From positions 1 through 41,536 of the IMG/VR virus record IMGVR_UViG_3300011258_001284: DNA of 41,536 bases; one strand, 5' to 3'. This stretch comes from a virus. The notes beneath the pieces were generated by a model. That model was not told where the DNA came from and did not search any database. It saw nothing but the letters and a program-made list of their open reading frames with translations. The translations under genes and the position numbers were made by a program. The stretch's first letter is position 1. The number at the start of each line of letters is the position of its first letter. Below, piece by piece: positions 1 to 41,536 of the stretch.

Positions 1-15
1 GTGTGTGGAAAAAGC

Positions 16-831
16 TCACCCAAACAGTGAAGGCTGGCCACCGCTACCCACCGCCACGAACTCCAGCGACGGGCGCACCGCTTCGATGTACGGGCCGTGA
101 GGCTCGCAGACGATGGCGTGCCGGGCCTGGTCCGGTGGCAGGCGTTGGCAGGCTACAGCGGCTCGCAGGGTTCCGCCGTAAGGCTCCAGCACGGTATCAC
201 CGGGGCGGGATGAGGAGCGGATTAGGCGGTCGTAGAAGGAGAGGGGCTTCTGGCAAGGGTGCAGTGGCTCGCGAGTTGGCCCGCACACGTATCCGGCAGC
301 CTCCCCGTTCAGACGGCTCACCGGCGCGATGAGGTCACCCGTCCGAAGGCGCTCCTCCTGATAGCTCTTATGCCCCATCGACCACACGTTGGGCAGTGGC
401 CCTTGTGGAAGCCACGGAGCGTCACCGCGTACCCAGTGGCTGCAGGATTCGGTGGACTCTGAGAACGTGCGGGCCTGAGCCCAGCCCATGGCGTTGGGGG
501 TGGTTCCTTTGTCCCATGTGATAGAGCCCAACCGATTCCAGCCAAGGGACCGCATCAGGGGGCGCAGCCTGCCCTCTGACTCGTCCGTGCCCCAGAGGTA
601 GACGTTGGCGCTGGTGTCGAGTACCCGCGTCAACTCCTCCAGCTCGGGGCGATACCACGCCACAAAGTGCTCCCAACTCTTGAAGGTGTCCCAGTCGGCC
701 TTCTTCATGTTGTACGGGCCGTCCACGATGGCCAGCGATGCCCCCGGCATGTTGTCGGGCAGGGTCGCGGCGAGTTCCAGCCAAGTGGACTGGTAGACGG
801 TGGCGCGGTCGGTGGTGATCTCTGGCTTCAT
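16..831 (-). CDS. Beta-class DNA methyltransferase
   Basis: Predicted 271-residue DNA methyltransferase that would move a methyl group from S-adenosylmethionine to an amino group of adenine or cytosine in DNA. The catalytic motif IV comes first (D37-G-P-Y40, in VDGPYNM) and the SAM-binding motif I comes last (LEPYGG, about residues 215-220), after an HPCQKP segment near 191-196. That order is typical of beta-class enzymes. Motif IV is unusual: the family normally has DPPY, NPPY or SPPY, and here the second residue is Gly. The start at 831 is preferred over an in-frame ATG at 864 because GGGAGATGCC precedes it and it overlaps the upstream stop as ATGA. It closes the leftward early operon at the window edge. 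A role in protecting phage DNA from restriction is likely but the target is unknown. Confidence 0.8.
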   Translation of the reverse strand: MKPEITTDRATVYQSTWLELAATLPDNMPGASLAIVDGPYNMKKADWDTFKSWEHFVAWYRPELEELTRVLDTSANVYLWGTDESEGRLRPLMRSLGWNRLGSITWDKGTTPNAMGWAQARTFSESTESCSHWVRGDAPWLPQGPLPNVWSMGHKSYQEERLRTGDLIAPVSRLNGEAAGYVCGPTREPLHPCQKPLSFYDRLIRSSSRPGDTVLEPYGGTLRAAVACQRLPPDQARHAIVCEPHGPYIEAVRPSLEFVAVGSGGQPSLFG

Positions 832-1118
832 GGCATCTCCCAGCGCACACGAACTACCGTGCAACGACCACTCGGGCCAGCCTGTATGGGCGGGCTATAA
901 ACTCCCGGACCGCGTGAGTCGTTCCACTCTTCCCAGTCATCGTCAGCCCATGCGTTAGTCTTATTGGCCGCCTGCTCCTCCTCCCAGTCATGGCGCCACT
1001 GCTTGCCACGTCGGGCCCGCTTCCGCTGAACTGCCTTGGTGTCGTAGCTCTCTCCGCAGATGAAGCATTGAGAGTGGCCGTGCTGCGAACGCCACTTGCG
1101 GGAGCCGTAGGGCTTCAT
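828..1118 (-). CDS. Small CxxC protein, hypothetical
   Basis: Unrecognised 96-residue protein between the resolvase and methyltransferase genes. The N-terminal half is basic with a CFICGE motif near residue 18 followed by an RKRARRGK stretch. The middle is acidic and Trp-rich (WADDDWEEW). One CxxC with no clear second pair is weak evidence for metal binding. The start at 1118 is chosen because GATGAGGAC lies just upstream and the ATG overlaps the resolvase stop as ATGA; an ATG at 1160 would lie inside the resolvase gene. Translational coupling with both neighbours is likely. Confidence 0.6.
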   Translation of the reverse strand: MKPYGSRKWRSQHGHSQCFICGESYDTKAVQRKRARRGKQWRHDWEEEQAANKTNAWADDDWEEWNDSRGPGVYSPPIQAGPSGRCTVVRVRWEMP

Positions 1119-1660
1119 GTCCTCATCTCGCCATTTCGGAGTGGAGTGGGTAGCTCCCAAGGCACGCGCTCCAACTCAATCACAAGGTGCGGCTCCTCAC
1201 CAGCGGCAGCCCAGCGGCTCGCCACCGCGCCGAGAATGGCTTGGGTGTCATCGTGCCAGCACCGCTTGGTGTCGCTCAGGGCGTCGAGCACCGCGCCGAC
1301 CATGTTGTCCGCGTCCGGGGTGGCCAGGCGCAGGGGCGACCAGCCCGCACGGAAGGCGGCTCGCTCCGCTACACGCTCAGGCTCCTTGCCACTCATCCAG
1401 TCCGGGGGCGTCTTGGGGCGGGGGTGGTACGCGGTGACACTCACCCGCACGGCGTCTCTCCGTGGGTCGGCAGCCTTGACCCATCCCGCAAGGCTCAGGA
1501 GACGGCCAAGGCGGGCTGCGGCTTCGTACTTCCACGCGGCGTAGTCCTCGGAGGTGTGGGTGCCTGCGCGGACCTTGCCGCCCTTGCCACGGCGAACCAC
1601 AGCGCGGGGGCGTGCCTTGCCTTTGGGGGCCATGGGTAGGGTAAGGGTCATAACGTTCAT
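1115..1660 (-). CDS. rusA: RusA-family Holliday junction resolvase
   Basis: A 181-residue protein of RusA type, a metal-dependent endonuclease that cuts four-way DNA junctions made during recombination and replication. The family signature is plain: P-D-A-D-N at about residues 115-119 followed by a V-L-D-A-L helix, then a second acidic pair D-D-T-Q at about 137-140. These supply the metal-binding Asp residues. The basic N-terminus (PKGKARPR) also fits the family. The length is somewhat above the roughly 120 residues of E. coli RusA. The start at 1660 has GGGAGCGGACC before it and forms an ATGA overlap with the methyltransferase gene upstream. It probably works with the ERF annealing protein of the divergent operon to resolve recombination intermediates before packaging. 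Confidence 0.85.
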   Translation of the reverse strand: MNVMTLTLPMAPKGKARPRAVVRRGKGGKVRAGTHTSEDYAAWKYEAAARLGRLLSLAGWVKAADPRRDAVRVSVTAYHPRPKTPPDWMSGKEPERVAERAAFRAGWSPLRLATPDADNMVGAVLDALSDTKRCWHDDTQAILGAVASRWAAAGEEPHLVIELERVPWELPTPLRNGEMRT

Positions 1661-2250
1661 TGGTCCGCTCCCTTCCATGAGAAGCCGGGCACAACCTCAG
1701 CTGGGCCGGTGTGGTTGCGATCCCACCAGAAGAAGCCATAGGCCGCCGAGTCTGTCTTGCCGTCACTGGTAAAGCTCGGACGCTCAGCAAGCACCCACAG
1801 CTTGCGCAGGCAGCCGCCCACGCCACTCCAGAAGGAGACACGGCCAGCGCTCTCTAAGAAGGCCAAACGCAGCAGGAAGGCTACGTGCGTGCTGTGCTCC
1901 AATGCGTGGCGGGTGTGCTCCTCGGCGTGGATGTACGGTGGATTGCCGACAGTCCAGTCTGCTACGTATGGCCGCTGTAGGAAGTCACCACAGCGCCACG
2001 GGCCCACCCACGACGCACGCAGGGGGGCGTTTGGGTCGATGTCCATGCAGGCCACGGCAGGGGTGCGCTCCAGTAGCGGACGGGCAAAGGCTCCTGCCCC
2101 TGCGGAGGGCTCAACGACTGATTGACCGTGCTCGATGGGCAGCAGCGACACCAAGCGGCGGGCCAGATCCGGGGGCGTGTAGTAGCGGTCCAACGCCTCA
2201 CGGCCGCCGCTATGGTCCGGGCCGATGTGAGGGAAGAGTGCGAGGTTCAC
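1657..2250 (-). CDS. N6-adenine DNA methyltransferase
   Basis: A 197-residue SAM-dependent methyltransferase. Residues 23-27 read YYTPP, motif I is EPSAGAG at 47-53, acidic D70/D72 follow in the position that contacts SAM, and the catalytic motif IV is N-P-P-Y at 103-106. Motif I before motif IV, with NPPY, points to an adenine-N6 enzyme of the gamma or a related class. No separate target-recognition domain is evident in this short protein. The start is a GTG at 2250 with GAGGTGA upstream and a GTGA overlap with the preceding stop; longer in-frame starts would run through that gene. It is the second methyltransferase in the operon, which suggests a strategy of modifying phage DNA at more than one motif. 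Confidence 0.8.
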   Translation of the reverse strand: MNLALFPHIGPDHSGGREALDRYYTPPDLARRLVSLLPIEHGQSVVEPSAGAGAFARPLLERTPAVACMDIDPNAPLRASWVGPWRCGDFLQRPYVADWTVGNPPYIHAEEHTRHALEHSTHVAFLLRLAFLESAGRVSFWSGVGGCLRKLWVLAERPSFTSDGKTDSAAYGFFWWDRNHTGPAEVVPGFSWKGADQ

Positions 2251-2429
2251 GGCGTCACCTCGATGCGTTGTCGCAGTTCTCGGCAGGCATCCGCCCACGC
2301 CCCATCTGGGGATGAACTGCCAGCAACGATCAGCTTTTGCGTTTCTCGGTATCGGACCCACCAGTGCATTTGGGCGTCACACCCAAGGGCACATAGGAAT
2401 TCGTATTTGTTTGGGTCCATGTCGCTCAT
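2247..2429 (-). CDS. Hypothetical 60-residue protein
   Basis: Small protein of unknown function. Residues 15-40 contain LGCDAQMHWWVRYRETQ, with an aromatic/basic patch, and the C-terminus is helical (WADACRELRQR). The ATG is preceded by GGAGGCCAC and overlaps the upstream stop as ATGA, while its own stop overlaps the GTG of the methyltransferase. This placement makes a real translated gene likely despite the small size. Confidence 0.6.
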   Translation of the reverse strand: MSDMDPNKYEFLCALGCDAQMHWWVRYRETQKLIVAGSSSPDGAWADACRELRQRIEVTP

Positions 2430-2710
2430 GTGGCCTCCACTGCGTCACGCACACGGGCGATGTGCTCCAACGCTGCGAGCTTGTCTGCTGGGGTGCGGGC
2501 ATCGGCCAGCCGTTGGGCAGCTTGGGCGGCGTGCTTGCTGGGGTAGTGGGTGGCCCACTCGGCGAAGATGGTGGCGAGCTGGTCCAACGCCTCAACACCT
2601 GCGGCCAAGTGCGCAGGGGTGCCGGGGGTGAGTTCGAGCGCGGCGATGATGCCGGCCCGCTCTGCAAGCCAGGTCTGCACGTCGAGGGCTGCGGGGATGT
2701 AGGGGCTCAC
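2426..2710 (-). CDS. Hypothetical helical protein, paralogue of next gene
   Basis: Unrecognised 94-residue, Ala-rich and probably all-helical protein. Its C-terminal part (ADARTPADKLAALEHIARV) matches the C-terminal part of the neighbouring upstream gene (SAARTPEDKREALRALLAA) closely, so the two are likely tandem duplicates that have diverged at the N-terminus. The start is a GTG at 2710 overlapping the upstream stop as GTGA, with GGAGGA a few bases before it. No catalytic motif is visible. Confidence 0.65.
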   Translation of the reverse strand: MSPYIPAALDVQTWLAERAGIIAALELTPGTPAHLAAGVEALDQLATIFAEWATHYPSKHAAQAAQRLADARTPADKLAALEHIARVRDAVEAT

Positions 2711-3060
2711 TCCTCCTCCATGGCGTGGCCTGTCGGGTGTAGCCCCAGCTGCAACGGGATCACCGCCTGCGCTTGCAGGGCGTCGTGCTTCGGGGTGTTG
2801 GCGACCACGCGGTCACGGGCTGCCAACAGGGCGCGCAGGGCTTCCCGCTTGTCCTCGGGGGTGCGAGCTGCGGAGATGAGGCGCTCAATGTCTGGGAGAT
2901 TCGGCACGTCAAAGGCCGCGCGGTCGTTGTTGGTGCGCAGCCAGCGGAGAACTCCGGTATACAGCGCAATCTCACCGGAGACACTGGGGTCGGAGTAGTG
3001 AGCGCAAGCGGCGTAGCCAGCCAGCCACGCGTCAAGCTCGGAGGCTTTGGGGAGGGTCAT
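2707..3060 (-). CDS. Hypothetical helical protein, paralogue pair
   Basis: Unrecognised 117-residue protein. The ARTPEDK..AL..L...RD motif near residues 68-88 is shared with the gene immediately downstream in the operon. The N-terminal part (SELDAWLAGYAACAHY) likewise resembles the other copy's DVQTWLAERA segment. The protein extends past the shared block by about 30 residues and ends in acidic MEEE. The ATG at 3060 overlaps the previous stop as ATGA. A structural or regulatory role in early infection is possible but nothing in the sequence fixes it. Confidence 0.65.
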   Translation of the reverse strand: MTLPKASELDAWLAGYAACAHYSDPSVSGEIALYTGVLRWLRTNNDRAAFDVPNLPDIERLISAARTPEDKREALRALLAARDRVVANTPKHDALQAQAVIPLQLGLHPTGHAMEEE

Positions 3061-3335
3061 GCGACCCCCAACTTGACCACTTCGTCAGCTAGGTAGCGGT
3101 CATGTGGCTCGGTCAGTTCGTAGTCGAAAGGGTTGGCTTCCATCCATGCCCAGACCTTCCCCAGCATCTTCGGCCACCGCATATCAAACAGGTCTGCGAG
3201 GAGTTTGTCGGCATCTGGGTAGTCGTCGCTCACCTCCACACGGATGCGACCAGCAGAACCAAACTTCGCGTCGATGTTTGTGCGGGGCTTGGTCGTGCCG
3301 ATGACCAGCTTGTAGTAGGGCTTCTTTGTGGCCAT
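3057..3335 (-). CDS. Hypothetical 92-residue protein
   Basis: Unknown small protein with a basic, beta-rich N-terminal half (KKPYYKLVIGTT) and a Trp-containing helix (WPKMLGKVWAWMEAN) near residues 54-68. The ATG at 3335 shares one base with the upstream TAA (TAATG), and the stop overlaps the next ATG. No motif allows a function to be assigned. Confidence 0.6.
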   Translation of the reverse strand: MATKKPYYKLVIGTTKPRTNIDAKFGSAGRIRVEVSDDYPDADKLLADLFDMRWPKMLGKVWAWMEANPFDYELTEPHDRYLADEVVKLGVA

Positions 3336-3622
3336 TAGATAGCCTCCAGTGCCCGCACGATGCGAGCGTCAGGGGTGTTGACGTAGATGCCCGGCGCTAC
3401 TTCGGGCAGCGGGGGCAGGTTGGCGAAGGGCGGGCAGGGCACACCCCACTCCCGGCAGAGGGCGCGCACACGGCCACCTTGCGCGGGGTCGGTGACGGCG
3501 GGGGCGTGCAAGCGGGCGATGGCGTGACGGCGGGCCTTCTCTTGCAGGCGCAGCTCGGCGGCGCGTTGGCGGTCCCAGTGGTCTCCGTGGGTGTACTGGC
3601 CTTGGGGGGTGCGGGCGCTCAT
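3335..3622 (-). CDS. Hypothetical 95-residue protein
   Basis: Unknown protein. The first half is Arg/Gln-rich and helical (HWDRQRAAELRLQEKARRH), and the second half is Pro-rich (CPPFANLPPLPEVAPG). The ATG overlaps the upstream stop as ATGA. Two Cys residues occur, near residues 56 and 63, with no further pair, so zinc binding is not supported. Confidence 0.55.
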   Translation of the reverse strand: MSARTPQGQYTHGDHWDRQRAAELRLQEKARRHAIARLHAPAVTDPAQGGRVRALCREWGVPCPPFANLPPLPEVAPGIYVNTPDARIVRALEAI

Positions 3623-4104
3623 TCTTCACCATCCGCAGCGGCTTGTGTTGCTTCTGCTGCCTTGAATAGGCCGACAATGAGTTGAGCTACATCCATCTCT
3701 TTATCGGTCGGGCCCGTCACCGCGAGAACCATTCTGCCGGGCTCCTTGTACCCAAGGGATACGCGGAACCCATCGGCGCCGCGTTGGGCCAACTCATCCA
3801 CCACCACACGCAGGCGGTCCCGCTCGGTCGTGGCCGCTTGCAAATCCTCAGCAGTCGGCCGCGCCAGCAACTCCGCGAGGTCGTAATGTTCGAGGCGGTA
3901 GCCAGGGGCCAGTTCGCGGATCTCGTTGTCCCAGACGTAAGCGTCGAAGGTCACACCGAGGTCCGCGATGTAGGCGGCAAGTTGCGGCAGGGTCTCACCC
4001 CGGGACATGGCCTCCATGAGGTCGGCGGCGGAGTAGAGATCGTGCTTGCCAAATGCGGCCCACACACGCGAGCCGTCGGGGGCGTAAAGGACGGTGATGA
4101 TCAT
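3619..4104 (-). CDS. Hypothetical 161-residue early protein
   Basis: Unrecognised second gene of the leftward early operon. The N-terminus (MIITVLYAPDGSRVW) looks like a beta hairpin. A helical stretch with heptad character follows around residues 85-105 (LQAATTERDRLRVVVDELA), then more beta structure, and the C-terminus is Ala/Glu-rich. The true start is the ATG at 4104, in ATGA overlap with the HTH gene. The open frame continues upstream to 4503, but that part lies over the HTH gene and the promoter region. Confidence 0.65.
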   Translation of the reverse strand: MIITVLYAPDGSRVWAAFGKHDLYSAADLMEAMSRGETLPQLAAYIADLGVTFDAYVWDNEIRELAPGYRLEHYDLAELLARPTAEDLQAATTERDRLRVVVDELAQRGADGFRVSLGYKEPGRMVLAVTGPTDKEMDVAQLIVGLFKAAEATQAAADGEE

Positions 4105-4433
4105 GGCGCCCCCAGTGCGTTGGCGCACTTGCCCTTGTGGCCGGGCTTGCCAACGCAGAGGTTGGACACGCCAACCAAGCCAGTGGGGGCCGGGATGCCG
4201 GGCACGGGCTTGCCGCAGATGGCCGCCTCGGGGTAGCCCGCCACATCGCCCACGGTGCAACCCAGCGCGGCAGCCACGGTCACGGCTTCGGAGAGGAGCA
4301 GCCGCTGCCGTCCCTGCTCCAGCTTCTGCAGGCGCCACACCGGCCACTCCAACGCGGCTGCAAGCTCCTCCTGCGTCTTGTCTGCTTTGGTGCGGAGCGT
4401 CTTGATCTGGGCTCCGATACTCTTCTCGGTCAC
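4101..4433 (-). CDS. XRE-family HTH regulator with Cys/His tail
   Basis: A 110-residue DNA-binding protein and first gene of the leftward early operon. Residues 8-62 form a Cro/C1-type helix-turn-helix domain (IKTLRTKADKTQEELAAAL, then W..QKLE.G). The tail holds C73, C93, H99 and C103 in a CVGKPGHKGKC setting like a small zinc knuckle, not like the peptidase domain of lambda CI. The start is a GTG with AAGGAGG before it. The gene faces the ERF operon across a 113-bp divergent region, so it likely controls the early switch; whether it is a lysogeny repressor or a Cro-like protein cannot be told. Confidence 0.75.
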   Translation of the reverse strand: MTEKSIGAQIKTLRTKADKTQEELAAALEWPVWRLQKLEQGRQRLLLSEAVTVAAALGCTVGDVAGYPEAAICGKPVPGIPAPTGLVGVSNLCVGKPGHKGKCANALGAP

Positions 4434-4462
4434 GTTGGCCTCCTTGGCTGAAAGCAGCGTAA

Positions 4463-4472
4463 CAGTAAACTG
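4463..4472. promoter_or_regulatory. Possible operator, CAGT-AA-ACTG inverted repeat
   Basis: A short inverted repeat with CAGT and ACTG arms around a 2-bp centre lies in the 113-bp region between the divergent HTH and zinc-protein genes. It is about 30 bp upstream of the HTH start. Position suggests an operator, possibly for the HTH protein itself. Only one copy is seen, so support is weak. Confidence 0.3.
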
Positions 4473-4493
4473 AAAGGGTGTGTACTTTTTTTG

Positions 4494-4522
4494 TTGACGG
4501 CACGGAAACGGCGCACTAAGCT
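4494..4522 (+). promoter_or_regulatory. Sigma70-like promoter for rightward operon
   Basis: TTGACG (4494-4499) is followed after exactly 17 bp by TAAGCT (4517-4522). The -35 box matches 5 of 6 consensus bases and the -10 box 3 of 6. It lies just upstream of the first rightward gene at 4547. The leader that follows contains TACTGGAGCAACAACGGAG, which resembles the leaders of other rightward genes in this genome. Confidence 0.5.
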
Positions 4523-4546
4523 ACTGGAGCAACAACGGAGCACGAC

Positions 4547-4807
4547 ATGACAGCAACTGAGGCGACCATGACCGCCGAAGCATACGGCGACCCAATCATC
4601 GCGGTGGAGACGGGCGACGATGCCCGCCCCTGGGTGATGGCGCAGAACCCCAACTATGAGCCCTGCGGCGACTGCCACGGCTACGGCTACTTCTACGAAG
4701 AAGGCAGCGCCCCTGACCCCGCTGTGGGCTGGCTGGGTGAGGAGCCCAGTGAGGAGACCTGCCCCAACTGTCGGGGCGGCTGGGTCCGCGTTGGAGGTGA
4801 GGAGTGA
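4547..4807 (+). CDS. Small zinc-finger protein, DnaJ-like CxxC pairs
   Basis: An 86-residue protein opening the rightward operon. It has C40-x2-C43 followed by HGYGY and C72-x2-C75 followed by RGGW. These CxxCxGxG-type knuckles are like those of the DnaJ central domain and many small phage zinc proteins. An acidic linker separates the pairs. The two pairs most likely bind one zinc ion. The ATG lies 7 bases after a GGAG. The stop overlaps the next GTG as GTGA. Partner and role are unknown. Confidence 0.65.
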   Translation: MTATEATMTAEAYGDPIIAVETGDDARPWVMAQNPNYEPCGDCHGYGYFYEEGSAPDPAVGWLGEEPSEETCPNCRGGWVRVGGEE

Positions 4808-4908
4808 CCCGCCGTGCAGCCGAGCTGCCCCTTGACTTGGCCGACCACTGGGTGGGCATTCGCTCCGCCCTTGGGCTGGCTGTGCTGATGGCCAACGGTG
4901 CGTCGTGA
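4804..4908 (+). CDS. 34-residue mini-gene
   Basis: A very short reading frame of 34 codons that fills the space between its neighbours exactly. Its GTG start overlaps the preceding stop as GTGA and its stop overlaps the following GTG as GTGA. GGAGGTGAGGA sits directly before the start. The peptide is slightly hydrophobic at its end (IRSALGLAVLMANGAS). The two GTGA junctions and the strong ribosome-binding site argue for translation. It may be a short membrane-associated peptide or only a coupling device. Confidence 0.5.
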   Translation: MTRRAAELPLDLADHWVGIRSALGLAVLMANGAS

Positions 4909-5276
4909 GCTTTCCCATCGACCCCGGCACCGTCCCTCCCCTGACCGGCCCCGGCGTTGTGGCTGGCTGGTACCGGGTGCTCCCCTCCAACTTCGGCAGC
5001 AGCCTCTACATCCACCTGTGGGACGGCAACGACCCCGAGTCCTGCGCCAAGATGCGCGTGGCCACCAATGGCGAGATCTGGACACAGAGCCGGCGTCCCT
5101 GCTCCGAAGCGCTGACAATTGCGTGGAACCGGCTGGGGCAGCGCCTCGACAGCCACGCCACCGAGTGGCACGCCCGCACCAAGCCCGTAGACTTCACGGA
5201 CGAGCAGCTCTGCACCTGGTTGCGCGAGCTCAACCTCCATCCAATCGCCAAGCGCCCCGCGCTGGAGACGACATGA
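4905..5276 (+). CDS. Hypothetical 123-residue protein
   Basis: Unrecognised protein with a beta-rich first half (GVVAGWYRVLPSNFGSSLYI) and a helical second half containing several Trp residues. It starts at GTG 4905 and ends in an ATGA overlap with the ERF gene, so it is likely translated together with the recombinase. No catalytic motif is visible. Confidence 0.6.
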   Translation: MSFPIDPGTVPPLTGPGVVAGWYRVLPSNFGSSLYIHLWDGNDPESCAKMRVATNGEIWTQSRRPCSEALTIAWNRLGQRLDSHATEWHARTKPVDFTDEQLCTWLRELNLHPIAKRPALETT

Positions 5277-5944
5277 ACCAATCCGAGACCATCGGCGCAC
5301 TAACCGGCGCCGTCTGCAAGGTCATTGCAGAGCGCGGCTACGTCAAGGCCGACGCACGCAACGACCACTTCAAGTACTCCTACCTGAGCGACGAGGCTGT
5401 ATTGGGCCACGTCCGGGGCAGCATGGCCGCTAATGGGCTGATGCTCATCCCCGGCACCGTCGAGCACTCCACCCAGAACAGCATCATCACCACCGTGACC
5501 AGCTACACGCTGGCGCACACGTCCGGCGAATGGATGCGGGTGCAGGTGGTTGCTCAGGGGCAGGACAAAGCCGACAAAGGGCCGTACAAGGCCGCCACGG
5601 GCGCGCTCAAGTATGCCTTGCGGCAGGTGTTCCTGATCCCCACTGGAGACGACCCCGAGAAGGCAGCGCAGGCTGAGCGGGAGTCACGCAAGGCGGCTCT
5701 GGGCATCGACGCCAAAGGGCATACCGCTTTCTGGCGCAGCGAGGGCAAGGGGGTCTGCATCCAGCTCTCCAACGCAGGCACCAGCTACGACGCCGTAGCG
5801 GGTTGGTGCGAGAGCATCGGCAAAGGTCGCCCCTCCGGCTGGGAGCAAGACCGGGTGCGCGCCATGGTGGCCGAACTCATCACCCCCGCCTCCAAGGCAC
5901 GTCAGGCGCTTGACGCTTGGGCAGCGAAGGGAGGTGCAGCGTGA
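5273..5944 (+). CDS. erf: ERF-family single-strand annealing recombinase
   Basis: A 223-residue protein resembling the ERF superfamily, which anneals complementary single strands during phage recombination and genome circularisation. The family pattern is seen in residues 1-120: an N-terminal helix, then HFKYSYLSDEAVLGHVR, then a NGLML segment, then beta strands with TSGEWMRV, and GALKYALRQVFLIPTG. The last segment matches the conserved core of this family. The C-terminal 80 residues are more variable. The ATG at 5273 is chosen because it forms ATGA with the upstream stop; the open frame continues upstream but overlaps the previous gene. It likely cooperates with the RusA resolvase of the divergent operon. 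Confidence 0.8.
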   Translation: MNQSETIGALTGAVCKVIAERGYVKADARNDHFKYSYLSDEAVLGHVRGSMAANGLMLIPGTVEHSTQNSIITTVTSYTLAHTSGEWMRVQVVAQGQDKADKGPYKAATGALKYALRQVFLIPTGDDPEKAAQAERESRKAALGIDAKGHTAFWRSEGKGVCIQLSNAGTSYDAVAGWCESIGKGRPSGWEQDRVRAMVAELITPASKARQALDAWAAKGGAA

Positions 5945-6396
5945 GCGTGACCCACCACACCGTCGTCATGCGCGACACCGCCAAGCCCACGGCCTTCCGC
6001 GTCCGCGTCACCGGGGGCGACTACGCCGTCTGCGCGGTCATGGTGGACGGGGTGGGGCGTGTTGGCCAGGAGGCTGCTGCCCTTGGTGAGAAGCACGCGG
6101 TGGAGATCCGCGCCGAGCTGGTCAAGGTCTCCGCGCTGCCTCCCCTGTGGACGATGCCCGGTAGCCCCGTCCACGACATCGAGCACAACGGCATCACCTA
6201 CGTGGTGCAGGTGCTCGACCCTGGCAAGCCCGCCCGCCTTCATGGGCACCCCGACAGCCGCGAGCCAGAGGAGCCGGTTGAGTGGTGCGTCATCGCCGGA
6301 GAGGACGATGAGGGTGTAGCGCTGGCTACCCTGACCCTCGATGCCGAAGAGACCGAAGCCATCCATACACTGATTACTGAGGAGGTGAGATCGTGA
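5941..6396 (+). CDS. Hypothetical 151-residue protein
   Basis: Unknown protein following the recombinase. The start is a GTG at 5941 with GGGAGGTGCAGC before it and a GTGA overlap. The N-terminal half is rich in beta strands (AFRVRVTGGDYAVCAVMV) and the C-terminal half is acidic (IAGEDDEGVALATLTLDAEE). Such an acidic, beta-type protein could be a partner of the annealing protein, but this rests on position only. Confidence 0.55.
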   Translation: MSVTHHTVVMRDTAKPTAFRVRVTGGDYAVCAVMVDGVGRVGQEAAALGEKHAVEIRAELVKVSALPPLWTMPGSPVHDIEHNGITYVVQVLDPGKPARLHGHPDSREPEEPVEWCVIAGEDDEGVALATLTLDAEETEAIHTLITEEVRS

Positions 6397-6848
6397 CCTT
6401 TGCCCAAGCTATTGCGTTTCTTGAGCGCTACCCCGACGCCCACCCCAGCCCGGTCAGTCTGGAACGGGCTGAGAGCAGCCTGAACGTGTTTACTGTCCAC
6501 GACACCCCCAACACCTGCCAAGTGCTGCGGGACTACCTGGGCGGGCGCGCTTGCTACGTGGACGGCGGCACGCCCGTGCGCTTGAGCGCCCCCGCCGATG
6601 AGGGTGGCCCTGCCTACCTCTCCCCCCATCTCCTCCGCGCCTGGTTGGGCCCGGTGCCGGTGGTGCTACCGGATGGGTGTAGTGCTGATGAGAATGGGGA
6701 GCGCAGCTGCGAGTGCAATGGCGCCCACATCATCGACTTAGGCGACGATGGGCTAATGGTGGACTGCTCCGGCATGAGTGCGGCTTCAGTCACCTACATC
6801 ACCCCTGCCACCCTCCACTGGCTTCGCACCGGGGAGGTGCTGCCGTGA
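6393..6848 (+). CDS. Hypothetical 151-residue protein
   Basis: Unknown protein. The start is GTG 6393, with GGAGGTGAGATC directly upstream and a GTGA overlap. The middle contains a Cys cluster (GERSCECNGAHI, and a later DCSG) that could bind metal or form disulphides. The rest alternates predicted helices and strands without a recognisable domain. The stop overlaps the GTG of the next HTH gene. Confidence 0.55.
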   Translation: MTFAQAIAFLERYPDAHPSPVSLERAESSLNVFTVHDTPNTCQVLRDYLGGRACYVDGGTPVRLSAPADEGGPAYLSPHLLRAWLGPVPVVLPDGCSADENGERSCECNGAHIIDLGDDGLMVDCSGMSAASVTYITPATLHWLRTGEVLP

Positions 6849-7231
6849 CCCTAAGCAAGACCGAGCACGCCATCATGACGCGCCTCGCGCAAGGTCCCGC
6901 GACCTACGAAGAGCTCGGAGCGGCTGCGGGCATCAGCAGCGACGGGGCCCGCAAGACCTGTACCCGGGGGCTCCTGCGCGTGCGGCCGGTGGTGGTCACC
7001 TACGCACCGGAGACAGGGCCCAACGGGCGCGATGTGCTGCGCATCACCGAGGCGGGGCGTGAAGCGTTGCCGGGTGCAGTCGTCACGGAGCGCCGGGAGC
7101 ACCCCAACAGGGTCACGGTGGCGCACCTAAAGCGCTGCCGGGGCATGTCCGCACTGGACGCGGCCGCCTATCTCGGCGTGTCTCACACCTCGGTTCGTAA
7201 GGCGCGGCGCCGGTTCGGGGGTGTGGCGTGA
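6845..7231 (+). CDS. Winged-helix DNA-binding protein
   Basis: A 128-residue probable DNA-binding protein. Residues 3-80 look like a winged helix: TEHAIMTRLAQGPATYEELG, a recognition helix around ISSDGARKTCTRG, a wing, then RITEAGREAL. A second helix-turn-helix occupies about residues 100-125 (SALDAAAYLGVSHTSVRKAR). This is the first of three consecutive HTH genes. It likely regulates transcription of the phage or host. The GTG start overlaps the previous stop as GTGA. Confidence 0.65.
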   Translation: MTLSKTEHAIMTRLAQGPATYEELGAAAGISSDGARKTCTRGLLRVRPVVVTYAPETGPNGRDVLRITEAGREALPGAVVTERREHPNRVTVAHLKRCRGMSALDAAAYLGVSHTSVRKARRRFGGVA

Positions 7232-7788
7232 CCATTCGCAACGCCGACGCACTGCCAGCCAGCCACTCCAGCCGCGACCTGGTGCAGCTCACGGAAGCCT
7301 TTGAGGCGTGGGTAGAGCACGGCACCCAAGAGAAGGCGGCTGCGGCCCTCGGGGTACTCCGTACCACGCTGGCGTCTCGCATCTTCCGCTATCGCAAGGT
7401 CACCGGCTGCAAAGAGACTCCGACTGCCAAGCGGGACGCCCTACGTAAGCAGCGCGCCGACGATGCGTGGGCAGCTTGGGAGGAGCATGGCAGCATCTCC
7501 GCTGCGGCCCGATCCGTTGGGTTGACCTACTCGGGGTTTCGGTCGCGGCTGGAGGACTACTGGAACGCCCACGACATGCGCCACGGCATGCCTCCTAAAA
7601 GCCTTGCCACATGGTGCCAACGTGAGGACGCGGCAGCCTGGAAGGCGTGGGAGGAGTACGGTAGCCACCGAGCAGCCGGGGTAGCGCTCGGGGTCTCCAC
7701 CAACACTATCTCCAGACGGTGCAGGGGCCATCGGTGCACGGCGGGGATGCTTCCACACGCCACCCCTTGGGATGAGGTGGTGGCATGA
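7228..7788 (+). CDS. Triple tandem HTH-repeat protein
   Basis: A 186-residue protein built from three copies of one helix-turn-helix module of about 35 residues. The copies start near residues 24 (AFEAWVEHGTQEKAAAALGV), 83 (AWAAWEEHGSISAAARSVGL) and 138 (AWKAWEEYGSHRAAGVALGV). Each is followed by a recognition helix rich in T, S and R and then by a basic tail. The shared pattern is A-W-x-x-W-x-E-x-G-S, A-A, LGV. A protein with three DNA-reading heads could bridge or wrap several sites. The next gene has a fourth copy. The start is GTG 7228 in overlap with the previous stop. Function beyond DNA binding is unknown. Confidence 0.65.
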   Translation: MTIRNADALPASHSSRDLVQLTEAFEAWVEHGTQEKAAAALGVLRTTLASRIFRYRKVTGCKETPTAKRDALRKQRADDAWAAWEEHGSISAAARSVGLTYSGFRSRLEDYWNAHDMRHGMPPKSLATWCQREDAAAWKAWEEYGSHRAAGVALGVSTNTISRRCRGHRCTAGMLPHATPWDEVVA

Positions 7789-8204
7789 GCGCGCCTATCC
7801 ATCCACGGGTTGACATGTCCGTCTACTTCGCGGAGTCCTGGCACGGCTGGGCCGATACGGGGAGCATGGAGCAGGCGGCCAAGGTGTTGGAGGTCCCACG
7901 AACCACGGTGAACCGACGGTGCGTGGAGTACCGCAAGATGATGGGGCTGCCGTCGACGGCGCGGCCTTGGGACCTGACAGGGCGAGCTCCCGACACGGAC
8001 CTGGATTGGCTACTGGCCTCCCTGGAAGCGGCCGAAGCTGCTGGGGATAGCCACATCGCCGACGCGACACGGAGCCGCATTCGCTACTTGGAGCGGCGCC
8101 GCTTTGGTGTGGGGTTGCAGCCCTTGTCCGTGCGGGTGCAGCGAGCTTTGAAACGACAGAACAGAAACCAGCGCGACTGCGCACAACCGAGAGACACCCA
8201 GTGA
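7785..8204 (+). CDS. HTH protein with fourth copy of the repeat module
   Basis: A 139-residue protein whose residues 14-50 (SWHGWADTGSMEQAAKVLEV, then PRTTVNRRCVEYRK) match the HTH module repeated three times in the gene just upstream. The C-terminal half is a different helical region (LLASLEAAEAAGDSHIADAT) followed by a very basic tail (RVQRALKRQNRNQR). The ATG overlaps the upstream stop as ATGA. The pair probably arose by duplication and splitting of one multi-HTH gene. Confidence 0.65.
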   Translation: MSAPIHPRVDMSVYFAESWHGWADTGSMEQAAKVLEVPRTTVNRRCVEYRKMMGLPSTARPWDLTGRAPDTDLDWLLASLEAAEAAGDSHIADATRSRIRYLERRRFGVGLQPLSVRVQRALKRQNRNQRDCAQPRDTQ

Positions 8205-9022
8205 TCTTCCTTCTACTTGCCACCTTGACCGCCATCGCGGACCCGCTTCCCATCTTCAACGCGGACACCGTCAACGCACTGAGTGACACCTGCGCGGCTG
8301 CTGAGGATGACCCCTCGGCCTCCTACGTCGTGAGCAACAGCACCACGACCCTCTACAGCGGCGATGAGTTGGAGCCCATGCTGACCGCAGCCAGCGTGCA
8401 GCTCTTGGCAGATGCCAGTGAACTCACCCTCACCGCCAACGCGGCCGGCAAGGCAGCGATGCTTGAGCATCACAAGTGCATGATCGCCACCGCCCACGTC
8501 CCCCACGGCGTCACCGCTTGGGCCAACACGGCGGGCGGGTTCAACTTCTACGACGCGGACATTGTGCGCGATGGTGGGGACTTGTACGACTTCGAGTCCA
8601 TCTACCTGTCAGAGGGGCGGCTGGTCATGCAGTTTGCTCTCCGTGGTGCCACAGGCTGCGATGACACCGTGTACATCTTGGGCGAAGTGAGCACCGGCGG
8701 CGACATCATGACGGCGCACGCCAAGTGGTACCGGCCCGCTACCCCAGCAGACCCCGGCTTTGAGCTGCAGACCTGCGAAGGGGGTGCCTTGTGTAGCGGC
8801 ACCTGTGAACTCCAGTACGGACCCAACGGTGCCGGTGGTGCAGGTGGTGACCCCGTGTACATGTGCCTCTGCAATATGACCACCGAAATGGGCATCATGG
8901 GGTGCGAGCACGGCGTGCTGCCAGGTGGTGCGGGCAGCTTCAACGAGCCCTCTGGATGGGCTGATGTTGATGGCGGTGGCATTGGGGACGGCGGCATGTG
9001 GGGCGGACTCGTCATCCCTTGA
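8201..9022 (+). CDS. Secreted Cys/Gly-rich protein
   Basis: A 273-residue protein that starts with a hydrophobic segment (FLLLATLTAIA) followed by Asp/Pro, consistent with a cleavable signal peptide. The body is beta-rich. Residues about 195-250 hold a Cys cluster (CEGGALCSGTCELQYG, MCLCNMT, GCEHG), and the C-terminus is dominated by Gly. Disulphide bonds outside the cytoplasm are plausible. It is the last gene of the HTH operon before a hairpin. A surface or periplasmic role, such as host-envelope modification or exclusion of other phages, is inference. The GTG start overlaps the previous stop as GTGA. Confidence 0.55.
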   Translation: MIFLLLATLTAIADPLPIFNADTVNALSDTCAAAEDDPSASYVVSNSTTTLYSGDELEPMLTAASVQLLADASELTLTANAAGKAAMLEHHKCMIATAHVPHGVTAWANTAGGFNFYDADIVRDGGDLYDFESIYLSEGRLVMQFALRGATGCDDTVYILGEVSTGGDIMTAHAKWYRPATPADPGFELQTCEGGALCSGTCELQYGPNGAGGAGGDPVYMCLCNMTTEMGIMGCEHGVLPGGAGSFNEPSGWADVDGGGIGDGGMWGGLVIP

Positions 9023-9058
9023 TCTACCGGGCGGGTCTTCACGGGCCCGCCCGTAGAT
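9022..9058 (+). terminator. Stem-loop after the secreted-protein gene
   Basis: A 13-bp stem with one bulged C (ATCTAC-GGGCGGG and CCCGCCCGTAGAT, arms 9022-9035 and 9046-9058) begins at the stop codon of the preceding gene. No T-run follows, so it may be a terminator, an attenuator or an RNA-stabilising hairpin. Confidence 0.45.
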
Positions 9059-9080
9059 TACACGCCCCTACAATTCACCA

Positions 9081-9120
9081 TGTAAGCCCCATGCAATAGC
9101 AATAAGGGGCTAACCTTACA
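9081..9120 (+). promoter_or_regulatory. Leader hairpin over the ribosome-binding site of the next gene
   Basis: TGTAAG...CTTACA (9081-9086 and 9115-9120) encloses AGCCCC...GGGGCT (9085-9090 and 9106-9111). The 3' arm carries AAGGGG, the only plausible ribosome-binding site for the ATG at 9122. Pairing would hide it, so translation could be structure-controlled. This is inference from the sequence. Confidence 0.35.
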
Positions 9121-9121
9121 T

Positions 9122-9454
9122 ATGGCGGATTTACGGGCAACGCAGCGAGCTGCTGCAGAGAAGTGGGGCGAGCTCAACAGCGACCGCGCCTTGGCTTTAG
9201 AGGCTTCCCGGCGTCTACGGGAGGGGGATGCTGACCCGAGAGAGCAGGCCAACGCGCTGGCGATGCAGGTGGTGCTCTCCTACCAGGTGGACGACATGAT
9301 GGTGTTGCTCACTGAGGCGGTGGAGGCGGTGGAGGCGGCCCGCAAAGAGTTTGCCCTGCCCTGGTATCGCCGCGCAGGCTTCGTGCCGGGTGTGGTGGTG
9401 GGGCTGCTTGTGGCGGGGTTGGCTGCTGGGGTTGCTCTGTTCTTGGCAGTCTGA
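9122..9454 (+). CDS. Tail-anchored single-span membrane protein
   Basis: A 110-residue protein with a charged, helical N-terminal domain of about 80 residues and one strongly hydrophobic segment at the C-terminus (VPGVVVGLLVAGLAAGVALF), which should anchor it in the inner membrane with the N-terminus in the cytoplasm. It is set apart from the HTH operon by a hairpin and has its own structured leader. It ends just before a strong terminator that faces the lysis-like genes. Holin, exclusion factor and unrelated membrane protein are all possible. Confidence 0.55.
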   Translation: MADLRATQRAAAEKWGELNSDRALALEASRRLREGDADPREQANALAMQVVLSYQVDDMMVLLTEAVEAVEAARKEFALPWYRRAGFVPGVVVGLLVAGLAAGVALFLAV

Positions 9455-9460
9455 CGCAAA

Positions 9461-9496
9461 GACCCCCGGAGCCAGGGAAGGGAGACTCCGGGGGTC
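9461..9496. terminator. Bidirectional terminator between convergent operons
   Basis: A perfect 11-bp stem (GACCCCCGGAG at 9461-9471 and CTCCGGGGGTC at 9486-9496) with a 14-nt loop lies between the rightward gene ending at 9454 and the leftward gene ending at 9507. Its position between two convergent transcription units makes a two-way terminator the natural reading, although neither side has a long T-run. Confidence 0.7.
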
Positions 9497-9506
9497 AAGG
9501 CGTCGG

Positions 9507-9791
9507 CTACAGCAGCGCCATCTTCTGACAGCCGGCCTTGTGGTTGGCTCGCTGGGCTGCCGTGCGGTTGTTCAGCCACACCTTGACCGGGGCTGGGTGG
9601 GCGTTGACCCACTGCGTCTCGGTGTTGTCGGCTGCGGCGATGGCTGCCTGGACTTGGGCCAGGTTCATCGGGGGGGAGAACTCATGCGAGGCGGGGGTCT
9701 TGCGGCTGCTGGCGTAGATCCAACCACCTACACCGCTCGCTGCGTTCACGTCCCAGAACGGGCTTCCTTCGTTGTCGTCAATGGTGCCCAC
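9507..9791 (-). CDS. Hypothetical protein, last late gene
   Basis: Unknown 94-residue protein at the end of the leftward late cluster. A GTG start at 9791 is chosen because TAGGAGGCCCA precedes it and the upstream gene ends at 9800. The open frame extends to 9866 but that part overlaps the upstream gene. Features are a Trp-containing N-terminal part (FWDVNAASGVGGWIYASS) and a helical C-terminal part with several Gln and Asn. No motif is recognised. Confidence 0.5.
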   Translation of the reverse strand: MGTIDDNEGSPFWDVNAASGVGGWIYASSRKTPASHEFSPPMNLAQVQAAIAAADNTETQWVNAHPAPVKVWLNNRTAAQRANHKAGCQKMALL

Positions 9792-9799
9792 TGGGCCTC

Positions 9800-10006
9800 C
9801 TACTGGTCTTTGGGGATGGTGCGCTGGCTGCGTTGCTGCCTGCGTCGTGCTTGCGCCTTGTCCCACGCTGCCCGCTCATCGGGGGTCAACTTGGAGCGCT
9901 CCTCCGGGGTGAGTTTGATGTAGCCCACGCCCCGGCTGCAGATGATCTCCTGATAGGCGTCCAAGACGGCGACCAGGTCGTGTACGGTCTGCTCTTTGTA
10001 GGGCAT
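9800..10006 (-). CDS. Small charged helical protein
   Basis: A 68-residue protein with an N-terminal helix (TVHDLVAVLDAYQEII) and a strongly basic C-terminus (DKAQARRRQQRSQR) after a LTPEERSKLTPDERAAW segment. The ATG at 10006 shares one base with the upstream TGA. It lies in the lysis-like group, but no function can be given. Confidence 0.55.
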   Translation of the reverse strand: MPYKEQTVHDLVAVLDAYQEIICSRGVGYIKLTPEERSKLTPDERAAWDKAQARRRQQRSQRTIPKDQ

Positions 10007-10401
10007 CAGTCGCCCCCGCGTTGGGCGTTGAGCTCAATGGCAAGCTTCTTCAAGCGCTCCATCAGCTCGTGCTCTTTCTCGCGCTCAAGGGCTACCCGTA
10101 GGCGCTCCTCTTCTTGGATCTTAGAGACCGCCTCGGGGAGTAGTCGCTGCACTTCGGCGGTAACCATGGCGGCCACGTCGATAGCACCACCTCCCTCCAT
10201 CTGCGCCTTCTCCGCTGCAAGCAACTCCAAGCGGGCTTGATGTTCGGCCGTCTGCTCTTCGCGCTCGGTGAGCTTCAAAGCGGCCTCGGTCTTCAAGGCT
10301 TCCGTCTTGTTGCGCAGGAAGGCGGCAGCAACTCCAAGAGTCGTCACAGCACCGAGCACAAGCCCGCCGATACCCTCGGCGCCAGCGGGGAGATCAGTCA
10401 C
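10006..10401 (-). CDS. Membrane-anchored coiled-coil protein, spanin-like
   Basis: A 131-residue protein with an N-terminal membrane segment (IGGLVLGAVTTLGVAAAFL) followed by a long charged coiled coil (about residues 30-70 and 95-125). This build matches inner-membrane spanin subunits, which span the periplasm and help fuse inner and outer membranes at lysis, and also other phage membrane coiled coils. It sits close to a peptidoglycan-hydrolase candidate. The start is GTG at 10401, overlapping the upstream gene by 8 bases. No overlapping outer-membrane spanin lipoprotein is seen, so the call is tentative. Confidence 0.5.
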   Translation of the reverse strand: MTDLPAGAEGIGGLVLGAVTTLGVAAAFLRNKTEALKTEAALKLTEREEQTAEHQARLELLAAEKAQMEGGGAIDVAAMVTAEVQRLLPEAVSKIQEEERLRVALEREKEHELMERLKKLAIELNAQRGGD

Positions 10402-10852
10402 CGGTCAACCCCTTGCCGAGGATGCGGGTGGCGTGCCCTGCCAGGTCTACCGCTTCAATGCCAGCCCAACCGGGGGCGATGCACGTGAGCTGGTAGGCAA
10501 CAGTGATAACCTCGCTGCTCTCGGGGTTCCATGCCACATCAACCCAGCCGCTGCTATCCCCCGTCAAGGCTTCCAGCAGTTGGATTGCCCATTCGTGATC
10601 CGGGTCTTTCAGATCAGGGAAGATCTCCACATGAGCACGGTCCCGCCACGCCATCGGGCTGGATTCCCGCTCCCCGGTGGCTACACGGAATACCGCGCCG
10701 TACATGGACGCGAAGCCCTTGGACACCGCGTAGTAGGTAAGTCCTGCATCCCCAACAGACGCGCCGCGCTCCTGAGACGCCACGATAGCGACCGGCACGT
10801 TTAGCGCCTCGATGATGAGGCGGGCGTCAAAGAGAGGGCAGGGCTTGATCAC
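10394..10852 (-). CDS. Hypothetical 152-residue protein
   Basis: Unknown protein, probably mixed alpha/beta. The N-terminus reads CPLFDARLIIEALNVPVAIV, and a central GWVDVAWNPESSEVITVAY segment looks like paired strands. A GTG at 10852 sharing one base with the upstream TAG is the likely start. It lies between the spanin-like gene and a basic helical protein. Nothing in the sequence identifies an enzyme. Confidence 0.5.
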   Translation of the reverse strand: MIKPCPLFDARLIIEALNVPVAIVASQERGASVGDAGLTYYAVSKGFASMYGAVFRVATGERESSPMAWRDRAHVEIFPDLKDPDHEWAIQLLEALTGDSSGWVDVAWNPESSEVITVAYQLTCIAPGWAGIEAVDLAGHATRILGKGLTGD

Positions 10853-11184
10853 TACTTGCGGCGCTCTGCTCGAGCAGCCTTGACGCGCTCACGACGGGCA
10901 CGCAGAGCGGGCCTAATCTTGGACAGGCTCTCACGGAGCTCAGCGCGCTCCTCTTGAGTGTCGATGGCGCCGATAGCTTGGTGGACGGCCACGGTGATTA
11001 GCGCGTCGGTGATGGCTTCCAAGGGGCCGGAGAAGGCCAGCATGGCATCCAGCACCTTGATCAGCTTCTCTTCGGCTTTGGCCCATGCGGCCGCCTCGTC
11101 AAGACCGGGCTCGGTGGCCATCACTTCGTCAAGCTGGGTGGCGTAGAGGGTGCGCACGAAGTCGGCGCTAAGCAGGTTCAGCAT
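10852..11184 (-). CDS. Hypothetical basic helical protein
   Basis: A 110-residue protein predicted to be almost all helical. The middle (LEAITDALITVAVHQAIGAI) is moderately hydrophobic but carries Asp and His, so a membrane span is doubtful. The last 25 residues are strongly basic (RPALRARRERVKAARAERRK). It lies next to the hydrolase candidate. A holin cannot be claimed from this sequence. Confidence 0.5.
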   Translation of the reverse strand: MLNLLSADFVRTLYATQLDEVMATEPGLDEAAAWAKAEEKLIKVLDAMLAFSGPLEAITDALITVAVHQAIGAIDTQEERAELRESLSKIRPALRARRERVKAARAERRK

Positions 11185-11192
11185 GGGGGCTC

Positions 11193-11759
11193 CTACGATT
11201 CACATTCAAAGAGGGGTTCAATCACCAACAGGTCCCAGCGGTCTTCACCGTGGGCGCGAACTACGTCAAGCAGCTCGTTCACCATGTCCTGCTCTTGCAT
11301 GGTGGGGCAGCCAGCGGAGCTCCCTCGGTAGTCGTGCAGGTTCACGCCGTGGGCGTTGTCCCAGATCTTGGAGCTACGCGTCCACTCCGGAGTGCCGTCG
11401 CCGTCATCGTCCCGGTGGACTGCGAGCATCCCCACCTGCCTCATGCACGGGCGTTGGTTGCCGTACACGCGGGGGTTGTGGTAGCCGGTGGTCCAGCATC
11501 GCCGGTTGAGTTTGCCGGGGGTCAGGATGGCCGTGCCGTCCTTATGGCGGCTGCTCTTCTTCAACTCGGACTCAGTGGGGACGGTGCGGCAGGGCCACAT
11601 GTGCCAGTCACCCTCGGTGTCCTGGACGCAAGCCCACGAAGAGAAGAAGGAAGGCCGCAGCACATCGCGCACGAGCACGACGGTGGTAGGCACCAAGTGC
11701 CCGCCGAAGCCGGCGTCAACGATGTAGCGGTTGAGCTCCGCGACGCTGGGGCGTTTCAT
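11193..11759 (-). CDS. Candidate peptidoglycan hydrolase with H..SAGC motif
   Basis: A 188-residue protein whose C-terminal half contains HGVNLHDYRGSSAGCPTM (H142, S147-S148, C151). A His some residues before an S-x-G-C is the signature of L,D-transpeptidase-like (YkuD-type) active sites, where Cys is the nucleophile. Related folds act as cell-wall hydrolases. The N-terminus has no signal peptide, so it would need a holin or similar route to the cell wall. It lies four genes from the end of the late cluster beside membrane proteins, where lysis genes are expected. No other lysozyme or amidase was recognised. Catalytic type and bond specificity are inference. Confidence 0.45.
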   Translation of the reverse strand: MKRPSVAELNRYIVDAGFGGHLVPTTVVLVRDVLRPSFFSSWACVQDTEGDWHMWPCRTVPTESELKKSSRHKDGTAILTPGKLNRRCWTTGYHNPRVYGNQRPCMRQVGMLAVHRDDDGDGTPEWTRSSKIWDNAHGVNLHDYRGSSAGCPTMQEQDMVNELLDVVRAHGEDRWDLLVIEPLFECES

Positions 11760-12406
11760 AGCGCCGCCTGGGACTCGGTGAGCGTGTAGTCAAAGGTCCC
11801 TGCCGGGGCTCCGCTTGTGCCGCGACGGATGCCGGCTACCTTTCGCAAGGTGCCACTGACAATGTGGGCTGCCAACTCGTCAGTCTCGAGCAAGGTGTCA
11901 TCGGCGGCATAGGTATCAATCCAGCCCGGACCAATGACACGGTTCCCGTCTTCATTGGTGGACAGCCTGATCTGCACTTTGCACTTGGCGATCAGGTTGT
12001 TGTTTGTTGGTTGGATGGTGGTGCCGTCGGCGCGGTCCAACGCCCTGACGGATGTGGTCTCCATGATCCCCGCCATGCAAGACCGGCTAAAGCTGGCAGA
12101 GTCGAAAAAGCCGAGAATCATTCCGGTCTTATCGTTCTGACCAGCGTTGGTCCGCTCAAGCTCCCAGGTATACAGCCCGTCGTCTGTTGCACCTTCCAGA
12201 TCGATGTACGCGAACGTGGAAACGTTGGTGTTTGTCCCGCTGCCGTTGGTGGTCGTCGTGATGCTGGTAGAGCTGCGGGTGTCGATGTAGCTGCCGGGAT
12301 CCAGTAGAACCGAGCCGGACGATAAATCTACAGCGGTAGAGGCAGCAGCACCGCCACCACCTGCAGGGACACCGCCGCTGCCGAACCCGCCAATACCGGG
12401 GAACAT
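11756..12406 (-). CDS. Putative tail fibre or tip protein
   Basis: A 216-residue protein with a flexible Gly/Ala-rich N-terminus (about 25 residues) followed by Ser/Thr/Asn-rich strands (SYIDTRSSTSITTTTNGSGT) and beta structure to the end. Such composition is typical of fibre or receptor-binding proteins at the tail tip. The ATG shares one base with the upstream TAA, and the stop overlaps the hydrolase start as ATGA. No chaperone or lyase motif is visible. Confidence 0.45.
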   Translation of the reverse strand: MFPGIGGFGSGGVPAGGGGAAASTAVDLSSGSVLLDPGSYIDTRSSTSITTTTNGSGTNTNVSTFAYIDLEGATDDGLYTWELERTNAGQNDKTGMILGFFDSASFSRSCMAGIMETTSVRALDRADGTTIQPTNNNLIAKCKVQIRLSTNEDGNRVIGPGWIDTYAADDTLLETDELAAHIVSGTLRKVAGIRRGTSGAPAGTFDYTLTESQAAL

Positions 12407-12759
12407 TAGGCTGCCTCGGGAGCGCGCTCGTAGAACGCGAGACTGTACACGGTCCCAGCCGTCTCGCTGTAGACCGCCAACGCACTACCGGGCTCGACAG
12501 GGATAGAACCCCAAACATCGGCAAGGGCTTCAATCCCGTTTGCCGTTGCCAAGGCGGCATCCAGTGCGGTGTCGGCGGCCACCCCTTCATTGAGAAGCCA
12601 ACAGGAGTTCGCCTCTGGCTTGATGGACAAGACAAAGGCGCCGGGTGGGACGATGATCACGTCTGGATAGCGCACGTTCGAAGCGTCAACAACGAGCCCG
12701 GAGCGGCCACGAGGCCCACCCATTGTAACGGTGGAGTAGTCGCGCTTCTGACCTGCCAT
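12406..12759 (-). CDS. Hypothetical structural protein
   Basis: A 117-residue, beta-rich protein (DVIIVPPGAFVLSIKPEANS, then AGTVYSLAFYERA) in the tail-fibre region. It is probably a small virion or fibre-associated protein. The ATG is preceded by GAGGTGAACC and by a 62-bp intergenic region with an ATTGTC/GACAAT inverted repeat and an ATTGTCCC motif, which suggests its own promoter. Confidence 0.45.
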   Translation of the reverse strand: MAGQKRDYSTVTMGGPRGRSGLVVDASNVRYPDVIIVPPGAFVLSIKPEANSCWLLNEGVAADTALDAALATANGIEALADVWGSIPVEPGSALAVYSETAGTVYSLAFYERAPEAA

Positions 12760-12770
12760 GGTTCACCTCG

Positions 12771-12784
12771 ATTGTCCAGACAAT
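12771..12784 (-). promoter_or_regulatory. ATTGTC-CA-GACAAT inverted repeat in promoter region
   Basis: A perfect 6-bp inverted repeat lies 12 bp upstream of the gene starting at 12759. On the leftward strand it overlaps TGCTATTGT, an extended -10-like element. A related site with changes (ATTGTTCAGATAGTAG) is at 14084, upstream of the next fibre gene. An ATTGTCCC element follows at 12811. Confidence 0.4.
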
Positions 12785-12821
12785 AGCACCAATAGCCAGA
12801 ATGGGCACCCTATTGTCCCGT

Positions 12822-14072
12822 CTACAACGCCAATACACGGACCCGTGTTCCGTTCTCAACAGTCACATTGTCGGTGCTTACCGTGTTTCTGACCTGTAGA
12901 TAAATGTAGTCTCCTTCATCGAGGCTGATGACTGGCGCCAGCATGGATGCAATGCCCACATCACGGGAACCGGCAAGTGAGGCAATTACTACGCGCTGCT
13001 CAGAGTTTGGAATAGCTGCCAAGCTGGTTGTGCTGAAGTCGTACTTCATCCAACGAAGCTCAATCACATCGTTGGATGTCCCCTCTACAACAATGCTCGC
13101 TTGGACACTAAAGTCCCTCGGAGTGTTTCCCAGGTTGCGCATCTGGTTGTTTGCTGGGGAGTCAAAGTGGACAGCATCGGCAAGTGTCCAGGTCCCAGCA
13201 ACGGTGTACCAAGTGTTGAGCACCGCAATAGTTGTGGCCGCCTCCGTTGATACGGTCAGGGTGCAGCCCACATGCGTGCTCGGCACGCCTTGATTGTTGC
13301 GCCAGTAGCACTCCAGTGCGGACGCTGGGATATTGGGCGTGATGTTGGTGTCCTCTGGATCGAAGACCCCATTGCGCGTCACAATGGCCTGCTGCATCTG
13401 AAGCAAGGAGGAGCCGTTAAAGTTGGCGGCGGCGAAGTCCAAGAAGGCAGCAGATGCGGGTAGGTCTACATTCATCTCGTTACGGAATCGGGAGGAAAAG
13501 ACCAACGCGGTACCCGCCTGAAACAGGGCCCCCGTCATCCCTGAATCAAGCGCACGTGCGATAGCCACAGCGATTCGAAACCCGCCCGCCCAACTGCCTG
13601 AAAGGGTCAGGTTTGGTTGGCCGCCGAACCTGCCAGTATTAAACTCCAGCCCCTGCCTGTAGTCGGTGACCTCTCCAAGAGATGAGCAGCCTACAAGGCT
13701 GTCCGCATCCCCATAGTTTACGCTGTTGGCTTCCAGGGCGCGAAAGGCGCCATCTGCCGTCAGGTCGTACACCTGCGAGCCCGCACCGCTCACAACAATG
13801 GTCAAGAACTCCAGCAGGACATTACCCGCCGTAGCCCCTGAAAACAGGGTGAAGCCGGGCTCCGTGCTGATGATCTTGGAGATGCTTGTTCCCTCCCCTT
13901 TGATCTGGATGCCGGTGCTCGGTACATTGATCGACACTGACCCCATGTCGACAATGCCGTCAATCATATAGAGCTTGGTGCTGTCAATGGTGCCGCCAAG
14001 GACCGCCTGCGCGTTTCCGGGGGTCACCCTGACGACACTTCTAAACCTGAAGTCAGCTGGTTGCTGCCACAT
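12822..14072 (-). CDS. Tail fibre or tailspike-like protein
   Basis: A 416-residue protein rich in beta strands, Ser, Thr, Asn and Gly. Residues about 40-75 (SINVPSTGIQIKGEGTSISK) resemble the start of pectate-lyase-like beta-helix domains found in phage tailspikes. The C-terminal 150 residues read like a compact beta sandwich. It is preceded by an 83-bp divergent intergenic region with regulatory repeats. A receptor-binding role is likely. Enzymatic activity on polysaccharide cannot be claimed, since no catalytic acid residues are identifiable. Confidence 0.5.
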   Translation of the reverse strand: MWQQPADFRFRSVVRVTPGNAQAVLGGTIDSTKLYMIDGIVDMGSVSINVPSTGIQIKGEGTSISKIISTEPGFTLFSGATAGNVLLEFLTIVVSGAGSQVYDLTADGAFRALEANSVNYGDADSLVGCSSLGEVTDYRQGLEFNTGRFGGQPNLTLSGSWAGGFRIAVAIARALDSGMTGALFQAGTALVFSSRFRNEMNVDLPASAAFLDFAAANFNGSSLLQMQQAIVTRNGVFDPEDTNITPNIPASALECYWRNNQGVPSTHVGCTLTVSTEAATTIAVLNTWYTVAGTWTLADAVHFDSPANNQMRNLGNTPRDFSVQASIVVEGTSNDVIELRWMKYDFSTTSLAAIPNSEQRVVIASLAGSRDVGIASMLAPVISLDEGDYIYLQVRNTVSTDNVTVENGTRVRVLAL

Positions 14073-14083
14073 GCGGGTCTCCT

Positions 14084-14148
14084 ATTGTTCAGATAGTAGC
14101 CCAATCACTGACGTTAAGCCTATATTGTCCCACTACTGAGCACAAAGG
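14084..14148. promoter_or_regulatory. Divergent control region between fibre gene and rightward gene
   Basis: This stretch holds ATTGTTCAGATAGTAG (14084-14099), ATTGTCCCA (14124-14132) and TACTGAGCACAAAGG (14134-14148). The first resembles the repeat at 12771. The last two recur together upstream of the rightward gene at 26887. Two promoters facing opposite ways are likely; exact -35 boxes are unclear. Confidence 0.45.
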
Positions 14149-14155
14149 TGTCCCC

Positions 14156-14659
14156 ATGGCAATAGTACCCGACCCCGACGGGCAAGACGTAGAAGCACCA
14201 GGCGGCGCGGTGTGGCGCGATGACACGGGCCGTAGAGCTCAACTCGGTGGTGGGCTGCTGGTGCTCAGCCGGAGCGGCGCCCCGAACGTTGACGGGCAGT
14301 GGCAACTCCAAGACGGAGCCGGGCTGGCCACCATCTGCCAACCTCCGGGCGGGTGGTCCAAGGTGACTATGTTCCGGCTGCAGCTCCTCAACAGCTCAGG
14401 GGTGCCGCTTGCTGGGGTGGGTGAGTCCGTCCCCCATCTGGAGGTCAGGCGCATCCTCTCGCTGGCGTCGCCGGTGATTGACCTGAACCTGGGTGACGCG
14501 CCGTTCACCTACTCGCAGAACGACGGCTACACCGGCAACCTCGGAGATCTGCGCGGCTACGTGGGCCCGTTGCGCTTCAACCTACTCTTCCAGACCGCTG
14601 TACCTATCGGCCTTGGGTGGTCGCAGTTGTGCCTGCAAATCGGAGCCTCTACCGTTTAG
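14156..14659 (+). CDS. Rightward moron-like protein, function unknown
   Basis: A 167-residue protein encoded opposite to all surrounding tail genes. It is beta-rich and has no signal peptide or membrane segment (WRDDTGRRAQLGGGLLVLSR and FRLQLLNSSGVPLAGVGES are typical parts). Its leader shares ATTGT.CCA and TACTGAGCA elements with the rightward gene at 26887. A GTCTAC...GTAGAC hairpin follows the stop. The isolated, self-contained layout suggests a moron expressed independently of the late genes, or a small fibre-associated protein. Confidence 0.5.
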   Translation: MAIVPDPDGQDVEAPGGAVWRDDTGRRAQLGGGLLVLSRSGAPNVDGQWQLQDGAGLATICQPPGGWSKVTMFRLQLLNSSGVPLAGVGESVPHLEVRRILSLASPVIDLNLGDAPFTYSQNDGYTGNLGDLRGYVGPLRFNLLFQTAVPIGLGWSQLCLQIGASTV

Positions 14660-14677
14660 TCTACGTTTTCTGTAGAC
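14659..14677 (+). terminator. Hairpin after rightward gene
   Basis: GTCTAC (14659-14664) and GTAGAC (14672-14677) flank a T-rich loop right at the stop codon of the preceding gene. Without a T-run after the stem it is a weak terminator; it may instead be an operator, since GTAGAC/GTCTAC pairs also occur upstream of the portal gene. Confidence 0.35.
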
Positions 14678-14727
14678 AGGTGGCCGGTGAGCGTTTACGG
14701 TGTAGTCACCAACAACGGAGCCCCCAC

Positions 14728-15036
14728 ATGTTCGCCCTTCTCTCTCTCCTCGCCTGCTTCGAAGAGCCAGCCCCGTCCGCAGCCGTTGTGGCGAGCGGGC
14801 CAACCCTCTCCTTTGTGGAGATGCCCTGCGACTACGAGGCGACCGCCGACTTGGATGCCCCGGAGTACACGATGCCAGCCGGTGCCGTGGTGGTCGGCGC
14901 GATGGAGTGTAGTGGCGACGCTGGCCAAGAGATCTGCAGCAACGCTGCGGGCTGGTTCTACGTCGAGCGCTCGGAGGCCATCGTGGGCACCTGCTTCGAC
15001 AGCAGCGCGACCGTGGTCATCAGCTACTTGGAGTAG
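14728..15036 (+). CDS. Phage-encoded lipoprotein, moron candidate
   Basis: A 102-residue protein beginning MFALLSLLACFEEP, a short signal sequence with a perfect lipobox (LLAC). The mature protein would start at C10 and be attached to lipid. Acidic residues after the Cys would favour outer-membrane delivery in enterobacteria-like systems. Four more Cys residues follow and may form disulphides. The ATG at 14728 lies after GGAG in a leader containing CAACAACGGAG. The end overlaps the end of the convergent tail gene by 17 bases. Surface lipoproteins made by phages commonly block superinfection or act as outer-membrane spanins; neither can be shown here. Confidence 0.6.
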   Translation: MFALLSLLACFEEPAPSAAVVASGPTLSFVEMPCDYEATADLDAPEYTMPAGAVVVGAMECSGDAGQEICSNAAGWFYVERSEAIVGTCFDSSATVVISYLE

Positions 15037-16594
15037 CTTGGACCGTTCTCGGGACAGTCTGGAAGACCACCTCGCCAGGCCATGTGCGACGCGGTGTCTC
15101 CATGACTTGGACCAACACACCGTCACCCCCAAGGGTGGTCGAGTTCACCTTTAGGGTGTCACCGGGTCGTAGTGTGGACCACAACGGGGAGACCATGGCG
15201 GTGAAGGTGCGCCGGGGCAGGGCGTTGGCTTGCGCCATCACAAGCCCGGCCTGTATGGCTGCGTTGCGAGTGTGCAGCACGGTGGACGAGACCGGTTTGC
15301 CGGGGCGTGGCCCATAGGCTTTCGGACTGGCGCTGGCTGCGCAGAGAGCGGACTGCTTCGGTCCCACTGTCACGGCTTCGGAGTAGTCGCCCAACCCGTA
15401 GCGGTAGGCGTAGCGCATCACCACGGTGTTGATGACCTCCATGTCCCAGACAACGGACCCAGTGAAGTGCAGGTCGGCGCCCTCTGTCAGCGTGCCGCGT
15501 GGGGTGCGCTCCCATGGCACATGGTAAGAGAACCAGATCCCTTTGTCTGACTGGTGCTCACGGATCGGCAACACCGGCATCAAGCGCTCCCGGATGATGC
15601 TCATCCACTCCGCTCGGCCGTCAATATACACGCCGATGTCCCAGCCATTGAGTCGCGCCAGCGTGGGGGCCAAGTTGTCGAAGTCGATGGGCAGCCCGGC
15701 TTGACGTAGGCAGTAGTCCAACACCATGCCGGCGCCGATGATGACCTCGTTCCGCCCGTTGATCTTGCCGCCGTGTACCAGGTTGGTCGTCAGGTTCCGA
15801 GTGTAGTTGGCAACAGTGCCGTCCTCGTTCTCCCAGGAGGCACCCCCGGTGTCCAAGGTGCCATCGGTCCCGGTGATGTAGGCAGCCTGCCGCCTAATCT
15901 CGTTCTGGGTGCTGACCACCGTGGTGTTTACCGGCGTGGGCGTGTAGCGACCTGTCGAGGCGAGCTCTTGCCCGTCGTTGTAGACCACCAGCGGGCTCTC
16001 GGGGAGGTTGTGCCCTGTCACCAGCGCAAAGTCGGTGGTGATGTTCCGCTGCCACCGGATGAGCGGCACCCCGAAGGGGCGGCCCAACGCAATAGGCCAC
16101 ATGCGGTCGTGCCGCCCTTGGTCGTAGTACTCGGCGCTTGTGCCGACAGGTAGGGTGCCCTTGTAGCTGTCGGCGATGGTGTAGTCCTCGCCAGCCTGCA
16201 GCGACTCGGCAATCAGGTCCCGGCGAACCGTCAGCACCATGGCCCCGCCGTCGCCGATGTCTTGGCTGATGGCCGATGTGGTGGCGTCTTGGATCAGGGT
16301 CTCTCTGGCGTCCCAGTCCGTGCCGCTCTCCCAGAGGGCTACCTCGACCCGCATCGCCCCCGGCATCGCCCTCTCTGTCGTGCCGGTCCGGAGGTTGAGC
16401 GGGTCACCCACAATCGTGATCTGCATCGACTCCGCGCCATCTTGCTCGATGGTACGGCGTGGCGGATCATCTACCCGGAGCCCTCCCCGAGTTCCAATGA
16501 CGCCGCCGGCTGCCCATGCGATGGGCGTGGCCACCTCGCTGATCCACAACGTGCGGTCTGGAAGGTCAACACGGGCGACCACATACACAGCCAT
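15020..16594 (-). CDS. Tail tip or hub protein
   Basis: A 524-residue protein in the second gene after the tape measure. It is mostly beta-rich, with conserved-looking segments such as PIALGRPFGVPLIRWQ near residue 180 and VINTVVMRYAYRYGLG near 395. Position and size suit a tail hub or baseplate protein that closes the tube and carries receptor-binding parts. The ATG shares bases with the upstream TGA. No peptidase motif is visible. The exact family is not recognised. Confidence 0.5.
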   Translation of the reverse strand: MAVYVVARVDLPDRTLWISEVATPIAWAAGGVIGTRGGLRVDDPPRRTIEQDGAESMQITIVGDPLNLRTGTTERAMPGAMRVEVALWESGTDWDARETLIQDATTSAISQDIGDGGAMVLTVRRDLIAESLQAGEDYTIADSYKGTLPVGTSAEYYDQGRHDRMWPIALGRPFGVPLIRWQRNITTDFALVTGHNLPESPLVVYNDGQELASTGRYTPTPVNTTVVSTQNEIRRQAAYITGTDGTLDTGGASWENEDGTVANYTRNLTTNLVHGGKINGRNEVIIGAGMVLDYCLRQAGLPIDFDNLAPTLARLNGWDIGVYIDGRAEWMSIIRERLMPVLPIREHQSDKGIWFSYHVPWERTPRGTLTEGADLHFTGSVVWDMEVINTVVMRYAYRYGLGDYSEAVTVGPKQSALCAASASPKAYGPRPGKPVSSTVLHTRNAAIQAGLVMAQANALPRRTFTAMVSPLWSTLRPGDTLKVNSTTLGGDGVLVQVMETPRRTWPGEVVFQTVPRTVQATPSS

Positions 16595-19500
16595 CAGACC
16601 ACCTCCTCAAAGGACAGTGTAGACGCCCTGACGCGCTCGAGCGTGTCTTGCTCACCGTAGACGTTCACCAGCTTTTGTTCCGTGCCGGTCAACCGGAAAA
16701 GACCGCCGTTGTTGTGGAAGCTGCTGGCGCTGGAGTTGAGCACCATGCCAATCACCCGGTTCGGCCCGCCAAGGTAGCGATGCAGCGCGGCCACCTCCTG
16801 ATGCCAGGAGCGTACCGCGTCCAGGCTGGGCAGTAGCGGGAGCATCACCATCTTCTGAGGACCACCGAGAAGCGTTGGCGAGCTGTAGCCGTTGGCTGCC
16901 TTTTCGATCTTGACCGGGGTTCGGGTCCCACGTGTCCATCCCCATGCAGCGTCGGAGCCGTCCCCCGCGTTCATGGTGACCTTGTTCCCGGCTTGGACGT
17001 AGCCGAGAGAGAAGTAGCCGTCGGACGTGTCCTGGATGGCCACGGTGATGGCCATGTAGCGGAGCCGCGCCTGGGTGACGTTGATCCATGCCTTGTCCAT
17101 GAAGACCGTCACGTCTCCAGACTCGGCGGATAGGTCTACGCCGCCGACATAGAGGAAGGTCTCGGAGTTATCCAAGATCTCGTAGGTGTTGCCGCTGGTT
17201 GCAAAGCGCATGAAGTAGCGGGCGCCGGGCTTGCTGGCGTACTCATGGGGGATGAGTTCAGCCCCCGCCGCGAGGTCCAGCGCAGCCGCGCCAACCTCTC
17301 CACCGTCAAGGGCGTACGTGGCCACTGCTGCGTCTACGTCCACACTGACGGACGGTGAGCCCCAAGAGTCGGAGCCGTTGAACTCCACTTTGCATGTCCG
17401 GAAGTTGGTGCCAAAGAGCTGCACCTGGTCAACGTGGAAGCGGTCAGTAGCCCCGGCGTCGAACACGATCCGCCACAGGGCCGTATCATCGGTGGACTGG
17501 CACTGCTCGGAGGGAGACGGGAAACTCCAGATCGCCTCCTTAGGGAAGGCTGCCACCTGGTTGAGCTCGTAGGCGTCCCCAATGACAGCACCCGTGCCGT
17601 AGCCGCCAACAGCAAGCCCTGAATACAGGTACATCGTGCCGGAGTTGGACAAGGGGCGACCAAGGGCTGCACTGTCCAGGTCAACCCCGATGGAGTCAGC
17701 AGCCATGCCCAGCCATTGCAGGCTAATGTCGCTGGCCCCGTTGACGCTGCCGCCGAAGCGGATGTCATCCACGGACACCGTGCCATCCTCGGTAATCTCT
17801 TGTGCCGTGAGCAGCGCTGTCCATGCCGCTGTTTCCGTGTCCACGCTTCGCCGGTAGAGGATTGTGCAGAGCCCGGTGTTTGCCGTCGCACCGCCATCTC
17901 GCTCGAAGATCACAATGTACTCAGTACGGGCAATGAACTTCAGAGAGCCGGTATCGCTGGCGAGCAGCCCTGACGTGTCGTAGGCCGCAATCCCACCCGC
18001 GCTAAAGCGCAACTCTACCCACTGGGCAGTGCTTCCGCCTGTGCTCAACTGAACCCGGAGGCGGCCTCTGGCGTCACCCGTTGAACTGCCCGCAATCGTG
18101 GCCGTGTCAACAACGCAGCGCACCCGCACACCGTTGCCGCCATTGCCCATGGCGGTCACCCAGTTCCCAGGGGCGGCGTAGTCCGTGTTTCCCCCGGCTG
18201 TGCTGGCGATGTTCCAACCATCGGCCGTCATCGACACGGTGGCCCCGGTGCCGGTGGTGCTCTTGGTCCACGTCATGTTGCTTGGCTCGCTCATCGGCCA
18301 ATAATGAAAGGCGTAGTTGTCCCCGGCGTACTTGCCGTAGACCTGCTCGGAGAAGCTGCGGTTCCATCCCCCGAAGTAGGCAGCCAAGACGTGGCCATCG
18401 CTTCCAGCGGCTACGCCGTCTGTCCGGCCAAGGATGACCAGGTTCCCGCCCATCATGCCAGCGTTGAGCCCGTCCCAAGTGTAGGCGCTGGCCAGGCTAT
18501 TGATGTCCAAGCCGATGTTGGCGGTGCCTTCCTGGGTTTGGCCCACCCGCTGCCAGTTCGCCCCGCCGTCGTCCGAGTAGTAGAGGTAGCTCCACCCGCT
18601 GGTGTCATCCAGGACGCGCATCGCCCAGAGTTCTCCTTGGTCTCCTGTGGTTAAGCAGCCCTGCTTGTTGTCTACCGAGCTGCTCGGGATGTCCAAAAGC
18701 TCAGTCCAGAGCGACTCATCGTCTGCGTTGCCACCGGGGCTGATTGACTGCTGGTAGACGGCGCCTGTGTTGTCGTCTGCATGGATGAGGACGACTGTGC
18801 CGTAAACCGTGGTTCTTGGGCGATAGAGGGTCGTGTTCCCGCTGCCTTCCAGGGAGAAGCTGATGCCCTCCGACGTGGAGACGTAGCAGTCCACCGAGGC
18901 GCCAGCAGTCTCACCGCACACCAGGACAGCGGAGCCGTTGACCCACTCGGCGTTGATGATGTCGGAGTCTGTGAGCAGGTTAGCGGCCGTGCTGCTTAGG
19001 TGCGTCCAGGTGTCGCCGTTGTCGTCGCTGTACCACGCGCCCACGAAGCGATCTGTAGAGGCGCCCGTGAAGGGGCTCTCGACGCGAGCATAGGCAATCA
19101 GGCGCCCGGCATCAGTCACAAGCAAGCCGGGCTGCCCAGTCAATCCAGTCAGCACCGGGTCGACGGTGGCGCCGCCGCCGTGGATCGTGACAGACGACCA
19201 GGCTGCAAAGCGGTCTGTCTTGTAGAAGAAGACGAGGGAGTCTGTTGGCGACGTGTCGTTGTAGGCCACAAAGCCCGCACGCCCATTCAGGCAGGTACGC
19301 AGGTGCGATGGCTGCCCGTAGGTGTTGCTGCCGTCGTTGTAGGCGGGCCGGTCAAGGTAGCTTGTGAAGGGCCGGTCGATCCATGCGCGCTGCGCGGTCG
19401 ATGCTTCGCCATTCAGGCGCCACGTCAGGCGAGCACCGGCCGTTGCCGTAGCCGGGGGAATGTAGCCCTCGGGGTTGCCTCCTTCCTCCATGGTCAGCGA

Positions 19501-19674
19501 GAGCGCTACCGGGGTCACGTTGGGGTAAACGTGCTCAGCCCAGAGCTTCAAAGCGCCCACGTTGCCTACGTCAGGGGTGGGGCCTTGCCGGATGGCTGCA
19601 CCCCGCTCTGAGGTGGCGGACAGGACACGGTCAGCGGACAGGATCGCGCAGGGAGGGAGGAGGTATCGGGGCAT
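16594..19674 (-). CDS. Large tail protein with Asp-box repeats
   Basis: A 1026-residue protein directly after the tape measure. It contains sialidase-type Asp boxes (S-x-D-x-G-x-x-W): YSDDNGDTW at about 216-223 and YSDDGGANW at about 366-374, with a degenerate copy near 266. Asp boxes mark turns in beta-propellers. The rest is Ser/Thr/Gly-rich beta structure with several lectin-like stretches. A receptor-binding or adhesin role at the tail tip is likely. A sialidase activity is not supported, because the Arg triad cannot be assigned. It is the largest gene in the window. Confidence 0.6.
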   Translation of the reverse strand: MPRYLLPPCAILSADRVLSATSERGAAIRQGPTPDVGNVGALKLWAEHVYPNVTPVALSLTMEEGGNPEGYIPPATATAGARLTWRLNGEASTAQRAWIDRPFTSYLDRPAYNDGSNTYGQPSHLRTCLNGRAGFVAYNDTSPTDSLVFFYKTDRFAAWSSVTIHGGGATVDPVLTGLTGQPGLLVTDAGRLIAYARVESPFTGASTDRFVGAWYSDDNGDTWTHLSSTAANLLTDSDIINAEWVNGSAVLVCGETAGASVDCYVSTSEGISFSLEGSGNTTLYRPRTTVYGTVVLIHADDNTGAVYQQSISPGGNADDESLWTELLDIPSSSVDNKQGCLTTGDQGELWAMRVLDDTSGWSYLYYSDDGGANWQRVGQTQEGTANIGLDINSLASAYTWDGLNAGMMGGNLVILGRTDGVAAGSDGHVLAAYFGGWNRSFSEQVYGKYAGDNYAFHYWPMSEPSNMTWTKSTTGTGATVSMTADGWNIASTAGGNTDYAAPGNWVTAMGNGGNGVRVRCVVDTATIAGSSTGDARGRLRVQLSTGGSTAQWVELRFSAGGIAAYDTSGLLASDTGSLKFIARTEYIVIFERDGGATANTGLCTILYRRSVDTETAAWTALLTAQEITEDGTVSVDDIRFGGSVNGASDISLQWLGMAADSIGVDLDSAALGRPLSNSGTMYLYSGLAVGGYGTGAVIGDAYELNQVAAFPKEAIWSFPSPSEQCQSTDDTALWRIVFDAGATDRFHVDQVQLFGTNFRTCKVEFNGSDSWGSPSVSVDVDAAVATYALDGGEVGAAALDLAAGAELIPHEYASKPGARYFMRFATSGNTYEILDNSETFLYVGGVDLSAESGDVTVFMDKAWINVTQARLRYMAITVAIQDTSDGYFSLGYVQAGNKVTMNAGDGSDAAWGWTRGTRTPVKIEKAANGYSSPTLLGGPQKMVMLPLLPSLDAVRSWHQEVAALHRYLGGPNRVIGMVLNSSASSFHNNGGLFRLTGTEQKLVNVYGEQDTLERVRASTLSFEEVV

Positions 19675-19677
19675 TGT

Positions 19678-21582
19678 TTAGGCTCCCTGGAAGCTGGAGA
19701 AGAGACCGGAGATCGACCGCTCTCTCTGTAGTGTACGCGAGAGAGAACCACCACCAGAGCCACGGGCAAGAGCTCGCGCAGCCGCCTTCAACTCCTCGGC
19801 AGCCTCCACCAGTGCATCAGCAGCTTGCGCCAGCCCGCCGTCGGTGTCCCCGGCCTCGGTGGCGGCCACTTCGCGGCGGCTGCTTTGGGTGAAGGTCTCC
19901 CCGTCCTCACCCGCATCGGCTGACGTGTCGATGTTGGAGGCGGCTGCACTCACGGCGCCGGAGCCTACAGCGGCGATAGCAGCACCAGCACCGAACATGG
20001 CCGCCTTCGGGATGTTGCCGGTCGCGGCGTAGGCGATGGCCTTGGTTGTGAAGTAGCCCGCGAGCTGCATCAACAGATCACTGATGAGCTGCAAGCCTTG
20101 CTTCTTCATGGTCTGGGCAAAGCTCTGGTCCTCGTCCACCAAGGCGGAACCACCCGCACGGGCGATGGCCAGGGTAGCGTCGGCGCCTTGCTGAGCGATG
20201 GCCATCCTGTGGGCTTGGGCCTCTTCCAAGACGCGGAGGCGGTCCTCGGCTGCTTGCTCCTCGGCTTGCTCCCAGTCTTTGTACTGCTGTTCGCGGAGCT
20301 TGGTGGCCGCATCCCAGGCTTGCGCGGCCTCCTCCGCCTCCTCGTCCCGGTACTGCTGGAGGATGGAGCCAATGAGGTCTTGGCGCTCTTTGAGGGCTAC
20401 CACCTCCGGGTCCTCGGATGCTGGACCGGGGGCGCTTCGGTTCTCACTGCTCCCACCGATTCCGGCTTGCTCGATGTTGGCGAGCACCTTCGCGGTCTGC
20501 TCATCAATCGCGGCGATGTCGCCACGGATGATCTCCGCGTCCTTCTTCACCTCATTCATACGGGCTTGGTAGACCCCTGCGCGTGCCTCGTTGGCGTCTG
20601 CGCTGTCCCGCAGGGCTTTGGCTGCCGCTGACTGGGCAGGGAGCACCGCTTGAAGGCCACGTAGAACCTCGGCGTTCCAAGTCGCTGTCGTAGAGACCAA
20701 ACCAAGGGTGATGCCCTTGATGCTGGTGACAATGAGTTTGGCTTGATTCCAGGAGTTGACCAGGTCGCCCACGGTCTGCACCGCGAACATCAGGGAGCCC
20801 TTGAGCCACACCCCCGTGTTCTGCGCGATGTCGGCAATGGTCTCTTCGTTGTCGATCAGCAGGCGGTTGATCTCCGTGATGGCCGCCTTGCTCGCATCGT
20901 AGAAGCTGGCGTCTGCAACTTGCCGCTGGAAGTCGCCCCAACTGTCCTTGAGGTTGGACACCTGCCCATTGAGCGTGGCCGCAAGCCGAGCGCTGCCGCC
21001 TTCGTACTCTTCCAGGGTGGTCAGCAGCTCCTCGCGGAACTGCCCAATCTCCATGTTGGTGGCCTTGATGCCTGTCCGGAGTTCGATAGCCGCCAACACC
21101 CCGCGCTCACGGAGCACATCAGCAGCGCCGGCACCACCCGCGAAGGCGCGACCGACCGCTTGTGCTGCATCGTTGAGTTCCAGCCCCATAGCTGCGCTCA
21201 GGTCGAGCACCTTGGGCAGCACGTTCTCTGCGTCGACACCGAAGCCCCGCAGGCTGGCCTCTGCTTCCACGATGCCGGGAAGTTCAAAGGGCGTGGTCTT
21301 GCCGATGTTGGCGAGCTCCTGCATCCGGTCCCGCGCATCCTCCGCGCTTCCCATGAGCGTGGTCAACCGGGTAGACAGGGTCTCGAACTGCGCACCCTCT
21401 TCAAGCACACCCTTGGCAAAGAGCCCGGTAGCGCCAGCCGCGCCCATGACCGCGCCGAAGCCAGCCTTGAGCGCCTGACCTGCGAGTTCGCCCGTCTTGT
21501 TGGCGATGGGGCCAACCTTGCTCAACTCCTTCTTCAAGGATGAGAGGTCGGCGCCTACTGCAAATACTACTGGCTCAGCCAT
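19678..21582 (-). CDS. Tail tape measure protein
   Basis: A 634-residue protein that sets tail length and is threaded through the tube. It has the usual build: N-terminal helices (LKKELSKVGPIANKTGELAG), Gly/Ala-rich segments, a phage-minor-tail-like block near residues 60-220 (TTPFELPGIVEAEASLRGFG), a coiled coil around 420-470, and hydrophobic segments near 510-550. By the rule of about 0.15 nm per residue the tail would be near 95 nm. The gene follows the G/GT chaperone pair, as in lambda-like phages. The ATG directly follows the stop of the chaperone extension frame (TGAATG). Confidence 0.9.
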   Translation of the reverse strand: MAEPVVFAVGADLSSLKKELSKVGPIANKTGELAGQALKAGFGAVMGAAGATGLFAKGVLEEGAQFETLSTRLTTLMGSAEDARDRMQELANIGKTTPFELPGIVEAEASLRGFGVDAENVLPKVLDLSAAMGLELNDAAQAVGRAFAGGAGAADVLRERGVLAAIELRTGIKATNMEIGQFREELLTTLEEYEGGSARLAATLNGQVSNLKDSWGDFQRQVADASFYDASKAAITEINRLLIDNEETIADIAQNTGVWLKGSLMFAVQTVGDLVNSWNQAKLIVTSIKGITLGLVSTTATWNAEVLRGLQAVLPAQSAAAKALRDSADANEARAGVYQARMNEVKKDAEIIRGDIAAIDEQTAKVLANIEQAGIGGSSENRSAPGPASEDPEVVALKERQDLIGSILQQYRDEEAEEAAQAWDAATKLREQQYKDWEQAEEQAAEDRLRVLEEAQAHRMAIAQQGADATLAIARAGGSALVDEDQSFAQTMKKQGLQLISDLLMQLAGYFTTKAIAYAATGNIPKAAMFGAGAAIAAVGSGAVSAAASNIDTSADAGEDGETFTQSSRREVAATEAGDTDGGLAQAADALVEAAEELKAAARALARGSGGGSLSRTLQRERSISGLFSSFQGA

Positions 21583-21753
21583 TCAGGGCCTCGGAGGGGC
21601 TGCAGGGTGTGCGTCTACGGAGAGGGCGCCCCGGAGTGTCCAGGCGCGCCCCAACCACAGGTCGCGGTCAGATTCAGGCAAGGCAACGAACTCAGCCCAT
21701 GAGCGGCAAGATGCCGCCTCCATGGCGAGGACTCGGAGCCCCGCCGCTGTCAC
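21583..21753 (-). CDS. GT-type tail chaperone extension frame
   Basis: A 56-codon frame between the tail chaperone and the tape measure. It can be reached in two ways: by its own GTG at 21753, which overlaps the upstream stop as GTGA, or by a -1 frameshift at 21777-21783 inside the upstream gene, which gives a fusion of about 214 residues. The peptide has SWAEFVALPESDRDLWLGRA, the Trp/Asp/Arg-rich pattern seen in the T part of lambda-like GT chaperones. The fusion form would bind the tape measure while the short form coats it. Size and position fit well. Confidence 0.7.
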   Translation of the reverse strand: MTAAGLRVLAMEAASCRSWAEFVALPESDRDLWLGRAWTLRGALSVDAHPAAPPRP

Positions 21754-22226
21754 GTCGCCTCTTCGGGCGGTGAGTCGTTTCCCGCCGCTTGGGCCTGCGC
21801 GATGGTGGTCAGGTCGCCGTGCTGCAGGGTGTTGTAGCCCTTCAGCAGCTTCAGCAGGTCACCCTCTCGGATGTTCGCTTGGGCCAACTCCATGCGGATG
21901 GAGTCTGCGAGGCTGATCAGGTTCTTCTGATCTGTCGGCATAGGTGATGGGTAGACCATCTCCAGCTCTCCACCTTCAGCCAGCACCTTGCCGACCATCA
22001 AGTAGTAGCGACGGCTCAGCCAGTTCAGCACGCGGGGGTCGTTGTCGTCGAGCTTGACGGCTTTGCGGGGCTCGCCCACGGTCGCCTTCCAATCGCAAGG
22101 GCGCTGCCACACGCGCTGCATCTCGTCCTCCCATCCAACGATGGGGGCAACCAGGCGCAGATCAAGCGTCTCAGTGCCACGGGTGAGGGTGACGGTGGTG
22201 GATGCGTGTTTGGCGAATGACTTCAT
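21750..22226 (-). CDS. Tail assembly chaperone (G-like)
   Basis: A 158-residue protein between the tail tube and the tape measure genes, the place of lambda gene G. The N-terminal part is beta-rich (ASTTVTLTRGTETLDLRLVA), followed by helices (DQKNLISLADSIRMELAQAN). The last codons before the end contain G_GGA_AAC in the zero frame (G149-N150), a lambda-type slippery heptamer. The start has GGGAGGACACC before it. It should bind the tape measure during tail assembly and not remain in the virion. Confidence 0.75.
   Translation of the reverse strand: MKSFAKHASTTVTLTRGTETLDLRLVAPIVGWEDEMQRVWQRPCDWKATVGEPRKAVKLDDNDPRVLNWLSRRYYLMVGKVLAEGGELEMVYPSPMPTDQKNLISLADSIRMELAQANIREGDLLKLLKGYNTLQHGDLTTIAQAQAAGNDSPPEEAT
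21777..21783 (-). other. Programmed -1 frameshift site GGGAAAC
   Basis: On the leftward strand the heptamer G_GGA_AAC lies in the zero frame of the G-like chaperone, nine codons before its stop. It follows the X_XXY_YYZ rule and differs from the lambda site (G_GGA_AAG) in one base. The -1 frame is open from here through the whole 56-codon GT extension, with eight bridging codons (R-L-T-A-R-R-G-D). Confidence 0.8.
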
Positions 22227-22260
22227 GGTGTCCTCCCAGGACTCTCAAAGGAAAGCGGCA

Positions 22261-22294
22261 GCATCTACGGACGGTCCCTGTCGGGCGCAGATGC
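22261..22294 (-). terminator. Hairpin between tail tube and chaperone genes
   Basis: GCATCTGCG and CGTAGATGC (leftward strand) can pair over 9 bp with one G-T wobble (arms 22261-22269 and 22286-22294). It lies after the highly expressed tail tube gene and could lower transcription of the chaperones. There is no T-run. Confidence 0.35.
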
Positions 22295-22308
22295 CACCGC
22301 AAAAGGGA

Positions 22309-22821
22309 TCAGGTGATCGAGGTCGGCCCGTTCTCATGGATGCGCAGGTTGGCGTCCACGAAGAGGATGCCGTCTCGCTCTACCTCGGTACCGCTCAGGT
22401 ACTCGCAGTAGGTGTACTTCACGACCTGGGCAGTCCCGGCGCTGTTGGTGTAGGTGAGGTCCATGCCGAAGAGGAACTTGCCAGCGGTGCCGGTCGAGGT
22501 CAGCGCAATGGCGTTGACTGTCTCGCCCTTCATGAACTCGAGCGGGCTCTGAACCGTAGAGCCAGCCCAAGACTTGGCGCCAAAGCTCAGGGTGACATCG
22601 GTTTCGGTGTCGTCCGTATCCAGCACCACAGCACCACCGGCAGGGCGACGCCCGTTGGGCTTGTAGCTGGCAGAGGCGCGCTGTGCGTCTTGGAAGGCGA
22701 TTACGCCGTCAAAGTCAACCAGGGCCTGTGTGATTGGGGAGCCCGTACCATCAAAGAGAGTAAGGGTCTTGAGCACTTTGGTGAAAGGGGCGACACCTGC
22801 GCCGTAGTCAATAGCAGCCAT
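22309..22821 (-). CDS. Major tail (tube) protein
   Basis: A 170-residue beta-rich protein in the tube position, just before the chaperone pair. The sequence has the alternation of strands typical of siphovirus tube proteins (FTKVLKTLTLFDGTGSP, GAKSWAGSTVQSPLEFMKGE, VKYTYCEYLSGTEVERDG). It lacks long helices or a C-terminal Ig-like domain. It should polymerise into hexameric rings around the tape measure. It starts at ATG 22821. The call depends on position, size and composition. Confidence 0.65.
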   Translation of the reverse strand: MAAIDYGAGVAPFTKVLKTLTLFDGTGSPITQALVDFDGVIAFQDAQRASASYKPNGRRPAGGAVVLDTDDTETDVTLSFGAKSWAGSTVQSPLEFMKGETVNAIALTSTGTAGKFLFGMDLTYTNSAGTAQVVKYTYCEYLSGTEVERDGILFVDANLRIHENGPTSIT

Positions 22822-22830
22822 GTCGGCCTC

Positions 22831-23313
22831 CTATGCGGTTCTGTAGGCGTCCCAGAACACGGGAGCGGTGACGACTGCACGGTCGTACCCCTCAAGTGAG
22901 CTGAGGCGTTGGTGGGTGGGTGGGCTAACGGAGCGAATGACATGGGCTCCGGGTAGTGGGACAGCGGTGCCTGACGTGTAGTCCTGCAGGATGACCGTGA
23001 TCGTGGTCATCTCGTCTCGCAGGCTGTCGACAGCGTTGTTCAGGTCGTAGGCGTTCACCGTGCCGTCATCGCCTATGCTTGGCCAGTAGACCGTTGCCGC
23101 GAACAAGGCTGAGACCTTCTGTGTCCGGACAGCGGAGAAGCCGACAATGCGATCGGAGACCGGGCGGAGCGTCCACCGGATGAAGGCTGAGGCGTCGTGC
23201 TGAGGCTGGGTGTCGAAGCGCATGGCAGGGGTGCCCGCGATGGTGAGCCCGGCAGCCCACACGTAGAGCGTGCTTTCAGCGTTGCGCCAACGGTTGCTTG
23301 GGTCGATGCTCAC
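22831..23313 (-). CDS. Tail terminator or completion protein
   Basis: A 160-residue protein immediately before the tube protein, the place of tail terminators in lambda- and HK97-like phages. It is mixed alpha/beta (FAATVYWPSIGDDGTVNAYD, LNNAVDSLRDEMTTITVIL). Such proteins cap the tail tube and dock it to the head. The gene overlaps the upstream HK97 gp10-like gene by 4 bases. The function is from position only. Confidence 0.45.
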   Translation of the reverse strand: MSIDPSNRWRNAESTLYVWAAGLTIAGTPAMRFDTQPQHDASAFIRWTLRPVSDRIVGFSAVRTQKVSALFAATVYWPSIGDDGTVNAYDLNNAVDSLRDEMTTITVILQDYTSGTAVPLPGAHVIRSVSPPTHQRLSSLEGYDRAVVTAPVFWDAYRTA

Positions 23314-23771
23314 AGCGCCCCCTGTAGTGCGGGTGTGCCGAGGGCAAGGATCAACTCTTCCCCGTCCTCGGCTACCCGCTGGAGGGCCACGGCTACGTGA
23401 TGACCGGCCCGCATGTAGACGGTGCCGTTCTCCACAAGCTCGGCGTACTCCACCGAGTTGGTGATGGTGGCCATTGTGCGGCCGTCAGTGGTGCGTACAA
23501 CGCCTTTGCCGTCTCCGGAGTGGGCGTCATTCGTTGGGCCAGCCGCGCCAAGCCCGAGAGCCAGCGAGCCGACACCCCACGCGGCACGGTAGCGACCAGT
23601 GTCTACGCGGATGGGGTTGTCCCAAGCGCCGGTCGTGATGCTGACCACGATGTCTCGGAGACCGTCGAAGGCAAGCTTGCGCACGATCTGGTTCTGGATG
23701 CCGGGTAGCTCCTTCTCGAGCTTGGCAAGCGCAGCATTCAGGGCTGCGTTGTCGATGGTGATGCTAAGCAT
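23310..23771 (-). CDS. HK97 gp10-like head-tail protein
   Basis: A 153-residue protein with features of the HK97 gp10 family: an N-terminal helix (NAALAKLEKELPGIQNQIV), the central pattern IRVDTGRYRAAW (DTG.L...W), and near the end NSVEYAELVENGT followed by a C-terminal helix. Members of this family join head and tail. The overlap with both neighbours suggests a coordinated connector module. Confidence 0.65.
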   Translation of the reverse strand: MLSITIDNAALNAALAKLEKELPGIQNQIVRKLAFDGLRDIVVSITTGAWDNPIRVDTGRYRAAWGVGSLALGLGAAGPTNDAHSGDGKGVVRTTDGRTMATITNSVEYAELVENGTVYMRAGHHVAVALQRVAEDGEELILALGTPALQGAL

Positions 23772-24165
23772 GGACCCGCACCCGCATCCGGTAGTGGGAG
23801 CTCAATGGCGGCGTCTCAACCGGGCTGACCACCTTGTGGCGTGCGCCGTCGATGGTGCAAAAGCTGTCCAGCGTCGGTGCCGTGTTGACCGACTCCTGTA
23901 GGATGAGCAACCAGGCGTCGCCGCTCTTGGCCCCGTCCGTGTCGTTGACTTCCTTCTGGGAGAGCACTGCGCGCCAGCCGATGAAGTTGTCGTCATCCGT
24001 CAGGCGAGTCACCGCACCCGTGCCCAAGTCGAAGACCGTGGCGCTTGTGGGGGTGCTGAAGACGACCGCGACCGGGAGAGACCCGAGGGTCAACAGGCCG
24101 TTGATGTCAGCCTTCAAGCTCTCGGCTTGGATGTCGCTCATCAGTGCGGAGCGGGAGAGGTTCAC
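23764..24165 (-). CDS. Head-tail joining protein
   Basis: A 133-residue protein in the stopper position between the adaptor-like and gp10-like genes. The N-terminal helix (SALMSDIQAESLKADINGLL) is followed by beta strands (VAVVFSTPTSATVFDLG, RHKVVSPVETPPLSSHYRMR). The layout fits small beta-barrel head-closure proteins. It overlaps the next gene by 8 bases. Family assignment is by position and predicted fold. Confidence 0.45.
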   Translation of the reverse strand: MNLSRSALMSDIQAESLKADINGLLTLGSLPVAVVFSTPTSATVFDLGTGAVTRLTDDDNFIGWRAVLSQKEVNDTDGAKSGDAWLLILQESVNTAPTLDSFCTIDGARHKVVSPVETPPLSSHYRMRVRVHA

Positions 24166-24512
24166 TGGCCGCCGTCCTGGAAGTGAGCGAGTTCCCAGTC
24201 CATCGGCCCACTCTTGAGCACGGAGATGGTGGGCATGTCGCCGCCAAGAATGGCCAACGCCTGCTTGATGGCGGCCACCTGCGCGGTGTCGTCGTAGGTC
24301 ACACCCTGCACGTTGGCGCGCTTGATGCGGTAGCTCTGGGCTGTCAGGAGAGCCTTGAGGGCTTCAATCTGGCCACCGACTACCGTAGAGCCGACCGTCA
24401 GGAAGTAGGTGATCTCTTCATCCGTGAACACCCAAGCACTGCCCGCGCCCGTGTCACCGATGCCGAGCCGTACCTTGCCGATGTCGTTGGAGAGGTCGTA
24501 TGTAGTTGCCAT
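24162..24512 (-). CDS. Head-tail adaptor (gp6-like)
   Basis: A 116-residue helical protein directly after the major capsid gene. It has the pattern IGKVRLGIGDT...VFTDEEITYFL, then a long helix (GGQIEALKALLTAQSYRIK). This matches the general form of phage connector/adaptor proteins that bind the portal. The ATG has GGAGGACAGC before it. Confidence 0.6.
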   Translation of the reverse strand: MATTYDLSNDIGKVRLGIGDTGAGSAWVFTDEEITYFLTVGSTVVGGQIEALKALLTAQSYRIKRANVQGVTYDDTAQVAAIKQALAILGGDMPTISVLKSGPMDWELAHFQDGGQ

Positions 24513-24546
24513 GCTGTCCTCCTTCGTTTGGTCGCTCTCCCGTCAA

Positions 24547-24600
24547 CCCCGGCGACCGTCGCACCGGGGAGGACGTGGGAACGGCCCACCCCGAAGGGTG
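24547..24600 (-). promoter_or_regulatory. Two hairpins after the major capsid gene
   Basis: On the leftward strand CACCC-TTCG-GGGTG (24587-24600) forms a UUCG tetraloop hairpin, and CCCCGG...CCGGGG (24547-24569) encloses a second palindrome GCGAC/GTCGC. They fill the 104-bp space between the capsid and adaptor genes. They likely reduce read-through or stabilise capsid mRNA. Confidence 0.45.
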
Positions 24601-24616
24601 AGCTGCCCAAGTCAAA

Positions 24617-25597
24617 TCAGGAAGCGGCCTTGTTGTTGGCCTGCATCCCGCGCCAGTCGACGAACCCGCCTCCCCAGTAGTCCAAGAGCTGAACCACAAT
24701 CTGGTTCTGCTTCTCGTTCTCGTAGGTGCGGAAGGCTGGCCCACCACCCTGCTCGTAGAAGCGGAGACCGGGGCTGGTACCCTTGAGCCACCAAGCGGAA
24801 GCGCTGGCGGTGTCGGTCAGGAAGGGGGAGACCAACAGACCCAAGGTGCCTTGGTGGATGTTGATGTCGTTGTTGGCGCCGCCGGGGAGCAACTGAGAGT
24901 TCAGCAACACACGGGCGGTGGCTTCCATGGAGGGTGGGACCACGATGGTCTGCGCCATGTTCATGATGCGCTTGCCCCGGTCGTCGACTGCGGAGGTCTG
25001 CTGCATCTCGATCTTGGCCGCCGTGAGGTTGGCCGAGGTCAGGGTGCGGGAGACGCCGTAGTTGGCGTAGGTTCCGGTGCCCACTGCGATGGGGTGCGCG
25101 GCGCTGAAGCCAGGCTGCCCGTCGTAGATGAACAAGGGGTTGGGGTCGGTGTTGCCAGGGAAGCTGCCGTTGAAGATCTCATTGCCAGCAGACAGGGTAG
25201 CCTTCTGCATGAGATCGGCGACGTACTGCTCACGCTGGTACGCGGCATTGCGACCAACGCTGCGGGCCCACTCGGTGATCAGGTCTTCGATCTCGGTGCT
25301 AGAGGCAGCCTCGACCATGCGACGGTCAAGGGGGAGCTCCTTACCGTAGCTGCGGACCTTGATCTGCCAGGTGTAGCCCTCTTCGAGGCGGTCTTGGCCG
25401 AAGCCCTCGTTGTCCAGGCGCTCGTCCAAGTCGGAGCCGCCGATGATGGTGGTTCCCTTGGTGCCGTACATGTTGGCAGCATTGACCGGGCGAACGTCGG
25501 CGACCATACCGCGAACGCCGGGGACGTCCTCGTAGGCTTGGAACATGACGGGGTAGGCGCTCTGGGTGACGAGTGCCGGGATGTGAGTGGCGTCCAT
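24617..25597 (-). CDS. Major capsid protein
   Basis: A 326-residue protein in the capsid position between the decoration protein and the connectors. The sequence carries features of HK97-fold capsid proteins of the Mu gpT and related type: an N-arm and E-loop-like region (GYTWQIKVRSYGKELPLDRR), spine helix (EDLITEWARSVGRNAAYQRE), the LFIYDGQPGFSAAHP segment, and a P-domain with QTIVVPPSMEATARVLL. The gene is bracketed by hairpin pairs in the intergenic spaces, in line with high expression. No protease gene is recognised nearby, so processing of the N-terminus is uncertain. Confidence 0.85.
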   Translation of the reverse strand: MDATHIPALVTQSAYPVMFQAYEDVPGVRGMVADVRPVNAANMYGTKGTTIIGGSDLDERLDNEGFGQDRLEEGYTWQIKVRSYGKELPLDRRMVEAASSTEIEDLITEWARSVGRNAAYQREQYVADLMQKATLSAGNEIFNGSFPGNTDPNPLFIYDGQPGFSAAHPIAVGTGTYANYGVSRTLTSANLTAAKIEMQQTSAVDDRGKRIMNMAQTIVVPPSMEATARVLLNSQLLPGGANNDINIHQGTLGLLVSPFLTDTASASAWWLKGTSPGLRFYEQGGGPAFRTYENEKQNQIVVQLLDYWGGGFVDWRGMQANNKAAS

Positions 25598-25611
25598 TTG
25601 TGACTCCGTGC

Positions 25612-25647
25612 GGGGCGTGGCCCCTTGAAAGGGTGGGGCACTGCCCC
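25612..25647 (-). promoter_or_regulatory. Tandem hairpins upstream of the major capsid gene
   Basis: Two small stem-loops with identical arms, GGGGC/GCCCC at 25612-25624 and again at 25635-25647, lie in the 69-bp space between the decoration and capsid genes. They may stabilise the capsid mRNA 5' end. They lack T-runs. Confidence 0.4.
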
Positions 25648-25666
25648 GAGCAAGGTGGGGAAGGAC

Positions 25667-26071
25667 TTAGACGCGCACGACGTCGCAGGTGTTGAGGTCG
25701 ACGTCAACGGACACAACCAGCAGGTCAGCGGTCGTGGTGCCGTTGATGTCGATGCTACGGCCGTCTGCACCGATGTCCAAGGCGGTGCCAACCAGAGCTT
25801 GGGTGACGCTGCCGGCATCAGCGGGAAAGCGGTAGATGTGCTCCTTGCTGATGTCCATCAAGACGGAGGTGCCGCCGTCAGCCGAAGGGCTGGAAGCATC
25901 ACCCATTGCGAAGCCGGAGACTGCTTCAGCAGCAGCGTCACAGCGACGGTAGTAGCCAGCAGTTGCGCCAGCAGTGGTCAGGGCATCGCCCTCAACAACA
26001 GCAGCGGAGCCGTCATCGAGGAGAACGCGGACGTTGGGGACGACCTTGTGGAGTCCGTAGTTGTCAGCCAT
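25667..26071 (-). CDS. Head decoration / capsid-stabilising protein
   Basis: A 134-residue beta-rich protein just before the major capsid gene. The sequence resembles small capsid-stabilising proteins (DUF2190-like): GDALTTAGATAGYYRRC, GFAMGDASS, then VLMDISKEHIYRFPADAG and a final strand. Such proteins sit at capsid three-fold or quasi-three-fold positions. The gene order scaffold, decoration, capsid is common in siphoviruses. Family assignment is moderate. Confidence 0.6.
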   Translation of the reverse strand: MADNYGLHKVVPNVRVLLDDGSAAVVEGDALTTAGATAGYYRRCDAAAEAVSGFAMGDASSPSADGGTSVLMDISKEHIYRFPADAGSVTQALVGTALDIGADGRSIDINGTTTADLLVVSVDVDLNTCDVVRV

Positions 26072-26110
26072 TTGTGGGCCTCTCTTGGGAAAGTGGCCCC
26101 GCAGGGCCGG

Positions 26111-26755
26111 TTAAGACTTCTTCTTCTTCGAACGGATGAGGTTCAGTGCGGACTCAAGGTCGAGCATCTTGTGATTTTGCATCAAGCGCTCAGCCTCTTG
26201 CTTCTCCGCTGGAGTGGCCTCGATCTGAGTCGAGGGCACCTTGCCGCCGCCGCCCATGGTTCCGGTTGGACCACTTGGGGAGAGGGCTTGGAGCTTTTGG
26301 ACCTGGGCCATCATGTCGTCAGCCGACAGGCCAGCAGGCACAAGGGCCCGCAGGCTCTCCGGCAGCGCATCGACAGCGGCTTGCGCCTTGACGGTCAGCG
26401 CCTCTACCCGTGCCGCTTCCTTCGCCTTGAAGGCTTCAAGCTCGGCGTTAGCTGCAATCAGCTTGGCGTCGTTCTCTTGGTAGAGTTCTTTGAACTGGCC
26501 CTGCTCCTCGGCAGTCTTGACCCGTGCGGCCTCTTGCGCTGCCTTCATGGTTGCCAGTTCGGCTTCCAGGGCTTGGCGCTTAGCCTTCTCAGCCTGGAAA
26601 GCCTTAAGGCGTCCTTCCGGTACTGGGTCGCCCTCAGCATGGCCGGGGGCTGGTGCCTCGGGAGGCTTGCCGCCTCCACCTTCGCCGCCGTCCCCGCCAT
26701 CGACGGAGCAGAGGGTTGGGTTGAGACCGTTCATCATCCGTAGTGCAAAGAGCAT
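26111..26755 (-). CDS. Capsid scaffolding protein
   Basis: A 214-residue protein just upstream of the head genes. The first 45 residues are acidic and Gly/Pro-rich (GGDGGEGGGGKPPEAPAPG), then a long coiled coil runs from about residue 50 to 115 (FQAEKAKRQALEAELATMKA). A Gly-rich linker and a basic helical C-terminus (NLIRSKKKKS) follow. This is the standard build of scaffolding proteins, whose basic end binds the capsid protein. The start at 26755 is preferred to 26797 because GGAGGACGGCAC precedes it. No Ser protease motif is seen. Confidence 0.7.
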   Translation of the reverse strand: MLFALRMMNGLNPTLCSVDGGDGGEGGGGKPPEAPAPGHAEGDPVPEGRLKAFQAEKAKRQALEAELATMKAAQEAARVKTAEEQGQFKELYQENDAKLIAANAELEAFKAKEAARVEALTVKAQAAVDALPESLRALVPAGLSADDMMAQVQKLQALSPSGPTGTMGGGGKVPSTQIEATPAEKQEAERLMQNHKMLDLESALNLIRSKKKKS

Positions 26756-26853
26756 TGTGCCGTCCTCCATCTCCCGAGTGTGCCTAAAGGCGCCCACTTT
26801 CGTGGGTTGTGCGGCGGAGTCCCGCTGGAATGGCTACGTGCGAATCGTACCGC

Positions 26854-26880
26854 ATTGTTCCATACTGAGCAACAAAGGAG
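26854..26880 (+). promoter_or_regulatory. Shared leader element of rightward gene
   Basis: ATTGTTCCA (26854-26862) followed by TACTGAGCAACAAAGGAG (26863-26880) lies just before the ATG at 26887. The same two elements occur upstream of the rightward genes at 14156 and, in part, 4547 and 14728. GGAG serves as ribosome-binding site; the upstream part may be a promoter or operator. Confidence 0.45.
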
Positions 26881-26886
26881 CTGATT

Positions 26887-27282
26887 ATGTCCGCATTGTA
26901 CGAGATTCGAGCCTACCTGAACGCCTTTCGCATCCACCGAGCAGGCGCCCCCGCTGGCTCGAAGCACGTAGAGCAGCACGCTTGCGAGCATGTAGCCAAG
27001 GCGCGATTGGACGCCTTGAACGCCACCGCGCCGAAGCCCCGTAAGATCTCCGCCCCAGCTGCTGGTGTATCACCCGCACCAGGCAAGACGGCTGAACTGC
27101 CCTTGGACGTGGTGGACGCGGACCTGTCGATACTCGATGGCTCGCTGTCCCGGCTGGCGACCGCTTTGGGTGACGGCGCCTGTGACGACTACCTGCCCGC
27201 GCTGCTCGAAGCGGAGGAGAACGGCAAGACCCGGAAGGGCGCTGTGGCCATGATCAAGAGCCGCATTGCCGAGACAGCCTGA
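26887..27282 (+). CDS. Rightward moron-like protein
   Basis: A 131-residue protein encoded against the direction of the head genes, between the scaffold and the Mu-gpF-like gene. The N-terminal part is basic and helical (SALYEIRAYLNAFRIHR), a Pro/Ala linker follows near 50-68, and the C-terminal part is acidic and helical. It has its own leader and a strong terminator hairpin, the signature of a moron. The function is unknown. Confidence 0.55.
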   Translation: MSALYEIRAYLNAFRIHRAGAPAGSKHVEQHACEHVAKARLDALNATAPKPRKISAPAAGVSPAPGKTAELPLDVVDADLSILDGSLSRLATALGDGACDDYLPALLEAEENGKTRKGAVAMIKSRIAETA

Positions 27283-27290
27283 ACACAAGA

Positions 27291-27321
27291 AAGCCCGATG
27301 GATGCTGTTTCCACCGGGCTT
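27291..27321. terminator. Bidirectional terminator hairpin
   Basis: AAGCCCG (27291-27297) pairs with CGGGCTT (27315-27321), and the stem extends after one A-C mismatch by TGG/CCA. T-rich tracts follow on both strands (TTCTTGGTTT rightward, TTTCTTG leftward). It ends the rightward gene at 27282 and could also end transcription of the leftward tRNA-like element. Confidence 0.7.
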
Positions 27322-27329
27322 CTTGGTTT

Positions 27330-27423
27330 GGTGACCAGCAATCACCGTGCCGCTGACGCTCTGACCACCTGAGCTACACGGCATAGCCGTGACGGGATTT
27401 GAACCCGCGACCTCCATAGGCAC
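27330..27423 (-). ncRNA. Circularly permuted tRNA-like element
   Basis: Read leftward, this 94-bp stretch holds tRNA arms in permuted order. It starts with GTGCC, then a variable-loop-like AGGTC and a canonical T arm (GCGGG-TTCAAAT-CCCGT, 27392-27408). A closed acceptor-type stem follows directly (CACGGC-TAT-GCCGTG, 27377-27391), then T8-A9 and a canonical D arm (GCTC-AGGTGGTCA-GAGC, 27358-27374). After GTCAGC comes GGCAC, which pairs with the opening GTGCC, and then a 5-bp stem with a 7-nt loop (GGTGA-TTGCTGG-TCACC, 27330-27346) with T33 in place and GCT at the anticodon position. A normal tRNA would run acceptor, D, anticodon, T. The 3-nt acceptor loop leaves little room for mature ends. 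It could be a permuted tRNA, a tRNA mimic or a rearranged relic. Confidence 0.55.
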
Positions 27424-27430
27424 ACCCAGC

Positions 27431-28501
27431 CTAAACAGGGGAAGGCAACTCCGCAAGCGTTAGGATGCGCGTCACATCAGCGAAGCCGCCTATCTTGACC
27501 TTGCCCTGCTCGTAGAGCTCCCACCGGGTCGGGCCAAGGATCTCGACCTGGTTGGCTTTGGACTGCCGAGAGAACCACTCTGGATAGCTCATGTTCTGGG
27601 GCAGGCTCCCGTTCATGCGCTCACGGTCTCGGCGGGTCAGCCCTACTGGCAGCCCCAGCTCCTGCCACGACTTGGTCAGGGGCGCATCAAAGCACCGGCA
27701 GCGGGGGTGCAGCGGCGGCGTGATGTGCGGGCCGTGGATGGGGTTCGGGAGCAGTGTGCCGTCTGGGCCGTACAACCAGGTCACGCCATGCAACGGGGCG
27801 CAGACCATACACGTTCGTGTGTCCAGGGTGGCAAGCCGGGTAACGCCCTTGATGACGTCCAGGTTCGCCGCGTAGGTGTCGTGGGCCACGCTGTTGGCCA
27901 CGCGCTGGATCTCCGTCCGGGCGATGTTGCTGGCTTGGTTCTTATACGCCTCAACAAAGCCGGAAGCAGACCGGATAGCCTTCGCCGCCTTGTCCATGCT
28001 GGCACCCTGAGCGAGCGCCGTAGCCACTTCACGGGTCACCCGGTCGCGCATCTCGAGCAACCCAACGTCGATAGCCTCGCTCCACGTCCGCACCCCGATG
28101 GGCGTTGTGAGCGCCTTCACCACCTGAGCGTCAGGCACGCCGCCGAGCACTGCATGAATGGCTGTGGGGGTAGCCGCCTCCAGCCCAGCCACGACGGCGG
28201 GCCCCTCAGAGACAGCGGTCGCGGTGAGCTCATCGCCGAGACGGGCGCGCAACTCCTCCCGAGCAGTCCTCACCCGCCCATCAAGCTCACCCTGCAGAGC
28301 CTGTAGCCGTGCTCTCTCCCTGCTGGGTAGTGCGTCCTCACCTTCTACTGCGTCCGCTATGGCACCCAACTCACGCGAGACGTTGCCCATCGCCTGCTCA
28401 TAGGCTCCAAGCATGTCCCGCACGGTAGCCGTCTCCAAGCGAAGCAGCCGCAAGCGGTGGCTCACGGCGTAGTCGGCAAGGTCCTGGTTGACGCTGGGCA
28501 T
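27431..28501 (-). CDS. Mu gpF-like head morphogenesis protein
   Basis: A 356-residue minor head protein of the Mu gpF / SPP1 gp7 type. The conserved C-terminal part is clear: NIARTEIQRVANSVAHDTY near 190-210, then CMVCAPLHG (CxxC) near 232-240, then HPRCRC near 275-280. These Cys residues suggest metal binding. The N-terminal half is helical. The gene follows the portal gene, as in Mu and SPP1. The protein likely enters the capsid with the portal and assists assembly or DNA entry. Its end is 8 bases from the tRNA-like element. Confidence 0.8.
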   Translation of the reverse strand: MPSVNQDLADYAVSHRLRLLRLETATVRDMLGAYEQAMGNVSRELGAIADAVEGEDALPSRERARLQALQGELDGRVRTAREELRARLGDELTATAVSEGPAVVAGLEAATPTAIHAVLGGVPDAQVVKALTTPIGVRTWSEAIDVGLLEMRDRVTREVATALAQGASMDKAAKAIRSASGFVEAYKNQASNIARTEIQRVANSVAHDTYAANLDVIKGVTRLATLDTRTCMVCAPLHGVTWLYGPDGTLLPNPIHGPHITPPLHPRCRCFDAPLTKSWQELGLPVGLTRRDRERMNGSLPQNMSYPEWFSRQSKANQVEILGPTRWELYEQGKVKIGGFADVTRILTLAELPSPV

Positions 28502-29946
28502 TACTCAGCGGGCGGCGTGAAGAACGTGGTAGCCCGCTGGCCCGTCGCATCCTCCAACTCGGAGGCGTACTCGGCAGGGTCAACGTCGTTCGGCACCAGC
28601 CCAACGCGCTGGAGGGCGGCCACCATGTCGGCGCGGGCGATGATCTTCAACGTGTCGGCAGCGGTCAGGGCTTCCAGTAGAGCCTTGATGTCGGGCGGCA
28701 GCACCGGAGGGGCATCCACTTGCAGCCAGTTGTCCGCTGGGTCGTAGACGCTGCCAGTCGCATAGGCCACGCCGATCTCAACCAAGCGGGCGAGCTCGGA
28801 GAACACCGTACCGCGCACCTCGGAGACTTGAGCCTCGAACTGAGCAGCCCGCACCTTGAGCGCTTCACCAGAGGCGCCAGCGCCGGCACCGTGGAAGATG
28901 AACTCCGGGCGGGTGTCTTGGATGTTCGTGCGCTTGTTGGTCTTCTCCTCTCGGATCTCCCGCAGCCCCGTCATCGTGGGCTCCAAGTACTCCATAGAGG
29001 CATCGGTGGGCAGCCCGGAGGCGATGCGCCCGAACTTGAACACGTTGGGGTCGGTGACCTTAGCGCCCTTGATGACCGGGTAGGGGTTGGCGTAGCGCTT
29101 GCTCACCGCGTCCATCTGCGCGCTCATGGAGTCGATACGGGCAACAGCCGCGTCCATGCCGTGCGAGCTGGGCACGCCGTGCGTGGGGTCGACAGGCATA
29201 GGCTGCCACAGCATGACCCCGGCGGGGATGACGCCCTTGCCTTGCGCGTCCTTGATGCCGTGCTCTCCGCTCTTCTCTTCGTCGTGGACACCGTCGATCC
29301 ACACGTCGATGCGCTCCGTCGTGACAAGGCGCTTGTACTGCCGCATGACTGCCGGCTGCATCTCTCCTCGGGTGTCCGTCTCTTGCTCGAGGTACGGCGC
29401 CACCACCTCCAAGGCCATCAGCGTGCTCGAGGTCTCCGCGTCGAAGGTCCACGTACACATCGACGGGTCGTAGGCAACCAGGCGCACAACACCATCCGCA
29501 AACTTGACGGACTCCATTGGGAGCTCACCCTGCCCGCTGATGAGGTTGGCCCACACCTTGCTTTGCTTCTTCGGCTTGCTGTCGGTCCACACCTTCTCGG
29601 CAGCCTCCAGCCGTGGGTCGTCCTCGTCCACTGCTTGGATGCTGGGCTCACCCCGGAACAAGGCCGATGCGTTCACCCGCTGCACGAAGCGCATGGAGTC
29701 ATCCTCGCGGAGCGCGATGCTTTGCGGGCTGTACTCGGCTGTAGAATCGTCGATGGCGCGGAAGATCTGGAAGCTGATGTGCTCGGCAATCGTGTAGGGC
29801 TCGCCATACTGGACGCGGCGCCGGCGCTCGTACTCGGCAGCCCACTCCTCTGGCGTCTCCGGAGGGGTCAGCCCGGAGTTCCCGCGCTCGTTTCGGCCTG
29901 TGATAGAGCGTGCGGGGGCGGCAGGGTTGAACCAGCGATCGAACAT
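28501..29946 (-). CDS. Portal protein
   Basis: A 481-residue protein of portal size and position between the terminase and head morphogenesis genes. It would form the dodecameric ring through which DNA enters. Seen features are an N-terminal segment with PEEWAAEYERRRRVQYGEPY, mixed beta segments, helices in the C-terminal half such as ALKVRAAQFEAQVSEVRGTV, and an acidic end. The final helices (LLEALTAADTLKIIARADMV) resemble the C-terminal part of SPP1-type portals. The start codon shares its region with a GTAGAC-rich promoter-like area. Confidence 0.8.
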   Translation of the reverse strand: MFDRWFNPAAPARSITGRNERGNSGLTPPETPEEWAAEYERRRRVQYGEPYTIAEHISFQIFRAIDDSTAEYSPQSIALREDDSMRFVQRVNASALFRGEPSIQAVDEDDPRLEAAEKVWTDSKPKKQSKVWANLISGQGELPMESVKFADGVVRLVAYDPSMCTWTFDAETSSTLMALEVVAPYLEQETDTRGEMQPAVMRQYKRLVTTERIDVWIDGVHDEEKSGEHGIKDAQGKGVIPAGVMLWQPMPVDPTHGVPSSHGMDAAVARIDSMSAQMDAVSKRYANPYPVIKGAKVTDPNVFKFGRIASGLPTDASMEYLEPTMTGLREIREEKTNKRTNIQDTRPEFIFHGAGAGASGEALKVRAAQFEAQVSEVRGTVFSELARLVEIGVAYATGSVYDPADNWLQVDAPPVLPPDIKALLEALTAADTLKIIARADMVAALQRVGLVPNDVDPAEYASELEDATGQRATTFFTPPAE

Positions 29947-29954
29947 GTGGACTC

Positions 29955-29998
29955 CGTAGACGTGAGACAGTCTACCCGTCTACGTCGTCATTGTCCCA
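29955..29998. promoter_or_regulatory. Inverted repeat and ATTGTCCCA upstream of the portal gene
   Basis: CGTAGACG (29955-29962) and CGTCTACG (29977-29984) form an 8-bp inverted repeat with a second GTCTAC inside, and ATTGTCCCA follows at 29990-29998. The portal ATG is 8 bp away. The ATTGTCCCA element recurs in other late intergenic regions. A regulatory site for late expression is likely. Confidence 0.45.
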
Positions 29999-30010
29999 TT
30001 TATGGACTGG

Positions 30011-30811
30011 TCACCTTGGAGAGAGTAGCTCTGGATTAAACTCAGGCCGTTCACCGCCCGTATCTTTGAGGCACTTCTTACACCTCCGTGCGTTCTTGTT
30101 AGGCCTCCATCTTCCCTCTGGGAGCAAGCAAATAAGCACCTGTGGATAGTTCACGCGCCACATCTCACGGGACCAAAACATTGGGGCGTCAACCCCCACA
30201 TCAGCATGTTCCGGCTTCCGGAACCATGTGCAGACTTTGCCAGAGCCGATCTGACCCTCCCAATTTGCTGAGAGGACAAAATGGGCAACACCACTCCGGT
30301 TTCGCTGCAACCAATCCCCTGCAATCGTTCGGCCGGCCCTCTTCGGGTGAGGACGAACTTCGTAAGAAGCGTCCGTCTTCATCACGACCGCCCTCTTTAC
30401 CTGCTGCTCTATCGCCATGAACAGGCCGTGCTTCACATTGCATTGAGGACACCAGTCTACTTCGTCACCCTGACTGATGGCGCACTCTGTGCAAATCAAT
30501 CGGGAACACGGCACCGGAGTTTCGGAAGGGGCCAACTCCAAAAGAGCTGACATGTAGTTGTTGACTTTGCTTGTGTCTAAACCGGAAGCTTGGGGCCTAA
30601 GGCCGCCTTTCGCTCGCAGGATATTCTGAACCTCCTCTCGCCTGTAATCCTCTGGCTTCTTGGGGTCCCAGTCGTGGTGATGTTGTCGAAGCCACGCGGC
30701 CTGTCTATCTAATTCACCACCCGTGACCGGGTAGTCGCAGAGTGACCCGTCGCCGTCCCACACATCGCAAAGACACGCTGAACAAGTGTTTCGAATCAGG
30801 AAGTGGGTCAC
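30011..30811 (-). CDS. Cys-rich zinc-binding protein, unknown
   Basis: A 266-residue protein between portal and terminase. It has many Cys pairs: C-x2-C-x-C near residue 9 (CSACLC), a CTEC...CPQC ribbon near 108-125 and CKKC near 248. The spacing suggests two or three zinc ribbons. The GTG at 30811 is chosen because GGGGGGACA precedes it and it overlaps the 35-codon upstream gene as GTGA. Base composition looks lower in GC than its neighbours, so it may be a recent arrival. An endonuclease of HNH type is often found at this place, but no HNH motif is seen. Confidence 0.5.
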   Translation of the reverse strand: MTHFLIRNTCSACLCDVWDGDGSLCDYPVTGGELDRQAAWLRQHHHDWDPKKPEDYRREEVQNILRAKGGLRPQASGLDTSKVNNYMSALLELAPSETPVPCSRLICTECAISQGDEVDWCPQCNVKHGLFMAIEQQVKRAVVMKTDASYEVRPHPKRAGRTIAGDWLQRNRSGVAHFVLSANWEGQIGSGKVCTWFRKPEHADVGVDAPMFWSREMWRVNYPQVLICLLPEGRWRPNKNARRCKKCLKDTGGERPEFNPELLSPR

Positions 30812-30915
30812 TGTCCCCCCGAGTCCACGTGAACCCGGCAGTGCAGGCCGCCACCCCCGCAGCAAAGCAGGGCGAGTAATGCGACCAACAAAACAGCCTT
30901 AATGTCGGCCCTCAT
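30808..30915 (-). CDS. 35-residue membrane peptide
   Basis: A 35-codon gene with TCTGGGAGGACAAT directly before its ATG and a GTGA overlap with the zinc-ribbon gene downstream. The peptide has a hydrophobic core (AVLLVALLALLCCGGGG) after a basic N-terminus (MRADIK), consistent with a signal anchor or small lipoprotein. The lipobox is poor because Leu precedes the Cys. It may be a tiny membrane peptide that accompanies the downstream protein. Confidence 0.5.
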   Translation of the reverse strand: MRADIKAVLLVALLALLCCGGGGLHCRVHVDSGGQ

Positions 30916-30952
30916 ATTGTCCTCCCAGACCTCTACAACTTAGCCCATCGAT

Positions 30953-30986
30953 TATGCCGGTTGCAGCAACACACTGTCCCACGACT
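30953..30986. repeat. 34-bp direct repeat, copy 1
   Basis: This copy matches 31426-31459 at 31 of 34 positions. It begins TATGCCGGTTG and contains ACACTGTCCCAC. The two copies flank the rightward gene at 31068-31424 in the same orientation. They could be a duplicated insertion target or sites used for recombination. Confidence 0.7.
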
Positions 30987-31016
30987 ACACCCACAATAGG
31001 CGTCACACTCTTTCCG

Positions 31017-31032
31017 TATAGTAGTTACTATA
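31017..31032 (+). promoter_or_regulatory. Palindrome in AT-rich promoter region of the flanked gene
   Basis: TATAGTA-GT-TACTATA is a perfect 7-bp inverted repeat, 36 bp before the start at 31068. TATAGA (at about 31035) could be a -10 box. The AT-rich stretch stands out from the GC-rich genome. It is likely a promoter with an operator for independent expression. Confidence 0.5.
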
Positions 31033-31067
31033 GGTATAGATATGTAGCAAACCTGTAGGAGATGACA

Positions 31068-31424
31068 ATGGGACTCGACTGTACTGTTTTTGTTCTGGAA
31101 GACTTCGGCAAGTACGTGGCCGCGTCGTTCCGCTTGCGCCGAGCGAACTTCGATTTGTTCTTCGATCTGGAGGGTACCTCGTTGGATATGCTCCAACTAC
31201 CTCACGGGGGTTGGTGTGACACCAGTGACCAGATCCGTGACTCCATTGACGACCTTGAAGATCGGGAGTTGGGTTGGCTTCACGAGGACCCCTACGGAGC
31301 ATCCCTGCGTTGCTATGACCCGCAACAACTCAAAGAGGTGGATGGGCCTGACTTCAATCGGGCCGTCTTCAAGTTTGTGGCCGAGCACTATGCAGACCGC
31401 AAAGTTGTCCTGTTCTGGAGTTGA
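31068..31424 (+). CDS. Rightward cassette protein between direct repeats
   Basis: A 118-residue acidic protein encoded against the terminase and portal genes. The start at 31068 is preferred to 31062 because GGAG then lies 6 bases away. The sequence (CTVFVLEDFGKYVAASFRLR, then DLFFDLEGTSLDMLQL) suggests a small alpha/beta protein. It has no signal peptide or membrane segment. The gene has its own AT-rich promoter region and is enclosed by 34-bp direct repeats. This looks like a moron or a mobile defence/exclusion cassette. No family is recognised. Confidence 0.6.
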   Translation: MGLDCTVFVLEDFGKYVAASFRLRRANFDLFFDLEGTSLDMLQLPHGGWCDTSDQIRDSIDDLEDRELGWLHEDPYGASLRCYDPQQLKEVDGPDFNRAVFKFVAEHYADRKVVLFWS

Positions 31425-31425
31425 C

Positions 31426-31459
31426 TATGCCGGTTGTAGCAAAACACTGTCCCACTACT
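31426..31459. repeat. 34-bp direct repeat, copy 2
   Basis: This second copy begins 2 bp after the stop of the flanked rightward gene and runs over the stop codon of the large terminase gene (31455-31457). Three of 34 positions differ from copy 1. Because it covers the terminase stop, it is probably the original and copy 1 the duplicate. Confidence 0.7.
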
Positions 31460-33086
31460 CAAGTGTAGGTATCTCCCCGCCTCTCACCAGCCAGATAGCC
31501 CGCTCAGTTGCATCTGGGCCGTCGTCATGGGTGCCGCGTGGGATGTCCCGCCACTGCTCCATGTACTCACGACTGAGTTCGGTGGAGAACTGGATCCAGC
31601 CATTAGCAATCTCAGGCTGTAGGGCGACCATGCGGTCGTTCTTGTTGCCTGAGCTGTGGTAGCCGACGGGGTAGAACCGGTGCCGCTTGTTGGCCGCCTT
31701 GCGCGCTGCCTTGTCCCGGTCGAAGTCCTTGCCGTAGAGCGCCTGAAAGCCGTTGTTCTCGTAGCCGAACGTACACCCGTGGTACCGGTCAAAGAGCGCC
31801 CACATCCGGCGGCGGGCCGCGTCTGCTGTGTCCCGCTGCATGTCCCCATGGATGACGTAGATGTAGCCGACGGGGTCTTGAACCACGAGAGCGATGGCTG
31901 CAAAGTCGTTCTTCTCGATCTGCTCAGAGGCGCGGGGGTCAAGCCATGCCGCCAGCGTGCAGTCCCGGATCTTGACCTTGCGCCCTGCCGCGTTGGTGAT
32001 GAACGCGCCGTCAAAGGTGCATCGCTTGAAGGTGTCGGGGTCGTAGACCTGACGGGTAGGGTCAACCGGGTTGTTCTGCTTCTCCGAGTTGAAGGCGGCA
32101 GCACCCTCCCACCACTGCACCATGAGCTCCCACAAGGGTTCCCACTCCTCCCACAACACCAAGGCGCCGGCATCCATGCTCTTGCGGTTGGCCGCGTAGA
32201 AGGCTTGGGCTGTCTCCAACCGGTCGGGGTCGTCCAGGTCAGCCCATAGGCCACGCGTGACTTCCCAGAGGTCCATCCGGTCAGGCCAGGAGATGATGCT
32301 TTGGAACTTGTGGGTGACCCAGCTCGGGCTCTTGAGTAGCCGGGCCAGCATCGAGTCAGCGTGTAGGACAGTGCCGACCACCTGGTAGTACGTGCTGGGG
32401 CCGCCTGCCTTCAGGATGTCCTTCGTGAGGAAGTTCCACGTCTTCTCTCGCTGGATTGGCGAGCGAACCTTCTCCGGGTGTTCAGCATCGTCAAGCAAGA
32501 CCTTGGTAGGCCGAATGCCGTTGTACTTCGTGCCTCGGATGGTGCCACCGAAGCTGAACGCCTTGAGCCGGGTGCCCATCGACTGCTGACCTGGTACCCG
32601 CACGATGAAGTCCGTCTGCGTGCCGCTCACGTCGAAGGGCCCATAGACATCGTGGAAATCTTGGCAGGTCTCCGGGCTGGTGAACGTTCGGTGCAGGTCC
32701 TTGACCAGGTCCTCGGCGAGGTCGTAGGTGGTGGAGATCACCGCCACATACGCCTCGAGCCCATACACAACATCGTGCAGCAACTCGGCATAGCTCCGCA
32801 GCGTGCTCTTGGCGCCACCACGCGGGGCAGCGTCCGCCTCTTGCCGCTTGCTCTTGCGCTCCGTCCAGCACACCTTGGGGCGACTCAGGAAGTCGCGGTG
32901 CATCAGGTTGAAGGGTGCTGGGAAGCGGTCAGGGAAGAAGGCCGCGCAGAACAGCGCCCGGTCCTTTCGGCACCGCATCCACATCGCGTCGTCCACCTCT
33001 TGCGCAGACCACGACGACACCGCTTCCAGGAAGGCCCCGGTGGGGAGGTCGAGCAAGGCTTGGGCAGATGGCGGGAGTGCGGTCAC
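31455..33086 (-). CDS. terL: Terminase large subunit
   Basis: A 543-residue packaging motor and nuclease. The ATPase domain has a Walker A-like segment PRGGAKST (88-95) and a Walker B segment VLLDDAE (196-202). The nuclease domain begins near 350 with WLDPRA (Asp383) and has an acidic pair in a final HDDGPDATE segment. This is the standard two-domain layout. The enzyme cuts concatemers and pumps DNA into the prohead through the portal. The start is GTG at 33086, overlapping the upstream stop as GTGA. Its stop lies inside a direct repeat copy. Confidence 0.9.
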   Translation of the reverse strand: MTALPPSAQALLDLPTGAFLEAVSSWSAQEVDDAMWMRCRKDRALFCAAFFPDRFPAPFNLMHRDFLSRPKVCWTERKSKRQEADAAPRGGAKSTLRSYAELLHDVVYGLEAYVAVISTTYDLAEDLVKDLHRTFTSPETCQDFHDVYGPFDVSGTQTDFIVRVPGQQSMGTRLKAFSFGGTIRGTKYNGIRPTKVLLDDAEHPEKVRSPIQREKTWNFLTKDILKAGGPSTYYQVVGTVLHADSMLARLLKSPSWVTHKFQSIISWPDRMDLWEVTRGLWADLDDPDRLETAQAFYAANRKSMDAGALVLWEEWEPLWELMVQWWEGAAAFNSEKQNNPVDPTRQVYDPDTFKRCTFDGAFITNAAGRKVKIRDCTLAAWLDPRASEQIEKNDFAAIALVVQDPVGYIYVIHGDMQRDTADAARRRMWALFDRYHGCTFGYENNGFQALYGKDFDRDKAARKAANKRHRFYPVGYHSSGNKNDRMVALQPEIANGWIQFSTELSREYMEQWRDIPRGTHDDGPDATERAIWLVRGGEIPTLE

Positions 33087-33265
33087 TTGGCTCTACGTTG
33101 TGCTCGATTCAACCGTTGCGGCTGCGGGTCCAAATACTCAACCACCCTCGGCCAAGGTTTATGCGCGATGCTTGGGTCGTACCCGTTGGCTCGAATGCCT
33201 GCTAAGCGACGCCACTGCTCGGCAACTTGCGGGCTTAACAAGACCTTGTCTGGTGTCTCGATCAC
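33083..33265 (-). CDS. Hypothetical 60-residue protein with NRAQRR tail
   Basis: Small protein ending in LNRAQRRAK. A similar LNRKQRRK tail is found in the gene at 34362. The start is GTG at 33265, preceded by GGGGAGGACGAA, and both ends form 4-nt overlaps. A basic tail of this kind could bind nucleic acid. Otherwise unknown. Confidence 0.55.
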   Translation of the reverse strand: MIETPDKVLLSPQVAEQWRRLAGIRANGYDPSIAHKPWPRVVEYLDPQPQRLNRAQRRAK

Positions 33266-33402
33266 TTCGTCCTCCCCTTGCTTAGTTCGTCCCTAAGCTC
33301 CTGCAGGCTCTCTTTCGTGAGCGGCGGAATCGTTGCGTACCGGTGCTTCATCCATTCGGGCTTGATGGGTTCCGGCCTGCTATTCGGCGGGTACTTCTTC
33401 AC
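33262..33402 (-). CDS. 46-residue mini-gene
   Basis: A 46-codon gene between two larger neighbours. Its GTG overlaps the upstream stop as GTGA and its stop overlaps the next GTG as GTGA. AAAGGGGGTGTGAA precedes the start. The protein is basic (MKHRYATIPPLTKESLQELR) and ends GRTK, which is the translation of the ribosome-binding linker for the next gene. Function unknown. Confidence 0.55.
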   Translation of the reverse strand: MKKYPPNSRPEPIKPEWMKHRYATIPPLTKESLQELRDELSKGRTK

Positions 33403-33887
33403 TTCACACCCCCTTTAGGGCGCGGGGTTACCAGCGCGGTGGCGCCATGCCAATCAACCACGCAATCAAAGGCGCCTGCGTAGTCGCTGAAGTACACCCC
33501 TTTCCAGCACTCCACCACGGCCCCAAAAGCGCCCCTAAAGCCAGGGGTAACGATGGAAAAACAAATTTCCCACTCGCTTCCGCCGTCCTCGATGTACCGA
33601 ATGCCGGCGCCCCATGCCGTCTCTTTGATGGCGTCCCGCAGGCTGGGTGCTTGGGTGTGGGCTGTCATCGCCTCGGGGTCAAACTCAGGGCCAGGCTTCG
33701 CCACCGTGCCGGTAGTGCTTGGAACCTGTGCTGCCTCCAACTCCGCGATGCGAGTGGCTAAAACCTTCTCCCTACTCGCAGTCGTTGATTTCAACACCTT
33801 AAACAACCGACGAGCACCGTCCCGCTCCTCCCTCAGCTTCGCATTCTCAATCACCAACAGGCTCAATGCCCGTGCTTGCTTGCTCAC
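33399..33887 (-). CDS. Hypothetical protein with shared coiled-coil N-terminus
   Basis: A 162-residue protein. The first 22 residues (MSKQARALSLLVIENAKLRE) are nearly the same as those of the gene at 35748, and a coiled coil continues to about residue 55. The C-terminal part is different: a beta-rich domain with GGSEWEICFSIVTPGF and several Trp residues. The shared N-terminal helix may be a common oligomerisation or docking module. The start is GTG at 33887. Confidence 0.55.
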   Translation of the reverse strand: MSKQARALSLLVIENAKLREERDGARRLFKVLKSTTASREKVLATRIAELEAAQVPSTTGTVAKPGPEFDPEAMTAHTQAPSLRDAIKETAWGAGIRYIEDGGSEWEICFSIVTPGFRGAFGAVVECWKGVYFSDYAGAFDCVVDWHGATALVTPRPKGGVK

Positions 33888-34141
33888 TTCGTCTCCTTGT
33901 GGCAGTAGTAGCCAGAGAGCACCCTTACAAGTTCCACCGCCACACCTATGCCATGCCCGTGGGTCAACGGCAGAATAGCCCGCTCGAACTTTTGCTGGAT
34001 GAGTAGAGCCTTGGCCGTCTCGGGCCCCATCACTGCTTTCAGCATGTCCTCAGGGTCGGCGTCGATCCCCTTCGCGTACTCCACGATCTCCATCGTCGCC
34101 TTCAGCACGCCGGCGTGCCACTCGTCTTTAGTCATCTTCAC
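33884..34141 (-). CDS. Hypothetical 85-residue protein
   Basis: Unknown, mostly helical protein (DEWHAGVLKATMEIVEYAKG, then ETAKALLIQQKFERAILPLT). It starts at GTG 34141, after AGGAGGACGAA, and ends HKETK, again translated from the next ribosome-binding linker. No motif seen. Confidence 0.5.
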   Translation of the reverse strand: MKMTKDEWHAGVLKATMEIVEYAKGIDADPEDMLKAVMGPETAKALLIQQKFERAILPLTHGHGIGVAVELVRVLSGYYCHKETK

Positions 34142-34365
34142 TTCGTCCTCCTGGATATCCCCAACAAAGACGCTTGAGCCTCATAGATTTCCAGCGCTTC
34201 AGCACACCCACGCTTGTGCCACTCCGGTCGTGCAAACCCCAACCACATCAAAATGTGAGCAACGGGGCCGAGCACCCACATCCTGCGGGCGTGTTTGTTC
34301 TGCCGGCTAATCAGCCGATCCAACTCTTTGGAGTCCTCCGGCGTCCATGTGTCATACCTGCTCAC
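34138..34365 (-). CDS. Hypothetical 75-residue protein
   Basis: Unknown protein with an N-terminal charged part (DTWTPEDSKELDRLISRQNK) and a hydrophobic stretch near residues 29-45 (MWVLGPVAHILMWLGFA) that could be membrane-associated. It starts at GTG 34365 after GGGAGGACGAA. It may sit at the inner membrane, but the segment is short. Confidence 0.5.
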   Translation of the reverse strand: MSRYDTWTPEDSKELDRLISRQNKHARRMWVLGPVAHILMWLGFARPEWHKRGCAEALEIYEAQASLLGISRRTK

Positions 34366-34613
34366 TTCGTCCTCCCAGACTTAATCACCTTGCGGCGCTG
34401 CTTCCTGTTCAACCCGCTCGGGTGCGGGGTGGGCTGTGGTGGCGCCTTGTCAGTAAGGTTGGGCAAGGTTGGCGGCGCGAAAGATGCGAAGGACGCCCTC
34501 TCCTCCTCCTGCGATAGACGCGCCATCAAGGAACGCCCCAACGCGGTTGAACTCGCAATTAGCGCCTTCTCCCCTGGGCTCCAGTCATCAACTATTATGC
34601 GTGTTGGTCTCAC
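34362..34613 (-). CDS. Hypothetical 83-residue protein with NRKQRR tail
   Basis: Unknown protein with a helical first half, a Pro-rich linker (APPQPTPHPSG) and a basic tail (LNRKQRRKVIK). The tail resembles that of the 60-residue protein at 33083. The start is GTG at 34613, with GGGAGGACGAA before it. Nucleic-acid binding is possible. Confidence 0.5.
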   Translation of the reverse strand: MRPTRIIVDDWSPGEKALIASSTALGRSLMARLSQEEERASFASFAPPTLPNLTDKAPPQPTPHPSGLNRKQRRKVIKSGRTK

Positions 34614-35116
34614 TTCGTCCTCCCAGACGCTTCAGTCCTCTTCACCGCAGCCGCGTACCTCGCAGCCCGGTCTCCTCCGCTCTCTTCCTTCTCCCCTTGC
34701 CCGGTCGCCTGTAGAAGCGGGCCAGCCAGGGTGAGAGCTCGCACGATGTTCATGGCTGCTTGCGACTTCTGGGGCAGGGGTAGCTCCGGGTCTTGCCATG
34801 CGGCGCCGTCCGCTGCCATATCGTTCAACCGTCCCACCACCACACCGAGGATGCCTTCAAGCTGCTTGAGCGCTCCCCTTTCTGCCGCTGCGGTGACCGT
34901 TTCCGTCTGAAGTGTCCGAAATTGTGAATCCTTCGTCCGGTCCCGCTGCTTCCACCAGTTGCGAATCGTGGTTCGCGTGGGGCTTTCGCACTCTGGGTCT
35001 GCCTTCATCCCTTCTTCCACTGACTGGAAGTTCGGCACCCACTCCCCGTCCACCTCCATAGCGGTCAGCCAAAGACGTGCGAGTGCTTCTGATTTGGTCT
35101 CGGCGCGGTATGCCAT
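34610..35116 (-). CDS. terS: Probable terminase small subunit
   Basis: A 168-residue, mostly helical protein. Its N-terminal part has a helix-turn-helix-like pattern (FQSVEEGMKADPECESPTRT, then IRNWWKQRD), followed by helices that may form an oligomer core (LKQLEGILGVVVGRLNDMA) and a charged, disordered C-terminus. This fits small terminases, which recognise the packaging site and stimulate the large subunit. It lies six genes upstream of the large terminase in the same operon. The assignment depends on build and position. Confidence 0.5.
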   Translation of the reverse strand: MAYRAETKSEALARLWLTAMEVDGEWVPNFQSVEEGMKADPECESPTRTTIRNWWKQRDRTKDSQFRTLQTETVTAAAERGALKQLEGILGVVVGRLNDMAADGAAWQDPELPLPQKSQAAMNIVRALTLAGPLLQATGQGEKEESGGDRAARYAAAVKRTEASGRTK

Positions 35117-35155
35117 AGGGAATCCTACCCCGCCGCCTGGCAGGGTGTGCTGTTT

Positions 35156-35401
35156 TCAGGCTTCGGCCGCTTCGCGATGTGCTGCGTGCAGGCGTAACTC
35201 AGCCTCCACCTCTGCCCGTCGTGCCGCTGCATGGTGCCCCTTGAACACCTCCACCCGCATCGGTGGCTCCCCTGCATCCCCCGACAGGTGAATCACCCAC
35301 GGTGCGATGACGCTGGACTGCTCGCCAATGACGTTCAACGCCAGCACCAGCGCCTCTTGCGGGTTCGCCTTTGCCCATGCTGCGGCGTCGGTGGCGGTCA
35401 T
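35156..35401 (-). CDS. Hypothetical 81-residue protein
   Basis: Unknown protein, Ala-rich and helical at both ends with a short beta-like centre (SSVIAPWVIHLSGDAGEPP). ATG at 35401 overlaps the upstream stop. A 39-bp gap without notable motifs separates it from the small terminase gene. Confidence 0.5.
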   Translation of the reverse strand: MTATDAAAWAKANPQEALVLALNVIGEQSSVIAPWVIHLSGDAGEPPMRVEVFKGHHAAARRAEVEAELRLHAAHREAAEA

Positions 35402-35751
35402 TGAATCGCCTTCAAGCGCGCCTCGGTCACCATCTCCACTGGCCGGCAGTCATCACACATCCACTTCAAGCGAATCGCCTCCGCCTTGGTTGCGTGGATG
35501 GTGCTGCAGCAGTGGTCACACTCATGCGCTCGGACTCGCTGGTGCTTTGGGCATCGGTGGTCGTCCTTGTCCAAGTCCCACTCCGGCAGCCCATAAACCG
35601 CTTCGATGTTGGCACCGTTGGTCTCCCACCCTGTCGGGGTAGCTGCTACCTCGCATCCTTCGTGGTCGCAAGACACCGCCATCGTGAGCACCACTGGCCT
35701 CCATTCAGCGTGGTACGCGGACCACCCAAGCCTCCCGGTTGTCGTGATCAC
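35398..35751 (-). CDS. Cys/His zinc-finger protein
   Basis: A 117-residue protein with several metal-binding pairs: C-x4-C (CDHEGC) near residue 29, C-P-K-H near 67, C-x2-C-C (CDHCC) near 78 and C-x2-C (CDDC) near 98. This suggests two zinc sites. The start is GTG at 35751 in GTGA overlap with the upstream gene. A DNA-binding or scaffold role is possible; the family is not recognised. Confidence 0.55.
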   Translation of the reverse strand: MITTTGRLGWSAYHAEWRPVVLTMAVSCDHEGCEVAATPTGWETNGANIEAVYGLPEWDLDKDDHRCPKHQRVRAHECDHCCSTIHATKAEAIRLKWMCDDCRPVEMVTEARLKAIQ

Positions 35752-36632
35752 AACCCACCCCCATCGCATCGCCCATCCCGTAGTCCCTCACGGCGTAGCA
35801 ACTCCTCATACCCAACAAGGGAGGCGTGTGTGGAGACCGTGCCGCCCCAACTGCCGTCATGCCCCCGCTTCCAGGCATTCTGCAACTCCGGGGCAAGATC
35901 TGATGGCATCGCATCACACCCTGCATCGCGGGCACGTCGCCCACGCAGGAAGCTCAACGCCTTAGCGTCCATCAAATCCCGGCGCTCCTGCACCATCACA
36001 CGCTGCGCCACGAACAGGGACGGCATCGCCCCTGACGCTCCTGGGAAGCCCGCCTCAAACCACGGGTAGAGCTTGTGCCCCAGCGCCAACCAGCGCAGCG
36101 CCGGGTCCTTATCCGGGTCGCCTGCATACTCGGCGCGGAGCACCTCCAAGAGAGCGCGGGCTGTCGGGTGCAGGCTGACAGCCTGGTTACCCTCTCGCCC
36201 TGCCCGCAACTCAGCCGCCAGAGCATCCCGGTCCCGCTGCATGGCTTCGAGCTGGCCCTTGACGCGCTCATATGCCTCCTGGTTCTCCTCAGTCATCGCT
36301 GCCGATGCCTCGATAGCCTCCCGTGTCGTGCTGTAGGTGTCCAAACCCACATCAGCCAACGCACTACGCACATCAGCCACGTGTAGGCGCTCGACGTTCA
36401 GTTCCTCTTGTAGACGGTCGCGCTGTTCATACAAGCTCTGTCGTTCAGCCATTGCCCGGCTGTAGTTGATGCCCGCTGCCTTGAGCTCGGCGCGGTCGTT
36501 CTGCAACTCAGCCGAGAGACCGTCTCCCGCCTCTTTGTGCCAGTCGGCCCTCTTTCGTGCCGCGTACAACTCATCCCTTAGTGCCGCGTTCTGCAACACC
36601 AACACCGCCATCGCCTTTGCTTGCTTGCTCAT
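35748..36632 (-). CDS. Long coiled-coil protein
   Basis: A 294-residue protein whose first 22 residues (MSKQAKAMAVLVLQNAALRD) match the start of the gene at 33399. A coiled coil follows to about residue 150, rich in Glu, Arg and Gln (LYEQRDRLQEELNVERLHVA). The C-terminal 130 residues form a separate helical domain. The start at 36632 is chosen because it overlaps the upstream stop as ATGA; the open frame continues upstream across that gene. Function unknown. Confidence 0.6.
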   Translation of the reverse strand: MSKQAKAMAVLVLQNAALRDELYAARKRADWHKEAGDGLSAELQNDRAELKAAGINYSRAMAERQSLYEQRDRLQEELNVERLHVADVRSALADVGLDTYSTTREAIEASAAMTEENQEAYERVKGQLEAMQRDRDALAAELRAGREGNQAVSLHPTARALLEVLRAEYAGDPDKDPALRWLALGHKLYPWFEAGFPGASGAMPSLFVAQRVMVQERRDLMDAKALSFLRGRRARDAGCDAMPSDLAPELQNAWKRGHDGSWGGTVSTHASLVGYEELLRREGLRDGRCDGGGL

Positions 36633-36991
36633 GGTGCGGCCTCCAGCGCAGCGACCAGCGCATCGGCGTAGGCAGTACCCCTGTACTGATGAAGCCGCCC
36701 GTCGGGCCAGTCCACAACGATGCTGCTGCAAGCGGGCAGGATCGTCAGCTTGCGAATCAACGCCCCCGCCTCCTGCACCAACGCCAGTAGACACCCCACC
36801 GTGGCAGCGTCGGCAAGGTCGGGGATAGCCACCTCGGAAGCCTGCACGAATCCATCCCCTTCGGTCGGCCCCACAAGGCGCTCATACTCCCAGGCTTCGT
36901 ACTCATTAAAGGCACACCTCATCCCCGGCATCCACCGCCATCCCTTGCAGGCCACCGCACGTCGCCCCAACTCTTGCATTTCTTCGGTCAT
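36629..36991 (-). CDS. Hypothetical 120-residue protein
   Basis: Unknown protein. It resembles the gene at 37580 in layout: a Gly-Trp-Arg near residue 17, PDLADAATVGCLLALVQEAG in the middle and a final helix after a GTAYADALVAALEAA stretch. The pattern is common in small phage proteins of unknown role. The ATG overlaps the upstream stop as ATGA. Confidence 0.5.
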   Translation of the reverse strand: MTEEMQELGRRAVACKGWRWMPGMRCAFNEYEAWEYERLVGPTEGDGFVQASEVAIPDLADAATVGCLLALVQEAGALIRKLTILPACSSIVVDWPDGRLHQYRGTAYADALVAALEAAP

Positions 36992-37224
36992 CCCTTCCTC
37001 CCACTCTCAACACCAGCACGCACGTACTCCCCGAGCTCCGCGTCACTCATGCCCAACAGGTCTGCCACCTCTTGCAGGCGACCGACCACCGGAGCCTGTC
37101 CTGCCCGCCAGTTGGCCACGGTGGCCTTGCACACATCGAGCTTAGCCATCACATCCACCGAGCGCAGCCCGGCCCGTGCCATGTAGAGCCGCACCAGGTA
37201 GCCGCGTGTTCTTGGCTGGCTCAT
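36988..37224 (-). CDS. XRE-family HTH protein
   Basis: A 78-residue DNA-binding protein of the Cro/C1 type. The helix-turn-helix is seen at residues 15-45 (AGLRSVDVMAKLDVCKATVA, then NWRAGQ), followed by a third and fourth helix (GRLQEVADLLGMSDAELGEY). The start at 37224 gives an ATGA overlap; an upstream ATG at 37287 lies inside the neighbouring gene. It is a second candidate regulator beside the one at 4101. It may switch from early to late expression. Confidence 0.7.
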   Translation of the reverse strand: MSQPRTRGYLVRLYMARAGLRSVDVMAKLDVCKATVANWRAGQAPVVGRLQEVADLLGMSDAELGEYVRAGVESGRKG

Positions 37225-37583
37225 GTGGTGCTCCCTTTGAAGGCGTAGCCCTGAAAGCCGCGCCCCAGATCGTGGGGGGCTTCCCATCCGTCAAATCCAT
37301 TGCGGAACGTACACAGCGCCGCGTAGACAATCCCAGTCGCCACCCAGTCATCCATCCAGCCCGCTTCGTAGTCCTCACCCCAGCGGCCATGCGCGGAGAA
37401 TACCGCGTCCGCGTCGGCCACATAGCCCTTTAAAGGCTCTCGCCACGCCTCCTCAGGAGGCCATTGGTGTTGTGGGCCGACATTGAGGGTCCACCGGGCG
37501 CCCCGAGCACGGAAGAACCAACACAACCCATCAACCGTGCCCCGCCCTTGAACCGGCACACTACCTTCTATCACGTCCTTCAT
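37221..37583 (-). CDS. Hypothetical 120-residue protein
   Basis: Unknown protein, unusually rich in Trp and Gly (GLCWFFRARGARWTLNVGPQ, GRWGEDYEAGWMDDWVATG). It is likely a compact alpha/beta fold. The ATG overlaps the upstream stop as ATGA. It precedes the HTH gene and is probably co-translated with it. Confidence 0.5.
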   Translation of the reverse strand: MKDVIEGSVPVQGRGTVDGLCWFFRARGARWTLNVGPQHQWPPEEAWREPLKGYVADADAVFSAHGRWGEDYEAGWMDDWVATGIVYAALCTFRNGFDGWEAPHDLGRGFQGYAFKGSTT

Positions 37584-37981
37584 CCCTGCTCCTTTGCCGC
37601 GACGATGGCGGCTGCCAGTGCTTGACCTCGGGTGGCTTCAATCCCGAGCAGTTGGTGGAACCCGTCCTGTGCCTTGGACAGTCGGACGATCCAAGACCCC
37701 CGGACATACAACAGGTCAGTAGGGCCCCCGCACACCTCCTCCGCCAACAGCCGTAGGTGACCCTCGTTGGAAGGGTGGTCGAGGTCGATGGTCTCGCCGT
37801 CTGCAAGCCGGGCGTAGATCTCCCCGCATCCCTTTGTGATGAAGATGCCCACGGGGTTCTCTTCCAGGTCCGTCCGCTCGTAGAAAAACACCGACCCTTC
37901 AGTGCTCACCAGCCCGGTGAGCTTCCGCCACCCCACCACCGCCACCAGCCGTTCAGCCAGCGCCTTTCCTTCGTCGTTCAT
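37580..37981 (-). CDS. Hypothetical 133-residue protein
   Basis: Unknown protein that begins a leftward sub-operon with its own promoter. The N-terminus (ALAERLVAVVGWRKLTGLV) and the C-terminal helix (RGQALAAAIVAAKEQG) resemble the corresponding parts of the gene at 36629. The centre is beta-rich. GGGAGAAGG precedes the ATG. Confidence 0.55.
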   Translation of the reverse strand: MNDEGKALAERLVAVVGWRKLTGLVSTEGSVFFYERTDLEENPVGIFITKGCGEIYARLADGETIDLDHPSNEGHLRLLAEEVCGGPTDLLYVRGSWIVRLSKAQDGFHQLLGIEATRGQALAAAIVAAKEQG

Positions 37982-38003
37982 CCCTTCTCCCTTGTGGATA
38001 TAG

Positions 38004-38032
38004 ACAATAGCCTAACCCCAACGGCGTGTCAC
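38004..38032 (-). promoter_or_regulatory. Sigma70-like leftward promoter
   Basis: On the leftward strand GTGACA (38027-38032) is followed after 17 bp by TATTGT (38004-38009). The -35 box matches 5 of 6 bases and the -10 box 4 of 6. It lies in a 66-bp gap before the gene at 37981. The GGCTATTGTCT context recurs upstream of the fibre gene at 12759. Confidence 0.55.
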
Positions 38033-38047
38033 CTACTTTCCTTAGCC

Positions 38048-38566
38048 TTAAGCAAAATCCCCATCCATCCACGCCGGGTGGTTGTCCCGCCAATCCTCAG
38101 CGTCGAACCGCTCCACCGGTGCTGGTGGTGGCTCAAGGGGTGGCTCCGCGCCCCTCTCCTGCACCCCGTACTGCTCTTCGGCCTGCCGCTCAGGTGGCCC
38201 AAGCCCTGCCATGCGCTCCAGCTCCTCCAGCGCTGCAGGTGCCTTTGGTGTGTTGGGGCTGCCATGGTGCGGGAAGGCGAGCTGCATTAGCCGCTGCACT
38301 CCGGGGCGGGGGTCAATGGCCCAATGCACACCCTCCACCATGCCCCTCTGCTGCGCGAACCGGGCGAACTGGCGCACGTTGGTGGCGGGCCCCTTCGCCT
38401 CGGCGTTCTCCCCACCGCTGGAGATGGCTTGCGCGATGTGGGCGCCGCTCGAGCAGTCGCACGCCAACACCATCGTCGTGGCGGTGCCCTGCTTGGCTGG
38501 CAGGTTGCGCACGGTGTCGCGGACATACACGACGTAGCGGACGCCCCCGGAACAGCACAAGCTCAC
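38048..38566 (-). CDS. Hypothetical 172-residue protein
   Basis: Unknown protein. The first half looks alpha/beta (VRYVVYVRDTVRNLPAKQG, CDCSSGAHIAQAISSG). The second half is charged and Pro-rich (PPLEPPPAPVERFDAEDWRD), probably disordered. The start is GTG at 38566, overlapping the upstream stop. It is the last gene of the replication cluster before an intergenic promoter. Confidence 0.5.
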   Translation of the reverse strand: MSLCCSGGVRYVVYVRDTVRNLPAKQGTATTMVLACDCSSGAHIAQAISSGGENAEAKGPATNVRQFARFAQQRGMVEGVHWAIDPRPGVQRLMQLAFPHHGSPNTPKAPAALEELERMAGLGPPERQAEEQYGVQERGAEPPLEPPPAPVERFDAEDWRDNHPAWMDGDFA

Positions 38567-38760
38567 GACTCAACCACAGGTAGCGGGAAAACCAAACGAG
38601 CAAGCCACATACAGGCGTATGCCGGAAGAGCCGCAGCAATCAGGCAAGCGGCAAGCGGGACTCCTACTTGATCCTTGTCGTCAACATGAGAAGCCAGCAA
38701 CAACCAGCAAGCACCGCTACCAACCATGCCCATGCAGCCCCATGTGAGTATGTTGATCAC
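38563..38760 (-). CDS. Small membrane protein, two segments
   Basis: A 65-residue protein with two hydrophobic segments: residues 3-23 (ILTWGCMGMVGSGACWLLLA) and 36-58 (AACLIAAALPAYACMWLARL), separated by a charged loop (SHVDDKDQ). Two spans with a short loop fit a small integral membrane protein such as a holin, but the gene is in the replication cluster and not with lysis genes. The GTG start at 38760 overlaps the upstream stop as GTGA. Confidence 0.55.
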   Translation of the reverse strand: MINILTWGCMGMVGSGACWLLLASHVDDKDQVGVPLAACLIAAALPAYACMWLARLVFPLPVVES

Positions 38761-39347
38761 GACTCACTCCCCTGCACCGGGAACATCAACGTGTTGCGCC
38801 GAGCCCCCATTGGCAACGCCTTGGGCTGTCGGGTGATGCGCTCCTCGCCTGCCACCGCCTGGTAGGCCGTCCGGAAGTTCGCCCGGTGCGCCATCATCTC
38901 CGACTCCCGCGACTGCCCCAGCTTCCGCACACCACCACACGCCATCGCTGCATGCTTCATGCGCCGGTCCATGTCCCCATCCTCATTCACCCACGGCAGC
39001 CCCATCGCCTGAATGCGAGAGAGGGCGGCAGAGCCGGGGGTGCCGAGCATCTGCACAAGCAGCCCCCACGCCTCAAGGGAGCGGTCCTGCCCGATCAGGG
39101 CCAGCCGTGGAACCAGGGCGCGCAGCTCAAGCGCCGATGGCCAGAACTTGGCCCCAGTCATCCGGAAGGCTTTCCATGCGTCGCCTACGTCCTCGGGGGT
39201 GAGGTCGGCGAGCTCTTCAAGCCAGATCTGCACCACCGCCTCCCGGTCCTTGGCCAGCAGGTTGGCAATGGCTGCCGTCTCCTTGAGACCGGACGCGGCA
39301 AAGCGCCAGAACAGGCGGTCGATGTGCTTGGGGGTCAGAGCGCTCAT
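38757..39347 (-). CDS. Helicase-loader-like replication protein
   Basis: A 196-residue helical protein in the replication cluster, four genes from the initiator-like gene. Residues 1-80 (PKHIDRLFWRFAASGLKETA, IWLEELADLTPEDVGDAWKA, then GAKFWPSALELRALVP) resemble the pattern of small phage helicase-loading proteins such as G39P: helices ending in an F-W-P-S-A-x-E-L type motif. The C-terminal part is basic. Loading of a host helicase at the origin is plausible. The similarity is general, so this remains tentative. Confidence 0.35.
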   Translation of the reverse strand: MSALTPKHIDRLFWRFAASGLKETAAIANLLAKDREAVVQIWLEELADLTPEDVGDAWKAFRMTGAKFWPSALELRALVPRLALIGQDRSLEAWGLLVQMLGTPGSAALSRIQAMGLPWVNEDGDMDRRMKHAAMACGGVRKLGQSRESEMMAHRANFRTAYQAVAGEERITRQPKALPMGARRNTLMFPVQGSES

Positions 39348-39700
39348 GTGGCCTCCTTGCTTGGCACCAAACGGTACTCCACGTCCATCTCCTGAACCAT
39401 GCCGTCAACCACGCGGAGCCCGGTGATGCTGTCCCCGCCCTCCCAGACCAGGGCAAGATCAGCCGTACCGCGTGTCAAAGAAAGCGCTCGCTTCAGTAAG
39501 CCTAAACTGCGCCCACTGAAACCCCCACACCACGCTGGCCGCGTGATAGCTACAAAGCCATCGCCCTCGGCGTCCAACTCCTCAATAAAGGTGTCTTCAG
39601 CCAACTCATCCTCATGCTTGGCATAGAAGTCCCGAACGATTGAGCGCCGGATTTCAAGTTGGCCGGTGACGTAACTGCAAGTGTCGATGTTGTAGCTCAC
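39344..39700 (-). CDS. Hypothetical acidic protein
   Basis: A 118-residue protein of unknown role. The first half is helical and acidic (DFYAKHEDELAEDTFIEELD), the second contains FSGRSLGLLKRALSLTRGTA. The start is GTG at 39700, which overlaps the upstream stop as GTGA. The open frame extends to 39754, but the extra part lies over the upstream gene. Confidence 0.5.
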   Translation of the reverse strand: MSYNIDTCSYVTGQLEIRRSIVRDFYAKHEDELAEDTFIEELDAEGDGFVAITRPAWCGGFSGRSLGLLKRALSLTRGTADLALVWEGGDSITGLRVVDGMVQEMDVEYRLVPSKEAT

Positions 39701-40221
39701 GCCACACCTCCAACGTGCAAGCACACCAGCCGCAGGGCTTCGGCGTCTACCCAAGGGGAGCCATCAGGGAGTAGGCGTGAGTCATCAGGGTTGAGATGGG
39801 CAAGGTCTGGGCAGGACTTGGCATTGTATGCGATGAAGTCAGCACCATCAGTGTGCAGCAGCCAACCTGTCCCCTCTTGCACCCAGCTAAGAAGCTGCCC
39901 AGCCCCATAGGCACCGGGACCCTTCTCAGCCAACCACCAAGCCGCGTGCGCCCGCCCGGTCGCGTCCTCCAAGTCGAGGGAGAGAGCCTCCGGCTTCAAG
40001 CTAAGACTAATCCCGTAGCACTCCATCGGGTACTTCACCCAGAATGGGTCCTGTGAGTCCTGCGAGTCGGCAATGACCTCCCAATCGCCTGCGCGCTGGT
40101 CCGCTGGCCGCGTGTCCCTGGACAATATAACAGCCTTAATCCCATCAACAACCACAGGTGAGCAGCGGCGCAGCAGTCCAGGCAAGGTTCCAGGCAAGGT
40201 CAGGTCATTGGTACTCATCAT
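39697..40221 (-). CDS. Hypothetical 174-residue protein
   Basis: Unknown protein following the initiator-like gene. It is mixed alpha/beta with several Trp residues (FWVKYPMECYGISLSLKPEA, AHAAWWLAEKGPGAYGAGQL). Two adjacent ATG codons (40221 and 40218) are possible starts; the second has better spacing to GGAGG. No motif is visible. Confidence 0.5.
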   Translation of the reverse strand: MMSTNDLTLPGTLPGLLRRCSPVVVDGIKAVILSRDTRPADQRAGDWEVIADSQDSQDPFWVKYPMECYGISLSLKPEALSLDLEDATGRAHAAWWLAEKGPGAYGAGQLLSWVQEGTGWLLHTDGADFIAYNAKSCPDLAHLNPDDSRLLPDGSPWVDAEALRLVCLHVGGVA

Positions 40222-41132
40222 GCACCTCCAAAGATGGAGCCTTCCGACTCCGGGTTTTCGTTCACAATACGTCTGGCGGGTGTTGGGGCCGCCTCAGATG
40301 GGCTCAGCACGTCGCTCCAGTGCGCCTTGGCTGGCTTTTGAGGGCTCCGGGTAGACTTGCCCCCGTCTATCCAGTCCAGAGCGTCCCTTGCGTCTCTCAG
40401 GCGGCGTGTGGGGTCGTTCGCCTTGCCGCCGAGGGCGTGGCCCAACGGGTCGGAGCCATTGCGTAGCCACGCGGCACCGGGTGCGAGGTACGCCCAACGG
40501 CCCATAGCTTCGAGTGCAGCCAGCGGCTCGGGGTGGATGTCAGCCTCCCGGACTTCTCCCAGGAAGCGAGCGATCTTGGCGAGCGTTGCCTTCTCGGAAG
40601 CCTTCCCAGCAGCCCACTTGCCTCGGGTGGCCTTGCCCATCGCTTTCTGATGGAGCTCGGTGCGGAGGGTTCGGAGACAGTCCAGACCTTGGAGCGCTTC
40701 CTGCTGCTTAGCGGTCAACGGCTTAGCCGACTGTTGTTCTCTCTTACTCTTAGTAGTCTCTTCGTTCTCTAAAGAAGAACGCGCGTGAGTCCCACAAGTG
40801 TCCCGCTTCTGTCCCACAGGTGTCCCAACGCCGTCCGAGTTGGCAGGTTGTACCTGGGCTGGGGTGTCCCGCTGCTGTCCCACTTCTGTCCCACTGCTGT
40901 CCCAAATCCGTCCCACGCCTTGCTTAACCTTGCGTGCGGTAGTGCTTCGGGGCCAGCCCCAACGGGTCGAAAGGTCCCGTACTGACAGGTCCTCCAGACG
41001 CCCCGAGGCGGTCAAGATAGCGAGGTCCATGTCAACCCACAGGACGGGTGCGCGGTTGTCCAGCGTCCAGCCAGCGAGGCTTGCGCGGTCGAGCCACTCG
41101 GAGCACCGAACCTTGATAAAGGGGAGGCTCAT
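40218..41132 (-). CDS. Replication initiator-like protein with internal origin
   Basis: A 304-residue protein with an N-terminal DNA-binding domain: residues about 46-70 (EDLSVRDLSTRWGWPRSTTA) form a winged-helix-type HTH, typical of phage replication initiators that act like lambda O. A low-complexity linker (about 78-140) is encoded by an 11-bp DNA repeat array. The C-terminal 150 residues are helical and basic. The layout, initiator gene containing iterons next to an AT-rich tract, is the same as in lambda. It likely binds the iterons and recruits the helicase, perhaps through the helicase-loader-like protein. The ATG at 41132 overlaps the upstream stop as ATGA. Confidence 0.65.
   Translation of the reverse strand: MSLPFIKVRCSEWLDRASLAGWTLDNRAPVLWVDMDLAILTASGRLEDLSVRDLSTRWGWPRSTTARKVKQGVGRIWDSSGTEVGQQRDTPAQVQPANSDGVGTPVGQKRDTCGTHARSSLENEETTKSKREQQSAKPLTAKQQEALQGLDCLRTLRTELHQKAMGKATRGKWAAGKASEKATLAKIARFLGEVREADIHPEPLAALEAMGRWAYLAPGAAWLRNGSDPLGHALGGKANDPTRRLRDARDALDWIDGGKSTRSPQKPAKAHWSDVLSPSEAAPTPARRIVNENPESEGSIFGGA
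40731..40780. other. AT-rich tract beside the iterons, possible DNA unwinding element
   Basis: This 50-bp stretch has 19 G or C bases (38%), far below the rest of the genome. It directly adjoins the iteron array inside the initiator-like gene. In lambda the AT-rich region that melts first lies next to the iterons in the same way. Confidence 0.55.
40788..40919. repeat. 11-bp iteron array, candidate replication origin
   Basis: TGTCCC starts at 40799, 40810, 40821, 40865, 40876, 40887 and 40898; AGTCCC at 40788 and CGTCCC at 40909 fit the same 11-bp register, as does a degenerate CGTCCG at 40832. The 44-bp space between the two blocks is exactly four units. The consensus is TGTCCCACTTC or TGTCCCACTGC. 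A period of 11 bp places all copies on one helical face. Since 11 is not a multiple of 3, the array is a DNA-level feature and not selected for the protein. Confidence 0.8.
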
Positions 41133-41410
41133 GGCTTGGTTGGGGGTAGGCCGTGGCGCTTGTGCCAGTCAGCAGAAAAGTCGGCGACGCTTGGGGTGAT
41201 GAAGGGGTAGCACGTCTCGACATTGGACCACATATCGTCCCAATGTGCGTGCCACTCATACGCGCAGCCCACGCAAAGCACTGGGTTAGGCTGCTCTTGG
41301 TCCGGGTACATCGTGCGCACGCCGGCAGGAAATGCGGGACCGTCTGAACACGGGCCAAGGAAGCCCTCGCAGACAGACTCAACATACAACTCGGGTGAGT
41401 TCTTCTTCAT
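41129..41410 (-). CDS. Hypothetical Cys-containing protein
   Basis: A 93-residue protein upstream of the initiator-like gene. It has C-x6-C near residues 14-21 and C-V-G-C near 46-49 with a following YEWHAHWDDMW stretch. A zinc site is possible. ATG 41410 is the first start after the 141-bp non-coding junction that spans the window ends. No family recognised. Confidence 0.5.
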   Translation of the reverse strand: MKKNSPELYVESVCEGFLGPCSDGPAFPAGVRTMYPDQEQPNPVLCVGCAYEWHAHWDDMWSNVETCYPFITPSVADFSADWHKRHGLPPTKP

Positions 41411-41432
41411 GGGTCAACTCTTGTGTGTGTGG

Positions 41433-41512
41433 CGTTCTCCGTGTTGCCCCCTGGATCATGACTTCCAGGGGTGGTCTCCCACTGCGGAAACCTGCAACAC
41501 ACAAAGAGAACG
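41433..41512. promoter_or_regulatory. Nested inverted repeats in the junction region
   Basis: CGTTCTC-C-GTGTTGC (41433-41447) pairs with GCAACAC-ACAAA-GAGAACG (41494-41512). Inside it, CCCCTGGA (41448-41455) and TCCAGGGG (41464-41471) form a perfect 8-bp hairpin. The region is non-coding and lies before the replication operon. It may hold a terminator plus operator, or a cruciform used in replication or packaging. Confidence 0.5.
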
Positions 41513-41536
41513 ATGAGCCCCGAAGGGCATGGAGAG

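Follow-up and report, generated by a model that had tools for sequence, protein, structure and literature searches.

A probable Y RNA tRNA-like domain, without a Ro60 gene in the record, behind the MuF-like head gene of a viral contig

The tRNA mimics of Y RNAs are regarded as components of Ro60 complexes, the second half of a Y RNA being the stem that is bound by Ro60. A circularly permuted order of the tRNA-like parts is a known hallmark of these mimic domains. Permuted tRNA genes also exist in algae and archaea, where they yield real tRNAs. RNAs of the YrlA type are on record from bacteria as well as phages (PMC12282133, PMC7765460 and PMC8394870, all with reference to Chen et al., 2014 or to Sim and Wolin, 2018), including Y RNAs in mycobacteriophages (Chen et al., 2014, as cited in PMC12282133). 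TruB and DusA modify the tRNA-like domain of YrlA, which also binds PNPase (PMC8394870); it is left uncut by a DNA-damage-induced tRNA nuclease, of which it has been proposed to be a competitive inhibitor (PMC7790460).

In this study, we analyzed a stretch of viral DNA of 41,536 nucleotides (IMG/VR record IMGVR_UViG_3300011258_001284, hereafter the window), for which an initial annotation had proposed a circularly permuted tRNA-like element on the leftward strand. Sequence, fold and model matches place the tRNA-like module, basal stem included and 77 nt in length, at 27347–27423 (-). From 5' to 3', its order is basal stem, variable region, T arm, acceptor hairpin, T8-A9, D arm, residue 26 and again basal stem. 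The 5' strand of the basal stem, GTGCC-TA-TGG (27414–27423, -), occupies the position of the anticodon stem, and its 3' strand, TCA-GC-GGCAC, follows residue 26, a G (together 27347–27357, -); in the fold and the YrlA match GTGCC pairs with GGCAC and TGG with TCA, leaving a TA/GC internal loop in between. The variable region AGGTC (27409–27413, -) has a C48 that, by tRNA numbering, would be able to pair with G15. In the T arm, the strand GCGGG (27404–27408, -) and its partner CCCGT (27392–27396) enclose the loop TTCAAAT (27397–27403, -), which contains a TruB target sequence and in which U54-A58, U55 and C56 are tRNA-like and (near-)invariant in the aligned modules. The acceptor stem is a closed hairpin, CACGGC TAT GCCGTG (27377–27391, -), supported by the fold and by compensatory changes in the class described below. 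T8-A9 then leads into the D arm, GCTC AGGTGGTCA GAGC (27358–27376, -), with G15, G18, G19 and A21 retained.

Energy folding returns these arms as both the minimum free energy and the centroid structure, with 5 of 5 pairs in the T stem, 6 in the acceptor hairpin and 4 of 4 in the D stem, at an ordinary stability (z about -1). All residues for tRNA tertiary contacts are present when tRNA numbering is inferred (U8-A14, G15-C48, G18-U55, G19-C56 and U54-A58). When both strands were scanned for this architecture, the window gave a single site, whereas 300 dinucleotide shuffles gave none. The permuted element of the initial annotation thus stands, as do its acceptor stem closed by three nucleotides, the GTGCC/GGCAC pairing, TTC in the T loop, T8-A9 and GG in the D loop, and folding, which it had named as a check, reproduces the structure it described. 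Of its four arms, T, acceptor and D are recovered. The anticodon-like arm is not: the extra 3' hairpin GGTGATTGCTGGTCACC (27330–27346, -) lies outside the tRNA fold, the basal stem holds that position, and no similar hairpin was seen in the other modules inspected.

The Rfam model of YrlA, the bacterial Y RNA (RF02553), matches 27329–27432 over its full length with 51.2 bits (E 6e-11). The YrlA core alone accounts for 43.2 bits, so that the remaining 8 bits or so lie outside it. This score is below the Rfam gathering threshold of 69, yet phage Y RNAs that adjoin Ro60-type genes reach only 37–56 bits, indicating that the cut-off is narrow for phages. A model built from 22 other short-stem modules, with this one left out, has a single hit in the window, at this site (58.6 bits, E 1e-13). 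Together with the shuffle scan, these two matches rule out a chance fold. The tRNA model gives the module 20.8 bits, below threshold, and ARAGORN reports no ordinary tRNA; an ordinary tRNA or the remnant of a tandem tRNA was discarded on this ground and because no tRNA lies nearby. A group II intron match (RF02003, 23 bits against a threshold of 49) was judged spurious. In the closest DNA of named phages the match is limited to the tRNA-like core and no longer relative appears. Judged on sequence and model matches, the element is almost certainly the tRNA-like (effector) domain of a YrlA-type bacterial Y RNA, which agrees with the tRNA mimic that had been offered as one reading. Since the permuted order is known in Y RNAs and phage cases have been published, the main claim of novelty fails. 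The initial annotation knew of no well-established phage case, but PMC12282133 refers to Chen et al. (2014) for Y RNAs in mycobacteriophages, and several annotated phages have a 'Ro-like RNA binding protein' gene beside a Y RNA. Its comparison with permuted tRNAs of algae and archaea was likewise misplaced, as the element groups with bacterial Y RNAs (RF02553), which have the same arm order, and the circular RNA that it also considered finds no support in this analysis.

The element is therefore a known kind of RNA; unusual is that it comes without the Ro60-binding half and without a Ro60 gene. A TROVE gene (PF05731) was not found in the 41.5-kb record, a metagenomic contig that may be incomplete. 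The large ORFs scanned in the record showed no vWA, TROVE or RtcB domain, and a hidden or divergent Ro60 was rejected on that basis. Upstream of the module there is no Ro60-site strand, and the basal stem is short. For a wider survey, permuted modules were drawn from IMG/VR by patterns, overlaps with ordinary tRNAs were removed and the records were searched for TROVE. The Ro60-site strand (GGTTACTTC and variants, upstream) occurs in 36 of 37 TROVE-positive records versus 7 of 44 TROVE-negative ones, a split whose p value of 1e-14 is only indicative, the motif having been defined after viewing the sequences and the records being related. All 14 records that carry Ro60-less short-stem modules, often as tandem arrays, lack it, as does the window. 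One record (L206) is an exception to the split, combining tandem modules, Ro60 and the motif.

The survey also yielded some observations on individual phages. The module of Mycobacterium phage Whirlwind (L233:2420-2560) is Y RNA-like but is preceded by another upstream strand (CAGCAATTAAC...); it is located behind the gene of an RNA-binding protein noted as von Willebrand-like, which TROVE does not match; similar upstream strands occur in L093, L147, L190 and L065. In Xanthomonas phage 10KY502B (L239:2464-2531) and Microbacterium phage SM23 (L240:2467-2533), annotated tRNA-Thr and tRNA-Asn genes, respectively, overlap Y RNA modules adjoining TROVE genes.

Many unrelated phages contain Ro60-less short-stem modules, and complete isolate genomes are among them. 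Mycobacterium phage Rey has a single one and no Ro60 gene. Tandem modules are present in Microbacterium phage BAjuniper (L235:2494-2636) and in L034, L046 (with its own terminator), L133, L134, L135 and L225; several sit within tRNA arrays, and none of these records has a TROVE gene. In three further cases (L018:11345-11470, L154:4800-5000 and L191:9040-9220) a permuted module apparently replaces the anticodon arm of an ordinary tRNA, giving a two-headed tRNA-like RNA. The basal stem of the class occupies the position of the anticodon stem, and the window element has the features of the class, namely the core and a short basal stem in combination with neither Ro60 motif nor gene. Beside the tandem modules of L133 and L134, matches of about 80 nt to the tmRNA model cover both ends without the middle (L133:2616-2695; L134:2306-2384), and in phage Rey a GOLLD RNA (L231:2917-3340) shares the tRNA cluster with the Ro60-less module.

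In an alignment of 23 short-stem modules, pairing is kept in 92.3% of pair cells, and two-sided changes occur in 11 of 17 pairs, amounting to 78 cells versus a mean of 28 when shuffled and at most 23 when slid. The scanner required T, D and acceptor helices, and the modules were then hand-picked as Ro60-less. Because this selection favored T, D and acceptor pairing, two other results matter more. The basal stem, which the scanner did not require, shows two-sided changes in 4 of 4 pairs and is paired in 68.5% when read in one fixed register, from which some modules are offset by one. In addition, a pattern that does not demand acceptor pairing gave 83 hits, of which 58 form a 4/4 acceptor hairpin, compared to 2.9% in shuffles. 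We found no description of this Ro60-less class in the mostly open-access literature searched, and the wider class may be worth more attention than the single copy in the window.

The module begins 7 nt behind the stop codon of a gene for a MuF-like minor head protein (27431–28501, -). It is followed by an intrinsic terminator of 13 pairs, 7 of them G-C (27290–27322, -), between convergent genes; beyond it lies a 131-aa gene with no assigned function that is conserved in relatives (26887–27282, +). The MuF gene is common to five relatives, with 83–99% identity over the part present, but what lies behind it differs: nothing in L121, a 107-aa gene on the opposite strand in L124 and a 199-aa gene on the opposite strand in L125, while in L122 MuF itself is extended to 561 aa and L123 is identical to L122 over the stretch read. 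The module model has no match in any of the five records. With the site empty or occupied by other genes in these relatives, the element and its terminator are a cassette at a variable site behind MuF (window 27283–27431), recently gained or lost. Compensatory stem changes in relatives, to which the initial annotation had tied the fate of its claim, are strong across the class, whereas in the five close relatives the element is absent from the site.

We propose, with about even credence, that a Y RNA tRNA-like domain is kept here without Ro60 stem or gene, was gained as a terminator cassette and acts in trans as a tRNA look-alike. No sigma-70-like promoter was recognized for the element and the MuF stop is 7 nt away, so it would form the last part of the portal-MuF transcript, which the terminator would halt. 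As there is neither an anticodon loop nor a free acceptor end, charging and anticodon cleavage would both be impossible. The module would still present a tRNA elbow (T loop against D loop) and could thereby occupy a host protein that reads it; candidates would be PNPase, enzymes that modify or process tRNA, and defense nucleases directed against tRNA. Phage tRNAs are known to defeat tRNA-targeting defenses (PMC10264068; PMC11555353), which makes a decoy plausible; we tentatively suggest that the RNA serves as a decoy or ligand in trans. More doubtfully, phages might carry a distinct class of Ro60-independent permuted tRNA-like RNAs, uncuttable and unchargeable decoys for tRNA-reading host proteins; the window element would then belong to this class as a mobile, single module. 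The forms that such a class would take (single modules, tandem arrays in tRNA clusters, or modules that take the place of a tRNA anticodon arm) are proposed with the same reserve.

The location behind MuF could also be explained in cis, as with the stable mRNA cap that the initial annotation had offered, the fold and hairpins protecting the head-gene mRNA at its 3' end or recruiting or blocking PNPase there. The close spacing to the MuF stop, the hairpin and terminator that follow on the same strand and the lack of a recognized promoter in between are all consistent with such a 3'-UTR element. We nevertheless consider it rather unlikely, since the relatives do without the module and similar short-stem modules occur in tRNA arrays, not behind head genes. 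The element may instead descend from a complete Y RNA and be in decay, with no present function. The score residing outside the core is compatible with this, as the basal region allows a decayed Ro60 stem, and so are the missing Ro60 gene in the record and the absence of the element from relatives. Against decay, the T, acceptor and D helices and every tertiary-contact residue are perfect, and modules of this kind recur across unrelated phages; with no close relative keeping the element at the site, intact stems could, however, reflect recent arrival. On balance, we regard a remnant as unlikely.

A working Y RNA that uses the Ro60 (Rsr) of the host in trans would agree with the normal pairing of phage Y RNAs with Ro60 and with the presence of Rsr in some bacteria, but the strand found in nearly all Ro60-positive viral records is missing here and the basal stem is short, making this reading improbable. 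The order of parts is also what would be expected of a true permuted tRNA gene, of the kind whose product some algae and archaea circularize and process into a functional tRNA. Such a gene is extremely improbable: the fold has no anticodon arm, position 1-72 is a T-T closed in the 3-nt loop, neither CCA nor leader is present, and the Y RNA model matches better than that of tRNA (51.2 versus 20.8 bits).

Copies that lack both the Ro60 gene and the Ro60 stem, occurring in unrelated phages and in one case in a cassette behind a head gene, would imply that the tRNA mimic is useful in itself, perhaps for countering host defenses directed at tRNA. Compared to YrlA-type Y RNAs (RF02553; Chen et al., 2014; PDB 6CU1 according to PMC8394870), which are also found in phages, the window element has the same permuted domain, order and joints and matches over the full length of the model, but it has a short basal stem, lacks the Ro60-binding strand and a Ro60 gene in the record, and is situated behind a head gene with a terminator. 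The Y RNAs of actinophages and Xanthomonas phages (FuzzBuster, Cashline, Sparky, SM23 and Olaya) share its core at similar or lower Rfam scores (37–56 bits), yet they have the Ro60-site strand and lie next to a Ro60-type gene, whereas the window element has neither. The permuted tRNA genes of algae and archaea show the same order of parts but mature into real tRNAs, while the window element has no anticodon arm or usable acceptor end. Like the short-stem modules of Rey, BAjuniper and the viral contigs, it consists of the core and a basal stem at the anticodon-stem position with no Ro60 gene; those modules lie in tRNA arrays or in tandem, whereas the window element is single and carries a TA/GC internal loop in its stem.
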